Shown piece by piece: positions 1-64,000 of a stretch of DNA of 64,000 nt (positions within the stretch are counted from its first letter, which is position 1; the number at the start of each line of letters is the position of its first letter). The notes under the pieces are model-generated. The model was given only the letters and a program-made list of their open reading frames with translations. It was not told where the DNA came from and made no database searches. The DNA lies in contig JANQPV010000014.1 of assembly GCA_028285305.1 (NCBI GenBank), positions 62,001 through 126,000 on the forward strand, in the 5' to 3' direction. Origin of the DNA: Alphaproteobacteria bacterium (lineage in GTDB: Bacteria > Pseudomonadota > Alphaproteobacteria > SMXP01). The position numbers and the translations under genes are program-made.

Positions 1-2304
1 CTTTGCATCAAGTTGGAAGAAGTTTGTCCGCCATATGCTCTCGATGAGATTGATGAGTTGTCGGAATATTTGATCCTCATCGAGACTTTCTACAGCATCG
101 AGCTCATTGGTTAGCTGTTCGGTCACCTCTCTCACGCGGTTCTCGCGCGTGTGCCGGTCGATTGCCTCAGGTTCAAACTTTTCTTTGAACAGTTGGACAA
201 TGAGACCCGTCACTTTGGGATATTTGTTGAGAACGGAGACCGTGTATTGTTTGGACAGTCCGAGCCCGATCAAGCGCAGATATCTTGATAGCGCGCGCAA
301 CAAACCGACATATCGCCACGAGAGTGACTGCCGTGCCACGAGCTTGTTGAAGGCATCGTTTTCGTTGCGGCTGCTCCAGACCGCGATAAAGGTATCTTCG
401 AGTTTCTTGTAGACGTCGTTGCCGTGTGCGCGCTCCACTTCGATCATATTCATACTGAATTCATGGATCCAGATACAGTCGTCCTCTCGGGAAATGCGAT
501 AGCCTTGTTCATGAAGGATCTTGAACCCCATATTCTCCAGGATCGGGACAATATCGCTGAGGGGGGCGGCTTCTTGTGCCCGGTAGAGTTTGAACTTGGT
601 GACGCCCTGCTCGTCGGGTGAGTCGGAATAGCGGACGGTGATTTCCGGGTAGGCTGGCAAAGTTTCCAATACCGCAATGTCTGTTACAGCTTCTCTTGTA
701 CTTGTATGCTCAGTGTACGATGCAGGAAACCCATTGTGATATCTGCTGAGGAGTTCTCTGGATTCTGGGCGCGTGTGTTGTTGACGCAGCGCAATTTCCA
801 AACGGTCGGACCACGTTTGTGTGATTTCGCTTATCTGGCGTTCGAGTTCCGGTTCGTCAAATGCGGACTCGGGAGGTCTTTCGTCGAATCCGATAATCAT
901 ATGGACACGAGCCAATGTGGAATCATCGAAGTAGGGATAGTAGGCCGAAAGACGACCGTTAAAGGCCTGGACGAGGCAATCGGAAATGCGTTCACGTACG
1001 TCAGAAGAATAACGGTCGCGCGGAACATAAACCAATGCGGATGCATACCGATCAAAGCGATCGGGGCGAAGCAGCAACCGCGTTTTGGGGCGTTCATAGA
1101 TGTCGCGGATACGTGTTGCAGAGCGGCAAATTTCGTCTTCGGTCAGTTGGAAGAGCTCGTCCCGCGGAAACTTTTCGACAATGTTCAGAAGATCTCGGTA
1201 CGCAATATTTGCATTTCTTTGCTTGGGGGATCCAAGCGCTTTTCTTACCCGGCGCGACAACAATGGAATGTTGAGGACGGATTCGTTGTAGGCTTCGGCA
1301 GTGAACAAACCTACGAAACGGCATTCTCCGCACAATTGTCCGTTTTCATCGAATCTCTTTATCCCGACATAGTCCATGTGAACCCGGCGGTGGATGTGAG
1401 ATTGGGTATTGGATTTGGTGATTAAAAGCGGAACCGGCATGGCCATGAACTCACGGCGTTCCGGCGTTAGGCTTTTGTTCTGAACACGCCTTAAAATTGT
1501 CAGGTTGGGATCACGCAAAACGCCAAGACTTGTTCCCTCGACGGGAACCAGGTCCCCAGTCTCCAAATCTCCGGTCAGGTCGTATTCTCTCGAGCCCAAA
1601 AACGAAAAGTGGTTGTCGCGGAGCCAATGCAAAAAGGCATTGGCTTCGTATATTTCATCTTCCGGTAATTGAGCCGGATTTTGTTCCAGATGTTCGATCA
1701 TGCCGTCCAAACGCCGAAGCATCGCGTCGAAATCGGAAACCACTGTTTCGACATCGCGCAGTAGTTTCTCGATCCGTTGAACGAGTTCGATGCGCGCATC
1801 CTGATCCGGTAACTGGTCTGTCTGGATGTGAATCACGATTTCGCGCGGCTGTGTTTCGTCTGAGCGTTCGTAGGAAGGTAGGGCTTCCCTCTTGCCGTCC
1901 GCGTTTCGCGTCCAGTCCATCATGGGGTGAGAGACGGCATAGACGAACAGATTCCTTGCTGAGAGTTCTCCGAGAATTGTGTCCACAACGAAGGGACGCT
2001 CATCGCACACGATTTCAATGACGGTATGGCGATTGCTCCAGCCATCCGAATTTTGGGTCGGGTTGTAGATGCGGACAAGAGACTTTCCAGGGCTCCGATG
2101 CTCAGAATAGTCCAGTAAGGATTTGGTAATGGCTTCGCCGTTATTGACGCCGATTTCTGCCAGCTCTTCGTCATTGAAGTCGTTCAGGAGCCGCTGGTGG
2201 AGCAAGCTAACGTGTTGGTCTTCCGTTTCCGCTCGCCACGGTGCAGACCCGTTGGCGCCAGGTTCAAGCGCTTCCAACGATGCCCGTTTGTCTTCCCGAT
2301 GCAT
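1..2304 (-). CDS. gdhB: NAD-specific glutamate dehydrogenase, large type (5' part only)
   Basis: This is the N-terminal 768 codons of the large NAD-dependent glutamate dehydrogenase, which oxidatively deaminates glutamate to 2-oxoglutarate. The reverse strand is open from the ATG at 2304 to the left edge. Translation gives the family's N-terminal ACT-like regulatory region: HTVIEIVCDERPFVVDTILG near residue 94, AVSHPMMDW, and EANAFLHWLRDNHFSFLG near residue 225; the last visible residues include IWRTNFFQ, also typical. The catalytic GDH domain lies outside the window. GAGGAG sits just upstream of the ATG. It is divergent from the potassium-channel gene. Family full length is about 1,600 residues. 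The gene symbol is a family convention and is uncertain. Confidence 0.93.
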   Translation of the reverse strand, partial: MHREDKRASLEALEPGANGSAPWRAETEDQHVSLLHQRLLNDFNDEELAEIGVNNGEAITKSLLDYSEHRSPGKSLVRIYNPTQNSDGWSNRHTVIEIVCDERPFVVDTILGELSARNLFVYAVSHPMMDWTRNADGKREALPSYERSDETQPREIVIHIQTDQLPDQDARIELVQRIEKLLRDVETVVSDFDAMLRRLDGMIEHLEQNPAQLPEDEIYEANAFLHWLRDNHFSFLGSREYDLTGDLETGDLVPVEGTSLGVLRDPNLTILRRVQNKSLTPERREFMAMPVPLLITKSNTQSHIHRRVHMDYVGIKRFDENGQLCGECRFVGLFTAEAYNESVLNIPLLSRRVRKALGSPKQRNANIAYRDLLNIVEKFPRDELFQLTEDEICRSATRIRDIYERPKTRLLLRPDRFDRYASALVYVPRDRYSSDVRERISDCLVQAFNGRLSAYYPYFDDSTLARVHMIIGFDERPPESAFDEPELERQISEITQTWSDRLEIALRQQHTRPESRELLSRYHNGFPASYTEHTSTREAVTDIAVLETLPAYPEITVRYSDSPDEQGVTKFKLYRAQEAAPLSDIVPILENMGFKILHEQGYRISREDDCIWIHEFSMNMIEVERAHGNDVYKKLEDTFIAVWSSRNENDAFNKLVARQSLSWRYVGLLRALSRYLRLIGLGLSKQYTVSVLNKYPKVTGLIVQLFKEKFEPEAIDRHTRENRVREVTEQLTNELDAVESLDEDQIFRQLINLIESIWRTNFFQLDAK

Positions 2305-2403
2305 GGCGTTCTCCTCACTCTTAACGGCGATGGCGCATGGTCGCCCGCCCGCTCTTCTTGCTTAACTATCAGCAAATCATGGTGAGAAAACATTAATGAT
2401 ACA

Positions 2404-2423
2404 CCCTCAATGAAAATTGAGGG
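2404..2423. other. Perfect 8-bp hairpin with GAAA loop in the gdh upstream region
   Basis: CCCTCAAT and ATTGAGGG pair perfectly around GAAA, a GNRA tetraloop on the plus strand. It lies 100 bp upstream of the dehydrogenase ATG, within the 377-bp gap 2305-2681. On neither strand is it followed by a clear T-tract, so it is either an operator, an mRNA element or a weak terminator of the small minus-strand frame at 2487-2570. The rest of the gap shows no further gene that I can support. Confidence 0.45.
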
Positions 2424-2486
2424 CGCGCATCCGCGTACGGTTGAGCCAGGCCACGTTCAGTTTGCCCGGCCGCTATTCTGCCGGTA

Positions 2487-2570
2487 TCAGATTGTCATAC
2501 CGGAGAGGGTTGCAATAATCAGAACAACAAATACCGAAAAGGCAACAAACCATATGGAGCGAGCTATCAT
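2487..2570 (-). CDS. Possible 27-residue single-span membrane microprotein
   Basis: A 28-codon frame starts at ATG 2570 and ends at TGA 2487-2489. The product begins MIARSIWFVAFSVFVVLIIA, a basic/aromatic start followed by an unbroken hydrophobic stretch of about 18 residues, which would make one transmembrane helix. An AAGAAG stretch lies upstream but the Shine-Dalgarno is weak. It sits between the divergent glutamate dehydrogenase and potassium-channel genes, and could be chance. A short inverted repeat CCGGTAT/ATACCGG (2481-2503) overlaps its end. No family is recognised. Confidence 0.3.
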   Translation of the reverse strand: MIARSIWFVAFSVFVVLIIATLSGMTI

Positions 2571-2681
2571 GGCGGTGTCTTCTTTGGTCGCGAATCAGTT
2601 TGATTATAGCGTAAATTTGACGAGTCGATGGTCAGATTGCGGAAAAGATGTTGAGAGGTGCATTCAATTGGGGAAAGTATT

Positions 2682-3110
2682 ATGACGGAGCAATTGGTCA
2701 TTGGATTTGGGCTTATCGCTGTTTCGACCTTTATTGAGGCTTTGTTTATCGGCAGCGTCATAATTTTTTACCGGTCGTTTCGCAGTTGGATCGCCGGGCC
2801 GCCGGTTGCGCTCAAGACGGTCTTGATTGCCGGCGTTGCGCCACTGTGGTTGTTTCTTGGTCTGGTCATAAGCGCCTGGATCTGGGCGTATGCGTTCTAC
2901 GCTCTTGGTGTATTCGATACCTTTGAGCCGGCGCTCTACTTTGCACTTGTATGTTTTACCACGTTGGGATTTGGCGATGTTCTCCTCTCAGAAGAATGGC
3001 GGCTTCTTTCCGGCGTGTGCGCGGCAAACGGTTTGTTGTTATTTGGTATCACGACAGCGTTCTTGATCGAGTTCTTCTCGCGCTTGCGGCAAGCCGATTC
3101 AACGCGTTAG
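2682..3110 (+). CDS. Small potassium-channel-like pore protein (Ion_trans_2)
   Basis: This 142-residue membrane protein carries a potassium-channel pore: hydrophobic segments at about residues 5-30, 45-72 and 107-133, with a pore helix and selectivity-filter motif TLGFGD at residues 94-99 just before the last helix. TVGFGD/TVGYGD is the usual filter, so Leu replaces Val. There is no visible cytoplasmic RCK or voltage-sensor domain, so gating is unclear; it would be expected to tetramerise in the inner membrane. I chose ATG 2682 because GGGGAAAG lies 5 nt upstream; an in-frame GTG at 2658 would add eight residues. It lies 44 bp before an MscS gene, suggesting a joint role in ion or osmotic homeostasis. 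Confidence 0.8.
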   Translation: MTEQLVIGFGLIAVSTFIEALFIGSVIIFYRSFRSWIAGPPVALKTVLIAGVAPLWLFLGLVISAWIWAYAFYALGVFDTFEPALYFALVCFTTLGFGDVLLSEEWRLLSGVCAANGLLLFGITTAFLIEFFSRLRQADSTR

Positions 3111-3154
3111 GCTAATTCATTCGCGCCTATTCGCAGAACAAGGGCATTTGATAA

Positions 3155-4321
3155 ATGTTGGAGAGCGTACAATCCTTCTGGGATGCTGTGGTATCGGTTT
3201 ATGAGACCGGCTTTTTGGGACAGCCTGTCGGTCGCGGCGTTGCCGCGCTTCTGGTTTTTGTCCTCTTTTACATCTTACGGCATCTTCTTTCCCATGTCTT
3301 TATCGGCATGCTGAAGAAATTGGTAAGCCGAACAGAAACGGATTTCGACGACAAAGTCCTTGATGCGCTCGAAGGGCCGCTCACACTCATTCCTATTGCC
3401 GCTGGAATCTTCTTCGCTGGAGAAGTCTTGGGATTGGAAGACCGATATCGAGCCCTCATTCTTTTGACGACGAAATCTCTTCTCGTGTTCCTCATATTTT
3501 GGGCGCTGAGCCGAATTTCGCGGCCGGCGATTGAGCTTCTCACGAGCTTCGGTTCGGTGTTCGGGGCAACCTTTGTCGATTGGATCGCAAAGCTCTTAAA
3601 GGCCGTGTTCTTTCTGGTTGGAATTGCCGCAATACTCGACATGTGGGGCGTTCCCGTGCTGCCGTTCTTGGCGAGCCTTAGCCTTTTGTCCGTTGCCGTG
3701 GCGCTTGGGGCGCAAGATCTGTTTAAAAATTTGATTGCGGGCGCGTTGATCATCGCCGAGCGCCGATTTGCCCGCGGCGACTGGATCAAGGTCGATGGGA
3801 TCGTTGAAGGGACTGTTGAACAAATCAGTTTCCGCTCGACCAATGTGCGGCGGTTCGACAAGGCGCCCGTGCATGTGCCCAACTCCAAACTCTCAGATAA
3901 TGCGGTCACGAACTTTTCCAGGATGACTCATCGGCGGATTTATTGGGTCATTGGCCTCAAATATGGTTCGACCGTTGAGCAGCTCGCACAGGTGCGCAAC
4001 GAAATTGAGACCTATGTGCTTGAGAATGAAGAGTTTGCCCACCCCCCCGAGGTCACCACATTTGTGCGCGTAGATCAATTTTCAGAGTCATCGATCGACA
4101 TCATGCTCTATTGCTTCACACGAACGACAGACTGGGTGAAGTGGCTCACGATTAAGGAAACCTTGGCGTACAAGATCAAGTCGATTGTGGCTGAGGCGGG
4201 TACGGACTTTGCGTTCCCCAGTCAGTCGGTTTATTTGGAAATGGATGTTGCAGGAGAACGCCCGGAAATCTTCGATCCCAACATGCCGTCCGGCGAGGAT
4301 GTGAAACATGCAGCCGAGTAA
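3155..4321 (+). CDS. MscS-family mechanosensitive channel
   Basis: A 388-residue small-conductance mechanosensitive channel homologue, which opens under membrane tension to release solutes during hypo-osmotic shock. Several N-terminal membrane segments (about residues 20-45, 80-150) precede the pore helix region LLSVAVALGAQDLFKNLIAG and the beta domain beginning RRFARGDWIKVDGIVEGTVE, the hallmark MscS signature. The C-terminal alpha/beta cytoplasmic domain follows to about residue 360. Its length is closer to the medium-size YnaI type than to E. coli MscS (286). It follows the K+-channel gene and overlaps the downstream cupin gene by 14 nt, so the three probably form one operon. Confidence 0.93.
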   Translation: MLESVQSFWDAVVSVYETGFLGQPVGRGVAALLVFVLFYILRHLLSHVFIGMLKKLVSRTETDFDDKVLDALEGPLTLIPIAAGIFFAGEVLGLEDRYRALILLTTKSLLVFLIFWALSRISRPAIELLTSFGSVFGATFVDWIAKLLKAVFFLVGIAAILDMWGVPVLPFLASLSLLSVAVALGAQDLFKNLIAGALIIAERRFARGDWIKVDGIVEGTVEQISFRSTNVRRFDKAPVHVPNSKLSDNAVTNFSRMTHRRIYWVIGLKYGSTVEQLAQVRNEIETYVLENEEFAHPPEVTTFVRVDQFSESSIDIMLYCFTRTTDWVKWLTIKETLAYKIKSIVAEAGTDFAFPSQSVYLEMDVAGERPEIFDPNMPSGEDVKHAAE

Positions 4322-4706
4322 AGCGTCCGGCGCAAAGCCCTTGGTCGTTCACGAATCGGAGATGGACTTTGACGGGGGCGCCGACGTGCGTTGGCGAACG
4401 CTTTTGAGCGGCGACCGAACGTTCAGCGAGAAACTCACGCTGGGTATTGCCGATGTGCCGGTGGGCGGCGACGTCCCCAAACGGCACCATCATCCGCAGC
4501 CGGAGGCGTACTATCTCATCGAAGGCACGGGTTTGTTGGAGATTGACGCGGAGACGTTCGAGATGCGACCGGGGCATGCAGCCTTTATTCCGGGCGGGAG
4601 CATTCACCGTTTGAGGAACATTGGGCGAGTGCCTTTGAAACTGCTCTATGTGTTTCCTGCCGATACTTTTGGCGACGTGGAATATACGTTCTTGGAGAGG
4701 GAGTAA
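4308..4706 (+). CDS. Cupin-domain protein
   Basis: A 132-residue single-domain cupin (small beta-barrel, usually metal-binding). Motif 1 is visible as the His-rich run RHHHPQPEAYYLIEGTG at about residues 63-79, with candidate metal ligands in the His cluster and Glu, and motif 2 as PGHAAFIPGGSIHRLRN at about 91-107. The substrate cannot be read from sequence; it could be an enzyme, a sugar-binding protein or a regulator of its operon. Its start overlaps the end of the MscS gene by 14 nt, implying translational coupling. It converges with the minus-strand membrane protein that ends 13 bp away. Confidence 0.85.
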   Translation: MQPSKASGAKPLVVHESEMDFDGGADVRWRTLLSGDRTFSEKLTLGIADVPVGGDVPKRHHHPQPEAYYLIEGTGLLEIDAETFEMRPGHAAFIPGGSIHRLRNIGRVPLKLLYVFPADTFGDVEYTFLERE

Positions 4707-4719
4707 CCGCCGCTGTCAG

Positions 4720-5817
4720 TTATCTGACGATTGTTTCCACCAAGACTTGGGTTCCCGCCGCGCCGAACCAAGAGATGGCGGGGATCAACAGGTATATGAT
4801 AAAGCGGCCGATGTCAGGCGAATCCACCGGCCAATCGGGGAGAGAATCGACCTCCCGTTTGTAGGCCAAGAGTCCCGGTAACCGTGCGGATGATGCACTG
4901 CTCTCTTTGTTTGTCTGGAGGGCGGTTCTCTCTCGTTTGATATCCTCGATCACCCACTCGAGTTCCTTGCTTTTTTCACGAATGATGAGATTGCGGGCCG
5001 AGAATAGCGGTGCGATAAACTCGTAAGTGGCGAGCAGCGCTGCCATCCCCATCATGACCAGAATCATTGGAAGAGAGCCGAAGATGGTCCGATTGTTCCC
5101 CTCGTCCAACAGGAGCACCATCAGAATTGCGAACAGAATCAGCCAACGGAGTGCGGCGCGCAGTCCCAAGCTAACGAAGGGTCTGTACGCATGGCGATCG
5201 AATACATCAATCTCTATGTTGTCCCTGAACTGATGCATGAACAGAGCAAGAGGAGCATTGCTTAGGGTCACAACGTGTAGGCCCATATTCGCAAACAGAA
5301 GCGGAAAGCTTACCGCACCGAAGAGAAGAAACGGTTGGATTTCGCCTTGAGTGATCAGTACCGAGCCGGAGCCGGAAAAGAACGCCAGGTAGATCAGACC
5401 AGCAACAAATCCCAAGACGGCGGCCCAGCGCGAGCGGGTGATGAGTTTCCGTTCGATAGGTTTGAGGTCTGACGGTGTTGCGCTGGGTCTGACATGGTCT
5501 CGAAGGTCTTCGATGTCCTTGATCGCGCCACGCCGTTGATAGATTTCCGATGCGTAGATGTAGCCGTGCAGAGCGCTTATGACGAAGACCGTGTCGAATT
5601 CCATCCAGAACGGGTACTCTGCGGAAAAAGCTGTCGGCAGACTTACCCAGTGATAAAGTGCGACGATCACCAGATAATAAGTGATCAATATAAGGAACAA
5701 ACAGAGTGCGGACTTACAAGGCGCCCATGGCATGGATGCGAACACGCGAATGTCGGGGGTATCCAGCTTGGCCAGCGTGGACTCATAGTCGACCCGATTT
5801 TGTGTGCGGCGATCCAT
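4720..5817 (-). CDS. Integral membrane protein of unknown function
   Basis: A 365-residue protein that I cannot assign to a characterised family. It has about six to seven hydrophobic segments: residues 33-55, 72-90, 130-152, 158-185, 222-243, 248-268 and a final one near 340-360. A charged, probably helical stretch (about 280-300, REKSKELEWVIEDIKRER) lies between the last two segments and could form a short coiled coil facing the cytoplasm. The gene stands alone on the minus strand, converging with the cupin gene, and 172 bp separate it from the VWA gene upstream. Confidence 0.6.
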   Translation of the reverse strand: MDRRTQNRVDYESTLAKLDTPDIRVFASMPWAPCKSALCLFLILITYYLVIVALYHWVSLPTAFSAEYPFWMEFDTVFVISALHGYIYASEIYQRRGAIKDIEDLRDHVRPSATPSDLKPIERKLITRSRWAAVLGFVAGLIYLAFFSGSGSVLITQGEIQPFLLFGAVSFPLLFANMGLHVVTLSNAPLALFMHQFRDNIEIDVFDRHAYRPFVSLGLRAALRWLILFAILMVLLLDEGNNRTIFGSLPMILVMMGMAALLATYEFIAPLFSARNLIIREKSKELEWVIEDIKRERTALQTNKESSASSARLPGLLAYKREVDSLPDWPVDSPDIGRFIIYLLIPAISWFGAAGTQVLVETIVR

Positions 5818-5989
5818 CCGTTTAGGCTAGCACAGTCAGAGGGAAATTTGCGGCTTTCCTAAGATGCCTGTGCCCCCATTCTTGCTTGGTGATTTCTCAG
5901 TTCTCCGCCGGATAGGCGCCAGAGACGTTGTCCCGGGCCCGCTCACGCCCGTCGTCGCTGCGCGATCCCTCCCGTCCAACCTATGTATT

Positions 5990-8224
5990 TTAAGGTGCAG
6001 GTGTGACTTTAATCGGTACTCTAGCAATGATCCGTTTGCCCCCTAATACATAGCGAACCTCATAATCGCCCGGATCCCGCGGAACATTCAGCTGCGACGG
6101 GGAGCCGTCGCGAGCATACCGATATCCGCCCGAGAAATTGTTGGGCGCGTCGGGTTTGGCGATCGTCAAATAGTCGCGATAGTTTGCGGGTCCTTCCCAC
6201 TCCACTCTGGCCTGTGTTGTGGCGACCGCAGAGGAGGGCGCTGTGATGGTGGCGGTAACATCCGATACGATGATCGGGCGTCGGGCGACCACTTTTTTGC
6301 CGTCCAGCACGTAGCGGAGCTCATAGTCTCCCGGTTCCAAAGGCATGTCGATCTTTGCGGGAGATCCATCACGAGCATATTTGTAGCTCGTGTACTTGCG
6401 CTCATTGTCTGCTGGTTTGGTGACCGTGACCCAGTCGCCCTTGGAATTCGGACCCGTGAACGCCACATTGATCGACTGTCCGGCTTGGACGCCATCAGGG
6501 GCTGTCAGAGTTGCAATTGCTTCGGTAATTTGAATGGTCTGGCGGGCGATAACCTTTTTGCCGTCTTGTACGTAGCGGAACTCATAGGATCCGGCTTCCA
6601 GTGGCATACGGAGTTTAAGAGGGTTCCCGTCGCGCATATATTTGTAATCTGTATACGCTCTCTCATCGGCCGTGGGAGCGGTGATGGTCATCCAATCCCC
6701 GTGGGCGCCGGGTCCGGTCCAACGCACATCATGATACGTCCCCGCCATTGCAGTGGGGGGGCCGGTGATGGTCGCGTCCACGCCGGTGACCGTGACGGGC
6801 ATACGCGCAATGATCTTTTGACCGGCCTGTAAGTACCTGAGTTCGTACTCACCTGGGTCCAAAGGTGCCTTGAGGCGCAGTGGATTTCCATCCCTCGTAT
6901 AGGCATAGCTGGTGTAGGCACGTTCGCCCGCGTCTGGTTTGACAATTGTGATCCAATCGTCGTTGTAGGCGGGTCCAGTCCAATTGACATCGAATTGGGC
7001 TCCGGCTGATACAGATCCTGCTGCGGTCAGGGTTGCTTCGACGGCTGTGGCCGTGATCGGCACTCTCGCCAGTATTCGTGCCGGTTTGCTCAACATATAG
7101 CGCACTTCGTATTCACCGGCCGTATTGGGCATACGGACCTTTAACGGATTTCCATCCTTCGTGTACTTATAGTTTGTGTAGGCGCCCGCGCGATCCTCCG
7201 GTTTGGTGATGGTAATATAGTCCGAGATTCGGTCTGGTCCGGTCCAATAGACAACGATCTCGGAACTGACCGGTGCTTCTCCTTCTGGAACGGAGCGCAC
7301 GGTGGCTTCCAAGTCAAACTCGAGTGGGATGGTGACGGTTTTTTCCGTGCCTGTATTCAGCTCCACCAGCTTGGATTCGCCTTTTAACCCCGTCGACGGC
7401 TGCTCGACGAAGACGTCGTAGACACCGCCCGGCAGTTCGGCTTTGGCTTCACCGATGTCCTGGGCCTCGAAGAGCACTTCGCCGCCGCCGGCTTGTTGGA
7501 TCTTCCAATTCAGGCCTGTGATGATGACGGGGCCACCGGCCAACTCGGTTGCGCGCAGCGCGAGCCCGCTCGTCTTGGCGGGTTCGGGGGCTTGAGCGAC
7601 CGTTTCTTGCAAGGCGGTTGTGAGTTCTTGGGCGTTGTCGGCGCTTAAGAATTTGCCACCGGTGTTTTCCGCCAGACACTGAAGTCCGGCTTGTTCGACT
7701 TCGTCCACATCAAAACCGATGACGTGAGCCGTGAAATCGATCCCTGCTTGTTCCAGCTCGGTTCCCACTTCGCAGGGATCAAGGTCACAGGTTTCAATTC
7801 CGTCACTGACCAAAATCACAGTTGCCTTATTCTCCGTATACTTTAGTTTTTCGGCGGCAAATTTGACGGAGGCGCTGAGTGGTGTTTTGCCCTTTGGGTT
7901 CAGCTTGTTCATGCTGGCGCGGATGGCGTCGCGATCGGCTCCAACAGGGGCCAGTTCCTCGATGTCGCTGCAGTCGCCCTTGCGGTTGTGGCCGTAGGCG
8001 ACCAGACCCAAATTGCGTTCCGCCGGTAGGTCGCTGAGGAGGTTTCCAATCACATCCCGGGCAATGACGATCTTTTCTTTGTCCTCGACCCGGCCCCACA
8101 TGGAGCCAGAGGCGTCCAGGACGACGATGGCGTCTTCGGCTGCGGCGAGACTGGGCAGCCAAAAGCTGTTAAGCGCGACTAAGACAAGCGAGAAACCTAG
8201 CGTTCTAGCGTGATTCAGAGCCAT
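5990..8224 (-). CDS. Exported VWA-domain protein with five C-terminal tandem repeats
   Basis: A 744-residue exported protein. A signal peptide (about residues 1-29, cleavage near AAA-ED) is followed by a von Willebrand A domain whose MIDAS motif is VVLDASGSMWG; further MIDAS parts are KTPLSASV and SDGIETCD. Residues from roughly 310 to the end contain five tandem repeats of about 87 residues, each with WTGP, a D(W/Y)(I/L/M)T(I/V)-KP stretch, (Y/F)-(Y)-RDG(N/S)P and a (P)G-YE(L/V/F)RY segment. They look like beta-sandwich adhesive modules. I chose ATG 8224 because GGGGAAGAAAG lies just upstream; an earlier ATG at 8239 has no good ribosome site. Likely a periplasmic metal-dependent binding protein; ligand unknown. 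Confidence 0.88.
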   Translation of the reverse strand: MALNHARTLGFSLVLVALNSFWLPSLAAAEDAIVVLDASGSMWGRVEDKEKIVIARDVIGNLLSDLPAERNLGLVAYGHNRKGDCSDIEELAPVGADRDAIRASMNKLNPKGKTPLSASVKFAAEKLKYTENKATVILVSDGIETCDLDPCEVGTELEQAGIDFTAHVIGFDVDEVEQAGLQCLAENTGGKFLSADNAQELTTALQETVAQAPEPAKTSGLALRATELAGGPVIITGLNWKIQQAGGGEVLFEAQDIGEAKAELPGGVYDVFVEQPSTGLKGESKLVELNTGTEKTVTIPLEFDLEATVRSVPEGEAPVSSEIVVYWTGPDRISDYITITKPEDRAGAYTNYKYTKDGNPLKVRMPNTAGEYEVRYMLSKPARILARVPITATAVEATLTAAGSVSAGAQFDVNWTGPAYNDDWITIVKPDAGERAYTSYAYTRDGNPLRLKAPLDPGEYELRYLQAGQKIIARMPVTVTGVDATITGPPTAMAGTYHDVRWTGPGAHGDWMTITAPTADERAYTDYKYMRDGNPLKLRMPLEAGSYEFRYVQDGKKVIARQTIQITEAIATLTAPDGVQAGQSINVAFTGPNSKGDWVTVTKPADNERKYTSYKYARDGSPAKIDMPLEPGDYELRYVLDGKKVVARRPIIVSDVTATITAPSSAVATTQARVEWEGPANYRDYLTIAKPDAPNNFSGGYRYARDGSPSQLNVPRDPGDYEVRYVLGGKRIIARVPIKVTPAP

Positions 8225-8381
8225 AACTTTCTTCCCCATTTGTCACTAACGTCGGCGGGCTGAGTTCGAGTCTGCAGCCAGTAGAAAGAAAAGGTTACCA
8301 AATTCCTGATGGGTTCACAAAAGTAGGCGTGGGACGCTAGACTACAACAAAGGACAGACAACAAAAAACCGGAGGAAACCG

Positions 8382-9239
8382 ATGTCCTTAGCCATCGCAC
8401 CTTTGAACGCGTCGTTCGGTGCCACGGTTACCGGCGTGCGGCTTGCGGAAATCGACCGGGAGCAGTTTTCCTTGATTTATGACGCGTGGCTGGAGCACGC
8501 GCTTTTGATTTTTCCAGAGCAATATCTATCGAAAGCGGAGCAAATTGCGTTCGCAAAGCGGTTTGGATCTATGGAGTTCGACATCGCTGCGATCAGCAAT
8601 GTGAAGGCCGATGGGACCTTGCGTCCGGATGACGACAGCGATGATGTCGTTAAGATCCTGAAAGGCAATATGGGCTGGCATTGCGATAGCACCTACATGC
8701 CGGTTCAAGCCAAGGGAGCGGTGTTCACCGCCCATGTGGTGCCGTCAGAGGGCGGAGAGACGGGCTTTGCGGATATGCGCGCGGCCTACGACGCGCTGCC
8801 GCCGGAGACGAAGGAGCAGGTGGAAGCTCTGTCTGCCTATCATTCTCTCTATCACAGCCAAGGAAAGATTGGACACGAACATCAAAAGGATAGTGAATAT
8901 AGTGGTTACGGCTTTCATGGTCAGGACCCGTCCTTGCGCCCACTTGTCAAAGTCCATCCCGAAACCGGGCGCAAATCTCTCGTCATTGGCCGGCATGCGT
9001 ACGGGATCCCCGGCATGGATCCAGGTGAGTCGGAAAGGCTGCTTCAAGATCTTGTCGATTTCGCGTGTCAGGACCCCCGTGTCTATCATCATCACTGGGC
9101 GCCCGGGGATGCCATTCTCTGGGACAATCGTTGCCTCCTGCACCGGGCCTGCCCGTGGGACATGTCGAAGCCACGGGTGATGTATCACTCCCGCATCGCA
9201 GGCGATCCTATGACGGAAGGGTGTGGCAAGGTCATGTAG
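8382..9239 (+). CDS. TauD/TfdA-family Fe(II)/2-oxoglutarate dioxygenase
   Basis: A 285-residue cytosolic oxygenase of the taurine/2,4-D dioxygenase family, which couples 2-oxoglutarate decarboxylation to substrate hydroxylation. The iron triad is visible: H-x-D in GWHCDSTYMP (about residues 105-107) and the distal His in LLHRACPWD (about 251), followed by the 2-oxoglutarate-binding Arg in PRVMYHSRIAG. The length is normal. CCGGAGG lies 8 nt before the ATG. The gene is divergent from the VWA gene and converges with the DUF1993 gene. The substrate (sulfonate, aryloxyacid or other) is not predictable. Confidence 0.92.
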   Translation: MSLAIAPLNASFGATVTGVRLAEIDREQFSLIYDAWLEHALLIFPEQYLSKAEQIAFAKRFGSMEFDIAAISNVKADGTLRPDDDSDDVVKILKGNMGWHCDSTYMPVQAKGAVFTAHVVPSEGGETGFADMRAAYDALPPETKEQVEALSAYHSLYHSQGKIGHEHQKDSEYSGYGFHGQDPSLRPLVKVHPETGRKSLVIGRHAYGIPGMDPGESERLLQDLVDFACQDPRVYHHHWAPGDAILWDNRCLLHRACPWDMSKPRVMYHSRIAGDPMTEGCGKVM

Positions 9240-9249
9240 GGCTTTCCCA

Positions 9250-9768
9250 CTACCCCATTTTCATGGCGCCGAGGAAATCCATTTTACCAAGAGGGACACC
9301 TTTCATTCTGAGGATGTCGTACGCCGTTGTTGCATGGAAATAGAAGTTCGGTAGAGAGAACGACAAGAGGAAGTTCTGATTGGTGAACGGAATTTCGTTC
9401 TTGCCGACTGAGAAGATGAGCGACTTGCCCTCCAATTCAGAAGCATCTTGTTCGGAGATGGAGGATACGCCTTGACGCGCTTCTGCTACGAGGGCTTGAA
9501 GGCCTCCATAGTCTTTATCCAGCTCAAAGGAGGGCGGGGTGAATTTTCCGTCTCTCATGCCTTGCAAGGCACCCCAAGAGTGGTGACATGTGGAGACGAT
9601 CTGGAAATGTAGCGGCATCATATCATCGCGCATTCTGGCTTGTACGAACTCCGAAAGATCTGTGCCGGACTCGCTCGCATAGGCCGCGCCTTTTTCAAGG
9701 ATTCCTGCGACACTATCGAGAATGCGGCCGTAGGTTTCTACGCTTGTTTCATAAAATGAGATGCTCAC
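9250..9768 (-). CDS. DUF1993-family protein (DinB-like helical bundle)
   Basis: A 172-residue protein matching my memory of the DUF1993 family: an early helix (YETSVETYGRILDSVAGILEKG), FQIVSTCHHSWGALQGMRDG near residues 55-74, and the C-terminal FSLPNFYFHATTAYDILRMKGVPLG, whose final GKMDFLG is characteristic. Such proteins are predicted four-helix bundles related to DinB; no activity is established that I know of. The start is GTG 9768 with GGGAG upstream. It is probably the last gene in a minus-strand group with the alpha/beta hydrolase, 91 bp downstream of it. Confidence 0.85.
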   Translation of the reverse strand: MSISFYETSVETYGRILDSVAGILEKGAAYASESGTDLSEFVQARMRDDMMPLHFQIVSTCHHSWGALQGMRDGKFTPPSFELDKDYGGLQALVAEARQGVSSISEQDASELEGKSLIFSVGKNEIPFTNQNFLLSFSLPNFYFHATTAYDILRMKGVPLGKMDFLGAMKMG

Positions 9769-9859
9769 TCTGGTGTCTCCCTCTGATTATTGGGCAGACA
9801 CTATGCATAGGCGTTTCGATACGCAAGCTTTGCAATCAGGTCGGCAAAATTGGCCCATT

Positions 9860-10651
9860 TCAGAACCTTTGCTTGCCGAGCCAATCCAAGATGGCCCAGG
9901 CTGTTTCCTCCCAATGCGTGTCCAGCATGAGATCGTGAGCCCCCGGACAAATTTCGAGCTCTGCCGCAAAATCGTTGCACAGCTCTTCATGATCACGGAG
10001 CGGAATGGACCAGTCGTCTTTGCCTGCTACAACGAGACAGGGCCGGGCATCATCAGAGGCCCGTTTGAGGGTTTTTCGGGAAAACAATTCCTGTACGGCT
10101 GTGTAGGATTCAGAATCCAACTTTGAGACATAGGCATCGCGCTTGTTCGAATCCAAATCGGGTGAAAAGAAAAAGGAGACGAAGGCAGGCCGCATCAGCC
10201 GCGCGTTCTTTAAAATACGTCCCAATATCATTCGTATGGGACTTTTTAAGACCATACGAACCGCAACTTTTGAAGACGCTCTTTTGGGGGAAGAAGCGAT
10301 GAGGATAGCTCCTGCAACTCGCGGGTCCTCCAGATAACACCGCTGGGCGATCACCCCGCCCATGGAGTGACCGGCAACAATAATCGGCCCATCTAGATTT
10401 TTGATCGCCTTCTTGGCGTCGTCCACGTAGTCGGCCAACTGCCACTGAGATATGTTTCCGCTCTGCCAGCTTTGGCCGTGGTCACGGAGACTGAGCGCAT
10501 GGGCTGGCCAGCCGTGGGACGCGAACCAGGGCAGAAAATTTTCTTCCCAGCACCATGCGCCGTGAAATCCGCCAGGAATGAAGAGTAGACTCGGGGCATG
10601 TGTGGGTTCTGCGGGTTGGTGGCTGATGAGTTCTAAGTGACGTTCGGACAT
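9860..10651 (-). CDS. Alpha/beta hydrolase
   Basis: A 263-residue alpha/beta-hydrolase-fold enzyme. Visible: oxyanion-loop region LLFIPGGFHGAWCWEEN (about 24-40), the nucleophile elbow GHSMGG (Ser near residue 95), the acid in VVAGKDDWSIP (about 215), and the catalytic His in CPGAHDLMLD (about 240). Likely an esterase, lipase or related hydrolase. I chose ATG 10651 because AAGAGGTC lies 6 nt upstream; a start 42 nt earlier would add a tail without support. The membrane-protein gene upstream ends about 51 bp away on the same strand, so co-transcription is possible. Confidence 0.9.
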   Translation of the reverse strand: MSERHLELISHQPAEPTHAPSLLFIPGGFHGAWCWEENFLPWFASHGWPAHALSLRDHGQSWQSGNISQWQLADYVDDAKKAIKNLDGPIIVAGHSMGGVIAQRCYLEDPRVAGAILIASSPKRASSKVAVRMVLKSPIRMILGRILKNARLMRPAFVSFFFSPDLDSNKRDAYVSKLDSESYTAVQELFSRKTLKRASDDARPCLVVAGKDDWSIPLRDHEELCNDFAAELEICPGAHDLMLDTHWEETAWAILDWLGKQRF

Positions 10652-10702
10652 GCTGACCTCTTGTGCGTGGCGTTGAAGCACCATCAAATCCAAGGGAAGC
10701 CG

Positions 10703-11050
10703 TCAAGACTCAGAATCGGGCTGGGTATTTCTTAGTGGAGGCAGAAAACGCTCAACCTTGCGCACGGCCCGGTCGAAGCGGCCATGTCGTGTGCGAAAAC
10801 GCTTTACGCTGTTCGCGATGGTCTTATTCAGTGCGATCAAGATCGTAAGGCCCATCAAGGTTAGCAACATACCAAGAGGTATGGGGAGGGGGAGCAGGAC
10901 AAGGCCTACCAAAACTAGGCAAACCCCGATGAGCTGTCCGAAAAGAGCCATTAAATTAAGGAGAGACACGCCGACTAACTGCCCACCATTCTTCATCTTC
11001 GTTTCGACAAACCCGCGTTGAGTGTGTTGACCAGATTTAGCTCTCGTCAC
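10703..11050 (-). CDS. Small two-span membrane protein (PGPGW-like)
   Basis: A small membrane protein of up to 115 residues. Two adjacent hydrophobic helices (about residues 33-55 and 57-76) flank LPLPIPLGMLLTLMGLTIL, which resembles the proline/glycine turn of the PGPGW family of putative transmembrane proteins. The C-terminal 35 residues are strongly basic (RFRTRHGRFDRAVRKVERF) and should be cytoplasmic. The start is uncertain: GTG 11050 gives 115 residues, while ATG 10996 would give 97; neither has a strong Shine-Dalgarno. Function unknown. Confidence 0.6.
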   Translation of the reverse strand: MTRAKSGQHTQRGFVETKMKNGGQLVGVSLLNLMALFGQLIGVCLVLVGLVLLPLPIPLGMLLTLMGLTILIALNKTIANSVKRFRTRHGRFDRAVRKVERFLPPLRNTQPDSES

Positions 11051-11129
11051 TACCCAATTCTTCGTACTTCTACCTATATTGGATCACTTCGTTGCGGATT
11101 TAAGTGCTCACTTTATCGATTTTTCTACG

Positions 11130-12467
11130 CTAAAGCGTAAAAGTCATCGGATCCACCAGCGCACCCGGCAGCCGAAGACTGCGACTAGAACGGGAGCCAT
11201 ACGTCCCCGGGTCCATCAGGAAATCGCGCTCGCTGGTTAACTTGACCAGACTTTTTCCCAGCAAGTCAAGGATCGAGTCGTCAAATCTTAGTGGGTTAAT
11301 GGGGCCGATGGGCTGACCATCTTTCACCCAATGGCTTGCAAAGCGTGTCATTCCTGTTATGCGGCCAGCGTATCGATCGGAAAAATTGGCGTACCATAGG
11401 TTGGTGATGTAAATGCCGGTTCCAAGTTCTGAATAGATCTGGTCTTCCTTCAAGTCTCCGCCTTGCATGTCAAGGGACAACGGCGATTCTGACGTGTTGG
11501 CGCCGTTCGCCTTCAGATGAAATTCAACGGCGCTTCGGGGGCTGACCAGGGGTTCTTTCCACTCCCCGTTTTGCAGAAAAGTTACGGTGGTGGGGCGAAT
11601 AAATCCGTCCGCCTGAAAGGGAGGTGCGGCACCCTCAGCAGTGTTTTCTACCATGGTGACACGAGGATCTAGGCGGGCGCTTGCGTCTTTGAGCTTTTGG
11701 AGTGGTGATTGGCCTGTTTCGAACCTGCTTGCGCTAAATCCTCCCCAGCCGAGCAACGACATGAGCTCTTCCAAAGCGGCCGGCGCCAAATACACACGGT
11801 AGGCGCCAGGCGCCAACGTGATTGGTGTGCGGTCGGTGATGCGAAGTTTTTCTATCGCCGTGTTCCGCTTTGCTTTCAGGTCTTCGATGTCCCAGTGGGT
11901 CCCGGAACAGGCATCTTTTACGGCTTTGTCTGTGTGAAGATAGAAACTCCAGTCCAGATTGAAGGTTTCGATTTGATGCCAGTTGCGCTGGCCCATGGAG
12001 TTTGCAAAGCCGTACATCTGTGTCCCCCCTGCATAGAGGCCGACCATATCTTGGCCTTTTCCCATACCCAGGATGGCGTCCAAAACATCGCTGTTCTCCG
12101 GAAGGGAGCCTGATCGAACGGTTCGCGTATTGGAGACTTCGGGGTTAAAGGTCGTGTAAGGATCCTCCGGTGCGTGGGTTATATCGGCTTCGAGACGTCT
12201 GCGCGTAGCGGCAAGCATTTGCGTGTCTTCTTGAATGCGGCCGGTGAGAACAATATCCGCTGAGATCTGCTTCTTTCCTTCAATGAGACGCAGGGTCAGC
12301 TGGTGCTGCCTCACTGAACCCGGCTGTCGGATGGCGCTGTTGTTGAAGCGGATGAAATCGGACCGTTCGCCCGCGTAGTTGAGCAAGACCGTGTGATTTG
12401 GCTTTGTACTTTCACCGATATGGTCGGCCAGGGTACTAAACCAAACTTCGATGTCTTCTGCCGTCAT
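11130..12467 (-). CDS. PmbA/TldE-type protease partner subunit
   Basis: A 445-residue member of the TldD/PmbA superfamily and the likely partner of the TldD-type gene immediately upstream. It lacks the HExxxH zinc motif, as TldE/PmbA subunits do; the C-terminal region (PRSAVEFHLKANGAN, YITNLWYANFSDRYAGRITG) matches the family's beta-rich end. In characterised pairs the two subunits form a heterodimeric metalloprotease that degrades unfolded peptides and matures microcin B17. Start ATG 12467 overlaps the tldD stop in ATGA, with GGAGGAGCGGG directly upstream, so translation is coupled. The sequence is divergent from E. coli PmbA. Confidence 0.82.
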   Translation of the reverse strand: MTAEDIEVWFSTLADHIGESTKPNHTVLLNYAGERSDFIRFNNSAIRQPGSVRQHQLTLRLIEGKKQISADIVLTGRIQEDTQMLAATRRRLEADITHAPEDPYTTFNPEVSNTRTVRSGSLPENSDVLDAILGMGKGQDMVGLYAGGTQMYGFANSMGQRNWHQIETFNLDWSFYLHTDKAVKDACSGTHWDIEDLKAKRNTAIEKLRITDRTPITLAPGAYRVYLAPAALEELMSLLGWGGFSASRFETGQSPLQKLKDASARLDPRVTMVENTAEGAAPPFQADGFIRPTTVTFLQNGEWKEPLVSPRSAVEFHLKANGANTSESPLSLDMQGGDLKEDQIYSELGTGIYITNLWYANFSDRYAGRITGMTRFASHWVKDGQPIGPINPLRFDDSILDLLGKSLVKLTSERDFLMDPGTYGSRSSRSLRLPGALVDPMTFTL

Positions 12468-13921
12468 CCCGCTCCTCCAAAAACGCTGATATTGCGGAAC
12501 TGGCAGGCGGGGGTGCGATGGCCAACGCGGATGGCTTGGTTCGGTTCTCCTTTGCCGCAATAGGGGGAGCCCCCTAAGTTCATTGTGCTGATGTTTCCAA
12601 CGCCCGAGAGCGAGCGCCAGAAATCGGCCGAGATCCCTTTATAGTTTGCGTTTCTGACAGGCCCTACACGCTTGCCATTTTTGATTTGTTCCGCCCATTC
12701 ACACCCGAATTGAAACTTGTTACGCGAGTCGTCGATGGACCAAGAGCGATTGGTTTCTAGATAAACACCTTCGTCAACATCCGAGATGAGCTCATCCAAA
12801 GACGAGCTGCCCGGTTCCATGTTGATGTTGGCCATACGGTCGATGGGAGGCCTGTTCCAGGCTGAAGCTCGCGCGTTCGCCACACCCGGCACGCCGGCAC
12901 GCTGTTGTGAGGAGGTGCCGCCAAGCAATCTTATCAGTCTGCCGTCCTTGATCAGAAATTCGCGCGCAGATTCTGTTCCTTCTTCGTCGTATTTGAAGCT
13001 TGCTGCGGCTCCCTCAGCTTCCGGATCGAAGGTGATGTTCAGGTATGGTGAGCCGTATTGGTACGTGCCCACCATATCCAATGAGACAAAACTGGTTCCT
13101 GCGTAGTTCCTCTCGTCTCCTAGAATTCGATCAAGTTCGAGAGGGTGGCCGATCGACTCATGAATTTGCAGAACCATCTGATCGCCGGCAATAACGGCGT
13201 CCATGTCGCCGGTCGGGCAGGGTGGTGCAGCCAGGAGCTGAAGCGCCTGGCTGGCAATACGGTCCGGGGCTTCACGCCAGCCGGTGCGATCTAGGATTTC
13301 CAGCCCGCCCTGCTGCACGCCGTCGCGGCCAAAACTGCGGGACTGGGATAGGCCCGGCTTGTGAGCGGTTGCCCATAAGCTGGGCGTGACCGAAACAAAG
13401 TGTTGGTGATGGTTGGCTCCGCCTGCAAAACTGTGGACGACCTCTTTCTCGCTGTACCAGAGCTCAGCGCCCCAATCGGAGATCAAATCATCGCATTTCA
13501 ACCGTTCGTTGGCGTTTTTGAGCTCATCGAGCTTTTGTGTCACAGACAATGTTGACCAGGGTGCGGATACCTTCGTTTGAAAGTCCAACTCGGTATTCTG
13601 TTCGCTTGCGGATGGAACGGGCAGGGGGCCGAGTTCAGTGACGAGTTTGCCTTCCGACAATTGGGCCCAGAGGAGGGCCTCTTCGATGACTGCACTAATC
13701 CCTTCAGTGGATAAGTCGGAAGTCGCGGCGTAACCGTAGCCCGTCTTTGTGTAGAGCGTGATCATACCGCCAAGCGTCGTCTGCGTTGAAACTGGCTGGG
13801 GTGTGCCTCGAACCACGCTTACCCATTCATGGAACTCGCGTTCTATGCGGAAGGAACAAAAGGCAACAGTCGGTGCGGCCTTGCGAAAGTCCGCTTCGAT
13901 GTCTCTAAAGCTACGGTGCAT
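12464..13921 (-). CDS. TldD-type zinc metalloprotease
   Basis: A 485-residue TldD-family protein, the catalytic half of a TldD/PmbA pair. The zinc-binding HExxxH motif is present as HESIGHPLELDRILGDE at about residues 253-269, and the C-terminal domain carries MNLGGSPYCGKGEPNQAIRVG, where a Cys in an SPYCGKG context resembles the family's metal-binding site. It is coupled to the partner gene by an ATGA overlap and lies 36 bp downstream of the cytochrome P450 gene on the same strand. The pairing with a P450 rather than with other protease genes is unusual and leaves open a peptide-processing role. Confidence 0.88.
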   Translation of the reverse strand: MHRSFRDIEADFRKAAPTVAFCSFRIEREFHEWVSVVRGTPQPVSTQTTLGGMITLYTKTGYGYAATSDLSTEGISAVIEEALLWAQLSEGKLVTELGPLPVPSASEQNTELDFQTKVSAPWSTLSVTQKLDELKNANERLKCDDLISDWGAELWYSEKEVVHSFAGGANHHQHFVSVTPSLWATAHKPGLSQSRSFGRDGVQQGGLEILDRTGWREAPDRIASQALQLLAAPPCPTGDMDAVIAGDQMVLQIHESIGHPLELDRILGDERNYAGTSFVSLDMVGTYQYGSPYLNITFDPEAEGAAASFKYDEEGTESAREFLIKDGRLIRLLGGTSSQQRAGVPGVANARASAWNRPPIDRMANINMEPGSSSLDELISDVDEGVYLETNRSWSIDDSRNKFQFGCEWAEQIKNGKRVGPVRNANYKGISADFWRSLSGVGNISTMNLGGSPYCGKGEPNQAIRVGHRTPACQFRNISVFGGAG

Positions 13922-13957
13922 TCGGGGCTCTTTCTGGGTGCGATCGCAAGAACGATA

Positions 13958-15124
13958 TCAAGAGGCGATTGGCTTTCGGGATACGGGCAGGCGCCGGCGC
14001 CCCCAAAGGAAGAACGGTTTGATGCGTGTGCCGACGTTCTCAAGGGTCAGGTCAGGCATGCGTTCAATAAGAACGCGGAGGGCGGTTCGGGCCTCGAGTC
14101 GCGCTAGTTCGGCCCCTAGACAGAAATGTACGCCGAGTCCGAAGGCCATGTGTCGTTGTGGAGGGCGGTCGAGCCGAAAGTCGTCGGGATCGTCGAATAT
14201 GTCCGCGTCCCTGTTAGCGGCTGCGTAGTGAATCAAAACTTTGGCGTTTTCCGGGATGGTGGTCTCTCGAATGTTTACTGATTTTGTGGTGGAACGGTAA
14301 AGACCAAGAACTGGCGGATCGAAGCGTAGACTCTCCTCAATCGCTGCGTCTACCAGTGAAGGGTCTTCCACCACCCGTTGCCAAAGCTTCTGGTGTTCGA
14401 GCAAACGCCAAACGCAGTTTGTGATGAGGGACGTTGTCGTTTCGTTGCCGCCCACAAAAAGCTGATTGAAGACGCCTAAGACTTCGCTATCCGTCAGCGC
14501 CTTGCCGTCTCGTTCGGCTTTCACCAGGTGAGTGACTAAATCATTGGGCGGATTTTTGGTATGACGGCGCTGTTGGACCTGTTTCAGCTGGTATTCACTG
14601 AATGCCTGGAGCTTTTTCTGCCATGGCGCAGGGTCTTCCGCGCCCATGGCTTCCACGGCGGCATCTGACCATTCTTTGAACTGATCTATATCGTTGTCCG
14701 GCACACCGAGTAATCTGCAGATCACAATGACCGGCAACGGAAAGCCATAGTCATCATGGACGTCGAACCCTTCACCTGTCTCTACTTTATCTAATAGTTC
14801 GTGTGCGAGCGTTTCAATTTGCGGCGCCAAGGCGGCGATGGCGCCGGGGGTGAAGGCCTTTTGGACAAGTCCGCGAAAGTATGTGTGCTGCGGCGGGTCG
14901 GAGAGCATGCTGATGGGCGGCGTAAATTTCGGTCCTTGCCCCCAATGACTTGAAAAGGTTTCGATATCGCGAAGGGCTGCGGTGACGTCGTCATATTTGG
15001 AAAGCGTGTAGAAGGGCGGATCAAAGTTGCTGAAATAGTGCACCGGCGCGTTGGCGTGCAGCCATTGGTAGTCAATGGAAGGCTCAGCCATCGAGTCTGC
15101 GGAAAACGGGTTAAAGTCAGTCAT
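13958..15124 (-). CDS. Cytochrome P450
   Basis: A 388-residue soluble bacterial class P450. The heme-binding loop FGLGVHFCLGAELARLE places the proximal thiolate Cys at residue 335; the I-helix oxygen-activation motif is VGGNETTT (about 238-245), the ExxR motif is ESLR, and the C-helix HTYFRG contacts heme. It would need separate ferredoxin and reductase, neither of which is in the window. I start at ATG 15124 (TDFNPFSADS); upstream in-frame sequence to 15280 looks non-coding and overlaps the response regulator. It precedes the TldD/PmbA pair on the same strand. Substrate unknown. Confidence 0.94.
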   Translation of the reverse strand: MTDFNPFSADSMAEPSIDYQWLHANAPVHYFSNFDPPFYTLSKYDDVTAALRDIETFSSHWGQGPKFTPPISMLSDPPQHTYFRGLVQKAFTPGAIAALAPQIETLAHELLDKVETGEGFDVHDDYGFPLPVIVICRLLGVPDNDIDQFKEWSDAAVEAMGAEDPAPWQKKLQAFSEYQLKQVQQRRHTKNPPNDLVTHLVKAERDGKALTDSEVLGVFNQLFVGGNETTTSLITNCVWRLLEHQKLWQRVVEDPSLVDAAIEESLRFDPPVLGLYRSTTKSVNIRETTIPENAKVLIHYAAANRDADIFDDPDDFRLDRPPQRHMAFGLGVHFCLGAELARLEARTALRVLIERMPDLTLENVGTRIKPFFLWGRRRLPVSRKPIAS

Positions 15125-15255
15125 GCGTCGTTCTCGGGGTTGCCGCGTTAGAAACTGACGCACATTTGAATAGGTTGGAGGGGATTCGCAAGTCAGATTC
15201 TGAGCATGCTTCTTATGAGCTATTAAATTTCCCGAAGTGAACAGATCTTGCCGTC

Positions 15256-15816
15256 TTAAACGAGCACGGAGTCCAGGCATTCTCGGCTGGCTTCGGACAA
15301 TACTCCTGCTTCGAGTTCGTCGTCGAGGAAGACTGTGCCGCGCCGGTCCGGCCCGTTGTAGTCGGGCGTCAGGCCGACACGCCGGTCAGGGCCGACATAG
15401 TTTCGCGTTTCCACGAAAGCTCGGTCGCTTGTCGCGACGAAGTCCACTTTGCTACAGAGATTGCGTGCGGAAAGAGGCTTGAGAACACAGGCGCTTACGC
15501 CCGCATCTCGGGCAGCCTTCAATTCACCTTCGCTGATAATCTCGGATAGGAGAATGATTGGTGCACGTTGAGCGGCGCCATGGAGATGGTGGCGGATCTT
15601 CCTGATGAGGCGGACGCCCTCTTTCTCGGAAATTTTCGGCTCGATAATTATGAGATCCGCGGGACTGCGCTCGTGAAGTCTAAACGCATCGTCACAGGAT
15701 TCGACTTCGCGAATATTCGCAAAGCGAAGAAACTTCATAAGTGTGCGAACAGAGTTCCGGGCAGCTGGGTCGTTGTCTACAATAATGACGGAGGCGTTTG
15801 GTTTAACGTCGATCAT
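15256..15816 (-). CDS. Response-regulator-like receiver protein with Glu at the phosphorylation site
   Basis: A 186-residue stand-alone receiver domain with a short tail. The acidic pocket is DND at residues 14-16 and the switch Lys is in VLKPL, but the position of the phospho-acceptor Asp is Glu59 (DLIIIEPKIS). Such Asp-to-Glu changes often mimic the phosphorylated state. The tail carries two copies of a GPDRR motif (YVGPDRRV, then YNGPDRRG), a signature seen in alphaproteobacterial receiver proteins. There is no DNA-binding domain, so it probably acts by protein contact. It lies between the microprotein frame and the P450 gene on the same strand. Confidence 0.85.
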   Translation of the reverse strand: MIDVKPNASVIIVDNDPAARNSVRTLMKFLRFANIREVESCDDAFRLHERSPADLIIIEPKISEKEGVRLIRKIRHHLHGAAQRAPIILLSEIISEGELKAARDAGVSACVLKPLSARNLCSKVDFVATSDRAFVETRNYVGPDRRVGLTPDYNGPDRRGTVFLDDELEAGVLSEASRECLDSVLV

Positions 15817-15919
15817 TGGTCTGAATCACTGGTTTTGATGATGACTGGATCTCATCTAGATAGCCGCATAAGGCGGCTTTGGTGACGCGAGTTCTGCCTT
15901 CGTGAGAGGCGCGTACGCC

Positions 15920-15997
15920 TTAGTATATCAAATACAGTGCGATTGACGCCGCCATGACGCTAAAGGAAACTGCCATCGAAACAATCTGTCCAACCAT
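15920..15997 (-). CDS. Putative 25-residue membrane microprotein
   Basis: A 26-codon frame from ATG 15997 to TAA 15920-15922, preceded by GGGAGCAGGAAG, a good ribosome site. The product starts MVGQIVSMAVSFSVMAAS and ends in Tyr; apart from Gln4 and the Ser residues it is wholly hydrophobic, so it would be a single membrane helix. It is the first frame of a minus-strand series (microprotein, response regulator, P450, TldD, PmbA), with 103 bp to the regulator. It could be a membrane microprotein, a leader peptide or, more speculatively, a peptide substrate of the TldD/PmbA pair. Confidence 0.45.
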   Translation of the reverse strand: MVGQIVSMAVSFSVMAASIALYLIY

Positions 15998-16342
15998 CTT
16001 CCTGCTCCCATTTACCAGCTGCTAGCGCATATTGGTCGTTCTGTCGGTTCTTCCAGATCCGACCACGCATGGGAGCTTTGCGATTATTTGTATTGTTGTT
16101 GGCGTTGCCTGACGGGTCCGCCTGCATCCTCCCAATAGGGCAAGATTTACCGGGAAAATCTTCTTAAATTTTTAATAGACATGATTACTAAAGGACTAAC
16201 GGCTTATTCGTTCCCTGCAGCCGAGGGTTGCGCCACAAAAAGACCAGGAAGTCTGAGGATATCTCTTCCGACGAATGTGGACATTCTTTCCTCCTCAGCT
16301 ATGTAGTTGGAGGGGATTAATTCAACCGAAGGAGGTGAACTC
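15998..16342. other. Intergenic region with an AT-rich inverted repeat
   Basis: This 345-bp gap separates the microprotein from the divergent DUF4332 gene. The only structure I see is a perfect 7-bp inverted repeat AAGATTT/AAATCTT with a 7-nt spacer at 16142-16162, followed by a very AT-rich run to about 16200 that may hold the promoter for the DUF4332-RidA operon. The strong AAGGAGG at 16329-16335 serves the GTG start at 16343. Confidence 0.4.
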
Positions 16343-16750
16343 GTGGCGTACAAAATTACTGAGATTGAAGGGATTGGCCCGGCGCGGTCTGAAAAACTGA
16401 CTGCGGCGGGCATTACCACAACTGATGAGTTGCTTGATGCGTGCTGCGATCCGGGTGGCCGGAAAGGGATGGCTGAGAAAACAGGCTTCAGTGAGAAAGA
16501 ACTGCTCAAATGGGCTAATATGGCCGACTTGATGCGTATTTCCGGTGTTGGTGAAGAGTATTCAGAGCTGCTTGAAGCCGCCGGTGTCGATACGGTCAAA
16601 GAGTTGAAGATGCGTGTGCCCGCCAATCTGACGAAGAAAATGGAAGAAGTGAACGCGGAGAAAAAGCTCGTTCGCGCCGTTCCGGCCGAATCTCAAGTGG
16701 AGAGGTGGGTGGAGCAAGCTAAGACACTTGAGCCCAAACTCAGCTATTAA
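16343..16750 (+). CDS. DUF4332 helix-hairpin-helix-like protein
   Basis: A 135-residue protein with two helix-hairpin-helix-like repeats: IEGIGPARSEKLTAAGITTT (about 7-26) and ISGVGEEYSELLEAAGVDTV (about 65-84), the pattern of DUF4332. Such repeats usually bind DNA or act as small scaffolds; no specific activity is known to me for this one. The start is GTG 16343, chosen because AAGGAGG lies 8 nt upstream; a longer frame from TTG 16307 has no ribosome site. It is followed by RidA after 57 bp and is probably co-transcribed with it. Confidence 0.85.
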   Translation: MAYKITEIEGIGPARSEKLTAAGITTTDELLDACCDPGGRKGMAEKTGFSEKELLKWANMADLMRISGVGEEYSELLEAAGVDTVKELKMRVPANLTKKMEEVNAEKKLVRAVPAESQVERWVEQAKTLEPKLSY

Positions 16751-16807
16751 TCCGTTTGCATATAAAGATGGGGCCGAGCGGCCCCACTTCGAGAGGAGGA
16801 AATACCC

Positions 16808-17194
16808 ATGTCCAAAGAGGCTATTGTTCCAGCCGCCTCGCAAGCGATGTACGACAACTTTCATTTTGCGCCGGCGATCAAGTCGGGAGATACTCTCTTT
16901 TGTTCGGGCGTTATCGGGACTCGGTCGGACGGCTCCGCCCCGGAAGATCCGGAAGAGCAGTTTACACTCGCGTTTCAGGGTGTTGAAACGGTTTTGAAGG
17001 AGGCGGGTCTCGGGTTCGACCATATTGTCGAAATGACGACCTATCATGTGGGGCTTCAAAAACACATTCAGGCCTTCTTGAAAGTAAAAGATCAATTCAT
17101 CAAAGAACCGTATCCGGCATGGACCGCTATCGGTATCACGGAACTCGCGGTGCCGGGCGGGATCTTAGAGATCCGGGTAACGGCAAAGGTCTAG
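16808..17194 (+). CDS. RidA (YjgF/YER057c/UK114) family imine deaminase
   Basis: A 128-residue RidA-family protein. The family hydrolyses reactive enamine/imine intermediates such as 2-aminoacrylate made by PLP enzymes. The usual features are present: SGVIGTRSDG near residue 33, FQGVETVLKEAGLGFDHIVEMTTYH (about 56-80), YPAWTAIGITELAVPGGILEIRVTA at the C-terminus, with the substrate-carboxylate-binding Arg in EIRVTA. GAGGAGG lies 8 nt upstream of ATG. A 7-bp hairpin (GGACGCA/TGCGTCC, 17247-17267) follows the gene but its T-run is in the loop. Confidence 0.93.
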   Translation: MSKEAIVPAASQAMYDNFHFAPAIKSGDTLFCSGVIGTRSDGSAPEDPEEQFTLAFQGVETVLKEAGLGFDHIVEMTTYHVGLQKHIQAFLKVKDQFIKEPYPAWTAIGITELAVPGGILEIRVTAKV

Positions 17195-17328
17195 GCGCCT
17201 ACCGCGTTGACCGTTCAATGGTTTGCGGCCGATCCTGAAGAGGCTCGGACGCACCTTTTTTGCGTCCCGATCCATTCTTTCTCCGTTCTTTCCGTCCAGG
17301 CTCGAATTCTCATGGACGTAACACAATA

Positions 17329-17364
17329 CCCGGCAACAGTTGCCGGGCTCGGCAAATCTTGCCG
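17329..17364 (+). promoter_or_regulatory. Two ftr-like palindromes (probable FlbD sites) upstream of flagellin
   Basis: CCCGGCAAC-A-GTTGCCGGG (17329-17347) is a perfect 9-bp inverted repeat, followed at once by CGGCAA-ATC-TTGCCG (17350-17364). Both resemble the ftr enhancer elements that FlbD binds upstream of sigma-54 flagellar promoters in Caulobacter (established knowledge; exact consensus from memory). Single half-sites TGCCG recur at about 17373 and 17468. They lie 120-160 bp upstream of the sigma-54 promoter, the usual enhancer distance. Confidence 0.7.
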
Positions 17365-17486
17365 GGACATAACTGCCGAAACAAGGTAAAGATGACGGTA
17401 ACCCTACGGATTATCCCGGCACAAATTATCTAAAAGGCAAAGAATTCCGGGCTTTCGGGTAGAAACTGCCGGGTGCGGAGCGGTCT

Positions 17487-17502
17487 GGCACGCAAGGTGC
17501 AC
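17487..17502 (+). promoter_or_regulatory. Sigma-54 promoter of the flagellin gene
   Basis: TGGCACG-CAAG-GTGCA matches the -24/-12 consensus TGGCACG-N4-TTGCA at all but one position. GG at 17488-17489 and GC at 17500-17501 have the required spacing. Transcription should start near 17513, giving a leader of about 74 nt before the flagellin ATG at 17587. Confidence 0.85.
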
Positions 17503-17512
17503 TCCTTTGGCG

Positions 17513-17586
17513 CGGGCAAAATGCCCACGGAGCAAAATGCTCCTGTTTTAGCAAAATGCAAACATAATCCAGAATGGAGAATTAAA
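17513..17586 (+). promoter_or_regulatory. Structured flagellin mRNA leader with three GCAAAATGC repeats
   Basis: The predicted leader begins with two perfect hairpins that share the loop AAAAT: GGGC-AAAAT-GCCC (17515-17527) and GGAGC-AAAAT-GCTCC (17530-17544). A third GC-AAAAT-GC copy (17552-17560) has only weak flanking pairing. The stems differ while the GCAAAATGC core is kept, which suggests selection for a repeated loop. A role in mRNA stability or binding of a post-transcriptional regulator such as FlbT is an inference. GGAG at 17577-17580 is the ribosome site. Confidence 0.65.
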
Positions 17587-18426
17587 ATGGTTCTTAGCAT
17601 TAACACCAATGCTGGTGCTCTTGTCGCACAGGCTTCTTTCCGTAAAATCAACTCAGAACTCGACGCCGTTTCTAAGCGTGTGAACACCGGTCTTCGTGTC
17701 GCCGACGCGAAGGACGATGCTTCTACGTTCGCGGTTGCTCAAGGTATTCGCGGTGAGATCAAGGCTCAAGAAGCAGTTAGCTCTTCTTTGGGTGGCGCTA
17801 AAGGTGTCGCCGAAACGGCTTTGACCGCAACTGAATCGGTGTCTACGCTGCTTGGTGACGTTCGCTCGAAGCTCGTTCAGCTGGGTGACGACACATTGAC
17901 AACAACTCAACGGACAGCGTTCCAAGAAGACTTGCAAGCTTTGACATCTCAGATCGTTACGACGATTAACGGTGCGGGCTTTAACGGCACGAACGTCTTG
18001 TCTTCGACCACGAACGCGTCTTTCCTTTCCGACACGAATGGCGGAACGATTTCAATTCGTGCTCAGAACATCGACTCTCAGGCTTCTGCCTTTGACACGG
18101 CTATCGGTGCCAACGGTGTTTCGGTAACGGGTGCTACCGTTGTTGCCGCACTGCAGACGGCCACTGGTGCTTTCACGGCTCTTGAAAATGCCGTAAACAG
18201 CGCTTTGGGTCAGTTGGGTGCTGACAATCGAGGTGTTGAACTTCAGCAGAACTTTATCTCTGGTTCGATTGACGCTCTGACAAATGGTCTTGGTGCTCTG
18301 GTTGACGCTGACTTGGCTAAAGACAGCTCTCGCTTAGAGGCTCTTCAGGCCCAGCAGCAGTTAGCTATTCAGGCGATCTCGATCGCTAACGATGCGCCAA
18401 ACGCTCTGTTGTCACTGTTCCGGTAG
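17587..18426 (+). CDS. Flagellin
   Basis: A 279-residue flagellin, the subunit of the flagellar filament, exported by the flagellar type III system. The conserved N-terminal D0/D1 region (SINTNAGALVAQASFRKINSELD, RVNTGLRVADAKDDAS) and C-terminal D1/D0 region (GALVDADLAKDSSRLEALQAQQ, ending NALLSLFR) are complete, with only a short variable centre, so this is a small flagellin of the alphaproteobacterial type. Coding uses many frequent codons, consistent with high expression. It has a sigma-54 promoter, ftr-like elements and a hairpin leader upstream, and a terminator before the FlaG gene. Confidence 0.97.
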   Translation: MVLSINTNAGALVAQASFRKINSELDAVSKRVNTGLRVADAKDDASTFAVAQGIRGEIKAQEAVSSSLGGAKGVAETALTATESVSTLLGDVRSKLVQLGDDTLTTTQRTAFQEDLQALTSQIVTTINGAGFNGTNVLSSTTNASFLSDTNGGTISIRAQNIDSQASAFDTAIGANGVSVTGATVVAALQTATGAFTALENAVNSALGQLGADNRGVELQQNFISGSIDALTNGLGALVDADLAKDSSRLEALQAQQQLAIQAISIANDAPNALLSLFR

Positions 18427-18453
18427 GATAAGTCGGAATAGTCGGAAACTTGG

Positions 18454-18480
18454 GGGGCTGGTTTTGAACCGGCCCCTTTT
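18454..18480 (+). terminator. Rho-independent terminator after flagellin
   Basis: GGGGC-T-GGTT pairs with AACC-G-GCCCC (one T-G wobble) around a TTG loop, followed by TTTT. Placed 28 bp after the flagellin stop, it should end most transcripts before the FlaG gene and would explain a high flagellin-to-FlaG ratio by partial read-through. Confidence 0.8.
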
Positions 18481-18527
18481 CCGCACCAACAGAGTCATGT
18501 TTCGGAGTCCCCTGTAGGAGAAGAAAG

Positions 18528-18929
18528 ATGAACGGGATACCCACCCTTGACGGTGTTCCCAACATCCGGCCTACGGAACAGCCAAGATTGCAGCCCCGCA
18601 GACCGGAGCCGGAACCAGTCATTTCCTCTGAGGAGGAACAAGCCGTGGATGAGACCGCAAAACCTGTTTCGCCCACCCCGCTTGATATTTTGAAATCGGA
18701 AGATACGTTTGATCAGCTCGCCTCCAAACTTGTCGGTCAAAATGCAAGTTTGCGGATTTCGCAAGACGACGCGACGGGCCGATTCCTCTATCTCTCGGTG
18801 GATAAAGCATCGGGTGAGATTATCGATCAATGGCCGGCGGAAGACTTTATTCGCCAGCTCGCCTTCTTTTTGGAGCTCAACCCCGATAAAAATATTCAAT
18901 CGGGCCAGGCTTTAGACGAAGAAGTCTGA
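18528..18929 (+). CDS. flaG: FlaG-family flagellar protein
   Basis: A 133-residue FlaG-like protein. The C-terminal half holds the family core: LRISQDDATGRFLYLSVDKA and SGEIIDQWPAEDFIRQLAFF. The N-terminal 55 residues are Pro/Glu-rich and probably disordered. FlaG proteins influence filament length in several bacteria; the mechanism is not settled. It directly follows flagellin and its terminator, and TAGGAGAAG lies upstream of the ATG. No other flagellar gene is in the window, so this is a satellite locus rather than the main flagellar cluster. Confidence 0.85.
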   Translation: MNGIPTLDGVPNIRPTEQPRLQPRRPEPEPVISSEEEQAVDETAKPVSPTPLDILKSEDTFDQLASKLVGQNASLRISQDDATGRFLYLSVDKASGEIIDQWPAEDFIRQLAFFLELNPDKNIQSGQALDEEV

Positions 18930-19141
18930 GACTTCGCTGCGCCCGATAAGGCGCTGATCTAGTGTGGAGACTTTGTAACGGGACGGATTCTCCGAACCCG
19001 GACTTGTGCGTGGATGACGGCGCTTGCTGTCGTGTGATCGTGCGCCGAAATTCGCAGCGCGCATGCCCCCTTCAACCCCTTTTTATCCTTTTCGTACTGC
19101 AACGCATGGTTTAGTCTGGTCTTCCCAAAATCGGGAAGGTC

Positions 19142-19696
19142 ATGAGATTGTTCCGGTATCCAATCCTGTGTTTCTTTCTTTTTCTTGTCGGTGCGAGCTT
19201 CGCGATTGCCGACAACCTTCCCGATCCACCAGAAGGTCTTGGGTGGTACGACGCGAAGAATGGAGTGGGAACTTTTCTGAAACCCGCCGGCTGGCATATC
19301 AAAGAAGAGGTGCGGGGTGATACGCGGGCACTCTTCATCTCGCGCGAGAGTATTGATGCGAAAGGCCAGTTTCTCGTTGGGTTCTCCGTCAACAAAATTT
19401 CAGAGTTCTCACAACAAAGCGATCTCCGGCCGTCCGCATTTGCCAAGACCTATATCGGCCAGGTTGTGAGCGATGTTGAGGTTCTTACTTCAGGTGTTGT
19501 CGATGGGGGAGCGGTCGAGATGAATTTGGCGCGTGTTGTCAGTTTGAATGGCGACGTTAGAACGGTCGTGCACCACATTTCAATCGGTTGGGATGAGCGG
19601 GACGAGGTTTTTTTGATTATTGCTGAGGCGCCGGAAGCGGAGTGGGACGCCAACTACCATTTTTTGGGTCCTATGCTGAACTATTTCTTGCTCTAA
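19142..19696 (+). CDS. Exported protein of unknown function
   Basis: A 184-residue protein with a clear signal peptide (about residues 1-23, MRLFRYPILCFFLFLVGAS then FAIAD). The mature part begins with PDPPEGLGWYDAKNGVGTFLKPAGWHIKEE and resembles small periplasmic beta proteins of the PsbP-like type, but this is only an impression. There are no cysteines in the mature region and no lipobox. GGGAAGG lies upstream of ATG 19142. It stands alone between flaG and a minus-strand gene; there is no context pointing to function. Confidence 0.7.
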   Translation: MRLFRYPILCFFLFLVGASFAIADNLPDPPEGLGWYDAKNGVGTFLKPAGWHIKEEVRGDTRALFISRESIDAKGQFLVGFSVNKISEFSQQSDLRPSAFAKTYIGQVVSDVEVLTSGVVDGGAVEMNLARVVSLNGDVRTVVHHISIGWDERDEVFLIIAEAPEAEWDANYHFLGPMLNYFLL

Positions 19697-19820
19697 CTTT
19701 GAGATGAGACGCCGAACCTCACTCGAAGTCGCCCTTTGTCCGATGTGTTGCAACCTCCGATCACAACAGTGGTCATCAGGCTGACCCGTCCAACCCCAAC
19801 GTGCTTTTGGCAGGATCCCG

Positions 19821-20108
19821 TTACCCCTGTTTGCCGATGTAGAGCACTTCCACATCCACCAGCGCATTGCCGTCCACGGGGTCGATATCGACTTTCCTTT
19901 CGGCGCGGCGGACAATGGCCTCGCCAACTTCGATTTCCTGGGTGTTGCCGTCATACTTGATTTTGACTTCTTCACATCTGCGCCCTTCCGGCGGTTGGGT
20001 GTGGAGAAATTTTACGGAGAAGAGGATCGCCCCTCCTTTGGGATTGTCGTAAAACCGCCATTGTCGGTCGACGTAAAGATCTTTCATCACAAATTTGTCG
20101 CTGGCCAT
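19821..20108 (-). CDS. Small protein of unknown function
   Basis: A 95-residue acidic/basic mixed protein with no signal or membrane segment. Its sequence (VMKDLYVDRQWRFYDNPKGG, then alternating strands ending VDVEVLYIG) suggests a small all-beta fold. I recognise no family. The start ATG 20108 is preceded by GGGGGATAG; an upstream in-frame ATG at 20117 is less well placed. It is an isolated minus-strand gene facing the exported unknown. Confidence 0.6.
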   Translation of the reverse strand: MASDKFVMKDLYVDRQWRFYDNPKGGAILFSVKFLHTQPPEGRRCEEVKIKYDGNTQEIEVGEAIVRRAERKVDIDPVDGNALVDVEVLYIGKQG

Positions 20109-20283
20109 TCTATCCCCCATTGCTTTGCTCAGCCGCACATACCCACTTGCCCAGTTAGACTACGCAAACGCGTTATCGAATTGATGACGCGGTTCGTTTA
20201 GTTTACCAGCTATCGCCCAACACGGCCATGATCATTCATAGGTGACAATTGATGCGCGTGGAAGAAGCGGCAAGGGGCCGAAT

Positions 20284-21375
20284 ATGAAGGCACTCACAAT
20301 CGGTGGCGCGACGATCGATACGATCGCCATCATCGAAAGCGACCACATCGAGCGCATGACGATGTTGAATGCGGATGCCTCCTTTTTGTTGCTTCAAGAG
20401 GGCGCAAAGACGGAGGCGGGCGAAATCTCCACCCATTGCGGCGGGGGCGCCGTTAATGCGGCTGTTGCCATGTCTCGCTTGGGGTTCGATGTGGCATCAA
20501 TTCTGAAGCTGGGGCGGGATCAGCGGGCCGAAGCGATTTTGGCGCGACTTATGGACGAAGGGATTTCGACACGCTGGGTCTCTCGTGACGAGGGGGCGCC
20601 CACGGGGGCGTCTGTGCTGGTGTCATCTCATGATCGCAATGCGGCCGTGTTCACTTTCCGCGGAGCGAACACTTTGCTTGATCTGTCCGATTTGAAAGAC
20701 GAGGCGTTTGGCGTGGACCTGGTCTATGTTTCCACACTGTCTAATCAATCCGCATCCTGCTTTCCCGCAATTGTGCAAAAGGCGCGGACCGCTGGAGCGA
20801 TTGTTGCGGTGAACCCCGGGCCGCGTCAGCTGGCGTCTAGGGCGCAGGACTTTGAGGCCAGTTTGGCGGCAGTCGACATTCTCGCGCTTAATCGTTCGGA
20901 AGCAGAAATATTACTCCCGACCCTTGTGTCCAATGTGGGTGAGGGCGGTCCGCAGCTCGAGGGTGTAGATCTTCCCCGGTTGGCGGCACAGGGATTATCG
21001 GGGGGAACCTTTCACATGTCCCTCAGCCGCTTTGTTTCCGCGGTGCAACGTTTGGGGCCAAAACTGGTGCTGATCACGAACGGTACGGAGGGGGCCTATC
21101 TGGGGACGGATAAAGAAATCCTTTTCGTGCCGACCTTACCTACGCCGGTTGCCGGCACTGCCGGAGCTGGCGATGCGTTTGCATCGACGTTTGCGAGTTA
21201 TTGTGTGGCGCATAAGGATGTACGGCGGGCGCTAGCGGCGGCCACGGTGAATGCATCGAGCGTGGTGTCACATATTGACACTCAATCCGGTCTGTTGCCG
21301 GCGGCGGACTTGGATCAGGCACTTGAAAAGCGCTTCCAAAAGACTGAGATCCAAAGTTGGACTCTTTCGCTATGA
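20284..21375 (+). CDS. PfkB-family carbohydrate/nucleoside kinase
   Basis: A 363-residue ribokinase-like kinase. The N-terminal GGATIDTIA, substrate-binding GGGAVNAAVAMSRLG (about 60-74), and the C-terminal signature TAGAGDAFASTFASYC, whose Asp is the catalytic base, are intact. An insertion of about 40 residues around 215-255 (NVGEGGPQLEGVDLPRLAAQ) lengthens it beyond the usual 300-330. The substrate could be a sugar, adenosine or a sugar analogue and cannot be read from sequence. ATG 20284 has AAGGGG upstream. It overlaps the GNAT gene by ATGA, so the two are translationally coupled. Confidence 0.9.
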   Translation: MKALTIGGATIDTIAIIESDHIERMTMLNADASFLLLQEGAKTEAGEISTHCGGGAVNAAVAMSRLGFDVASILKLGRDQRAEAILARLMDEGISTRWVSRDEGAPTGASVLVSSHDRNAAVFTFRGANTLLDLSDLKDEAFGVDLVYVSTLSNQSASCFPAIVQKARTAGAIVAVNPGPRQLASRAQDFEASLAAVDILALNRSEAEILLPTLVSNVGEGGPQLEGVDLPRLAAQGLSGGTFHMSLSRFVSAVQRLGPKLVLITNGTEGAYLGTDKEILFVPTLPTPVAGTAGAGDAFASTFASYCVAHKDVRRALAAATVNASSVVSHIDTQSGLLPAADLDQALEKRFQKTEIQSWTLSL

Positions 21376-21848
21376 TCTCTGTACGCTCTATTGAGGCTTC
21401 GGATCGTGCCGAATTGAAGACCATGTTCCAAGAAGCTTGGGGCGCGCCGCGCGTGGTCGGATTGGGTCATGTTTATGAGTTGATTGAGCTGCCTGGTTTG
21501 GTTGCGCTTGAAGCGGGTGAGATTGTAGGGGCGCTCACATGGAACATCCAAAATGGCGCGTGCGAATTTGTCAGTGTGAATGCCTTTGTTGTGGGCAAAG
21601 GTGTGGCGCGCCTGTTGATGGGGCGCGCGTTGGACGAGGCCCGGACCTTGGGTTGCCGTCGGGTCTGGCTCATCACCACCAATGACAATGCGCAGGCCTT
21701 GACCGTCTATCAGAAGTTTGGCTTTCGCCTCTCCAAACTGCACATCGATGCCGTTGCGGAAGATCGTCGGCTGAAGCCGGAGATTCCTCTCGTTGCCGAC
21801 AACGGTATTCCGATCCGGGATTATCTGGAGCTGGAAATCCTGCTTTAG
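21372..21848 (+). CDS. GNAT-family N-acetyltransferase
   Basis: A 158-residue GNAT-fold acyltransferase. The acetyl-CoA-binding motif A is seen at VNAFVVGKGVARLLMGRALDEA (about 75-96), a variant of Q/RxxGxG/A, and motif B at NDNAQALTVYQKFGFRLSKL (about 105-124), typical of GNATs acting on small molecules or protein termini. Substrate unknown. Start ATG 21372 overlaps the kinase stop codon (ATGA); the pair may act on a shared metabolite. Confidence 0.88.
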   Translation: MISVRSIEASDRAELKTMFQEAWGAPRVVGLGHVYELIELPGLVALEAGEIVGALTWNIQNGACEFVSVNAFVVGKGVARLLMGRALDEARTLGCRRVWLITTNDNAQALTVYQKFGFRLSKLHIDAVAEDRRLKPEIPLVADNGIPIRDYLELEILL

Positions 21849-21929
21849 GAACCAGGTTGCAAGAGTCCCGTGTCTCGTTTATGGGGAACTGGTAACACCA
21901 ATTCTGCTGTCGGTTGTGGAGGCGAAATC

Positions 21930-22697
21930 ATGGATAGACGGAGATTTGTGCTTGGGGCCGCCGCGGCCTGTCCGCTTTGCGTTTCAGCTGCTCACGCTGC
22001 GAGTTGGTCTTACGAAGGCTCGAGGGGGCCAGACAAATGGGGAAGCTTGAGCCGATCCTATCGTGCTTGCGAAACCGGCAACGAGCAGTCGCCCATCGAT
22101 CTGACCAATGCGATTTCCGCCGACGTGGACGCCCCCCTCGTGGAGTGGGCATCTGTTCGTTTGGGGTCCGTGGTCAATAACGGTCACACGATCCAGGTCA
22201 ATACGCCCGGCGCCGGTCAATTGAGCCTTGATGGGCGTGCATACGAATTGCTGCAGTTCCACTTCCATCATCAGAGCGAGCATACGGTCAACGGCTATCG
22301 CTATCCGTTGGAAGTACACTTCGTTCATAAGGAAATGAACGGCGATAATTTGGCCGTGATCGGCGTCTTTTTCGAGGAGGGCGACGCCAACGAGGTCTTA
22401 AGCACGATCTGGCGCGTCATGCCAGAGACAAAAGGCGAAGGCACGAGTGAAGCGGTGATTGATCCCAATGGTCTGTTGCCCAAGACGGGCCGAATCCGAG
22501 GCCGCAGCGGAGATGATGTCTTTCGGTACGCGGGCTCGCTGACGACGCCGCCTTGTTCGGAGATTGTTCAGTGGACGGTATACAAGACGCCGATCGGTGC
22601 ATCGGCCGATCAGATTGCGGCGTTCGCCAAGCTCTTTCCCGGTAATTTTCGGCCCGTGCAGCCGGTCAACCGGCGGTTCATTTTGCTCGGCAAGTAA
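21930..22697 (+). CDS. Alpha-class carbonic anhydrase (Tat-exported)
   Basis: A 255-residue periplasmic zinc enzyme that interconverts CO2 and bicarbonate. The signal peptide begins MDRRRFVLGAAAA, with a twin-arginine-like motif, and cleavage is likely after AAHAA. The alpha-class signature is clear: EQSPIDLTNA, zinc ligands in QFHFHHQSEHTVNG (two His) and PLEVHFVH (third His), and TTPPCSEIVQWTV. Two Cys (in YRACETG and PPCSE) can form the conserved disulfide. TGGAGG lies upstream of ATG 21930. It follows the GNAT gene by 81 bp and precedes the aldolase-family gene. Confidence 0.96.
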   Translation: MDRRRFVLGAAAACPLCVSAAHAASWSYEGSRGPDKWGSLSRSYRACETGNEQSPIDLTNAISADVDAPLVEWASVRLGSVVNNGHTIQVNTPGAGQLSLDGRAYELLQFHFHHQSEHTVNGYRYPLEVHFVHKEMNGDNLAVIGVFFEEGDANEVLSTIWRVMPETKGEGTSEAVIDPNGLLPKTGRIRGRSGDDVFRYAGSLTTPPCSEIVQWTVYKTPIGASADQIAAFAKLFPGNFRPVQPVNRRFILLGK

Positions 22698-22764
22698 GGG
22701 CTTCGACAGGCTTTTCCGGATCGGCGTTAGGAGATAAACTCGGCTTTCAACAGGGAGCAAGAGC

Positions 22765-23589
22765 ATGCCCAGTCACACCGTTCAAACCACAGATGCGCTT
22801 GCACCGGAGCGCGTAGATCCCCATCATTTTCCTCTTGATGACATCCCTCCTCTTGAGGGGAAGGTGAGCACCGATGAGTGGCGTACCCGCCTCGACCTGG
22901 CGGCGTGCTACCGGCTGATTGCCCGCAACGGTTGGGACGATATGTTGTCCGTACACGTGTCCGCCCGGGTGCCGGGGGAAGAGGGTAAATTCCTCATCAA
23001 TCCGTACGGCGTCTTGTTCCATCAAGTGACGGCATCGTCGCTCATCAAAGTAGATTACGAAGGCAACCAATATACGCAGACCCCGTTTTATCTTAACCCG
23101 GCGGCCATCAACATTCATGGGGGCATTCTGGAAAGCCGGTCCGATGTCGCCTCGGCTCTTCATTTGCATACGATTGCCGGAACGGCTGTGTCGTCGCTCA
23201 AGGATGGTCTCTTGCCTCTTAATCAGCGGGCGCTCTATTTTACGAATATTACGGCGTATCATGACTATGAGGGTATCGCGATAGAGGACGACGAGCGGGA
23301 AACGCTGGCGCGGGATCTCGGCGACAAATGGGTGATGTTTCTCCGCAACCACGGAACGATTACTGTGGGACGATCCGTGGCCCAGGCTTATGTCTATGCG
23401 TTCTTCCTCGAACAAGCCTGCAGGTATCAATTAGCCACCCAGTCCGCCGGCGTGGAAATCACGCCGCTGCCCCAAGAGGTGATCGACAAAGTGCCCGAGC
23501 AAGCGACTCACTTCAAAAGCATGGGGCGACTGGAATGGCCAGCGCTCTTGGCGACGCTTGATAAAGAGGATGATAGTTACCGGCGGTAG
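22765..23589 (+). CDS. Class II aldolase/adducin-domain protein
   Basis: A 274-residue protein of the class II aldolase/adducin family. The domain runs from about residue 40 to 235, with HVSARVPGEEGKFLINPYGV and the metal-binding HLHTIAGTAVSSLKDGLLPL (His-x-His) plus a later His in LRNHGTITVG. Characterised relatives are fuculose- or ribulose-phosphate aldolases and epimerases; many alphaproteobacterial members of this length are uncharacterised. GGGAGC precedes ATG. The gene is followed within 15 bp by a palindromic intergenic repeat that may end its transcript. Confidence 0.9.
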   Translation: MPSHTVQTTDALAPERVDPHHFPLDDIPPLEGKVSTDEWRTRLDLAACYRLIARNGWDDMLSVHVSARVPGEEGKFLINPYGVLFHQVTASSLIKVDYEGNQYTQTPFYLNPAAINIHGGILESRSDVASALHLHTIAGTAVSSLKDGLLPLNQRALYFTNITAYHDYEGIAIEDDERETLARDLGDKWVMFLRNHGTITVGRSVAQAYVYAFFLEQACRYQLATQSAGVEITPLPQEVIDKVPEQATHFKSMGRLEWPALLATLDKEDDSYRR

Positions 23590-23603
23590 TCTTTTGCCGA
23601 CCC

Positions 23604-23728
23604 GTCATCCCCGGCAAGCGAGCTTTGCGAGCGCAGACCGGGGATCCAGGAAACACCGATCGAGCTATTGTCACCCTTGAAATTACGGTGACTGCGGATT
23701 ACTGGATCCCCGCTCTCGCGGGGATGAC
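23604..23728. repeat. Palindromic intergenic repeat, copy 1
   Basis: A 125-bp element with ends GTCATCCCC and GGGGATGAC. Its left hairpin arm ends ...GGGGATCCAGGAA and its right arm begins TACTGGATCCCCGC; the two halves are also complementary to each other, so the whole can form a long cruciform. Copies 2-4 lie at 25060-25628. This copy carries extra bases in its left stem. It resembles the widespread REP/BIME-like or MITE-like intergenic repeats of proteobacteria. Confidence 0.85.
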
Positions 23729-23736
23729 CGCTTAGT

Positions 23737-24945
<1,209 letters not shown>

Positions 24946-25059
24946 GAGAGTTCTCTTTGGGTTTTGGATTTGGATAACGGTTTTGTTGAAGATTGTCATC
25001 CTCGAGGAGTTCCAAAGATGACAAGATTTGCGATTGCCAAAGTTCTTGTCAAATTGCTC

Positions 25060-25167
25060 GTCATCCCCGCTTTAGGCGGGGATCCAGGAAGTTGTGCCGC
25101 TGCTTGAAAGGCAGATCTTCCAATCACTATTCGTGGGTACTGGATCCCGGATCAAGTCCGGGATGAC
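25060..25167. repeat. Palindromic intergenic repeat, copy 2
   Basis: A 108-bp copy: GTCATCCCCGCTTTAGGCGGGGATCCAG on the left in hairpin form and TACTGGATCCCGG...CCGGGATGAC on the right. It is the shortest of the four copies and lies about 115 bp upstream of the argG start codon, where it might affect the argG promoter. Confidence 0.85.
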
Positions 25168-25348
25168 GCAAGAGTTAGATGCGATGGCTCGCAGTCATAG
25201 CCTCATCGTCGTCGCCGGAAGGCGAGGGTGTTCAACGATGACAGACTAGAGGTCACGGCGTGTGCGTCTCTTTTGCGTTTGGTGGTGGGTCCTTTAACAG
25301 GCGTTCGCCCCTTTGCCAAGGGGGTGTGTTGTTTCGACAAACTCCGGT
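25168..25348. other. Spacer between repeat copies 2 and 3
   Basis: This 181-bp stretch holds no gene or motif that I can support. Short open frames here and across the neighbouring repeats are by-products of the GC-rich palindromes and have no ribosome sites. Confidence 0.4.
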
Positions 25349-25470
25349 GTCATCCCGGCACCCGCTTTCGCGGGGGTAAACTGCGGCGGGGATCCAGCTC
25401 TCACCCGGTGGCGGGCGCTTAATTGTTTGCAAGCAACGTCCAGGATCCTCGGGACAAGCCCGAGGATGAC
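25349..25470. repeat. Palindromic intergenic repeat, copy 3
   Basis: A 122-bp copy with ends GTCATCCCGG and GAGGATGAC. The left stem is interrupted (CCCGCTTTCGCGGGGGTAAA inserted before CGGGGATCCAG), and the right half reads CCAGGATCCTCGGGAC...CCCGAGGATGAC, a compensated variant of the stem that keeps base pairing. Confidence 0.8.
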
Positions 25471-25508
25471 GCTGTCGATTTTTCTGATGAGGTATATCAA
25501 TTTCATTC

Positions 25509-25628
25509 GTCATCCCCGCGAAGGCGGGGATCCAGGATTCTGTGCCCGCTCGGCTCAGGTATGCAGCCTATTGGTCCTTCGGAGAGTACTGGATCCTCGA
25601 TCACGCGCTTCGCGCTGTCGAGGATGAC
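25509..25628. repeat. Palindromic intergenic repeat, copy 4
   Basis: A 120-bp copy: left hairpin GTCATCCCCGCGAAGGCGGGGA and right half TACTGGATCCTCGATC...GTCGAGGATGAC. Only 38 bp separate it from copy 3. It lies 18 bp past the rlmN stop codon and may act as a transcription end or mRNA-stabilising hairpin for rlmN. Confidence 0.85.
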
Positions 25629-25645
25629 GGGTGCCAGCTTAACGT

Positions 25646-26791
25646 TCAGCGCCGCGCTGACGCCCGTACCTTCTCGCTCGCGGACTTGAGCTGGCCGCAG
25701 GCAGCGAGGATGTCCCGGCCCCTTGGGGTGCGGATCGGGCTGGCGTAACCGGCTTTCATCAAGACCTCGGCGAAGGCTTCGATTTGTTCCCAGTCGGAAC
25801 ATTCATACTGGGCGCCGGGCCAGGGATTGAAGGGGATGAGGTTCACTTTGGCGGGGATGCCTTTGAGGAGCTGAACGAGTTCCTTGGCTTCGGCCAAACT
25901 GTCGTTCACGCCTTTGAGCATGACATACTCAAACGTGATCCGGTTGGCGTTGCGCAGTCCAGGATAGTTCCGGCAGGCCTCCATTAATTCCGCAATCGGA
26001 TATTTCTTGTTGAGGGGCACGAGCTTGTCTCGTGTCTCGTCGCGTACCGCGTGAAGGGAAATCGCGAGCAAAACACCGATCTCTTCGCCGCATTTGGGGA
26101 TCATCGGCACGACGCCCGCCGTCGAGAGAGTGATGCGGCGTTTGGACAGGGCGAAGCCGTCCCCGTCGCTGATGATTTCGAGGGCCGTTTTGACATTGTC
26201 GAAGTTGTAGAGCGGCTCGCCCATGCCCATCATGACGATGTTGGTGATGGCCCGGGTGCCGTCCGCGCCGACGCCGATCTCGGGCCAGTCCTCCAGTTCG
26301 TCGCGGGCAATGAGCAGCTGCGCAACGATCTCGTACGGGGTTAAGTTGCGCACGAGCTTTTGCGTGCCCGTGTGACAGAAGGTGCAATTCAGTGTACAGC
26401 CGACTTGGGAGGAGACGCAGAGGGTGCCTCGGCTCTCTTCAGGGATGTAGACCGTCTCATATTCGATGCCTGGCGCGGAGCGCAGGAGCCACTTGCGGGT
26501 GCCGTCTTCGGAAATTTGCCGGGAGACGATCTCGGGACGCGCCAAGGAATAGACCGCACTTAGCTCGCGGCGCATGTCCTTTGAGATGGTCGTCATGTCG
26601 GTGAAGTCGGCGGCGCCCCGGTGGTACATCCACTGCCAGAGCTGAGCTGTGCGCATGCGCAGGGCTTTCTGCTCCACGCCAAAGCGCGACAGCTCTTCGG
26701 TGAGTTGAGCTTTGGTCAGCCCCAAGAGACTGACAAGACCTCCCTCCCCATCGTGGTTCAGGGGCGGCTCATATTCTAGAATTTGATCCAT
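25646..26791 (-). CDS. rlmN: Dual-specificity 23S rRNA/tRNA adenine-C2 methyltransferase RlmN
   Basis: A 381-residue radical-SAM enzyme that methylates C2 of A2503 in 23S rRNA and A37 in some tRNAs. The CxxxCxxC cluster-binding motif is [13 protein letters not shown] at about residues 131-143; [12 protein letters not shown] binds SAM; the mechanistic second Cys is in the C-terminal [12 protein letters not shown], and the other catalytic Cys is expected in the same motif region as in E. coli. Its length is normal. It lies between argG and the IalB gene on the same strand, an order that I recall from other alphaproteobacteria. Confidence 0.97.
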
Positions 26792-26851
26792 CGTGCCGGG
26801 CGCTATAGCACACCCGGCCTCAAAAACGAATGGATTTGGGCGGGCGGAGGC

Positions 26852-27376
26852 TTAGGAACAGCCCTCGTTGATCTTTTGAAGAGCGGCGGAAATGCCGAGA
26901 AGAGAAATCTTGTACTCGGTTGCGGTGCCCCTGGTGGATGTGCCCTTCACCCGCAGATTGCTGCCTTTTCGCATCGCATCCAACAGGTTCTTTTCATCCT
27001 TACGGCTGCGGACCCAGGCCCCTTGTTGTTCGGTGAACATTTCCCACTTGTTGCCGCCGACCTCGGCGGTGACGGCGCTGCCCTTTTTGAATTGATAGCC
27101 CGTCATGATGCTGGGCTCTCCCGAGATGTCCCGATCGAGCCAATTGGTGACGAGGAAAAAGACGCTGCCGTGGTTGACGTTGCGGGGAAGCTTTTCAACG
27201 GGTTCAGACACAATGAAACAGACCCGTTGGCCGTCTTCTTGTTTCAAACTGTAGGCGCTCCAGTCCTTCCACCGGCCGATCTCTTCGGGGGTTGCGCCAA
27301 AAGCCGTTCCAGCCGATAGGAGCAACGTTGTCAATACCGCTGCGAACGCAGAACCGCAAAAATACGTCTTCTTCAT
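26852..27376 (-). CDS. Invasion-associated locus B (IalB)-family periplasmic protein
   Basis: A 174-residue exported protein with a signal peptide (about 1-27, ending GTAFGA). The mature part has the IalB-family pattern: RWKDWSAYSLKQEDGQRVCFIVSEP, a central beta region with GSVFFLVTNW and GYQFKKGSAVTAEVGG, and the end IDA-like LLDAMRKGSNLRVKGTS followed by a terminal Cys (INEGCS), the two Cys being a likely disulfide. Named after Bartonella IalB, but the family is common in free-living alphaproteobacteria, so no virulence role should be read from it. GAAGAGG precedes ATG. Confidence 0.88.
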   Translation of the reverse strand: MKKTYFCGSAFAAVLTTLLLSAGTAFGATPEEIGRWKDWSAYSLKQEDGQRVCFIVSEPVEKLPRNVNHGSVFFLVTNWLDRDISGEPSIMTGYQFKKGSAVTAEVGGNKWEMFTEQQGAWVRSRKDEKNLLDAMRKGSNLRVKGTSTRGTATEYKISLLGISAALQKINEGCS

Positions 27377-27580
27377 GTGCTCACGCCTCTTCTCGCTTAC
27401 GCCATGACCTACACTGAATGATTCGAGTTTAGCGTCAAAGATTTTACCAAATAGTTAACGTAACCTTAACTTCAGGGCTAGCTGTTTATTCCTTGTTAAA
27501 GGGTTCTTTTGGCGGCAAGAGCTCGCCTAGATGTGTGGAAAACTATGTCTCAGGGGTTCGACATAAATGTGGCGGGCCCC

Positions 27581-28096
27581 TTATGACTTTATGAGGCGCT
27601 CAAGGGGCGGCAGCTCCGGCCGGTTGCCGCTGGGGACGACGGGGCGTTCGCCGAAGTCGGTGGTGCTCAGCAGGCGGTCATACATGACGATGGCGGCCGC
27701 CACGCCTACGTTCACGCAAAAGCTCGTCGGAATCTTTATCACATGGTCGCACTGCGCCAGCGTTTCCTTGGACACTTCCCCGCGCTCGGGCCCCAGTATG
27801 TAAGTGGCCGCTTTGGGATGCTTGAAGCGCGGCAGTTCAATAGCACCGTCGATCAGTTCGACGCCGACCAAGGCGCTGCCTTTTGGGACTTGCATGTCGG
27901 CCAAACTGTCCCATTGAAAATAGGGCACGTTGCCGACGGCGTCCGACGTGTCGGAGAGCCCGCTTTCCTTGATCGTGTAGTGGGCGCCGACAGTAAAGAC
28001 AAAGCTGGCGCCAAACGCGTTGGCCGTGCGGAAGAGAGAGCCCAAATTCATAGGCTTGCTCATGCGCTCCGCGCCTATCCCGAAATAGCCTCTGAT
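27581..28096 (-). CDS. TrmH/SpoU-family RNA ribose methyltransferase with apparent AUC start
   Basis: A SPOUT-class RNA 2'-O-methyltransferase. Motifs: NLGSLFRTANAFGASFVFTV (motif 1), YILGPERGEVSKE (motif 2) and IPTSFCVNVGVAAAIVMYDR (motif 3; Cys replaces the more usual Ser/Ala before NV). The first ATG is 28063 (160 residues), but the frame upstream encodes IRGYFGIGAER, the conserved N-terminus of this family, reaching ATC at 28096. An AGGAGG lies 6 nt before that ATC, and an in-frame TAG at 28100-28102 rules out a start further up. I therefore place the start at AUC (171 residues). RNA target unknown. Confidence 0.85.
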   Translation of the reverse strand: MRGYFGIGAERMSKPMNLGSLFRTANAFGASFVFTVGAHYTIKESGLSDTSDAVGNVPYFQWDSLADMQVPKGSALVGVELIDGAIELPRFKHPKAATYILGPERGEVSKETLAQCDHVIKIPTSFCVNVGVAAAIVMYDRLLSTTDFGERPVVPSGNRPELPPLERLIKS

Positions 28097-28190
28097 GGCC
28101 TACCTCCTCGGCGAATAGCCGTTGCATTTTGGCGGGTGAAGCTATTGTGTACGGCGGGAGCGTAAATAGCACAATAAGAGGAGGCGCCGC

Positions 28191-29192
28191 GTGAAAGCCG
28201 TTGTCTGCGAGGAATTCGGTCCACCTGAAAAGCTTGTCGTGAAAGAGGTCCCCGATCCGGTGCCGGGCGAGGGGCAGGTGCTGATCGAGGTCAAAGCCGC
28301 CGGCGTCAATTTTCCCGATGTGCTGGTTATCCAAGACCTTTATCAGTTCAAGCCGGGACTGCCTTTCACACCGGGAAGTGAAGTTGCGGGGTTGGTCAAG
28401 GCGCTGGGGTCTGGCGTTAAAGGCGTAAAGGTTGGCGACCGGGTGCTCGCCTCAACCCCATGGTCCGGTTTTGCCGAATTGGCGCTTGCCGATGCCTCGC
28501 GCCTCATTCATTTGCCGGATTCTGTAAGTTTTGAAATGGCGGGTGGGTTTTGGACCACTTATGGGACCTCCTACAACGCTTTGAAAGAACGCGCCCATCT
28601 TAAGGAAGGTCAGACTTTGCTTGTGCTCGGTGCGGCTGGCGGTGTGGGCGTTGCAGCCATCGATATCGGTAAGGCGATGGGCGCCCGCGTGATTGCGGCG
28701 GCGTCTTCGGAAGAGAAGATTGCGGTGGCGAAACAGGTGGGTGCGGATGAGGGGATTGTCTATCCCACGGGCGAACTCTCGCGTGAACAGCAAAAGGCGT
28801 TCTCGGATCAAATCAAAGAGCTGACGGGCGGCGAAGGTGTTGACGTAATCTACGACCCAGTGGGGGGAGATTATGCGGAGCCAGCGCTGCGCGCGATCGC
28901 CTGGGACGGCACCTATTTGGTGGTCGGATTTGCGGCCGGGCCGATCCCGCGCATTCCGCTTAACCTGCCGCTGCTCAAGCAGTGCCAAATCTCAGGCGTG
29001 TTTTACGGTGCGTTTGCGGGCCGCTTTCCCGAGGCGAACGCGAAAAACACAGCGGAACTGGTAGGGATGATGGCGGAGGGGCGGATCAAGCCTTTGGTCA
29101 CGAAGACCTATCCGCTCGAAGACGCCGCCCAAGCTCTGACGGACATGATGAACCGCAAAGTGACAGGCAGTGTGGTGCTCGTTACGGACTAG
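28191..29192 (+). CDS. NADPH:quinone oxidoreductase-like MDR-family enzyme
   Basis: A 333-residue medium-chain reductase of the zinc-free quinone oxidoreductase branch. GVNFPDVLVIQDLYQFKPGLPFTPGSEVAG (about 39-68) forms the catalytic domain, and the Rossmann motif LVLGAAGGVGVAAIDIGKAMG (about 143-163) binds NADPH. The zinc-ligand Cys/His of alcohol dehydrogenases are absent. The usual electron acceptors are quinones or enones. The start is GTG 28191 with AGAGGAGG upstream. It is divergent from the TrmH-like gene and 25 bp before the serine hydrolase, likely in one operon. Confidence 0.93.
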   Translation: MKAVVCEEFGPPEKLVVKEVPDPVPGEGQVLIEVKAAGVNFPDVLVIQDLYQFKPGLPFTPGSEVAGLVKALGSGVKGVKVGDRVLASTPWSGFAELALADASRLIHLPDSVSFEMAGGFWTTYGTSYNALKERAHLKEGQTLLVLGAAGGVGVAAIDIGKAMGARVIAAASSEEKIAVAKQVGADEGIVYPTGELSREQQKAFSDQIKELTGGEGVDVIYDPVGGDYAEPALRAIAWDGTYLVVGFAAGPIPRIPLNLPLLKQCQISGVFYGAFAGRFPEANAKNTAELVGMMAEGRIKPLVTKTYPLEDAAQALTDMMNRKVTGSVVLVTD

Positions 29193-29217
29193 AATCGATT
29201 AGGTGAGGGATAGGGAC

Positions 29218-30456
29218 ATGAAACCAGCAGGGCAGGAGCATTTTCACACCAGCGCCGGCGGGGCGGAAATTCACGGCTATTGCGACAGCCGGTTCGAGCG
29301 CGTGCTGGAAACGTTCAAAGAGAATTTCGAGGCCCGAGACGAGATCGGCGCCAGTTGCTGCGTCACGTTCGAAGGCGAAACCGTTGTTGATCTCTGGGGT
29401 GGACACACCACCAATGACAAGACCGATCCGTGGACGGATAAGACGATCAGCGTGGTCTTTTCCTCGACCAAAGGCGCCGCTGCGCTCTGTGCGCATATTT
29501 TGGTTTCGCGGGGGGAGCTTGATCTGGATGCGCCCATTGCCGAGTACTGGCCGGAGTTCGCCTGTAACGGCAAGGAAAATGCGCTGGTCGGGATGACGCT
29601 TGATCATTCCGTCGGCGTGCCGGTGGTGCGCGATCCCATCGGGGATGTGACCAACTGGGACGCGATGGCCGAACGTATGGCCGCCGAAGAGGCGTTTTGG
29701 GAGCCGGGGACCCGGAACGGCTATCACGGGCTCACTTATAGCTGGACCATCGGGGAGATTATCCGCCGGGTGTCGGGGATGAGCGTGGGTGCGTTCTTCC
29801 AAAAGGAAGTGGCGGCGCCCTTGGGGCTCGACTTTTGGATCGGCTTACCGGAGGCCTATGAAGACCGTGTGGCGATCATGTATCCGAATCTGCCAAAGGC
29901 CAGCGATCCGCAGAGCTTGTTCCTCAAAACGGCGCTCTCTCAGCCCCAGTCGCCGGCCGCACTTTTTGTTTTCAACAGCGGCAGCACGGATATGAACAGC
30001 CGGGAGTACCGGGCGGCGGAAATTCCGGCGGGGAACGGCATGGCCAACGGGCGCAGTCTGGCGCACATGTACAAGCCCTTGGCGCTCGGCGGCGGCGACC
30101 TTGTGGACGCCAAGACGCTTGCGCGAATGGGGCGGGTGTCTATGGCGACGCGGCAGGACGCCACGCTCATGTTGCCCTCACGATTTGCTCTGGGTTTCAT
30201 GAAATCGATGGACAATCGCAAACTCAAAACCACTCCGCCGACGGACAGCGCCATCATGGGGGACGCTGCCTTCGGTCACGTGGGCATGGGCGGGTCCATC
30301 GGCTTTGCGGACCCGGAAGCCGGCCTTAGTTTCGGGTACAATATGAACAATATGGGGCTCGGGATCTTGCTCAACGAGCGGGGCCAGTCCCTCGTCGATG
30401 CGGCCTATCTGTGTGCCGGGTACACCTCGAACGAAAGCGGGGCGTGGCGGCGGTAG
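29218..30456 (+). CDS. Serine hydrolase of the beta-lactamase (class C-like/EstB) family
   Basis: A 412-residue penicillin-binding-protein-fold hydrolase. The nucleophile motif SxxK is SSTKGAAALC near residue 86, the Tyr motif is in YHGLTYSWTIGEIIRR (about 168-183), and the third motif is HVGMGGS (about 360). No signal peptide is present, so it is probably a cytosolic esterase rather than a true beta-lactamase. ATG 29218 follows GAGGGATAGGGAC; an upstream in-frame GTG at 29203 is less likely. It lies directly after the quinone-oxidoreductase-like gene; relatives often act on xenobiotic or fatty esters. Confidence 0.9.
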   Translation: MKPAGQEHFHTSAGGAEIHGYCDSRFERVLETFKENFEARDEIGASCCVTFEGETVVDLWGGHTTNDKTDPWTDKTISVVFSSTKGAAALCAHILVSRGELDLDAPIAEYWPEFACNGKENALVGMTLDHSVGVPVVRDPIGDVTNWDAMAERMAAEEAFWEPGTRNGYHGLTYSWTIGEIIRRVSGMSVGAFFQKEVAAPLGLDFWIGLPEAYEDRVAIMYPNLPKASDPQSLFLKTALSQPQSPAALFVFNSGSTDMNSREYRAAEIPAGNGMANGRSLAHMYKPLALGGGDLVDAKTLARMGRVSMATRQDATLMLPSRFALGFMKSMDNRKLKTTPPTDSAIMGDAAFGHVGMGGSIGFADPEAGLSFGYNMNNMGLGILLNERGQSLVDAAYLCAGYTSNESGAWRR

Positions 30457-30470
30457 GGTTACGTCGCGTC

Positions 30471-30971
30471 TTACTCCTCGCCAAACAGCCCCTCGACCAC
30501 TCCTTCCGCGCCTTCGTTGATTGTGCCTTGGGCTTGATCGTAAAACATTCCATATCCGCCGGGATTGGCACGGCGGGAGACATTGTAAGCGCCGATCACG
30601 TCACCGCTCGACGCGTCCACGACTTCAACAGCGATATCCAATTTGTTCGAACCAGCCAGAGCTCCGGCGAGAGCGCGGGTGCCGCCGCCTTTGACTTCCC
30701 ACAATGTGATTGTCATGTTGAGTTTCACCGGTGTCTCGCCCGCCGTTCGCTCACCCGCCTCTTTCATCACGGCATCGATGAGTTTTTGCTCCGTGCCTTC
30801 GGGGACGGCAACGCCTTCTGCGACTTGGACGGCCGCTTCTTGCACAGCGACGCTTGCTTGCACTTGCGAGTCGATGGGCTGACTCACCTCCACCGATGTG
30901 GCGCAACCGGCCAAAAACAGAACTGCGGCGAAGATAAACGGTGTTGCCCGCGCGGTCTTGAATTGAATCAT
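30471..30971 (-). CDS. Predicted lipoprotein, DUF4410-like
   Basis: A 166-residue lipoprotein: signal peptide with lipobox FLAGC (Cys near 22) followed by ATSVEVSQ. The mature protein resembles the DUF4410 family: an N-terminal variable part, NMTITLWEVKGGGTRALAG and LDIAVEVVDASSGDVIGAYNV. It is probably anchored in the outer membrane. Function unknown. ATG 30971 is preceded by GGGAGGGG, part of which is buried in a perfect hairpin. It converges with the serine hydrolase gene (14 bp apart). Confidence 0.75.
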   Translation of the reverse strand: MIQFKTARATPFIFAAVLFLAGCATSVEVSQPIDSQVQASVAVQEAAVQVAEGVAVPEGTEQKLIDAVMKEAGERTAGETPVKLNMTITLWEVKGGGTRALAGALAGSNKLDIAVEVVDASSGDVIGAYNVSRRANPGGYGMFYDQAQGTINEGAEGVVEGLFGEE

Positions 30972-30979
30972 TGTCCCCT

Positions 30980-30997
30980 CCCAAGTTGAAACTTGGG
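30980..30997 (-). promoter_or_regulatory. Perfect 8-bp inverted repeat overlapping the lipoprotein ribosome site
   Basis: Read on the minus strand: CCCAAGTT-TC-AACTTGGG, then AGGGGACA and the ATG. The 3' arm contributes the first GGG of the Shine-Dalgarno GGGAGGGG. In mRNA this could slow ribosome entry; in DNA it could be an operator. Confidence 0.55.
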
Positions 30998-31158
30998 CGG
31001 ACATTAGCGGAAGGGTAGGGCAAAGTCTATTGGAGGTTCAGGGCCTTTTCGGTTTGGTAGTCCGGAACTTGGCTAATGCTCTTTCAGTGTGGCCCATGGA
31101 TGACCATGCCCGCTGAAGTGGGGACGGCCCCGTAATGACGATGGGCCGAGCAGATGGA

Positions 31159-32724
31159 TTATTCCTCCCCGCCGGACAACCAATGCCGAATCTTTCGGGA
31201 CCAGCGCCGCGATAGGGTGTCGAGGGGCTCCGGGATGGGCTGGGCGCAGGTGAAGTCTCGCAATTTGATTATGGTGGTGGGCGGAATGCTCGTGTTGGAA
31301 AAATTCGACCGGCTCAAGCGGGTGCAGTGCATAGAGAAGTCCTGGCCTGCTTTGTAGACAAGAACCGGTGCATTTGAGCCGTTGGCGAGAACGGCCGAGC
31401 GAAAGGGTAGGACCCAGTGGAAGTCGATCCGATCTTGGATCGCGGCTGAGCGTTGGTTCAGATCTTTTGTGGCGTCTTGGAAGGCTAGCATTTGGGGGCC
31501 ACCACCCGCATGTGCGTCCATGACTGTATTCAGTGTGGTAACAGCTTCATTCCAATCCCTGAGGAATGCAATTGACGAGCCTGCAGTAAGTGCGAGGGCC
31601 GCAGAGAGGGCAATCAGGAGCCCCGCAACTTTCGGATTTGGACCCTCCTCGGACGAGCGCCCCTTTGGACCCGCTTGCGTCGCCACCATGAACGCGAACA
31701 CAACTGACAAGACAAACATTGCGCCGCCGATGATCGACCGGCTGCTGTATCTGCCTTGTTCGAAGTCGAGATTGGGGAGGAGTTGTTGAAGAATTAGTGG
31801 CGTCGCGGCGAGGAGGAGGGCGCCAGCGATTAACTTGTAGCGGGATGAGAAAATGAGCGACTTGACGTTCAGCGCGATCGCGATTGGCACACTGATCGCT
31901 AGCAGCCACAGGGTGGGATTGTTGAAGATACGCCGCGGATCGACCACGTAGATCAGATTGGACTTGGATCCTTCGGCCCCGCCCATCAGCAGTGTGCTGA
32001 AAAACAGGGCGATCAGTGCGGCCACCGACCCCAAAGTGACGAACCATTGGAGGCTTCGGCTCCGGTCTTGGCCATGGATTTGATGCAGTGCCAGGCCGGC
32101 GGCTATTAGGGCGGACGGCAAAGCCAGTTCGTGACTGAAGATGAGGCTCGCCAATGCGGCTAGGAACCAAGGGGAGGCGGCCCGGCCTCTTGCGATCAGA
32201 AACAAGGCGATCCAAAGAAAGCCCGGCGCCAAGAGAATTTCGGACGGAAAGCCGTAGCCTAAGCTTGTGGCAAAGACATAGTTTGCGATCGGAAAAAGCA
32301 GGAGTTCGGGACGGCTTTGCCAAACGAGTTTGGCCGCCAGGGCGAATTGGAGGGCGGGCAGCCCATAAAAGAAGAAGGCGTTGAGGCGGGCACTTGCAGT
32401 AGGTGCAAGATCGAATAGATCCGCCAAAAGCTGGGTGGGGAGGACCGTGAGCAGATAAACCGAAACCCTTGCGGAGATTTCGCTCCATTTCAGAGTCCAA
32501 GGTTCGCCGCTGGCAAGCGCGAAGACGAAGAAGGCGCCATCCGCATGCAGCATTAACAGACTAGCGATTGCCGCGATACAGAGAACGATTTGTATCGTGA
32601 GGACCATCAGAGCGAGATTGCGATAGGTTTGAGCGTTGCCGCTCGTGATCTCCGAGAAGACGATCCTCAAATTCTCAATGAACTTGGCAGGGGCGGGCAT
32701 ACGAAGAGAGAGAATGCCGGCCAT
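31159..32724 (-). CDS. Polytopic membrane protein, probably an envelope-glycan enzyme
   Basis: A 521-residue protein with about ten hydrophobic segments (roughly residues 38-62, 85-105, 113-133, 140-172, 182-215, 225-250, 275-300, 310-325, 335-360, 378-400), then a soluble C-terminal domain of about 120 residues with two or three Cys (MHCTRLS, FTCAQP). The layout resembles GT-C fold transferases that use lipid-linked sugars, but I see no diagnostic catalytic motif. It starts 6 bp after the GT2/GtrA gene that would supply such sugars, with AAAGGG before ATG 32724. Function inferred from context only. Confidence 0.6.
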   Translation of the reverse strand: MAGILSLRMPAPAKFIENLRIVFSEITSGNAQTYRNLALMVLTIQIVLCIAAIASLLMLHADGAFFVFALASGEPWTLKWSEISARVSVYLLTVLPTQLLADLFDLAPTASARLNAFFFYGLPALQFALAAKLVWQSRPELLLFPIANYVFATSLGYGFPSEILLAPGFLWIALFLIARGRAASPWFLAALASLIFSHELALPSALIAAGLALHQIHGQDRSRSLQWFVTLGSVAALIALFFSTLLMGGAEGSKSNLIYVVDPRRIFNNPTLWLLAISVPIAIALNVKSLIFSSRYKLIAGALLLAATPLILQQLLPNLDFEQGRYSSRSIIGGAMFVLSVVFAFMVATQAGPKGRSSEEGPNPKVAGLLIALSAALALTAGSSIAFLRDWNEAVTTLNTVMDAHAGGGPQMLAFQDATKDLNQRSAAIQDRIDFHWVLPFRSAVLANGSNAPVLVYKAGQDFSMHCTRLSRSNFSNTSIPPTTIIKLRDFTCAQPIPEPLDTLSRRWSRKIRHWLSGGEE

Positions 32725-32730
32725 ATCCCT

Positions 32731-33879
32731 TTATGAACGCTTTGTTCGTTGCCAAGTGAAGATGGACGTGATGCTGTAGTTCCAAACGACGCCCACCAGG
32801 ATTCCCGCGATGGCCGATAAAACCCAGAATGTGTCGAATTGCTTGTAGAGGTATACGGAGATTCCTACATTCGCAATGGCGCCAACGGACGATGCGATGC
32901 AAAAGCTGATCCAGCCCTTGATCCAATCGAGCCCGCGCAGGCGGTTATCGTAATATGTAAAGACGTTGTTTAGACCAAAATTGGATGTCATGGCGATCAA
33001 AGTGGCGATGACTTGAGCGGTTTGGAACGAGAGGCCCGCCGGTCCGTAGAAAAGAGACAAGGTTGCCATGTGGACGACGACGCCGAAGGCACCGACTAGG
33101 CCGAACATTACGAATTTTGCTGGGATCCCATATTTGCCTGTGGTTTTGTCGATGAGGAGTTCCAAATACTCCAACATGACTTTTGCATCGAGTTTGCTTT
33201 CTCCCCGGCTGCGTTCGCGGAACCGATAAGGAATTTCCGCGAAATTGAGTGCCGTAGGCGATGAGGCAAATATGTCCAGAAGGATCTTAAACCCAACTCC
33301 GGACAGATCCGGCGCGATGGAGCGGAAGGTATCTGTGCGGATCATAAAAAATCCGCTCAGAGGATCTGATAAGGATGTCTTGGTAACGAATTTTGCAATG
33401 TGGGTAGCAAATTTGGAGGCTTGTGCACGGCCAGGCGTCCAATCGCCAATCTCTCCGCCGTCGGCATATCGAGAGCCGACAACGATGTCGTAGCTCTCTT
33501 CTTTCAGTTTATTCAGCATGCGCGGTAGAAGCGCCTCGTCATGCTGTAGATCGCCGTCGATGACGGCGGCAAAGGGAGCGGCGGTCGACATGATCCCTTC
33601 AATGCAGGCCGTTGAAAGCCCGCGTCGGCCAATACGTTCCAAACACCTGATATTCTGATGCTTGCGCGCAAGCTTACGGGCTTCTTCGGACGTGCCGTCC
33701 GGGCTGTGGTCGTCGACAAAAATGATCTCGAAGGCGATGCCGTGGAGCGTGGCGGTAAGCGCGTCGACCAATGCGGTGATGTTGGAGGCTTCGCAATAAG
33801 TGGGGACAATGACCGCGAGATCGAGATCCCATTCCTGGGAGCTTGCCCGGTTCGATGCCTGGTGTGCTCTCGTCAACAT
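32731..33879 (-). CDS. Polyprenyl-phosphate glycosyltransferase (GT2) fused to GtrA membrane domain
   Basis: A 382-residue protein. The N-terminal 240 residues are a dolichol-phosphate-mannose-synthase-like GT2: VIVPTYCEASNI, the nucleotide/metal motif EIIFVDDHSPDGT, IDGDLQHDEALLPRM with the DxD, SRYADGG, and SDPLSGFFMIR. From about 255 a GtrA domain with four hydrophobic segments begins (FVMFGLVGAFGVVVHMATL) and includes TSNFGLNNVFTY. Such fusions transfer a sugar to polyprenyl phosphate and may flip it. The downstream membrane protein 6 bp away is a likely acceptor-side partner for glycan or lipid modification. Confidence 0.93.
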   Translation of the reverse strand: MLTRAHQASNRASSQEWDLDLAVIVPTYCEASNITALVDALTATLHGIAFEIIFVDDHSPDGTSEEARKLARKHQNIRCLERIGRRGLSTACIEGIMSTAAPFAAVIDGDLQHDEALLPRMLNKLKEESYDIVVGSRYADGGEIGDWTPGRAQASKFATHIAKFVTKTSLSDPLSGFFMIRTDTFRSIAPDLSGVGFKILLDIFASSPTALNFAEIPYRFRERSRGESKLDAKVMLEYLELLIDKTTGKYGIPAKFVMFGLVGAFGVVVHMATLSLFYGPAGLSFQTAQVIATLIAMTSNFGLNNVFTYYDNRLRGLDWIKGWISFCIASSVGAIANVGISVYLYKQFDTFWVLSAIAGILVGVVWNYSITSIFTWQRTKRS

Positions 33880-34175
33880 GCCAACGCTACTCGCACTCTT
33901 TCACCAGCGGCAGCCTAGGGGAGCCTAGGTCCTAGCGCAATACGGTGACATCTGAGAAAGACCATCACTCTGCAGAAGATGCAGGGATGTGACCTCATTA
34001 CAAATAGATCGCAAGGTTTCGGCTCACTGGACGTGCGCTTTACGGAGTGTAAGGCCCCTAATGGGAGAGTTCTTGAATGCCGTTTCGTGTCATGTGTGTG
34101 TCGTTCGCGGACGGCTGCTTTGCACACAGAGAAGTCCGGAAAAAGAGAGCCTCATTCGCGGAGAGCGTTGGCTCG
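33880..34175. other. Intergenic region without a clear gene
   Basis: This 296-bp stretch between the GT2 gene and the M2 peptidase gene (both minus) shows no supported gene. Two CCTAGG palindromes lie 13 bp apart near 33914-33928, just upstream of the GT2 start, and might be operator half-sites. A plus-strand open frame through here extends antisense into the peptidase gene and is not credible. Confidence 0.4.
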
Positions 34176-36002
34176 CTAGCGAGGACAATGTCGTTGTCGA
34201 TTTACTTGTTCCAACCATTCTTGCAACGGCGAAAAATACTCTAAGAGAGCCTGGGCATCTGTTTGTCGGCGCCCCGTCAGTTGTTCATAGACTTCTCGTG
34301 CGGGACGGGTTGCTCCGATGGCTAGCGTTTCCTGCAGTGTGTTGCCAGCTGTTTGGTTTCCGAAAATCGAACAGCGGTGGAGGGCACCCTCATGATCTGT
34401 GGCTCTGCACAAAGCACGGTGCACATCAAATTGTTGGACAAGTGCGAGACTATAGTTTTCATAAGGAGCGCCTAACACGAGGTGAAGAAACATCCCAGCG
34501 TCAAATGTTTCCTCCGTAAGCGGAGTAGGGGATGTAATTCCTTGGACGGTCTCCCGTATCCCCCACCAGGATGCGTTATAGTTGTTCGGTGTTATCTCTC
34601 CAGAAAAGACTCCCCATCGCCATTGTTCGAGTGCGACGCCGAAGGCCAGTCTCGGCAGTTTGTCCAACGCCGTATTGAGCAAGAAGGCCAGATCGTCTTG
34701 TTGCATGTTATCTTCTGTTAAACCGAGCTGCTGAAAATAGGAGGGGGTGAGTGAAAGGGCAATGGTGTCGCCAATGGTTTCGTGTAGCGCTGGGTCGGCC
34801 CCGCGCCGAAAGAGCGGCGATTGATGTGCGTAAGCGAGGTAGTAGTAGATGTGGCCTAGCTCGTGGTGGACGGTTTGAAAGTCGGTGGCGTTTACTTCCG
34901 TACACATCTTTATGCGCACGTCGCGATTGTCCAGATCGATCGGCCAAGCGGAGGCTTGGCAGGCGATCGGATGGGTGGTCGGCGCCTCAATCACTGAGTG
35001 CCGCCAAAAGGACGTGGGCAGCGGATCGAATCCCAAGGAAAGGAAGAATCGCTCCCCCATCTGAAACATGTCTATGGGTGAGATTTTGTTTTCGATGAGA
35101 AGGTCCGTGACATTCAAGGTGCTGGCGTTCGCCTCCGGTGCAAGGAGATCTTCAATTCCCGTCCAGTACTGTCCCCACATATGGCCGAGCAGGTGGGCTG
35201 GGATGTGGTCTCCGGGGAGAGAGTCGGCTCCAAATCTGTCTTGAAGCCGAGCGTGGGTATGACAGTGAAGGGCGTCATAGAGTGGGCGCACCTCCGACCA
35301 AATCCGCGTGATGTCTCGCTCAACTTTTTCAGGAGGGACCTCATACCTTGATCTCCACATTTCCCCCACGTCAGCGAATCCGATTTCTTGGGCGCCAAGA
35401 TTTGACAGTTCGACCAGCCGCGTGAAGGGTGCGCGTGTATGTGTGCTGTTCGCGTGCCACTCTTGCCACGCGCTCAACAGTTCTTGCGTGTTTCGTGACG
35501 TTCGCAATATCCGGTACAGACTGTGCCGCGGGCGGCACTCGGTTCTATCCTTGCAAATCTCGGCGTCACGATAGTTTGCGATGAGAGCCTCCCGGATGCC
35601 CGTCAGTTCGCGACGTAGCGATTCCGATTGGGGCGTTGGAAGCGCGCTCAATGTGCGGATGAAATTGAGTCTGCGTCTTTGAACTGAGGTGGGGTTGTCT
35701 TTCAGATAGATTGCAGCTTCTCTGGCAAGCGTTCCACGTGTGCGTTGGGCTTGTTCTAAAGCTTGACGCGCGGCTTGGCGGAGTTCCGGAGAGGGGTTTG
35801 TTTCTGCAAGAAACTGGGAGCTTTCTGTAAGCTGAGAAAGGGCCTCTAACTCTTTTTCTGATGCAGAGATGAATTCGTCAGTGGTTAAGCGAAGGTCTTG
35901 CGAATTACTGTCAGATTGGAGCAAGCTATGGAGGAAAAAGGCGCAAAGTATGAACGCTGAAAAACCGAGTGATGTAATAAGTGGATACTTAAGTCCGGAC
36001 AC
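34176..36002 (-). CDS. Angiotensin-converting-enzyme-like M2 family zinc dipeptidyl carboxypeptidase
   Basis: A 608-residue peptidase of the M2 (ACE) family. The zinc motif HHELGH gives ligands His380 and His384 with catalytic Glu381, and the third ligand Glu408 lies in GADPALHETIGD, the distance found in ACE. Other ACE-like stretches are ADVGEMWRSRYEV, IPAHLLGHMWGQYW and TFDAGMFLHLV. An N-terminal hydrophobic segment (about 9-28) without a good cleavage site suggests a membrane-anchored periplasmic enzyme that removes C-terminal dipeptides. The start GTG 36002 is the best available. It stands alone on the minus strand. Confidence 0.93.
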   Translation of the reverse strand: MSGLKYPLITSLGFSAFILCAFFLHSLLQSDSNSQDLRLTTDEFISASEKELEALSQLTESSQFLAETNPSPELRQAARQALEQAQRTRGTLAREAAIYLKDNPTSVQRRRLNFIRTLSALPTPQSESLRRELTGIREALIANYRDAEICKDRTECRPRHSLYRILRTSRNTQELLSAWQEWHANSTHTRAPFTRLVELSNLGAQEIGFADVGEMWRSRYEVPPEKVERDITRIWSEVRPLYDALHCHTHARLQDRFGADSLPGDHIPAHLLGHMWGQYWTGIEDLLAPEANASTLNVTDLLIENKISPIDMFQMGERFFLSLGFDPLPTSFWRHSVIEAPTTHPIACQASAWPIDLDNRDVRIKMCTEVNATDFQTVHHELGHIYYYLAYAHQSPLFRRGADPALHETIGDTIALSLTPSYFQQLGLTEDNMQQDDLAFLLNTALDKLPRLAFGVALEQWRWGVFSGEITPNNYNASWWGIRETVQGITSPTPLTEETFDAGMFLHLVLGAPYENYSLALVQQFDVHRALCRATDHEGALHRCSIFGNQTAGNTLQETLAIGATRPAREVYEQLTGRRQTDAQALLEYFSPLQEWLEQVNRQRHCPR

Positions 36003-36138
36003 TTACCCGCTGTCCCTTCATTCTTTCACGCTCATTTTCGGGTTCTCCTAGTCTAATCGGAAATCTGTCTTCCAAGTTAGACATTTTTGTTCAGCGTTGT
36101 TGGGTGTGCGGCAATGACTAAGTTGAATATGTAGGGAT

Positions 36139-36155
36139 CCAAGGGTCACCCTTGG
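36139..36155 (+). promoter_or_regulatory. 7-bp inverted repeat before the GNAT gene
   Basis: CCAAGGG-TCA-CCCTTGG is a perfect hairpin whose 3' arm runs into GGGAGAG, the only purine-rich ribosome-site candidate for the GTG start at 36174. The site is similar in design to the hairpin at 30980-30997. Confidence 0.5.
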
Positions 36156-36173
36156 GAGAGTACAAAACCGAAA

Positions 36174-36716
36174 GTGGATAACCCTGTGTTGCAGTTTCGA
36201 AATGCCGGAATGAAGGATGCTGAAGCCATCGCACATCTTCACGCAGCGAGTTGGCGAGAGAACTTTCGCGGCACGTATGCCGACGAGTATTTGGACGGCG
36301 CCGTTGTCGAGGATCGCAGGCGCGTGTGGCAAGAGCGGCTCACCGCGCCGGCTTCAAATCAGAGCGTGATTCTAGCGATGAATGGGGCGGACTTAGCGGG
36401 CTTTGTCTGTGCCTACGGCGCCCATAATACGCAGCTTGGGTCATTTATCGACAATTTACACGTGTCGGGACGACATCAGCGGAGCGGCATTGGCCGCCAA
36501 CTCATGCGGCGTATCGCAGAGGATTTGTGTGCGGAGTATGGAGAGATTGGGGTCTATCTCTGGGTGCTGGAGAACAATTCCAACGCCCGCCAATTCTACG
36601 AAGTTTTGGGGGCATCGAATTCCCAAGTTCGCGAAGAGTCCACGCCGGACGGTGGAACAGCGCCGACGTGCATTTATGTGTGGCCGAGCCCGGCTCATAT
36701 CGTAGCGCGTACTTAA
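36174..36716 (+). CDS. GNAT-family N-acetyltransferase
   Basis: A 180-residue GNAT acetyltransferase. The acetyl-CoA motif is VSGRHQRSGIGRQLMRRIAED (Q/RxxGxG/A, about 98-118), followed by LWVLENNSNARQFYEVLGA (about 126-144), the second GNAT motif. The N-terminal AEAIAHLHAASWRENFRGTYADEYLD is typical of the acyltransferase subgroup that acetylates small amines. The start codon GTG 36174 is not firmly set; a second GTG lies 12 nt downstream. It is divergent from the M2 peptidase gene. Substrate unknown. Confidence 0.88.
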   Translation: MDNPVLQFRNAGMKDAEAIAHLHAASWRENFRGTYADEYLDGAVVEDRRRVWQERLTAPASNQSVILAMNGADLAGFVCAYGAHNTQLGSFIDNLHVSGRHQRSGIGRQLMRRIAEDLCAEYGEIGVYLWVLENNSNARQFYEVLGASNSQVREESTPDGGTAPTCIYVWPSPAHIVART

Positions 36717-36791
36717 TGGCCGATCATGTGGCGGCTTGAGCGCGTTGACATGTTTGTGCATTGTTAACGGTCTTGCATCTATCCGGTAGCC

Positions 36792-37358
36792 ATGGATCTT
36801 TCGCTTGTTCCTCACCCTATGACGCCGTGTCGTGCGCTGCGTGCTGTTGATGCGACCATTAACCGGCGAGACGGCGGACTGGATGTGCGCTTTTGCGCTG
36901 AGGGGGATCTCGAACGGATTGTTTGGCCAGCTCCTGCGGGGCGAAGGCGCGTAGACGGATTATGGCAGCATACTTGTTTTGAAGCTTTTCTCGCCTCTGG
37001 CGATGACCGATCCTATTGCGAGTTCAATTTCTCTCCGTCAGGTGAGTGGGCAAGCTACGCGTTCACTGACTACCGCGATGGGATGCGCAAGGCCAGAGAG
37101 TTCGCGGCACCGGTCCTCCATCAGGAGAGAGCGCAAGACACTTATAAACTGTCCGTCAATCAGGAGCTCGGAATTCCTGGTCTTCTAAAGGAGGAGTCGG
37201 TGTGGCGCGTGGCCGTATCAGCGGTCATCGAAGAGACGGGTGGTGAGAAATCCTATTGGGCTCTTATTCATCCGTCTGAAAAGCCCGACTTTCATCACAA
37301 AGGTGGGTTCATTTGTTTGCTCGATCCCCCTAGCATTCAAGGAGCACATGGCTCATGA
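36792..37358 (+). CDS. DOMON-like domain protein
   Basis: A 188-residue protein matching the DOMON-like type III family: a beta-sandwich with GLWQHTCFEAFLASGDDRSYCEFNFSPSGEWASYAFTDYRDGM in the middle and YWALIHPSEKPDFHHKGGF at the end. DOMON relatives bind heme or sugars; here there is no signal peptide, so it is probably cytosolic. It overlaps the NamZ-like gene by ATGA, and I recall this pairing as common in alphaproteobacteria, which suggests a role in muropeptide or sugar handling. Confidence 0.82.
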   Translation: MDLSLVPHPMTPCRALRAVDATINRRDGGLDVRFCAEGDLERIVWPAPAGRRRVDGLWQHTCFEAFLASGDDRSYCEFNFSPSGEWASYAFTDYRDGMRKAREFAAPVLHQERAQDTYKLSVNQELGIPGLLKEESVWRVAVSAVIEETGGEKSYWALIHPSEKPDFHHKGGFICLLDPPSIQGAHGS

Positions 37359-38557
37359 GATTTGGTATTGACCGTCTGATTACGGATCGTGCGTTGCGTG
37401 CGCCGCTTGAGGGCAGGCGGGTTGCTCTCGTTGCTCATCCGGCCTCGGTTACCGAAGACCTAACCCATTCGCTCGACGCGTTGGCGTCGTGTGACGGCGT
37501 AAATCTCACAGCCGCCTTCGGTCCCCAACACGGATTGCGCGGCGACAAGCAAGACAACATGATTGAATCACCGGACTTTGACGATCCTATCCACGGCATT
37601 CCTGTCTTTAGTTTGTACGGGGAGGTTCGCCGGCCGAGCGATGAAATGCTGGATACGTCCGACGTCATTCTTGTGGACCTGCAGGACCTGGGGTGCCGCA
37701 TTTACACGTTTATTACGACGCTGCGTTACATCCTCGAAGGGGCCGCGAAACAGAGCAAAGCGGTTTGGGTGCTTGATCGCCCAAATCCGGCCGGCCGTCC
37801 AGTTGAGGGCCTAAAGCTCCGCGAGGGCTGGGAGAGTTTTGTGGGGGCGGGGCCCATGCCGATGCGGCACGGCCTTACCGTCGGCGAACTCGGACACTGG
37901 TTCATCCGTAAGCTAAGCTTGGATGTAGACTACCGAGTCGTGGAAATGGAAGGCTGGGCACCAGATGCAACGCCTGGGTTTGGCTGGCCGCTGGGTGAGC
38001 GGACATGGGTTAATCCCAGCCCGAATGCCCCGAACCTGTGGATGGCGCGGGCTTACGCTGGCACCGTAATGCTCGAAGGAACCACTCTCTCCGAAGGGCG
38101 CGGAACCACTCGGCCACTGGAGCTTTTTGGCGCGCCGGACATCGATGCGCGGGCGATCATCAAAGAAATGATGGACTTAGCTCCCCACTGGCTTGAAGGG
38201 TGCCGGGTGCGGGATTGCTGGTTTGAACCGACATTTCACAAGCATGTTGGCGCGCTTTGCCATGGTGTGCAGATTCATGTCGAGGATCAAAGCTACGATC
38301 ACCTGCGCTTCAAACCATGGCGTCTCCAGGCGCTCTCGTTTAAAGCCATCCGGCGGCTCTATCCGGACTATCCAATTTGGCGCGACTTTCCCTACGAATA
38401 TGAGCTGGACAAGCTGGCGATCGATGTCATTAACGGCAGTCCGCTCCTCAGAGAATGGGTTGATAATGCGGAGGCGTCTCCCCAGGATTTGGACGAACTC
38501 ACCCAGCCGGATGAGAAGGCTTGGCTCGATGAACGCCAAGACTACTTGATTTATTAG
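37355..38557 (+). CDS. NamZ-like exo-beta-N-acetylmuramidase (DUF1343)
   Basis: A 400-residue member of DUF1343, whose characterised member NamZ of Bacillus removes terminal N-acetylmuramic acid from peptidoglycan fragments. Family signatures visible: FGPQHGLRGDKQDNMIES (about 54-71), LVDLQDLGCRIYTFITTL with the Asp and Tyr of the active site, LDRPNPAGRPVEG, and LEGTTLSEGRGTTRPLELFG. There is no signal peptide, so it would act on recycled muropeptides in the cytosol. It is translationally coupled (ATGA) to the DOMON-like gene and followed 83 bp later by an MFS transporter that might import a related substrate. Confidence 0.9.
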   Translation: MRFGIDRLITDRALRAPLEGRRVALVAHPASVTEDLTHSLDALASCDGVNLTAAFGPQHGLRGDKQDNMIESPDFDDPIHGIPVFSLYGEVRRPSDEMLDTSDVILVDLQDLGCRIYTFITTLRYILEGAAKQSKAVWVLDRPNPAGRPVEGLKLREGWESFVGAGPMPMRHGLTVGELGHWFIRKLSLDVDYRVVEMEGWAPDATPGFGWPLGERTWVNPSPNAPNLWMARAYAGTVMLEGTTLSEGRGTTRPLELFGAPDIDARAIIKEMMDLAPHWLEGCRVRDCWFEPTFHKHVGALCHGVQIHVEDQSYDHLRFKPWRLQALSFKAIRRLYPDYPIWRDFPYEYELDKLAIDVINGSPLLREWVDNAEASPQDLDELTQPDEKAWLDERQDYLIY

Positions 38558-38640
38558 CATTGCCTACCTGACCGGTCAGCCTTGAACCCGGTGCGCAACC
38601 GCGCCATGCTCGGCGCTTCGCGCGGGGGAGGACATAGTGC

Positions 38641-40002
38641 ATGGCGCAAATCGAAGAACCGGTTGATAGCGAGGCCGCTCCATCGGCACGCGCCTATCCG
38701 AGCGAACGCTACGCCTGGTGGGTAATGTTTGTTTTGACCCTCGCGCTCCTGGTTTCTTTCATCGATCGCCAAATTGTTGCGCTGGTTGTGGAACCTCTCA
38801 AGGCCGACTTGGGGATCAACGACACCCAGGTTGGATGGCTTTATGGAGGCTTTGCCATCTTTTATGCGGCTGCCGGACTTCCGCTTGCGGTCCTTGCCGA
38901 CAAAAAGAGCCGTCGATGGATCATCACCATAGGGATTTTAGCCTGGAGCGCCATGACCGTGGCGTGCGGTCTGTCGCGGAACTTCTTCCAACTTATGCTC
39001 GCGCGGATTGGGGTCGGTGTCGGCGAAGCCACACTCGGGCCCAGCACCCATTCGTTGGTCGGTGATTACTTCCCGCCGTCCAAGATCCCGCGGGCCATGA
39101 GTGTTTTTCAATTGGGAGCGGTCATTGGAACCGGCCTTGCTTTTCTGGTGGGCGGGCTTGTGGTTGAGGCGGTCAAGAACAGTCCTCCCGTCGACGCGGG
39201 CGTCTTTGGGGTCCTGAAGCCTTGGCAATTGACGTTCATTTATGTGGGTGTGCCTGGCGCACTGGTCGCGCTGTTGATGCAGACGGTCAGGGAGCCGGAG
39301 CGCCGTTCAAAACAAAGTTCGTCGAGTTTTCGCACCCAGGATTTTGGCGAGCTGTTTGCGTTTTATAGAAGCAACTGGAAAACGGTCCTTGCCCATCACG
39401 GGGGCTTCACCTCCATCGCTCTCGTCGGTTGGGCCTTCGTTTTCTGGACCCCCACCTATTTTACTCGAATCCATGGCGTCTCGGCTGGACAAGCTTCGCA
39501 GATCTTTGGGTTGATCTACGTGTTTGCGGGAACGCTCGGTGTGCTTTGGGCGCCTTGGATGGCGGAGATGCTGGCCAAGCGAGGTTGGAAGGACTCCAAT
39601 ATCGTTGGAGGCCTCTTGGGCAGTGCCTTAGTTTTACCGGTCATTCTGTTCATCGAATTGTCGCCATGGCTATGGCTCGCGTGGGTTCTGTACGTGCCCG
39701 CCGTATTCTTTATCAACTCGCCCTTCGGTCTCGCGAACGGGGCCCTACCGGTGATCGCACCGCCGCACATGCGCGCTCAAATCGCTGCGGTATACGCTCT
39801 GATCGGGGCCGTCTTTGGCATGGGAATCGGGCCGCCATTGGGCGGGGCTATCAGCGACTACATCTTTACCGGTCCTGAAGGCGTTCGGTATTCCATCATG
39901 CTCATGACGTGCATCTTTGGGCCTTTAGGTGTCGGTTTGCTGTGGTGGGGGCGGAAGCATTATGCAGAAAGCCTTGCGCGTGCCGAGGCTGAGTATCATT
40001 AA
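38641..40002 (+). CDS. MFS transporter, spinster-like
   Basis: A 453-residue major-facilitator transporter with twelve predicted membrane helices. The N-terminal FIDRQIVALVVEPLKADLGI followed by TQVGWLYGGFAIFYA is typical of the spinster-like subfamily; the loop 2-3 motif is LADKKSRRWIITIGI, and RIGVGVGEATLGPSTHSLVGDYFP carries the family Gly-rich helix 4. A cytosolic loop near residues 215-235 separates the halves. Substrates in this subfamily range from lipids to sugars and drugs. GGGGGAGGA lies upstream of ATG. It may belong to the DOMON-NamZ operon. Confidence 0.92.
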   Translation: MAQIEEPVDSEAAPSARAYPSERYAWWVMFVLTLALLVSFIDRQIVALVVEPLKADLGINDTQVGWLYGGFAIFYAAAGLPLAVLADKKSRRWIITIGILAWSAMTVACGLSRNFFQLMLARIGVGVGEATLGPSTHSLVGDYFPPSKIPRAMSVFQLGAVIGTGLAFLVGGLVVEAVKNSPPVDAGVFGVLKPWQLTFIYVGVPGALVALLMQTVREPERRSKQSSSSFRTQDFGELFAFYRSNWKTVLAHHGGFTSIALVGWAFVFWTPTYFTRIHGVSAGQASQIFGLIYVFAGTLGVLWAPWMAEMLAKRGWKDSNIVGGLLGSALVLPVILFIELSPWLWLAWVLYVPAVFFINSPFGLANGALPVIAPPHMRAQIAAVYALIGAVFGMGIGPPLGGAISDYIFTGPEGVRYSIMLMTCIFGPLGVGLLWWGRKHYAESLARAEAEYH

Positions 40003-40079
40003 GCGGTAGCTTTGAACCCGCTCAAGTCGGTCAGCGCGATTTACCTAATGTCTTTAAACTGATCTGCATGCGGTTTAAT

Positions 40080-40137
40080 TTGACATTCAGCCGTATAGGT
40101 CATAAACTTGTCACAGCTAAAGTGATGTTGATCACTT
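40080..40137 (+). promoter_or_regulatory. Sigma-70-type promoter with a palindromic operator
   Basis: TTGACA (40080-40085), a 17-bp spacer and TAAACT (40103-40108) form a good -35/-10 pair, with a start near 40115. Directly downstream is AAGTGAT-GTTG-ATCACTT (40120-40137), a perfect 7-bp inverted repeat; its core TGAT-N4-ATCA resembles CRP/FNR-family sites, and its position just after the start suggests a repressor site. It serves the VOC gene. Confidence 0.6.
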
Positions 40138-40255
40138 GAATCAAACTTCCATTGTGCTCAAATGAAGGGGCAAGAGGCGGGAGTGCTGTCTCGCAATCAA
40201 TTATTAAGCCCTTTTCGTTAACCCTGTCAGCTGGACTGTGGTGGGAGATCTAGAC

Positions 40256-40690
40256 ATGCGATCCGCGAACATCCGTTGTGCCGATAACGAGGTCGGTGCT
40301 GTTGAGGCATTTTACTGTGATCACCTGGGATTTCGATTGGACCAAAGCCAAGCCAACTCGGTTCTTTCAAATGGAACGCTGAATCTTCGTTTGAACGGGG
40401 ACTCATCCGAGAATGAGGGTGAGCTGGATTGTGCTCGCAGCTTCCAAAACAAAGAAGAGGCCTTGCGCCTTGAGTTCGACGACTTGGACCGAGCTGTTTT
40501 TGCCCTCAAGGAACGGGGCACCGAATTCTGTTCCGAGCTTATTCACGATGAGGCCGGCGCCAGGATCTACTTGAGAGATCCGTCTGGTTACTTGTTGGAA
40601 TTGGCTCAAAGAACCTTGGCTTGTCGTTCCAAGCCCCGGGTTCGCGGTGTGTATTGTGTCGCAGCGCGGGCGAGGCGGGCTGGTCGGTAG
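40256..40690 (+). CDS. VOC (glyoxalase/bleomycin-resistance)-family protein
   Basis: A 144-residue single-domain vicinal-oxygen-chelate protein. The fold's pattern is visible: an early AVEAFYCDHLGFRLD (paired betaalpha unit), ALRLEFDDLDRAVFALKERG in the middle, and ARIYLRDPSGYLLELAQR, whose Glu is a usual metal ligand. The last about 25 residues are basic and not part of the domain. Activity (dioxygenase, isomerase, resistance binding) cannot be set. ATG 40256 is preceded by GGGAG; earlier GTG codons at 40238 are less likely. It precedes the ParDE pair. Confidence 0.85.
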   Translation: MRSANIRCADNEVGAVEAFYCDHLGFRLDQSQANSVLSNGTLNLRLNGDSSENEGELDCARSFQNKEEALRLEFDDLDRAVFALKERGTEFCSELIHDEAGARIYLRDPSGYLLELAQRTLACRSKPRVRGVYCVAARARRAGR

Positions 40691-40769
40691 TTGATCAATT
40701 CGGCTCGCGCCAAGCCTAAGTCTGAAGTTGTCCTCTATTTCCTGATCAAACATGTTTGTGTTAATAGTT

Positions 40770-40787
40770 AGCATTTGTTGCAATGCT
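40770..40787 (+). promoter_or_regulatory. Inverted repeat in the ParDE promoter region
   Basis: AGCATT-TGTTGC-AATGCT is a perfect 6-bp inverted repeat 29 bp upstream of the antitoxin ATG. Type II antitoxins bind such sites to repress their own operon. Confidence 0.6.
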
Positions 40788-40816
40788 TTCGGTGTGCGAT
40801 CAGTGGAGTGTTTCAG

Positions 40817-41062
40817 ATGACAAGCTTTTCTTTGGGAAAGTATTGGGAAGATTACGTCGCTTTGCAGATTGAGCAGGGTCGCTTCAACAATGCCAGCGAA
40901 GTCATTCGTGACGCACTTCGGTTGCAAGAAGAGTACACACTTAAGCTTGATTCGCTCCGCTCGGACATCGATGCCGGTGTGCGCTCAGTTCGAAACGGCA
41001 GAGTGAGTCGCGCGACCCCAGAAGACATCAAGAAGCATGCGAAAGCTCGACGGAAAGCGTAG
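40817..41062 (+). CDS. parD: ParD-type antitoxin (CopG/RHH family)
   Basis: An 81-residue antitoxin. The N-terminal ribbon-helix-helix DNA-binding part is TSFSLGKYWEDYVALQIEQGRFNNASEVIRDALRLQEE (about 2-39), and the C-terminal half is the charged toxin-binding tail ending KARRKA. It neutralises ParE and represses the operon. ATG 40817 is preceded by GGAG and by a palindrome at 40770-40787. The toxin's GTG start overlaps its TAG stop by one base, so synthesis is coupled in the usual antitoxin-first order. Confidence 0.93.
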   Translation: MTSFSLGKYWEDYVALQIEQGRFNNASEVIRDALRLQEEYTLKLDSLRSDIDAGVRSVRNGRVSRATPEDIKKHAKARRKA

Positions 41063-41352
41063 TGTTTCGCTACGTTCTTTCTGACGAGGCCGAATCCGAT
41101 CTTACCGATCTGTACATATACTCGTTGGAGAATTGGGGTGAAGCGCACGCCGATGCTTATCTTGGCGAACTCTATGCCGTTTTTACCCGACTGTCAGAGA
41201 ATCGGCTGATCGGTCGCGAAAGGCCTGAGCTCGGTGACGCGATCCGTTCGTTTCCTTGCGGATCATATATCGTTTTCTACATGCCTCATGAAGAAGGTGT
41301 GGCGGTCGTGCGCGTCCTTCATGGCAGCCGAGATGTTGATACTCCGTTTTAG
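41062..41352 (+). CDS. parE: ParE/RelE-superfamily toxin
   Basis: A 96-residue toxin of the ParE branch: VLSDEAESDLTDLYIYSLENWGEAHADAYLGELYAVF (about 4-40), then IGRERPELGDAIRSFPCGSYIVFYMPHEEGVAVVRVLHGSRDV, the ParE C-terminal pattern. ParE proteins poison DNA gyrase; the catalytic residues of ribosome-cleaving RelE are not evident. The start is GTG 41062, overlapping the antitoxin stop. The pair looks intact and is a stand-alone module with no mobile element next to it. Confidence 0.92.
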   Translation: MFRYVLSDEAESDLTDLYIYSLENWGEAHADAYLGELYAVFTRLSENRLIGRERPELGDAIRSFPCGSYIVFYMPHEEGVAVVRVLHGSRDVDTPF

Positions 41353-41410
41353 GTTTGGTGTTTGTGGCATCGTGGGCATGTGCGGCATTGCAACAAGCCA
41401 TTCACGCGTC

Positions 41411-42490
41411 TCAACCGCCATTTAGCCAATCTGTAGCAGCAAGATGCTCGAAGAGCTTCTGTACATTCTCTCCCCTCAACTGCCACGACATGCAGCGCAC
41501 GCCGCCGCCCATGTGACAGACTTGGTCCGACCGAATAGGCACGATCTCTTTGGTCGTTACGGATTGAATCTGTTCCAAGGCGATCGAATCTTCGGGAATG
41601 CCGAACTGGGGAAAGTAGATCCTGTGGGGCGTGACCAGCATATTCGTGTACAAGCCGCAGGCGGAGCCAAAGCGCTCGTCGTAGATTTCACTTCCGTCAT
41701 AAGGCGTGACAATTTCGTGTAGGTCGACGCCCGGCAAGCCGGCTTTCAGATCCGTTCGAAGTTTTGCCGCATAGTTGGGGTCGTCCGGGTATGAATTGAT
41801 GATCAATGTGTTTGGTTCAACGAATGCCACGACGCCGTCCGCGTGTTCCAGTCCGCCTTGCTCGTCCGCTTCAATGAAAGCGATGTGATTGAGTTCCAGT
41901 TCTTTCTTGAGAACCTTTCGGGCTTCCGCTTCGGAGAGCCCATTGTCGCGCAGAAACTTCCGGCTGAGAACGGCCCGGCCGTCGTTATCTTCGACCAGGT
42001 TGCCGCCGTCGTTGAAAAGACGCATGGCTTTGTAAGTGAGCCCGGCCTCCATCATGACCCGGGTAAGACGTTCCTGCACGAAGTCGGCCTCGGCTTGGCC
42101 TTCGCTCCGGCCGCCCTGGCCCGCTGCCGTATAGCGAAACAGAACGGGGTGGGCTGGGTTCGCAAGACCGAAATCCCGGATCCAAATGTCTTCTGCTGGA
42201 ACCTTCCCGACAGCGTCTTCGCCCAACGCCTTAACGTAGTCTTTGTACGAATGGGAATCCGCCAATACCAGCACGTTATCGCGTTTCATGATCTCCCGTG
42301 CGAAGGCGACATGGAAATCGAAGATGTCGTCTGCGACGTCAGCGTAATAGTGCTGTTCGTGCCGAGGAGCAGCCAAAACGATGAGTTCTTTCATTTCATT
42401 CGGTTGTTCGGCTTTCACCGGGCTCCACACGAGAGAGCAAAGTACCAAGCCAATGAGCGCGCTGACGGAACGTTTCCAATGTCTAGGCAT
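41411..42490 (-). CDS. Exported agmatine-deiminase/PPAD-type amidinotransferase-fold enzyme
   Basis: A 359-residue guanidino-group-modifying enzyme of the Porphyromonas-type peptidyl-arginine deiminase/agmatine deiminase family, with a signal peptide (about 1-27, ending PVKA-EQ). Catalytic features: DIWIRDFG (about 102-109), FNDGGNLVEDNDG, the His-Asp in LEHADGVVAFVEP, and the nucleophilic Cys in CHMGGGVRCMSW near the C-terminus. Agmatine deiminases are cytosolic, so the export signal points to a periplasmic or secreted arginine or peptidyl-arginine deiminase. It lies 5 bp after a metallo-beta-lactamase-fold gene in the same operon. Confidence 0.87.
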   Translation of the reverse strand: MPRHWKRSVSALIGLVLCSLVWSPVKAEQPNEMKELIVLAAPRHEQHYYADVADDIFDFHVAFAREIMKRDNVLVLADSHSYKDYVKALGEDAVGKVPAEDIWIRDFGLANPAHPVLFRYTAAGQGGRSEGQAEADFVQERLTRVMMEAGLTYKAMRLFNDGGNLVEDNDGRAVLSRKFLRDNGLSEAEARKVLKKELELNHIAFIEADEQGGLEHADGVVAFVEPNTLIINSYPDDPNYAAKLRTDLKAGLPGVDLHEIVTPYDGSEIYDERFGSACGLYTNMLVTPHRIYFPQFGIPEDSIALEQIQSVTTKEIVPIRSDQVCHMGGGVRCMSWQLRGENVQKLFEHLAATDWLNGG

Positions 42491-42495
42491 TCCGG

Positions 42496-43353
42496 CTAAG
42501 CGACATCCAGGCGGTAGGTTTCTCCATCGCGTTTCAGATGCCCGGCCGTGGCGCCCGCGAAGTGGGTTCCGATAATGAGGGTTGGCGTGTCGGCGAAGCG
42601 CTCAAAGATCGTCTTTCTGGTTTCACGGGCTGCGTCGGGATCGTAATCTACCGTGGCTGACCATTCCGAATGGGCAATCTGACAGGGGTGATGCATGAAA
42701 TCCCCGGTGATCAAGGCTTGTTCGCCCCCCGATTCGATCAGAACACTGACGTGCCCAGGCGTGTGGCCGTGGGTGGGAACGAGTTCTATTTCGTCACACA
42801 CTTTGTGGGTGGGCTCTACAAAGTCGACCAGATCGGCATCGAATACAGGCTGTACCGAATCTGCAAAGACCGCTCTGTGAACTTCGTCGTCTTCTTGCGT
42901 TCGCCAATGCGCGAACTCGGTTTCTGCCATCAGATATCTGGCGTTCGGAAAGGTGGGCATCCATTGCCCGCCCTCAAGCTTCGTATTCCAGCCGACATGG
43001 TCGATGTGAAGGTGCGTGCACATCACATTATCGATCGAGTCCGGTTCAAAGCCGGCCCCCTTGAGATCCTCAAGAAAGGGCAGTTGCAAGTTGTTCCAGG
43101 CTTCAGGAGAGCGTCCGGTTTTGTCGTTGCCAATACAGGTGTCCACAATGATCCGGCGATCGGGCGTTTCGACCACGAGCGCGTGAACGCTGGCGATCAG
43201 CACCCCTTCTTCTGTGACGAAATGAGGTTTCAGCCATTCAATGTCTTTAACGGCATCCGGTGTGGCCTGCGGCAAGAGAAACTCCATGCCGCCGGGGCCT
43301 TCCACCTCTACAATTTTGGTGATGGTGACATCACCGACCTGCCACTTTTGCAT
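42496..43353 (-). CDS. Metallo-beta-lactamase-fold hydrolase
   Basis: A 285-residue MBL-fold enzyme. The metal motif HxHxDH is THLHIDHVGWN (about 111-121), followed by the later His in THGHTPGHVSVL (about 195) and the Asp in ITGDFMHHP, then the last His in GTHFAGATAGHL. This arrangement is seen in lactonases and quorum-quenching AHL lactonases as well as in many other hydrolases, so an acyl-lactone activity is possible but not shown. No signal peptide. GAGGAG precedes ATG. It is the first gene of a two-gene operon with the PAD-type enzyme. Confidence 0.92.
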   Translation of the reverse strand: MQKWQVGDVTITKIVEVEGPGGMEFLLPQATPDAVKDIEWLKPHFVTEEGVLIASVHALVVETPDRRIIVDTCIGNDKTGRSPEAWNNLQLPFLEDLKGAGFEPDSIDNVMCTHLHIDHVGWNTKLEGGQWMPTFPNARYLMAETEFAHWRTQEDDEVHRAVFADSVQPVFDADLVDFVEPTHKVCDEIELVPTHGHTPGHVSVLIESGGEQALITGDFMHHPCQIAHSEWSATVDYDPDAARETRKTIFERFADTPTLIIGTHFAGATAGHLKRDGETYRLDVA

Positions 43354-43408
43354 GGGCGCGCTCCTCGTTTTCCAAACGAGATCGCCGCTTTTTGACGTTC
43401 AAGTCAAG

Positions 43409-43723
43409 CTAGTGGTGGGTGTCTTCCGCGTTTTCGATGAAGAAGTCGTTCAAATCCGTGCCCGTCCAAACCACCTCACCGTCATCGCTCACCAACTCAA
43501 AAATGTCTTTTGACGGCTGGCGCAGAGTGAGGGGGCCGTCCGCGTTAGGTGCGTAAAAGATCTTAAGCTGTGTCGGCAGTTTGTTTTTGCGCTCCACGTA
43601 GCCATAGCCGACCCAAGCTGAGTCCGCCGGTTCCTCTTCAAAGCGATCGGAAACCGTTTCGATTTCGTCTTCGCCGAAGGGCTGGTCCAATTGCACAACG
43701 CGCTTATTCGCAGAATTTGTCAT
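43409..43723 (-). CDS. Small acidic protein of unknown function
   Basis: A 104-residue soluble acidic protein (many Glu/Asp), beginning TNSANKRVVQLDQPFGEDEIETVSD. I recognise no family. The middle (YGYVERKNKLPTQLKIFY) and end (DIFELVSDDGEVVWTGTDLNDFFIEN) suggest a small beta-rich fold. AAAGGATACGGGG lies upstream of ATG 43723. It precedes the MBL gene on the same strand by 55 bp and could be in that operon. It is divergent from the DMT transporter. Confidence 0.6.
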   Translation of the reverse strand: MTNSANKRVVQLDQPFGEDEIETVSDRFEEEPADSAWVGYGYVERKNKLPTQLKIFYAPNADGPLTLRQPSKDIFELVSDDGEVVWTGTDLNDFFIENAEDTHH

Positions 43724-43873
43724 CCCCGTATCCTTTCATCCCCGGATTGGGAGGGACCCTGGCGGCAGGTCGTAAACAAAGTCTTAGTATCATAACGATC
43801 GGTTCTGGCCTTCCCGGTGAAACAGTCGCTCTGTGTCTATACGGCGACACCAAATCATTGTTAGAACTGGCCC

Positions 43874-44926
43874 ATGAACGCACTCCTTCATGAGGCGCTC
43901 GGACAATTGAGCTCGTCTTTTCAATCCCTTCGCCGATTTGCAGAGACTGCCGCGGGCCCTTGGCTTGAGTTCTGGACGCGCCAGTCGCCCAATATTCGCG
44001 GCACAATTTGGCTCATTTTCGCGGCGCTTCTCTTTTCCGTTATGATGACGCTTGTGAAGGTCCTGGGGTCCACCTTTGACAGCTATCAGATTGCTTTTTT
44101 TCGAGTCTTTCCCGGGATGATATTGACGCTGCCTTTCTTACTGAGGGCGGGGCCTCGTTCCTTCATGACCCAAAGACCGTGGCTTCATGGCGTGCGTGTC
44201 ATTGCGGGAGGCAGCGGTTTGGCCGCGAACTTCTTCGCGATTGTCCATTTGCCGCTGGCCGATGCGACCGCAATCAGTTTCTCGCGGGGACTGTTCATTG
44301 TTCCGTTGGCGATTCTGATGTTGCGGGAAGTGGTGGGGCCGAGGCGAATCCTCGCGACCCTCGTCGGTTTTGTTGGCGTCATCGTTATTCTGCGCCCCAC
44401 AGGGGCGGTGGAGCCGGCTGCCTGGGTTGCTCTTTACGGAGCCGTCGCCGTTTCTGTCGCTATAATATGTGTACGGATTTTAACGCGCACGGACAGCTCG
44501 GCCACTTTGCTGTTTTACTCCTCAGTGTTTCAGACACTCTTTTTGGCCGTTCCGGCCTTTTCAGGTTGGGTCCAGCCGACCTGGGAACAGCTTGGGCTTT
44601 TGCTGCTGATGGGAGTGGTCGGTGTGGCCGCGCAGGGATGTTTTCTAAGGGCGTATTCCATTGGGGAAACAACTGCATTGGCGCCGATCGATTATACCCG
44701 TCTCTTGTTTGCCGCCATGGCCGGGTATTTGGTGTTTGGGGATGTGCCCGATGAGTGGACGGTGGCCGGCGCGGCAATCATTATCGGGTCCACGCTCTAT
44801 ATCACGCAGCGCGAGGCAAGGTTGAAGCCGGATGGTTCCGAGCGCGTAGAAACCGGAGCGGATGTGCAAGTTGTGCAAGTTCGGGACGAAGAGGGGGATC
44901 GGGAGAGGTGCGGTAAAGACGAATAA
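43874..44926 (+). CDS. EamA-type DMT-superfamily permease
   Basis: A 350-residue drug/metabolite transporter with ten predicted helices in two EamA repeats, beginning RGTIWLIFAALLFSVMMTLVKVLG (about 41-64) and repeating from GAVAVSVAIICVRILTRTDSS (about 190). The C-terminal about 35 residues are charged. An extra about 40-residue N-terminal tail precedes the first helix; no Shine-Dalgarno supports ATG 43874, so an internal start is possible. The substrate (amino acid, purine, drug) is unknown. It stands alone in a divergent arrangement with the acidic protein. Confidence 0.9.
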   Translation: MNALLHEALGQLSSSFQSLRRFAETAAGPWLEFWTRQSPNIRGTIWLIFAALLFSVMMTLVKVLGSTFDSYQIAFFRVFPGMILTLPFLLRAGPRSFMTQRPWLHGVRVIAGGSGLAANFFAIVHLPLADATAISFSRGLFIVPLAILMLREVVGPRRILATLVGFVGVIVILRPTGAVEPAAWVALYGAVAVSVAIICVRILTRTDSSATLLFYSSVFQTLFLAVPAFSGWVQPTWEQLGLLLLMGVVGVAAQGCFLRAYSIGETTALAPIDYTRLLFAAMAGYLVFGDVPDEWTVAGAAIIIGSTLYITQREARLKPDGSERVETGADVQVVQVRDEEGDRERCGKDE

Positions 44927-45077
44927 CGATAAAGGTGCAAGACTCGCGAAACTAGGAGCACTCTATCCGTCCGTGTCACTCCTTAGCGAGTTGATGAATT
45001 TCGCGTTAGACGACGATCCATTGCCGGAACCGGCCCACCCGGTGTCGGCGCAACTCTCCAATTTGATTGACTACAGG

Positions 45078-45467
45078 TTAGTCTTCCGCGTGAAGCGGCA
45101 AGTCGAGAACTCGCCTTGCGCGTTCCTTGTGGCGGTTCTTCACATGACTCCCGACGATGCCGAGAGTGGTGGCGATAACCGTCGCGTCATCCGTAAAGCC
45201 GAAGGCGGCGATGAAGTCCGGGATCATGTCGGTTGGGAGCACAAAGTAAGCAAGGGCCGCAAAGAGCACACCGCGCACTCGGGGCGGCGTCCTGTGATCG
45301 ATGGCGCAATAATAGACGGACAGTAAATCGTCTGCGAATGGGATACGGCCAATTACTTTCGCCACTTTTTTCCAAAAACTCCTGCGAACCGTCCGCTCAT
45401 TCCGGCGTACAACAGCTGGTAAGTTCGCAACGTCAATGTCAATTTGTGGCGCAGACGTCGATGTCAC
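45078..45467 (-). CDS. YkvA family (DUF1232) membrane-associated protein
   Basis: A 129-residue protein with the DUF1232 core: LLSVYYCAIDHRTPPRVRGVLFAALAYFVLPTDMIPDFIAAFGFTDDATVIATTL (about 48-100). VLPTDMIPDFIAAFGFTDD is the family hallmark. It contains one or two hydrophobic stretches and is probably membrane-associated. Function unknown; in other genomes such genes lie beside varied stress and envelope genes. Start is GTG 45467, preceded by AGAGGG. Isolated on the minus strand. Confidence 0.87.
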   Translation of the reverse strand: MTSTSAPQIDIDVANLPAVVRRNERTVRRSFWKKVAKVIGRIPFADDLLSVYYCAIDHRTPPRVRGVLFAALAYFVLPTDMIPDFIAAFGFTDDATVIATTLGIVGSHVKNRHKERARRVLDLPLHAED

Positions 45468-45563
45468 AGAGGCCCTCTAAGTTTGTTTGTCGCAAGGTAC
45501 CCTGGAAATATGGCGACTTTTGTCCTGGATTACTAGTGGCGCACGATTCCCGGACTTCTCCTT

Positions 45564-46058
45564 TTATGCCTTTAGCTCCTCCAAAATGTCATCGAGGATC
45601 GCATATCCCGCGCCCCAGCCGCTGCCGAATCCGTCCATTGCACCCTTGAAACAGGTGATTTCGGCTTCGCTGGCGTCGTGGGGAATCCATTTGAGCTGGA
45701 CCTTTGTGGCATTGCCTGTTCCCGCGAATGTAACGATGGTCAAGAGTGTGCGGGGCCAATCCGGCATCATCGGATTGGAAACAACGTTCCAGTCTGCGTC
45801 CGTTGAGGCGTGGTGCCAAACCAGTCGTTCCTCCGGTAAGACTTCTTGGAAATCCATGCGGCTGAAATCGGAGCGGCCGCTCATCTTCATCTCATTGAGC
45901 CAAACGCCTCCCGGCTTTAGATCGAACTTGTGGATAACGGTCTCGACATTGGGCCCATACCAACGGGACAGAAATTTGGGGTCCGTCCAGGCCTGCCAAA
46001 CCAGGGCGGGTGGGGCATTAAACTCCCGGTCGAGAACAAATTCCGGCAAATCACTCAT
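45564..46058 (-). CDS. SRPBCC/AHSA1-family protein
   Basis: A 164-residue START-like protein of the activator-of-Hsp90-ATPase homologue (AHSA1/polyketide cyclase-like) type: LDREFNAPPALVWQAWTDPKFLSRWYGPN (about 8-36), FQEVLPEERLVWHHAS and the C-terminal GSGWGAGYAILDDILEEL helix. These bind small hydrophobic ligands. It overlaps the upstream ArsR gene by 8 nt, and AAGGAAG precedes its ATG. ArsR-AHSA1 pairs are common in proteobacteria, usually as small autoregulated operons. Confidence 0.9.
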   Translation of the reverse strand: MSDLPEFVLDREFNAPPALVWQAWTDPKFLSRWYGPNVETVIHKFDLKPGGVWLNEMKMSGRSDFSRMDFQEVLPEERLVWHHASTDADWNVVSNPMMPDWPRTLLTIVTFAGTGNATKVQLKWIPHDASEAEITCFKGAMDGFGSGWGAGYAILDDILEELKA

Positions 46059-46422
46059 GGTGGTCTTCCTTTTCGTCAGGCGATTTCATCTGTATAAGGA
46101 CGTCTTCGAGCTGATTGAGACTTCCGTCCCAAAATGCTTTGAAACCTGTGAGCCATTCAACGGCCGCCGCCATAGTATCCGCCTTTAAACGGGATGGGCG
46201 GCGCTGTTTGTCGATGTCGCGTTCAATGAGGCCCGCCTTTTCCAAAACTCTCAAGTGTTTAGAGACGGCTGGTTGGCTGATCCGGAAGGGTTCGGCGATT
46301 TCCTTCACGGACGCTTCGCCATGGGCCAACTTGGACAGGATCGCCCGGCGGGTGGGGTCCGCTAATGCTGCGAACACAGCATCCAAGTTAGGTGTCTCAT
46401 TTATATAACTACTTAGTTCCAT
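46051..46422 (-). CDS. ArsR-family winged-helix regulator
   Basis: A 123-residue ArsR-type repressor: AVFAALADPTRRAILSKLAHGEASVKEIAEPFRISQPAVSKHLRVLEKAGLIERD (about 16-70) is the winged helix with the SQPAVSKHLRVLE recognition helix. There is no metal-binding Cys, so it senses something other than arsenic. A longer in-frame frame upstream exists, but ATG 46422 is where the family's N-terminus begins. The start codon lies inside an inverted repeat (46403-46438), which suggests autoregulation. It is co-translated with the SRPBCC gene and divergent from the SDR gene. Confidence 0.92.
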   Translation of the reverse strand: MELSSYINETPNLDAVFAALADPTRRAILSKLAHGEASVKEIAEPFRISQPAVSKHLRVLEKAGLIERDIDKQRRPSRLKADTMAAAVEWLTGFKAFWDGSLNQLEDVLIQMKSPDEKEDHHE

Positions 46423-46438
46423 AACTCTATGGTTATAT
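46403..46438. promoter_or_regulatory. Inverted repeat spanning the ArsR start (probable operator)
   Basis: ATATAAC (46403-46409) and GTTATAT (46432-46438) are perfect inverted arms 22 bp apart, in AT-rich DNA around the ArsR ATG (46420-46422). Between them CCATAACTCTATGG is partly self-complementary. It lies in the divergent arsR-SDR region and could control both. Confidence 0.5.
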
Positions 46439-46573
46439 GAAATGCCTAAGACTTGCAACATCAAAGTTGCGTAAAGGCCAAAACGCAGGGCGATGTCCTT
46501 TCGAAAAAGCGGTTTCCCCGGGCCCCTAAACCCACTAGAACGCCCTCCATCAGACACAAAAAGGAGAAGAAAG

Positions 46574-47356
46574 GTGGAACTGAACAGTTCAATTTCGGCT
46601 GTGATTACGGGTGGCGCGTCGGGTCTCGGCGAAGCAACGGCCCGCGAACTTGCCAGCCATGGCGTCAAAGTCGCTTTGTTTGATCTCAATGCAGAGAAGG
46701 GCCCCCAAGTTGCCGAGGAGCTGGGCGGCGTTTTTTGCGAGACCAATGTGACCGATGAGGAGAGCGTGAATGCGGCATTCGCCAAATCGCGAGACGCGAT
46801 CGGGCAAGAACGCATCCTGATCAATTGCGCCGGGACTGGCAATGCGATCAAAACGGCCTCCCGTGACAAAGAAACCGGCGAGATCAAAGAGTTTCCGCTC
46901 AAAGCGTTCGATCTCATTATCCAGATTAACTTGGTTGGGACGTTCCGCTGCATCACCAAGTCGGCGGCGGGCATGTTGTCCCTTGATCCGCTGGAAGGCG
47001 GGGAACGCGGCGCCATCGTCAATACTGGCTCCGTGGCAGCGGAAGACGGCCAGATCGGACAGGCTGCCTATTCGGCCTCCAAAGGCGGTGTTGTTGGCAT
47101 GACGTTGCCGATTGCCCGCGACCTCTCTCGCGAGGGCGTCCGGGTGAACACCATCTTGCCCGGTATTTTCGATACGCCGCTCTTGCAGGGCGCGCCCGAA
47201 CAGGTGAAGCAGGCATTGGGTGCGCAAGTGCCGTTTCCGCCGCGTCTGGGAGACCCGAAGGAGTACGCGTCTCTTGCCCGTGAGATGTGCACCAATGGGT
47301 ACTTTAATGGTGAAACTGTCCGCCTCGATGGCTCTATCCGTATGGCACCGCGGTAA
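46574..47356 (+). CDS. Short-chain dehydrogenase (3-hydroxyacyl-CoA dehydrogenase-like)
   Basis: A 260-residue SDR with the NAD motif TGGASGLG (residues 12-19), an NNAG-equivalent INCAG, the catalytic Ser in NTGSVAAEDGQIGQAAYSASKG with YxxxK, and PGIFDTPLL. It is closest in pattern to HSD17B10-type 3-hydroxy(-2-methyl)acyl-CoA dehydrogenases, which work in fatty-acid or branched-chain oxidation. The start is GTG 46574, with AAGGAGAAG just upstream; an upstream frame from 46493 has no ribosome site. A strong terminator follows at 47376-47411, then the thioesterase gene. Confidence 0.93.
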   Translation: MELNSSISAVITGGASGLGEATARELASHGVKVALFDLNAEKGPQVAEELGGVFCETNVTDEESVNAAFAKSRDAIGQERILINCAGTGNAIKTASRDKETGEIKEFPLKAFDLIIQINLVGTFRCITKSAAGMLSLDPLEGGERGAIVNTGSVAAEDGQIGQAAYSASKGGVVGMTLPIARDLSREGVRVNTILPGIFDTPLLQGAPEQVKQALGAQVPFPPRLGDPKEYASLAREMCTNGYFNGETVRLDGSIRMAPR

Positions 47357-47375
47357 GCGAGTGCAATTGGCTTTG

Positions 47376-47412
47376 ACAAAGGGCTCGCCGGGTGCGAGCC
47401 CTTTGTTTGTTT
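47376..47412 (+). terminator. Strong Rho-independent terminator after the SDR gene
   Basis: ACAAAGGGCTCGC (47376-47388), loop CGGGT, and GCGAGCCCTTTGT (47394-47406) form a perfect 13-bp stem, followed by TTGTTT. It ends only a few bases before AAGGAG, the ribosome site of the thioesterase gene, so it can also act as an attenuator. Confidence 0.85.
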
Positions 47413-47425
47413 AAGGAGCACGTCA

Positions 47426-48235
47426 TTGATCAGTACGCATGACTTTTTGGGCATTCGTGAGGAAGCCGGTCCCTTGCAATGGACATTGCCTGTGCGGGCG
47501 AAGCATACGGGTGGGCGTCAATCTCTCTTTGGAGGTGTTGGTCTGGCTGCGGGCATTCTTGCGATGGAATACGCAACCGGACTGCCGACCTATTGGGCGA
47601 CGGCGCAATACATTTCCACCACGGAGCAACCGCTTGACCTTTCACTGGAGGTCACGCGGCCCGCCCAAGGCCGTTCGATTACCCAAGCGCAAGTGCAGGG
47701 ACGAGAAGGGGAAAACCTCGTCATCAGCATTATGGGGGCACTTGGTAACCGCACAGAACTGTTCTTTAAATGCTGGGATTCCATGCCGGATGCAGGTGCG
47801 CCTGGGCAAGGCGTGCCCGTTGTTCATCAGACGGGGGAAGAACGTCTTCATGACCATATGGAATTGCGCATGGCCAGGGGCATGTTCGGCTTCACAGGCG
47901 ATGGGAAGGCAACCGAGGACGAACGTTCCCTCGTCTGGGTGCGGATGCCCGGTGTACACTTGGACAGAGCGGGGCTTTCGATCTTGGCAGACTATATGCC
48001 GTCTTGTGTTGGCAACGCCCTTGGCCGCCGGGTCCGTTGTTCCAGTCTCGACAATACCATTCGTTTTGCGCAGACCGATACTTCAGAAGGGGATGAATGG
48101 GTCCTTTTGGAAAATCGGGCAGATTATATCGGCAATGGGATTGCCCACGGCCATTGCCTTATGTGGAGCGAAAGCGGGCGGTTGCTTGCGTCCGCAAGCC
48201 AAACCATGTCGGTGTCCGTGATGGACGGTTCATGA
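47426..48235 (+). CDS. TesB-like acyl-CoA thioesterase (double hotdog)
   Basis: A 269-residue acyl-CoA thioesterase. GGVGLAAGILAMEYATGLPTYWATAQYISTTEQPLDLSLEV (about 36-76) is the first hotdog with its GG-loop, and the second begins at DERSLVWVRMP; DNTIRF and ENRADYIGNGIAHGHCLMWSESGRLLASASQ give the C-terminal hotdog. It would release free fatty acids from CoA. The start is TTG 47426 with AAGGAG upstream. The SDR gene terminator sits immediately before it, so it may be expressed separately or by read-through. Related to fatty-acyl metabolism like its neighbour. Confidence 0.88.
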   Translation: MISTHDFLGIREEAGPLQWTLPVRAKHTGGRQSLFGGVGLAAGILAMEYATGLPTYWATAQYISTTEQPLDLSLEVTRPAQGRSITQAQVQGREGENLVISIMGALGNRTELFFKCWDSMPDAGAPGQGVPVVHQTGEERLHDHMELRMARGMFGFTGDGKATEDERSLVWVRMPGVHLDRAGLSILADYMPSCVGNALGRRVRCSSLDNTIRFAQTDTSEGDEWVLLENRADYIGNGIAHGHCLMWSESGRLLASASQTMSVSVMDGS

Positions 48236-48632
48236 GCTCTTCATTGAAGCGCTTTGGGTTACTCTGAGTTCCGTAAGGTTGGCTGACGTTTTATAATACA
48301 ACTCGAAGTGGATTGCGCTTGGTCTCGTGTGCGTGTCTGATGGATTGGGAGATCCGATGGCCAATAATGTGCAGTCGAACTGTCATTTGTTTTGTTACAA
48401 ATTGTTCGAAGTGTTCCATGTGCGTACAATTTGTTGACCGTTTCGCAATACTGGAAAGGAAATTACGCTCTTCGTGAGCTTCGGATGTTGGCAAACGGCC
48501 GGGCGCCGCGTAAATTTAAATGGGAAGAAATTGGGCAGGCCCCGCGTGGAATAGAGGGTCTCCTATATTGGAGCAGTTGTTGGTCGGTCTGGCGACCAAT
48601 CAGTGCACAGATTTAGTAGAGAGGACAAAGCT
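48236..48632. other. Intergenic region upstream of luxR with repeated and palindromic sites
   Basis: This 397-bp gap lacks a supported gene. TATAAT (about 48291-48296) could be a -10 box but its -35 is poor. Two near-identical 11-mers, TACAAATTGTT (48396-48406) and TACAATTTGTT (48425-48435), lie 29 bp apart, about three helical turns. A 26-codon frame with GGGAG upstream (48357-48437) overlaps them but looks accidental. A 20-bp palindrome at 48580-48599 is listed separately. Confidence 0.45.
48580..48599 (+). promoter_or_regulatory. 20-bp lux-box-like palindrome upstream of luxR
   Basis: TTGGTCG-GTCTGG-CGACCAA has perfect 7-bp arms and the 20-bp length of a lux box. It lies 33 bp before the luxR ATG, so it could mediate autoregulation. 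Its sequence differs from the canonical ACCTGT-type lux box. Confidence 0.55.
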
Positions 48633-49364
48633 ATGGACAGGCGGGAGCGGCTGTCGGTGAAGGCTGTGGAGTTCAGTCACGATATTCGGACGAAGAAAAC
48701 CATGGGTGAGCTGACGGATTATACGAAAGAGCACCTAGAAACCTTTGGCATCCGCTATCTCTCCGTGGCGGAAATTAATCCCGATCCCGACGCGATTCTG
48801 CCGAATATCAACGAATATCCCGAGGAATGGGTGCCGTGGCTTCGAAAGTACATGGCGAGCGATCCTATTCTGCATGCGATTATGGATTTCGGTCAAGAAC
48901 CGGTGGTTTGGTCGGATGTGAAGGCTCGATTGGGAGGCAACACCCTGCAAACGAGAATCATGAATGAGGCAGCTGAGTGCGGCCTGGCAGAGGGGGTAAC
49001 CTTCCCAATCACCGGCAAGAATGGATCTCTGTGTGCTATAAATTTCGGGGGGCCCGTTGTTGAGACAGATACTGATGCTCTGTCTGCGCTTAATCTCATC
49101 GGCATGTCTTTGTACCATGCCGCACATACACTCATCAGATCCCGGATTGTTGAAGAAGAAGGGTTTGCGAAGATCACGCCGCGTGAGCGCGAGTGTTTGC
49201 AGTGGGTTGCCATGGGAGAGTCGGATTATCAAATCGCCTACCGGCTTGGCGTTAGTTATCATACCGTGGTTACCCACATCCGGCGAGCAAAGGCGAAACT
49301 AAACGCTTCCAATCGCACAGAAGCAGTGGTTAAAGCGGCTCGCCACCACATCATATTCCTTTAA
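48633..49364 (+). CDS. luxR: LuxR-family quorum-sensing transcription factor
   Basis: A 243-residue LuxR-type regulator. An autoinducer-binding domain (about 17-165) carries the conserved Trp-Asp-Trp-Gly set: WVPWLRKYMASDPI, PVVWSDV and CGLAEGVTFPI. The C-terminal LuxR HTH is ITPRERECLQWVAMGESDYQIAYRLGVSYHTVVTHIRRAKAKL (about 183-225). The spacing from the first Trp to the Asp is two residues shorter than in TraR, and the usual Tyr61 position is not clearly kept, so ligand selectivity may differ. ATG 48633 follows GAGAGGAC. It is upstream of the LuxI gene in the same direction. Confidence 0.93.
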   Translation: MDRRERLSVKAVEFSHDIRTKKTMGELTDYTKEHLETFGIRYLSVAEINPDPDAILPNINEYPEEWVPWLRKYMASDPILHAIMDFGQEPVVWSDVKARLGGNTLQTRIMNEAAECGLAEGVTFPITGKNGSLCAINFGGPVVETDTDALSALNLIGMSLYHAAHTLIRSRIVEEEGFAKITPRERECLQWVAMGESDYQIAYRLGVSYHTVVTHIRRAKAKLNASNRTEAVVKAARHHIIFL

Positions 49365-49379
49365 AAAAATCAGCGCTCG

Positions 49380-49395
49380 TCCCAAAATCTTGGGA
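49380..49395 (+). promoter_or_regulatory. Palindrome between luxR and luxI
   Basis: TCCCAA-AATC-TTGGGA is a perfect 6-bp inverted repeat lying 15 bp after luxR and 61 bp before the luxI ATG. It is not followed by a T-tract, so an operator is more likely than a terminator. Its half-site CCAA/TTGG also occurs in the palindrome before luxR (TTGG...CCAA) with the arms in the opposite order. Confidence 0.45.
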
Positions 49396-49456
49396 TTGTC
49401 ATCGTTTTCAATTTTCTAAAGGCTGGCTTTTGGTCTTTGGGTAAAGGAGTTGGACG

Positions 49457-50137
49457 ATGATTAGAGTAATAGTACCTGATTCGTATGCAGAAAGTATACA
49501 ATTACTTGAGCAATACTATGAATTGCGCCACCGCATATTTGTTGAGCGCCTGGGGTGGAAGGGGCTGACGAGTGTCAGTGGCCGAGAAAAAGACCGTTTT
49601 GATGAGCATCATACGATCTATGCTTTGGCAACCGACGATTCCGGTGAAAATGTCTTAGGGGGCAGTCGCATCAGCCATTCGATGCTGCCCAGTCTGTCAT
49701 CTGATGTATTTCCGCATCTCTTTTCCGGGGTGGGTAGCGTACCTCGTTCAGAGCTGATCTACGACAGTTCGCGTGCGGTCTTGGATCTGGACAATGTCAA
49801 TAAAGCCGACCAAGAGAAGGTCAGCGAGGAGCTTTTCTGCGGTTGTTTTGGCGTTGGTGTCGCGTTGGGCGTGGAAGCCTATACCGGTGTGATGTATATG
49901 TCGGCCATTCAGCACCGGATGTCGGAAGGGATGCGTATTGACGTCCAAGGGCTTCCCGATGGTGAATTATCGAACCAGATTGCCGGAATACTCATTCCAT
50001 ATACTGATGAACAGTTAGACTTCTTGTTTGACTGTTTTGGGCCGATGTTGATGGATTTTTGTGAGCAGTATGGGCCGGAGCTCAGAAAGGCGCATCGTGT
50101 TGCCCTTGAGCTGATCCATGGGAAGGAAGCGGCCTAA
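49457..50137 (+). CDS. luxI: LuxI-family N-acyl-homoserine-lactone synthase
   Basis: A 226-residue AHL synthase, which makes the signal from acyl-ACP or acyl-CoA and S-adenosylmethionine. Conserved residues map well to the family: Arg24, Phe28 and Trp34 (RHRIFVERLGW), Glu44, Asp46 and Asp49 (GREKDRFDE), Arg71 (GGSRIS) and Arg106 (YDSSRAV). The usual Glu three residues before that Arg is Asp103, a conservative change near the substrate pocket. AAAGGAG precedes ATG. Its stop overlaps the PhyH start by one base (TAATG). Confidence 0.93.
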   Translation: MIRVIVPDSYAESIQLLEQYYELRHRIFVERLGWKGLTSVSGREKDRFDEHHTIYALATDDSGENVLGGSRISHSMLPSLSSDVFPHLFSGVGSVPRSELIYDSSRAVLDLDNVNKADQEKVSEELFCGCFGVGVALGVEAYTGVMYMSAIQHRMSEGMRIDVQGLPDGELSNQIAGILIPYTDEQLDFLFDCFGPMLMDFCEQYGPELRKAHRVALELIHGKEAA

Positions 50138-51078
50138 TGGAGATCACGAGATACTCAGCTTCGCATCCTGTCGATGAGATCATCGCCGGGATCGAGGACC
50201 AGGGTGCAGTCATTATCGAGGATTTGGTGCGGCCGACTGTGCTGGAGGTCATTCAATGTTCGGCACAAAACATGCTTGATCGTGTGCCCTGCGGGCACGG
50301 TCAATTCGTCGGCGATCAAACCAAGAGGACGGGTGGTCTGTTGGGAAAAATTCCGCAGACGGCTGATTTGGTCGAAGACGAAAAGATACTGGAGGTGATG
50401 GATTGGTTTTTGGGACCGAACTGTTCGTCTTATCAGCTCCATATCTCGCAAATGATCGCGGTGATGCCCGGCGAAGGACCGCAGATGTTGCACCGGGATG
50501 GGAACATGTTTCCCTACTGTCAGGTCGATGGCGAAAAGATCATGAACGTGATGTGGGCCATCAGTGACTTTACAGCAGACAATGGCGCTACCGAAGTGGT
50601 CTTGGAGAGCAACCATTGGACGGAGGAACGATTTGAAGAAGAGTTTCACTCTCAGAAAGCAGAGACTCTCATCGCCGAGATGAAGGCCGGATCGGCCCTC
50701 ATCTATACAGGCACGCTCGTTCATGGAGCCGGTGCAAACGGGTCTTTGGATCCGCGAATTGGGATTGTGATGGGCTACAATTTGGGCTGGCTCCGGCAGT
50801 ACGAGAATCAATTCCTGTCCGTTCCCTTGGAGCGGGTTCGTGAGCTCTCTCCCCGCGTGCAGCAACTTATGGGATATGAACCGCAGTTTCCTGCGCTTGG
50901 TCTTTTTGAAGGCCGCAGCCCGATGGAATTCATCGCTGAAGGGTTCAGCTCTCAGTTTCATGCCGCGAAGGACGATATGAGTGAGGATGTCGAAGCCGTT
51001 GTGCGGGAAATTGCCGAAAACCGCCGGCAAGCGAAGTGTGCCCGGGAGAGTGCGGGTTTCTTATCTAGTGCTGCGTAA
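50137..51078 (+). CDS. Phytanoyl-CoA dioxygenase (PhyH)-family oxygenase coupled to luxI
   Basis: A 313-residue Fe(II)/2-oxoglutarate oxygenase of the PhyH family. The iron ligands are the H-x-D in QMLHRDGNMFPY (about 118-120) and the distal His in YTGTLVHGAGANGS (about 194); the Arg in DPRIGIVMGYNLGW should bind 2-oxoglutarate. Its ATG overlaps the luxI stop (TAATG), so it is translated with the synthase and probably acts in the same pathway. The simplest inference is hydroxylation of the acyl chain of the AHL or of its precursor. Other substrates remain possible. Confidence 0.9.
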   Translation: MEITRYSASHPVDEIIAGIEDQGAVIIEDLVRPTVLEVIQCSAQNMLDRVPCGHGQFVGDQTKRTGGLLGKIPQTADLVEDEKILEVMDWFLGPNCSSYQLHISQMIAVMPGEGPQMLHRDGNMFPYCQVDGEKIMNVMWAISDFTADNGATEVVLESNHWTEERFEEEFHSQKAETLIAEMKAGSALIYTGTLVHGAGANGSLDPRIGIVMGYNLGWLRQYENQFLSVPLERVRELSPRVQQLMGYEPQFPALGLFEGRSPMEFIAEGFSSQFHAAKDDMSEDVEAVVREIAENRRQAKCARESAGFLSSAA

Positions 51079-51156
51079 TTTCCTTGTACGGAGCGGTTTT
51101 TGCGGTTGAGCCGCGTCGGTGTAAGGGTCGCCCTGATTTCGGAGCTCTGTGCGTGT

Positions 51157-51750
51157 CTACAGAAATGCTCGCGCGGTGATGGAAATGCGGCGGCCCTTCC
51201 ACTTGCGTTTGGGTACGCCGTGTTTCCAGTGACTGTTCGTATCTTGAAGTGAGAACTTCAGAATGGAGCCATTCCTGAGAGGGATATCAAAGCGGGTATA
51301 GCCTTTGGCGATGTGCGTAAACCGCATGAGCCGGCCTTCACCCAATGTGAGCGTGTAGATATCGGAATCGGGCACAAGGCCGGCTTCTGAATCAGGGTGC
51401 GGACCAATGTAGTGATCCGGTTCGTACCAATTGAGAAGGAGACCGTTCAGACGAGGATCAATCCTTTTCAGACATTGGGCGAGCGGCTCCAAAGGGAGCG
51501 GCAGCGGGGCGGCGGCACTGATCTGGCCGGAAAAGTGGTAGTCCCGCAAATAGGATTGTTGATAGCGGGGAATTGCAACCTCACGCCCATGGATCTTGAT
51601 GACGGGCCGTTCATGCGGGTGGAGGTTCCACAAAAGGTCAAACTCTTCGGTCGAAGGGATAAGCCCCTTGGGCAATTGACTTAGTGCGACTTTGCACCCG
51701 TCAGGGAGCCTTGTCGTTTTCCAAACAAGGGACTCCGTCACGCCGCCCAA
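51157..51750 (-). CDS. AlkB-like Fe(II)/2-oxoglutarate dioxygenase
   Basis: A 197-residue protein of the AlkB-like superfamily. The iron motif is GPHPDSEAGL (H-x-D; the usual HsD context), the distal His is in HWKHGVPKRK and the 2-oxoglutarate Arg pair is in GRRISITARAF at the C-terminus. AlkB proteins repair alkylated DNA/RNA or modify tRNA; this short form lacks a clear nucleotide-recognition lid, so its substrate is uncertain. It starts 13 nt inside the end of the amidase gene, so the two are co-translated. Confidence 0.88.
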   Translation of the reverse strand: MGGVTESLVWKTTRLPDGCKVALSQLPKGLIPSTEEFDLLWNLHPHERPVIKIHGREVAIPRYQQSYLRDYHFSGQISAAAPLPLPLEPLAQCLKRIDPRLNGLLLNWYEPDHYIGPHPDSEAGLVPDSDIYTLTLGEGRLMRFTHIAKGYTRFDIPLRNGSILKFSLQDTNSHWKHGVPKRKWKGRRISITARAFL

Positions 51751-53174
51751 ACTTTGGGCCGCCGGTCCTGCCAGGGTATAGCTTGTTCGAGCTGGCTTGC
51801 AAGGCGGAAGAGCGTTTTCTCATCGCCAAAGCGGGAATGAAACATGAGCCCAACGGGCAACCCGTTTTGATCTTCTGCCAGTGGCAAGGAAATGCCCGGC
51901 TGACCCGACACGTTGAACGGAGGTGTGAACGGAAACGCCCGGGCTTGAGCCTTGTCCACGTCTTTGGGGTCCATATGAACCGGGTCAATGGTGCCGATTT
52001 TGGGAACGCTTGTTCCGAGCACCGGCGTCAGATAGATGTCGACACCTTCAAAGAAGGATAAGATCTGTCTGCTGATTGTTGCCAGTGTTCGCCGGGCCCG
52101 GCCGACCTGAGGGGCGGTGACCTTTTGAACAGCCCGCCAATTGCGCATGGTCAGCGGCTCGATATCGTCAAGCCCCGGCTCGCGGCCCAATTGTTCGATC
52201 CGCTCCAGCATGGCGCCGGCGGAATGGGCGCCCATGACCGCGGCGGAGGCCGCGTACATGGGCCGATAGTCGATCCCTAAGCCCTTTTCTTCCACATGAT
52301 GGCCCAGGTCCTCTAGGGACTTGGCAATGCGAACTAAGCTTTCCTTGATTCCTGGCTCAATCTGCTTTCCATTGGGCGTTTCGTCGGAAAACGCAATGCG
52401 GAGGCGGCCGGGAGCTTCGGAAACAGACTGTAAGAATCCGCCGCCCCCGTCGCGCGGCTGATCCATTGGATCGGTCGGATCGGGCTTGCCGACGACATCG
52501 AGCATCGCGGCGCAGTCTCTCACGGTCCGTGTCAGGACATGGTTGACTATGTAGCCCACTGTCACTTCGCCGTCTTGGTGGGGGCCGATGGGAACGCGAC
52601 CCCGTGTGGGCTTTAGCCCTACCAACCCGCAGCAGGCGGCCGGAATGCGGATAGAGCCGAGACCATCGCCGCCATGAGCCATCGGAACAATGCCGGAGGC
52701 GACGGCGCCGGCCGCTCCGCCTGAAGAGCCTCCCGTAATATGATCTGTGTTCCATGGATTGCGGCATGGACCGAGGCGCCGGCTTTCCGTCGTGCCCGTT
52801 ATGCCGTATTCCGGTGTGTTGGTTTTGCCAAGGAGCACCAAACCTGCGTCTCGAAACCGTTCCGTGAGGAGATCGTCTTCGGTATCCGGCTCCGGGCTGG
52901 AGAAGTTGCTGCCGTCGGTGCGCGGCATGCCCTTCACACGCAGAGTGAAGTCCTTGATAAGAAACGGGACACCGGCAAATGGACCGGACGGCCCGGCCTT
53001 TGCGTCCGCCCGCGCGCTGTCGTAGGCTTTGTGCACGACAGCGTTCAATTGACCGTTAAAGGCTTCGATTTGCTCAACGGCAAGTTCAACGAGTTCGGCG
53101 GGCGTAACGTCTTTGTCGCGTACAAGTTCGGCCAATCCCATGCCGTCATACGACGCGTACTCGCTGCGATCCAT
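51738..53174 (-). CDS. Amidase-signature family hydrolase
   Basis: A 478-residue amidase. The signature Ser-rich motif is [44 protein letters not shown] (about 155-198), containing the Ser-cisSer-Lys triad parts; the catalytic Lys lies earlier in the VPFLIKDF motif. It is a stand-alone amidase rather than GatA, since no gatB/gatC is adjacent. Likely substrates are small amides or nitrile-derived amides. ATG 53174 follows AGGAGAACC. The AlkB-like gene overlaps its end; the pterin dehydratase gene is 41 bp upstream. Confidence 0.92.
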
Positions 53175-53215
53175 CGGGGTTCTCCTAACTATAGTTGGTC
53201 TAGAGATCAGATCGA

Positions 53216-53506
53216 TTAGTCGGCGCTCTGGTCCATGAAGGATGCGAGCGTTATGTCGAGCTCCGACAGGCCGCCGGCATCGTGCGTGGTGAGCGTCACC
53301 TCTACTTTGTTGTAGACGTTGAACCATTCAGGATGATGGTTCATTTGCTCTGCCTTGAGCGCACAGCGGGTCATAAAGGCGAAGGCTTCCTTGAAGTCGG
53401 AAAACTTGTAGCTTTTAGCAATGGCATCCCGGCCGTCAACCAGGGACCAACCGTTGAGTGATTCGAGGGAGGACTTTTTGTCTGTGTCTGAGAGTTTCTT
53501 TGGCAT
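53216..53506 (-). CDS. 4a-hydroxytetrahydrobiopterin dehydratase (pterin carbinolamine dehydratase)
   Basis: A 96-residue dehydratase that regenerates tetrahydrobiopterin after aromatic amino-acid hydroxylation; it also has a structural relative acting as a transcription cofactor. The hallmark [32 protein letters not shown] carries the catalytic His pair (HH) and the distal His. Start ATG 53506, with AGAGGA upstream but at long spacing; two earlier ATGs are possible. No phenylalanine hydroxylase is in the window, so the pathway context is missing. Confidence 0.93.
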
Positions 53507-53649
53507 CGTTGATTGCATCCTCTTGGAGATGGGCAAGATTGCCCTGACTGTTCGCGCTCCGTCTTTGGAGAATTCTAACAGGAATACTTAGGTGCCGTCC
53601 AACTGGGCTTCACGGGACTACTCTGGTCAACATATGAGAGAATCGCTGT

Positions 53650-54135
53650 TCACCACCGTTCGCGCTGTTCTGTGCCGTCCCGGTATTCCGCGAGGGATCT
53701 AAAGGTAGCAGGAGAAATGTCGTCTGGCGGGGTATCGATTGGAAACCAGCCGATCTCGGCAATTTCGTGGGTGTGCAGCGGCTCGTGTTTGTACACGGGA
53801 TCCTTGACCAAGAAGAGGAGCGGAAAGTCATCGTGACCAAAGATACGATTGTGATAGGCGGCGATGAGTTCAGGGCGCCCAGTGCATTCATAGCCCGTTT
53901 CCTCGATCAGTTCGCGCTTTACGGCATCGATTGGTGTTTCGCCGCGGTCCACGCCGCCTCCTGGAAAATACCAGCCGCGCATATAGGTGTGCTTGACGAG
54001 AAGGACCTCGTCATCCGTGTTTACCGCTAACGCTCGGGCACCCACGGTTTTGAAACCGGCCATACCGATGAGAGCGTGGCGCAGACCAATGAGGGGCTTC
54101 ATGGTTCTCAAGATGAGAGTCCGAGGGGCACGCAT
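53650..54135 (-). CDS. Nudix hydrolase
   Basis: A 161-residue Nudix protein. The Nudix box is intact: GGGVDRGETPIDAVKRELIEETGY (about 58-81), with the GX5EX7REUXEEXGU pattern. It hydrolyses a nucleoside diphosphate linked to some other moiety. N-terminal residues 1-30 and the C-terminus beyond about 140 lack clear motifs. The gene begins only one base after the sirtuin stop, so the two are coupled; an alternative internal ATG 54102 exists. A link with NAD metabolism (sirtuin product ADP-ribose) is plausible but not shown. Confidence 0.92.
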   Translation of the reverse strand: MRAPRTLILRTMKPLIGLRHALIGMAGFKTVGARALAVNTDDEVLLVKHTYMRGWYFPGGGVDRGETPIDAVKRELIEETGYECTGRPELIAAYHNRIFGHDDFPLLFLVKDPVYKHEPLHTHEIAEIGWFPIDTPPDDISPATFRSLAEYRDGTEQRERW

Positions 54136-54136
54136 C

Positions 54137-54841
54137 TCAGCCGTTCAAAACCTGTTCGACATAGGCGGGAACGATCTCCGTCGCCGGACCATATAACTTC
54201 TCAGCAAACAAACTTTCTGTTTCTGAAGGTTCTAAGTTCAATTCGACCGTGTCCGCTCCGGCGCGCCGTGCGTCCATGACAAAGCCCGCCGCGGGGTAGA
54301 CGCTGCCGCTTGTGCCGATTGAAACAAATAGGTCGCAGACTGAAATAGCCCGTTCGATCTCGTGCATTTGCATAGGCATTTCTCCAAACCAGACGACGTG
54401 AGGGCGCATATAGCCGGTTTCGAGGCAACTGGTGCACTTGGTCCCAGTCGAGAGGTCTTCGGTCCAGTCCTTGACGTTGCCGCACGCGCCACAACGCGCT
54501 TTGAGCAGTTCCCCATGCATATGAATAATATTGGTTGAACCCCCCTGTTCGTGAAGGGTGTCGATGTTCTGGGTCACTACAAGCACTTCGCCGGAGAGTT
54601 CCTTTTCAAGTTGCCCCAAGGCCGTATGGGCCTCGTTGTGCTTAGCGTCCAACAGGTTCCTCCGCCTGGCATTGTAGAAATCGTGTACCATGTGCGGATT
54701 GCGGGCAAACCCTTCCGGCGTGGCAACGTCGTTTAGGTCGTATTTTGTCCAAAGCCCGTCTTCGTCGCGAAAAGTGCCCAATCCGGATTCGGCTGAAATC
54801 CCGGCACCGGTTAAAACTACGATACGCTCATACTTTCCCAC
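54137..54841 (-). CDS. cobB: NAD-dependent protein deacylase (class III sirtuin, CobB-like)
   Basis: A 234-residue Sir2-family enzyme that removes acetyl or succinyl groups from lysine using NAD+. Motifs: LTGAGISAESGLGTFRDEDGLW (about 10-31), TQNIDTLHEQGG (about 89), the catalytic His in IHMHGELLKARC, two zinc Cys pairs (RCGACG, KCTSCL), and GTSGSVYPAAG. The Tyr-Arg of the desuccinylase YxxR motif is seen as YNARR. Its end is 1 bp from the Nudix gene and it overlaps ThpR by 25 nt, making a sirtuin-Nudix-ThpR operon. Confidence 0.96.
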   Translation of the reverse strand: MGKYERIVVLTGAGISAESGLGTFRDEDGLWTKYDLNDVATPEGFARNPHMVHDFYNARRRNLLDAKHNEAHTALGQLEKELSGEVLVVTQNIDTLHEQGGSTNIIHMHGELLKARCGACGNVKDWTEDLSTGTKCTSCLETGYMRPHVVWFGEMPMQMHEIERAISVCDLFVSIGTSGSVYPAAGFVMDARRAGADTVELNLEPSETESLFAEKLYGPATEIVPAYVEQVLNG

Positions 54842-55395
54842 TCTTCGGCCTCGTACTCAAAATTTCGCAGTGGATATTCTTCGTTCTTGATGTAATGGCT
54901 CCCGCCTTTTCCCATTCGACTTTGATATAGGATAAATTCGTTTACGGAGAAAGGCTCCGATGTGAAAGCGGCGTGATCGGCAATATAACTGTTTAAGTCG
55001 ATCACGGATGGATTCTTTAGGTACGCGAGTGTCACATGTGGTGAGTATTTGCGCCGCTCTGGCTCTAGGCCGGCGCGCTGAACGGCAGTTTCCACTTTGC
55101 TTGCCAAATGGAGAAGGGCTGGATTCTGCGCAACGCCCAGCCAGAGCGTGTGGGGTCGATCTTTGCCGAACTGGCCCGTGCCTTCAAGTTTTAGGTCGAA
55201 TGCGGGTACCTCGACCTGTGCTAAAGACGCCTTTATGTCCCGCTCTTGATGGCGGTCCACTTCTCCTATGAATCGCAATGTAAGATGAAAGTTCTCAGCG
55301 GGTCGCCAACGCGCACCAGGCACTCCGGCTTGTAAGGCTGAAAGCTGATCTTTGATGTGACCGGGAATCTCAATGGCAACAAACAAACGTTTCAT
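54817..55395 (-). CDS. thpR: RNA 2',3'-cyclic phosphodiesterase ThpR (2H/LigT)
   Basis: A 192-residue 2H-phosphoesterase. The two catalytic HxTx motifs are FHLTLRFIG (His40 region) and YSPHVTLAYL (about 125), the LigT family arrangement. It opens 2',3'-cyclic phosphates on RNA to 2'-phosphates; the role in tRNA metabolism is uncertain in bacteria. ATG 55395 (MKRLFV), with GAGG upstream, is preferred to the in-frame TTG 9 nt earlier. It is the first gene of the minus-strand operon with the sirtuin and Nudix genes. Confidence 0.94.
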   Translation of the reverse strand: MKRLFVAIEIPGHIKDQLSALQAGVPGARWRPAENFHLTLRFIGEVDRHQERDIKASLAQVEVPAFDLKLEGTGQFGKDRPHTLWLGVAQNPALLHLASKVETAVQRAGLEPERRKYSPHVTLAYLKNPSVIDLNSYIADHAAFTSEPFSVNEFILYQSRMGKGGSHYIKNEEYPLRNFEYEAEEWESMSVS

Positions 55396-55520
55396 GGACC
55401 TCAATCGCGTTTCTTCCGGGACGGGATCGTGACGGCTCTCTTGCCACCGCCCAAAGTGTGGGCGATTCGCACTCTACGTTGCTTCAGCGGATCCGCAAAC
55501 ACCCTCTGCGATAGGTCCAC

Positions 55521-56204
55521 TTATGGATGAGTTCCTGTGCTCTCCCATATTTCCTCGATCAGAAACTGGGAGAGTCCCTCCACGATAATCGATACCCCTG
55601 ATTCGCTGGGATGGATGCCATCCTTTTGGAAGTGCGCCTCCGAGCCGATCAGGCCCTCCAAGATAAACGGATACAGGGGTACGTTATACTTCTCCGACAA
55701 ACGCGGATAAATCGGATTGAACTCCGCGCCATACTCTTCGCCGAGATTGGGCGGGGCCAACATGCCGGCCAAGAAAACCTCCATGCCGCGATTTTGGATG
55801 TCTGTGATCATTTTGGTGAGGTTGCGTTCCGTCTCTTTCGGCGAGATGGCGCGAAGCACGTCATTGCCGCCCAGTTCGATGAGAACGCCATCCACATCAT
55901 CGTCCAGCGACCAATCTATGCGCTCGGTTCCCCCTGATGTGGTGTCACCTGGGACACTAAAGTTACGAATTTCGATGTTGTAGCCTCTCTGCGAAAGAGC
56001 TTTGTTCAGTCGCACCGGTGGCGCATCCTCTGGTTCAAGACCGAAGCCGGCGGCGATGCTGTCGCCCAGGACCACAAGCACATAGGGCTGTTCTTTGTTC
56101 TGCCCTTCGTTTTCGGCGGCGGCATCACTAAATGTTGATGCGGTTGCCGCTAAAATTAGGCATGCAATCCACAGTACTGCCCAGCCCGTTAAACTGTGTG
56201 ACAT
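55521..56204 (-). CDS. tesA: TesA-like SGNH arylesterase/thioesterase
   Basis: A 227-residue periplasmic GDSL hydrolase. A signal peptide (about 1-30) precedes the blocks VLGDSIAAGFGLEPED (block I, nucleophile Ser), SVPGDTTSGGTERIDW (II), IELGGNDVLR (III) and DGIHPSESGV (V, His-Asp pair). The family cleaves acyl-CoA or aryl esters (TAP/lysophospholipase in E. coli). I start at ATG 56204, since the longer frame overlaps the divergent ABC gene. It is divergent from ybbA/ybbP, as in E. coli, where tesA-ybbAP is a conserved locus. Confidence 0.94.
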   Translation of the reverse strand: MSHSLTGWAVLWIACLILAATASTFSDAAAENEGQNKEQPYVLVVLGDSIAAGFGLEPEDAPPVRLNKALSQRGYNIEIRNFSVPGDTTSGGTERIDWSLDDDVDGVLIELGGNDVLRAISPKETERNLTKMITDIQNRGMEVFLAGMLAPPNLGEEYGAEFNPIYPRLSEKYNVPLYPFILEGLIGSEAHFQKDGIHPSESGVSIIVEGLSQFLIEEIWESTGTHP

Positions 56205-56244
56205 ATGCAATTCAGGGATCCTCGCCGTTAGGAAGCTAGACTTA

Positions 56245-56997
56245 ATGACCGAAGCCAAAAACGCAACGTCTCATCTCGTCCAATTGGAGGATATTACTCT
56301 TACTTTATCGAGTGATGCGGGACCCGTTGAGATCTTACGCGGTATTGATCTCACGATCGACTCGTCTCAGTCACTCGGCATTGTCGGTCCCTCCGGCTCC
56401 GGCAAGTCCACATTGATGATGGTTCTTGCGGGTTTGGAGCAGCCCTCTTCGGGGACCGTGACATGCCAGGGCCGTGTGCTGACGGAAATGGATGAAGATG
56501 AGCTTGCCGTGTTTCGCCGGGACCATATAGGCATTGTGTTCCAATCCTTTCATCTCATCCCGACGATGAACGCGCTCGAAAATGTGGCGGTGCCGCTCGA
56601 ATTTGCTGGACACGAGGATGCCTTTACACGGGCGGAAAAGGAACTTGCTCATGTGGGACTTGCAGACCGTTTGCAGCATTATCCCAGTCAGCTTTCCGGC
56701 GGTGAGCAGCAGCGGGTTGCGCTTGCGCGGGCGTTGGCGCCTCGGCCCCAACTCTTGTTGGCCGATGAGCCGACCGGAAACCTTGACAGTTCAACAGGCG
56801 AGCGTGTTGTCGAGTTGATCTTTCGTTTGCATGAAGAGCGGGGAATGACGCTGGTTATGATCACCCATGACAAAGGCCTGGCCGCCAAATGCGACCGTGT
56901 GGTGAGTATGGCGGATGGGAAGATCGTGTCGGATCATGCCGGCGAACGTGCGCGTTCAGCCCCGGCTGACTTACCTGAAATGCAATTGGCGGACTGA
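56245..56997 (+). CDS. YbbA-like ABC transporter ATPase
   Basis: A 250-residue ATPase of the MacB/LolD-type family. Walker A GPSGSGKST (about 54-62), ABC signature LSGGEQQRVALARAL (about 152), Walker B LLLADEPTGNLD (about 173), and the H-loop ITHD. ATG 56245 is preceded by AGGAAGC. It pairs with the FtsX-family permease 5 bp downstream. YbbA/YbbP systems are associated with envelope lipid or lipoprotein handling; the direct substrate is not established. Confidence 0.95.
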   Translation: MTEAKNATSHLVQLEDITLTLSSDAGPVEILRGIDLTIDSSQSLGIVGPSGSGKSTLMMVLAGLEQPSSGTVTCQGRVLTEMDEDELAVFRRDHIGIVFQSFHLIPTMNALENVAVPLEFAGHEDAFTRAEKELAHVGLADRLQHYPSQLSGGEQQRVALARALAPRPQLLLADEPTGNLDSSTGERVVELIFRLHEERGMTLVMITHDKGLAAKCDRVVSMADGKIVSDHAGERARSAPADLPEMQLAD

Positions 56998-57002
56998 CCG
57001 GT

Positions 57003-59519
57003 ATGGCGCCGGAGCTCAAGTTTGCCTTTCGCGAGTTGCGCCAAGGGCTCAAGGGCTTTCGAATCTTTCTTGCGTGTCTCGTTCTCGGGGTTGGCGCCAT
57101 CGCGGCCGTGGGTTCGCTCACGTCCGCATTTCAACGCGGACTGCAGTCGGAGGCCGTCGTTATTCTTGGTGGTGACGCTGAGATCGAACTCGAACAGAGG
57201 GATCTCACGGAAGCGGAACGCACCTGGGTAATGGCGCAATCGCCCGTTTCCGCCATCCAGGAAGTGAATGGGATGGCGCGCGGCGAAGAAACGGATGCCC
57301 GCACGCTTGTCGAAATGAAGGCGGTGGACGAGGCTTATCCGCTCTACGGCAACGTCGAGTTTGAAAACACGGATCTTCCGCTTGCGGATGTTCTCAAGGA
57401 AGAGGATGGGATATGGGGCGTTGCGGTCGATCCAGCTGTTCTTTCGCGTCTCGGGATGAGTGCAAATGGAAAGATCAGATTGGGGGCTGCGGTTTTTGAT
57501 GTTCGCGGAATCATTGAGAAAGAACCGGACCGGGTCGGGGGCGGGTTCGTTTTGGCGCCGCGCGTTCTCATGTATCACGAGGCGCTTACGGCGACCAATC
57601 TGGTGCAGGTGGGAAGCCGGGTCGACTACAAATATCGCTTCCTGAAAGGGGCTGAGTTCGATTATGAGGCGTGGCGTGCGGAGGCGGCTGAGCGTTTTCC
57701 TTTGGCGCCTTGGGTTCTTCGAAATCCGGCAGAGGGCGCTCTTGGAACAGAAGAATTCATAGGCCGCGTTAGCCTTTTTCTTACTCTTGTTGGGCTTACG
57801 GCGCTGATGGTCGGAGGGGTGGGGATCGCGAATGCGATCCGGAATTATCTCGACACAAAGATTGAAGCCATCGCGATCTACAAGTGTTTGGGGGCGAGCG
57901 GCGATTTCGTCTTCCGGGTCTATGTTATCCAAGTTGCGTTGCTGGCGGCGTTCGGAATCGGCTTAGGGCTGATCGTCGGCAGCCTTGCGCCCATGTTGAT
58001 TGCGGGTCTCGTTGGGCATCTTCTTCCGATCCCACCGGCACTTACAGTCTACCCTTTGGCGCTCTTGATCGCAGCGGTCTACGGCATTCTCGTCACCGTC
58101 ACATTTACGATTTTGCCTTTGGCCCAAGTCCAGAATGTTCCGCCAGCGCGGCTCTTTCGCGATGTGATCTCCCGAACAGTCGGCAAGGCAGCGCCTGCGT
58201 ACTGGATGGTGAGTGTTGGGGCCGCAATTGGAATTGCGCTTCTTGCGATCGGAACAACGCCGTTCAAAGACTTTGCGTTCTTCTTCATCCTGGGAGCCCT
58301 GGTTTGTTTTGCTGTTTTGAGGGCCGAAGCGCTGGGTCTCGTCCAACTGGCAAAAATGGCCGGCCGCCCCAGGCAACCCATTTTGCGTATGGCGCTCACA
58401 AATCTTTATCGTGCGGGGAACCCCACCGCCAATGTGGTCCTTTCCATGGGTTTAGGGTTGACCCTCCTCGTTACGATTGCGCTCATCGATGGTAATCTTG
58501 CTCGTCAGGTCGCTGAGGAATTGCCGGATCGCATTCCTTCGTTCTTTGTTATTGATATTCGCAAGGACCAGGTGGATGCCTTCGATCAGTTGGTTGCCGA
58601 TATTCCGAGTGCAACGGAGTATCGACGGATTCCCATGGTGCAGACTTCGATCACCAAACTGAAAGGTGAAACCGCCGATCCGGACGCGGTCGATCCAGAT
58701 GTGCGCTGGATACTGGAAGAGGATCGTTTCGCGACCTATAGCGCTGTGCTTCCAGCCGGAGCCAAAGTCGCGGACGGTGAATGGTGGCCGGAGAACTACC
58801 AGGGCGGGCCTCTCGTGTCTTTGGATACAGACATTGCGCGCGGCCTGCGTCTGCAAGTCGGGGATACAATCACCTTCAATGTCTTAGGGCGGGAAATCGA
58901 AGCGCAACTTGGCAATATCCGAGAGCAAGAGTGGGAAGAAGAGGGCCCCAACTTTTCTCTTGTTTTCTCACCGGGGGTGCTTGAACGGGCGCCTCAGCAG
59001 CATGTGGCGAGCCTGAGAGTGGCGCTGGCTGATGAAGAAGCAACCTTCACCAACATAGCAGATGCATTTCCGAACGTGTCCGTGATCTGGGTGAAAGAGG
59101 CCCTCGAGGCGGTCAGCGATCTCTTGGAGGACCTTTCGCTCGCCGTTCGGGCAACGAGCGTGGTCACTCTTATCGCCGGTGTGCTGGTGCTTGCGGGCGC
59201 GCTTGCCTCGGGTCACCGTCGGCGGACTTACGATGCGGTCGTGATGAAGGTCTTGGGGGCACGCCGCAGAGATGTCCTTGCGGTTTATATGCTTGAGTTC
59301 TTTCTGTTGGGACTGGGAACGGCATTGGTCGCGGCCATCGTTGGCGGCGCTGCCGCCTATCTCATTGTTACCCTCGCTATGGAAGGGGAATGGTATTTCC
59401 TCCCCGGTACTTTGTTCGGCACCGTCTTTATTGCGACCCTTGTCACAATTAGCCTCGGTTTGATCGGCACGTGGCAAAGCCTTCGCGAGAAGCCTGCCCA
59501 CGTCTTAAGGAATCAGTAA
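57003..59519 (+). CDS. YbbP-like FtsX-family ABC permease
   Basis: An 838-residue permease. An N-terminal helix (about 15-45) is followed by a large periplasmic domain, then FtsX-type helices around 250-395 (LTLVGLTALMVGGVGIANAIRNYLDTK), a second helix set near 395-490, another periplasmic part (about 500-700) and a final FtsX repeat near 715-830 (LIAGVLVLAGALASGHRRRTYD). This ten-helix, two-FtsX layout is that of YbbP/LolC-like mechanotransmission transporters. It follows YbbA by 5 bp in the same operon, near tesA. Confidence 0.94.
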   Translation: MAPELKFAFRELRQGLKGFRIFLACLVLGVGAIAAVGSLTSAFQRGLQSEAVVILGGDAEIELEQRDLTEAERTWVMAQSPVSAIQEVNGMARGEETDARTLVEMKAVDEAYPLYGNVEFENTDLPLADVLKEEDGIWGVAVDPAVLSRLGMSANGKIRLGAAVFDVRGIIEKEPDRVGGGFVLAPRVLMYHEALTATNLVQVGSRVDYKYRFLKGAEFDYEAWRAEAAERFPLAPWVLRNPAEGALGTEEFIGRVSLFLTLVGLTALMVGGVGIANAIRNYLDTKIEAIAIYKCLGASGDFVFRVYVIQVALLAAFGIGLGLIVGSLAPMLIAGLVGHLLPIPPALTVYPLALLIAAVYGILVTVTFTILPLAQVQNVPPARLFRDVISRTVGKAAPAYWMVSVGAAIGIALLAIGTTPFKDFAFFFILGALVCFAVLRAEALGLVQLAKMAGRPRQPILRMALTNLYRAGNPTANVVLSMGLGLTLLVTIALIDGNLARQVAEELPDRIPSFFVIDIRKDQVDAFDQLVADIPSATEYRRIPMVQTSITKLKGETADPDAVDPDVRWILEEDRFATYSAVLPAGAKVADGEWWPENYQGGPLVSLDTDIARGLRLQVGDTITFNVLGREIEAQLGNIREQEWEEEGPNFSLVFSPGVLERAPQQHVASLRVALADEEATFTNIADAFPNVSVIWVKEALEAVSDLLEDLSLAVRATSVVTLIAGVLVLAGALASGHRRRTYDAVVMKVLGARRRDVLAVYMLEFFLLGLGTALVAAIVGGAAAYLIVTLAMEGEWYFLPGTLFGTVFIATLVTISLGLIGTWQSLREKPAHVLRNQ

Positions 59520-59648
59520 TCCGTGTGGCCTAGGGGTTCGTAAAAAGATTGAAAAATACCGGATTGGCTCGGTTTTTCTTGAAATGCGGGCTGCTTTCTA
59601 CAATATCCCCGGTATCTGTGTCTTTAACTGAGGAATAGGTGAGAGAAT

Positions 59649-60389
59649 ATGGCTGACTACCAGGAACGGTTTGCCCAACAAGCCTCCACAACAACGGCTG
59701 GCGGTGTTGCGGTTGATGAGGGCCTGAGGAGTTTTATGCTCGGCGTCTACAACTATATGGCGTTGGGTGTGGCATTTACCGCGCTCGTTATTGTGGCGCT
59801 CGGATCTAATCCGGCCTTGTTACAAACCTTGGCAATGGGCCCGATGAAATGGGTTGCTTTTGCCGGTGTCCTGGGGATGGGATTCTTCGCTCCGCGGCTG
59901 ATTATGGGTGGCTCTGCACTTGTTGCCCATGCAGCTTATTGGGGCTATGCGGCTCTCTGGGGGCTCTTGATTGCGCCCATGGTCGTTTTCTTTCTAAGTA
60001 CTGATCCGATGATGGTCATGCGGGCTTTCATGATCACGGCGGTGATGTTTGCGGCGATGAGTTTGTTTGGTTACACGACCAAGCGTGATCTTTCGCCGTT
60101 TGCCACGTTTTTCTTCATGGCAGCCATTGGGTTGATCGTCGCGATGCTTCTCAATGTGTTTTTCTTTCAAAGTGAGCTTATGAGCTTCATCGTTTCTGCG
60201 CTTGTTGTGCTCGTCTTCGCAGGCGTTACGGCTTGGGAAACGCAGATGATCAAAGAGTTCTATTACGCGGGCGATGGAACTGCCGCTCAAAAGCAGAAGT
60301 CGATTTTCGGCGCGTTCATGCTTTACGGTTCGTTCGTGACCTTGTTCATTCATATCCTCAACATGCTGGGGATCATGAACAACGACTAA
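59649..60389 (+). CDS. Bax inhibitor-1/YccA family membrane protein
   Basis: A 246-residue membrane protein with seven hydrophobic segments (about 30-50, 55-75, 86-106, 112-132, 138-158, 165-185, 215-240), the BI-1/YccA pattern, including GAALLGLLIAP-like ALWGLLIAPMVVF and the C-terminal Asp pair (MIKEFYYAGDGTAAQKQKS...). Bacterial relatives include YccA, a substrate-inhibitor of FtsH, and calcium-leak channels. GGTGAGAG precedes ATG. It is monocistronic, and two hairpins follow it at 60391-60447. Confidence 0.92.
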   Translation: MADYQERFAQQASTTTAGGVAVDEGLRSFMLGVYNYMALGVAFTALVIVALGSNPALLQTLAMGPMKWVAFAGVLGMGFFAPRLIMGGSALVAHAAYWGYAALWGLLIAPMVVFFLSTDPMMVMRAFMITAVMFAAMSLFGYTTKRDLSPFATFFFMAAIGLIVAMLLNVFFFQSELMSFIVSALVVLVFAGVTAWETQMIKEFYYAGDGTAAQKQKSIFGAFMLYGSFVTLFIHILNMLGIMNND

Positions 60390-60390
60390 G

Positions 60391-60447
60391 GCGTTTCGAC
60401 GCCAAAATGAAACAAGCCCCGGTGGTGCAAGCTGCCGGGGCTTTTTC
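60391..60447 (+). terminator. Tandem hairpins ending the Bax-inhibitor-like gene
   Basis: GGCGT-TTCG-ACGCC (60391-60404) is a stable UUCG-loop hairpin at the stop codon. AAGCCCCGG (60415-60423) pairs with CCGGGGCTT (60436-60444) and runs into TTTTT (60443-60447), a Rho-independent terminator on the plus strand. Confidence 0.85.
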
Positions 60448-60470
60448 GTATGTGCGGGTTTGCCGCCAGC

Positions 60471-60860
60471 CTAAACTGAGCTCTCGACCACCTTAAAGAG
60501 TTTGCGATCGAGGAAACGCAGCACGGTTTTTAAGTCGTGGCCGCGTTTTAAGATTTGACCTGACGGCGACAGAATCTGAAAGGCGCCCTGGCGCTGAGCA
60601 AGTTTTGGACGCTTTTCGATTCGGTAGATGGGAAACTCCGCACTGCGCCGAAAGATGCTGAAGACGGCCGCGTCGCTGAGATAGTCTATCGCGTAGTCCC
60701 GCCATTCGCCGTTCGCTACGCCCATTCCGTATGTGCCCAGAATAGTCGTGAGCTCCTTGCGATGGAACGTGACGATTGATTTCCTTTGCGCGGAAGTGTT
60801 TTGCGCTGGTCGGGCTAAACCAGCGCGAGAGGGCTGGTTATCGGGATCCTCCGTGAACAT
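60471..60860 (-). CDS. DUF2794 family protein
   Basis: A 129-residue protein matching DUF2794, an alphaproteobacterial family: VTFHRKELTTILGTYGMGVANGEWRDYAIDYLSDAAVFSIFRRSAEFPIYRIEKRPKLAQRQGAF (about 30-94) is its core, and it ends with a basic helix. No enzymatic motif is visible; it is probably a small cytosolic adaptor or regulator. The start is ATG 60860; the ribosome site is weak. It is followed on the same strand by no close gene and converges with the Bax-inhibitor-like gene's terminator. Confidence 0.85.
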   Translation of the reverse strand: MFTEDPDNQPSRAGLARPAQNTSAQRKSIVTFHRKELTTILGTYGMGVANGEWRDYAIDYLSDAAVFSIFRRSAEFPIYRIEKRPKLAQRQGAFQILSPSGQILKRGHDLKTVLRFLDRKLFKVVESSV

Positions 60861-60908
60861 GTGCGAAGCATCGCCCGAAACTCTCGTCTTTTCAAGAGGC
60901 GGTGTGCA

Positions 60909-61568
60909 CTAGCGCTTTCGGCACAAAAACAGTCCGTCCGCGATCGGCACCAAACAGGTATCAACTCTTTGATCTGTTTGGACTTTTTCATTGAACGCTC
61001 GGATGGCTTTTGTCGCGGGCGACTGATCTTCAGGGTTAACGACGTTGCCTGACCACAGCACGTTGTCGATCGCGATTAAGCCCCCATTCCGCACCAGCTT
61101 TAGGGCCCTTTCGTAGTAGCCTTGGTAGTTGCCCTTGTCGGCATCGATAAAGGCCATATCGAAGGGTTCCTTTTGCTCTGCGATCATCGCATCGAGCGTC
61201 CCTACAGCAGGGCCAAGACGGGTTTCGATCTTGTCGCTTACGCCCGCCTCTTTCCAATACGATTGCGCGCGGGCGACAAAGTCCTCGTCTCGGTCGCACG
61301 CGGTTATACGGGCATTCTCGGGAAGCTTAAGGGCCACGGCGAGGCTGCTATAGCCGGTGAAGACGCCGATCTCGAGATAGCGCCTGGTTCCGGTGAGCTG
61401 GGCAAGAAGCGCCAGGAGTGCGCCCTGTTCGGGGGCGATCTGCATTCGCGAGATGTCCCCCATTACGGCGGTCTCCAGGCGGCACTTTTCCAAGATCGGA
61501 TGCTCCCGCACGCCCATCTTTTGGATGTAGGAAACTAACTCGTTCGACAAGGCAAAGTCTGAACCCAT
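60909..61568 (-). CDS. Class I SAM-dependent O-methyltransferase
   Basis: A 219-residue methyltransferase of the catechol/caffeoyl-CoA O-methyltransferase type. Motif I is YLEIGVFTGYSSLAVALKLP (about 69-88), ITACDRDEDF is the acidic SAM-ribose site, and MAFIDADKGNYQGYYERAL (about 138-156) contains the metal-binding Asp-Asp/Asn ligands with NVLWSGNV further on. It methylates a hydroxyl group, perhaps catechol-like. It sits 48 bp upstream of the DUF2794 gene on the same strand. The Shine-Dalgarno is weak. Confidence 0.93.
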   Translation of the reverse strand: MGSDFALSNELVSYIQKMGVREHPILEKCRLETAVMGDISRMQIAPEQGALLALLAQLTGTRRYLEIGVFTGYSSLAVALKLPENARITACDRDEDFVARAQSYWKEAGVSDKIETRLGPAVGTLDAMIAEQKEPFDMAFIDADKGNYQGYYERALKLVRNGGLIAIDNVLWSGNVVNPEDQSPATKAIRAFNEKVQTDQRVDTCLVPIADGLFLCRKR

Positions 61569-61590
61569 TGGAAACTCATTTGGTGGGGGG

Positions 61591-62631
61591 TTAGTCGTTC
61601 CGGGTGATCAATGTTCCCGAAAGCAGCGCCAATATGGTTCGGACCGAGACGAGCAAAACAATAAACGAGGCTACAGTTAATAGTCCGTATGCAATCATTA
61701 ACATGGTCGTGCTTTGTTGATAGTCCGCGTACACAAAGGACGCGAGCGCAATGGCGTCCAACGGAAACGTGTAGGCCCACCATGATAGGGTGAAGGGAAG
61801 GCGCTGAAACAGTTGCGCCATAGAAAACACCAGTACACTCGCCACCAGAGCAAAATGATAAAGGAATTGCGAGAACGTATCGATCTGACCTCCGTTCAAC
61901 TGGGTGTACGCCATAAAGGCCAGCGAGGGAGGGGCCATAAGGAGAAAGAGCGTTGGGATGTATTTGGCAGGCAACTTGTCGTGGAATATGATGCGATTGA
62001 GCACGATCACAAAAAGGGCAATCCAAAACCCAAGGCCCAGAGCAAACAAACTCCAGCTCAATTCTACGTAACCAAATTCAATTCCTGAAATCGGCGCCAG
62101 AAGGCTTCCCGAAATCGGGATAAACCAGGCGGGACTGGTCGACTTAATCTCGAAGTTCCGGATGATCCAATATCGGATTTGGCGCAGCGCTAGAACCAGA
62201 TGGAAGCTTGCGCCCGCGAGCCACAGGATCTCCGCAATTGTGGGGAAGATGGATGCGATACCGCCTGCAATCAGCATGGGTCCCATTGAAGCGGCTGGCA
62301 AGAAGTTGGAGGCATCCGGGTCATCAAAGTCATCGCGGGTTGCTTGCGGATGAACAATGGATTTGCACAGGTATGTGCCGAGGATGGCGACATAAGCGAT
62401 TGTACCCAATGCGACCAACCCGTACCCCAAAACCGATTGAAGAAAAGCGTTGGTTGAGTTGGCTTGCCAAGCCAGGCCGAGGCCAGTGAGGCCCAAAACG
62501 ATTGTGAAAGCATTCGTTGGAAAAAGAGCCAGCCAATGGGTTTTGGCAGCGGGCGTTGCATCAACCGTTACCTCTTCAGTGGTAACCGTTTCCGCAACTT
62601 TTGTGGCGCCTTCCGGAGCGGGTGCGTCCAT
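61591..62631 (-). CDS. SLAC1/TehA-type (TDT) membrane transporter
   Basis: A 346-residue protein with about ten hydrophobic segments between residues 40 and 340, matching the TDT/SLAC1 anion-channel family; the start of the fold is FPTNAFTIVLGLTGLGLAW, typical of this group. Relatives include TehA (tellurite), Mae1 (malate) and SLAC1 (anions), so an anion or weak-acid role is likely. The N-terminal 35 residues are Ala/Thr/Glu-rich and probably disordered. I start at ATG 62631; a frame from 62667 lacks support. It is divergent from the ABC ATPase gene and 22 bp upstream of the O-methyltransferase gene. Confidence 0.88.
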   Translation of the reverse strand: MDAPAPEGATKVAETVTTEEVTVDATPAAKTHWLALFPTNAFTIVLGLTGLGLAWQANSTNAFLQSVLGYGLVALGTIAYVAILGTYLCKSIVHPQATRDDFDDPDASNFLPAASMGPMLIAGGIASIFPTIAEILWLAGASFHLVLALRQIRYWIIRNFEIKSTSPAWFIPISGSLLAPISGIEFGYVELSWSLFALGLGFWIALFVIVLNRIIFHDKLPAKYIPTLFLLMAPPSLAFMAYTQLNGGQIDTFSQFLYHFALVASVLVFSMAQLFQRLPFTLSWWAYTFPLDAIALASFVYADYQQSTTMLMIAYGLLTVASFIVLLVSVRTILALLSGTLITRND

Positions 62632-62829
62632 TGTACATTTCCATTGAATCAGTTTTCCACCGTACACAGCAAAACGGATCTCGAAAAGAGGGGGCTCCTC
62701 CTGGTTGATTCAGAAACGGCCCAATTCTCTTGATTGTCGGCTTGGGATCAACTATGTGGAGCGGTGATTTTGGCTCCAGACCAACCCTTCCACTCAATTT
62801 GACCCCATAGCGAGGCGCGCGCAGGGCAT

Positions 62830-63858
62830 ATGGCCGATACGCTGATTGATATTCAAAACCTGGTTAAGCGCTTTGATGATCACACAGTCGTTTCGGGTGT
62901 CACTTTCTCAGTGGAAAAGGGCGAAGTTCTCGGCTTTCTTGGCCCAAATGGAGCGGGAAAATCCACGACCATGAAGATGATCACAGGTTTCTTGCCACCG
63001 ACGGAGGGCAAGATCGTTGTGTGTGGTCATGACGTGCGCGAGGATCCGCTTGATGCTCAGCGCGAGATCGGATACTTGCCGGAAGGGGCGCCGGCGTACT
63101 CCGATATGACCCCTATCCAGTTCTTGAAGTTCATTGCTGAGGTGCGCGGACTCAGCGGCGAGCAAAAGCGCAAAGCGGTTGATCAAGCAATCGAAAGATC
63201 GCAACTTCAGAATGTTCTTTTCCAACCCATTGAGACCTTGTCGAAGGGTTTTAAGCGCCGTGTCGGATTGGCCCAAGCGCTTCTGCATGATCCAGCGGTC
63301 TTGATCATGGATGAGCCGACCGATGGTCTCGACCCAAATCAAAAAACGGTCGTCCGCGACCTGATCTCAGAAATGGCGCAGGACAAAGCGATCATCATTT
63401 CTACCCACATTTTGGAAGAGGTCGACGCTGTTTGCTCCCGGGCGATCATTATCGATAAGGGAACGGTTGTGGCGGACGGCACGCCCGATGAACTTGTGCA
63501 AAAGTCCCGCTATCACAACTCGGTGCGCCTTATTCTCGCGTCGGAACATGCAGAGGATGCACGCCCCAAGCTGAGGGGCATTAAGGGGGTCGAGCAGCTT
63601 GACGAAACCCTGGAGGAAGAGGGCACCGTGCGATTTACCCTGGTGCCGAAAAATGGCGAACTGCTCGGCGACGATGTCGCCAAAATCCTTTCGGACCAAG
63701 CTTGGAAAGTTAAGGGGCTTTTCGTCGATCAAGGTCGCCTGGACGATGTTTTTCAAAGTGTGACCACCCCTGATGGGCAAGCCGACAAGGCTCCGGCATC
63801 CGACGCGCCCCGTGTTCCTTCGTCCGGCACAACAAGTGGCGCGCCTGCAGAGAGTTAA
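62830..63858 (+). CDS. ABC transporter ATPase (GldA-like)
   Basis: A 342-residue ATPase with the CcmA/GldA layout. Walker A GPNGAGKST (about 38-46), signature LSKGFKRRVGLAQALLHDP (about 136-154), Walker B VLIMDEPTDGLD (about 157-168), and switch His in ISTHILEEVDAV. A C-terminal extension of about 120 residues ends in an Ala/Pro/Ser-rich tail. It is followed by 3 bp and an ABC-2-type permease start, so it belongs to an export system. The GldA name reflects gliding proteins in Bacteroidetes; function here is unknown. Confidence 0.93.
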   Translation: MADTLIDIQNLVKRFDDHTVVSGVTFSVEKGEVLGFLGPNGAGKSTTMKMITGFLPPTEGKIVVCGHDVREDPLDAQREIGYLPEGAPAYSDMTPIQFLKFIAEVRGLSGEQKRKAVDQAIERSQLQNVLFQPIETLSKGFKRRVGLAQALLHDPAVLIMDEPTDGLDPNQKTVVRDLISEMAQDKAIIISTHILEEVDAVCSRAIIIDKGTVVADGTPDELVQKSRYHNSVRLILASEHAEDARPKLRGIKGVEQLDETLEEEGTVRFTLVPKNGELLGDDVAKILSDQAWKVKGLFVDQGRLDDVFQSVTTPDGQADKAPASDAPRVPSSGTTSGAPAES

Positions 63859-63861
63859 CCC

Positions 63862-64000
63862 ATGTCCCTTGCCTTGACGATCTTTCGACGCGAACTTGCC
63901 GGCTATTTTGCGACGCCGCTCGCGTTCGTCTTCATTGTGGTGTTCTTGTTTGCAACCGGCATCTTCACCTTTTACGTGGGCAATTTTTTCAGTGCAGGCC
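63862..64000 (+). CDS. ABC-2-type transporter permease (5' part only)
   Basis: The first 46 codons of the permease belonging to the preceding ATPase: MSLALTIFRRELAGYFATP followed by the hydrophobic run FVFIVVFLFATGIFTFYV. The pattern RRELAGYFATP-(L/F)-A-(F/Y)-VF is typical of GldF-type ABC-2 permeases. The rest lies outside the window. ATG 63862 is 3 bp after the ATPase stop. Confidence 0.88.
   Translation, partial: MSLALTIFRRELAGYFATPLAFVFIVVFLFATGIFTFYVGNFFSAG

Follow-up and report, generated by a model that had tools for sequence, protein, structure and literature searches.

A divergent luxR-luxI-phyH locus with a candidate signal-tailoring oxygenase

Genes for PhyH-family oxygenases next to luxI have been remarked on in the literature since about 2010, with their role left open. 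The question is raised again by a locus in the window, the term used here for the whole 64-kb stretch of DNA that was analysed. The luxR-luxI-phyH arrangement appears in Hao (2010, as cited in PMC3704786) and has been reported several times from Sphingomonadaceae and metagenome clones (Gan 2013, 2015, 2016; PMC3704786, PMC4288048, PMC5012321), as the initial annotation of this DNA had rightly stated for some alphaproteobacteria. In 2016 the PhyH reaction was still said to await description (PMC5012321), and a literature search, with most subscription journals outside its coverage, found no later assignment. Should oxygenases linked to luxI tailor the signal, a second, enzyme-encoded layer would be added to AHL diversity, as with antibiotic tailoring, and many surveys based on biosensors and standards would have missed the true signals.

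Organization of the locus

The open reading frames and their coordinates were re-derived, and the gene order, the positions and the one-base overlap initially annotated were all recovered. The features of the locus are the following.

48580-48599, no strand assigned: perfect dyad (7+6+7, TTGGTCG-N6-CGACCAA) ahead of luxR; no more than a lux-box-like candidate
48633-49364, + strand: luxR, AHL-responsive transcription factor (Pfam Autoind_bind 58.9 bits, GerE 61 bits)
49380-49395, no strand assigned: short dyad TCCCAA-N4-TTGGGA in the luxR-luxI gap; weak candidate for a regulatory site, possibly due to chance
49457-50137, + strand: luxI, AHL synthase of a lineage-specific type, with Asp for the usual Glu (Pfam Autoind_synth 65.7 bits)
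50135-50139, + strand: TAATG stop/start overlap of luxI and phyH, with AAGGAAG upstream as a possible ribosome site
50137-51078, + strand: phyH, Fe(II)/2-oxoglutarate (2OG) oxygenase with H119-x-D121, H196 and R207 (Pfam PhyH 88.1 bits)

The Pfam scores of all three proteins were far over the cut-offs, which for Autoind_synth is 24 bits. The luxR frame is open from a GTG at 48603, and the ATG at 48633, which is preceded by GAGGAC, is the more likely start. LuxR contains both the Autoind_bind and the GerE domain, and the ligand residues W, Y, D-P, W and G are readable in its translation. In LuxI the conserved R, F, W, D, D, R and R are all retained, while Asp takes the place of the usual Glu (E-x-[ST]-R), a conservative change that is also present in the four nearest LuxI relatives.

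The luxI stop codon TAA and the phyH start codon ATG (50137) have one base in common, and luxI-phyH junctions overlap by 4 bp in many relatives. The two genes had been annotated as co-translated; the overlap of the frames stands, and it suggests translational coupling, short of proof. Because the genes behind phyH lie on the opposite strand, phyH is the last gene of the unit. A genome-wide search for the dyad upstream of luxR yielded two perfect copies in all, and since the second lies within a gene a regulon is unsupported and the dyad was dropped as evidence. No family was matched in an Rfam search of the window. A short-chain dehydrogenase gene and an acyl-CoA thioesterase-like gene (46493-48235, + strand) are located just upstream of luxR on the same strand, and a second 2OG-Fe(II) oxygenase gene (51157-51750, - strand; 2OG-FeII_Oxy_2 family, AlkB-like), probably unrelated, is convergent to phyH.

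The locus has the gene order and the close or overlapping junction of the sphingomonad luxR-luxI-phyH loci. With novR-novI-phyH and the 'topology T' loci (luxR-luxR-luxI-phyH) of Sphingomonadaceae it shares gene order, strand, a near or overlapping luxI-phyH junction and the PhyH superfamily; it differs from them in that its LuxI belongs to another LuxI lineage, together with the genome's own paralogues, and in that its PhyH is divergent. The window locus is a new, divergent member of the known arrangement. A tree of 141 LuxI proteins placed the window LuxI with the two other LuxIs of the same genome and with two others (98% local support), and no other member of this group has a phyH gene. 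As the window LuxI clusters with LuxIs that lack phyH, the gene would have come to this LuxI lineage independently of the sphingomonad cassette, which is the simplest reading of the tree.

Relatives of the PhyH enzyme and its candidate substrates

The HxD motif and distal His of the oxygenase had been reported as intact, which the alignment bears out: H119, D121, H196 and R207, the last of which binds 2OG, are present, and none of them varies among the 63 other luxI-linked PhyHs. With PF05721 over cut-off, the HxD...H triad and the 2OG Arg, the protein is a PhyH-superfamily Fe/2OG oxygenase. The AlphaFold2 model was confident (pLDDT 89.6, pTM 0.86), and the closest solved folds to this predicted structure were the Fe/2OG oxygenases PrhA, TlxJ, SptF, AndA, DhiD, AsqJ and OkaE. 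A profile of the luxI-linked PhyHs matched SwnH1, DhiD, PrhA, AndA and SptF at E values of 1e-45 to 1e-39, and also SwnH2, while human phytanoyl-CoA hydroxylase (PHYH) was matched at only 4e-7 over ~95 residues. In the test for a close relationship to PHYH, the window PhyH as a single query gave no match at E<=1. Human PHYH and the window protein have in common the Pfam family PF05721 and the Fe/2OG centre; however, the match of human PHYH to the window PhyH family is partial and remote, and CoA-thioester chemistry is not to be assumed. An identity as PHYH proper, a CoA-thioester alpha-hydroxylase, was considered for the window PhyH and rejected on these results.

SwnH1/SwnH2, DhiD, PrhA/AusE, AndA, SptF and AsqJ resemble the window PhyH in fold and in Fe and 2OG ligands, at ~20-28% identity in structural alignments. 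These enzymes act on alkaloids or terpenoids, and we know of none in a quorum-sensing operon. Since the closest enzymes of solved structure hydroxylate natural products in free form, membership of the family does not imply hydroxylation beside a thioester, and the initial argument from PhyH chemistry to a position next to the carbonyl or thioester is not borne out. A free AHL would be a reasonable substrate.

The oxygenase might instead act before LuxI, hydroxylating the acyl-CoA or acyl-ACP donor which LuxI then uses. The solved proteins nearest to the window LuxI are 5w8c (BjaI), 6wn0 (RpaI) and 6wns; BjaI and RpaI use acyl- or aryl-CoA, and the founding PhyH enzyme acts on a CoA thioester, all of which would fit a modified donor. 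However, the window PhyH is far from human PHYH, its solved relatives take free molecules, and the nearness of LuxI to BjaI and RpaI may only reflect shared class. Donor hydroxylation is considered unlikely.

The window PhyH lies on a long branch and shares no more than 45% identity with any other sequence in the PhyH tree. Its placement inside the luxI-linked clade was neither supported nor rejected (AU p 0.508). It has 12 of the 38 residues typical of luxI-linked PhyHs, where linked proteins have 17-21 and unlinked proteins 4-6. Four genomes of the same taxonomic family were searched, and one of them (G003) gave a match, a distant homologue with 32% identity.

Distribution of phyH genes beside luxI

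The initial annotation had proposed a count of luxI-PhyH neighbours across genomes, and this was carried out. A profile built from four PhyHs linked to luxI was run against the genomes of 84,980 species, and the best 80 loci were kept; luxI was nearby in 61 of these 80, a sample that is enriched for luxI linkage as the profile itself derives from luxI-linked proteins. The window PhyH alone as query in genome contigs gave no match, and the four-protein alignment was needed. The linked loci have the orders luxR-luxI-phyH, phyH-luxR-luxI and divergent, which shows that luxI and phyH stay together through rearrangement. Conjugative plasmids of Sphingobium and Variovorax also carry luxI-phyH. No luxI lies near some of the close PhyH relatives (Chromobacterium, Paludibacterium); when these and other luxI-free neighbourhoods were read for a clue to the substrate, the neighbours were mixed (phosphoesterase, CoA transferase) and gave no lead.

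A class sample of 386 evenly chosen genomes of Alphaproteobacteria, 64 of them with luxI, allowed about 80 luxI loci to be read. A PhyH gene adjoined luxI at five loci against 0.22 expected (Poisson p 4e-6). Four of the five genes are of the window type, while the fifth belongs to a PhyH subfamily unrelated to it and sits directly behind luxI in genome G127 (L102). In a second sample phyH was present at nine of the 10 luxI loci of Sphingomonadaceae (family assignment inferred) and at one other alphaproteobacterial locus. Among 20 luxI loci of non-alphaproteobacterial classes, neither a PhyH of the window type nor a P450 was found (0/20 each). The sole PhyH gene of one genome (G384) adjoins luxI.

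These counts bear on whether phyH could be a chance neighbour of luxI with no functional link. The 5.4-Mb draft genome carrying the window has 12 PhyH and three luxI genes, which makes an accidental meeting conceivable; yet the frames overlap and PhyH is strongly enriched beside luxI, and chance is considered a most improbable explanation.

Two further arrangements were observed. On the Methylocystis iwaonis plasmid pSS37A-Re-2 a 3' remnant of luxI lies by an IS21 element and is followed by an overlapping phyH (L204:3597-3977); this is a broken luxI-phyH cassette. In L067 (G008) and L186 a double system, luxR-luxI-phyH-luxR-luxI, places one phyH between two distinct LuxI lineages.

Cytochrome P450 genes beside luxI and proposed signal tailoring

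Of the 75 genes that immediately follow luxI in the class sample, more belong to the P450 family (8) than to any other, with PhyH second (4). Over the whole neighbourhood, P450 adjoined luxI at 12 luxI loci against 0.44 expected, these 12 including four of one genus code and covering nine family codes. The P450 gene was directly beside luxI in L045, L047, L049, L051, L066, L068, L074, L080, L083, L100 and L105, and the frames of luxI and P450 overlap in L074 and L105. At one locus (L096:2827-4884; G148:C61) a single ORF of 686 residues comprises a P450 (residues 30-457) and an Autoind_synth domain (481-628). This fusion recurs, 96% identical, in L214 (G399:C244); the ORFs, of 686-699 residues, are uninterrupted and both genomes have one genus code. 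P450 and PhyH were both present at four luxI loci (L142, L152, L173 and L188), and in G047, G212, G295 and G305 the sole P450 of the genome adjoins luxI. The luxI-P450 loci (L051, L074, L096, L105) resemble the window in that an oxygenase follows LuxI directly, overlaps it or is fused to it, but the enzyme is a cytochrome P450 instead of an Fe/2OG oxygenase and the lineages are others. No report of luxI-P450 loci or of a P450-LuxI fusion was found in the literature search, which left most subscription journals outside its coverage; the pattern appears to be new here, although this is not certain.

An alternative is that phyH is an output gene under quorum-sensing control, modifying another metabolite and lying in the luxI operon only for induction at high density. 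Quorum-sensing regulation of phyH was proposed by Hao et al. (2010, as cited in PMC3704786) from transposon data and the short spacing of the genes. The PhyH relatives are mostly natural-product hydroxylases, and the operon is explicable by co-regulation alone. Against this, a single output gene would have to track luxI through numerous lineages and gene orders even as the other neighbours vary, and an unrelated oxygenase family, P450, behaves alike and is fused to LuxI. This alternative is thought rather improbable, although it is the strongest of those considered.

Oxygenases of two unrelated superfamilies have convergently come to accompany luxI, and one of them is fused to the synthase; together these favour oxidative tailoring of the AHL over a separate output and are our main reason for the preference. 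We consider it somewhat probable that the oxygenase of the locus is dedicated to tailoring the signal of its LuxR-LuxI quorum-sensing system. LuxI would make an AHL; the co-produced PhyH would hydroxylate it on the acyl chain, with the finished AHL a more likely substrate than an acyl-CoA or acyl-ACP donor; and the adjacent LuxR would then read a more polar, lineage-specific signal. The initial proposal of a signal-tailoring system is favoured by the conserved link, the recruitment of PhyH and P450 and the fusion, while its argument from thioester chemistry is not supported. The wider oxygenase-luxI pattern makes the idea testable, and the P450-LuxI fusion offers a direct experimental entry to it.

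Published chemistry bears on tailoring in both directions. Novosphingobium subterraneum has a phyH beside each luxI, and the AHLs found are of the C8, 3-OH-C8 and 3-OH-C10 types, which are also produced by luxI alone in Agrobacterium (PMC5012321); PhyH is not required for the 3-OH groups in that species, and the persistence of ordinary AHLs despite phyH counts against tailoring. The placement of the window PhyH with respect to the luxI-linked clade and the luxI-free close relatives in Chromobacterium and Paludibacterium were counted against it also. Polyhydroxylated AHLs have been reported from a marine alphaproteobacterium, and a P450 was proposed there to account for them (PMC5479921).

P450 enzymes are known to alter AHL signals by oxidation (Chowdhary 2007, as cited in PMC5479921), and PhyH might similarly inactivate or age the signal, a built-in turnover giving pulses instead of a new signal. 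However, an oxygenase made in one unit with the synthase would destroy the signal during its making, and no separate control is visible at the locus; turnover is regarded as very unlikely.

Beyond the window, tailoring may be general. It is tentatively proposed that alphaproteobacterial AHL systems commonly carry a dedicated post-synthase oxygenase (PhyH or P450, sometimes both, sometimes fused to LuxI), that many signals of the class are oxidised AHLs missed by standard-based assays, and that the window locus, with a LuxI lineage of its own, is one example that was assembled independently; we hold this with less assurance than the reading of the locus itself.

Small ORFs of 71-87 aa with no Pfam match were also seen directly behind luxI in relatives (L071:2589-2849, L094:2676-2888 and L051:2642-2884), and possibly represent a recurring luxI-linked small protein.
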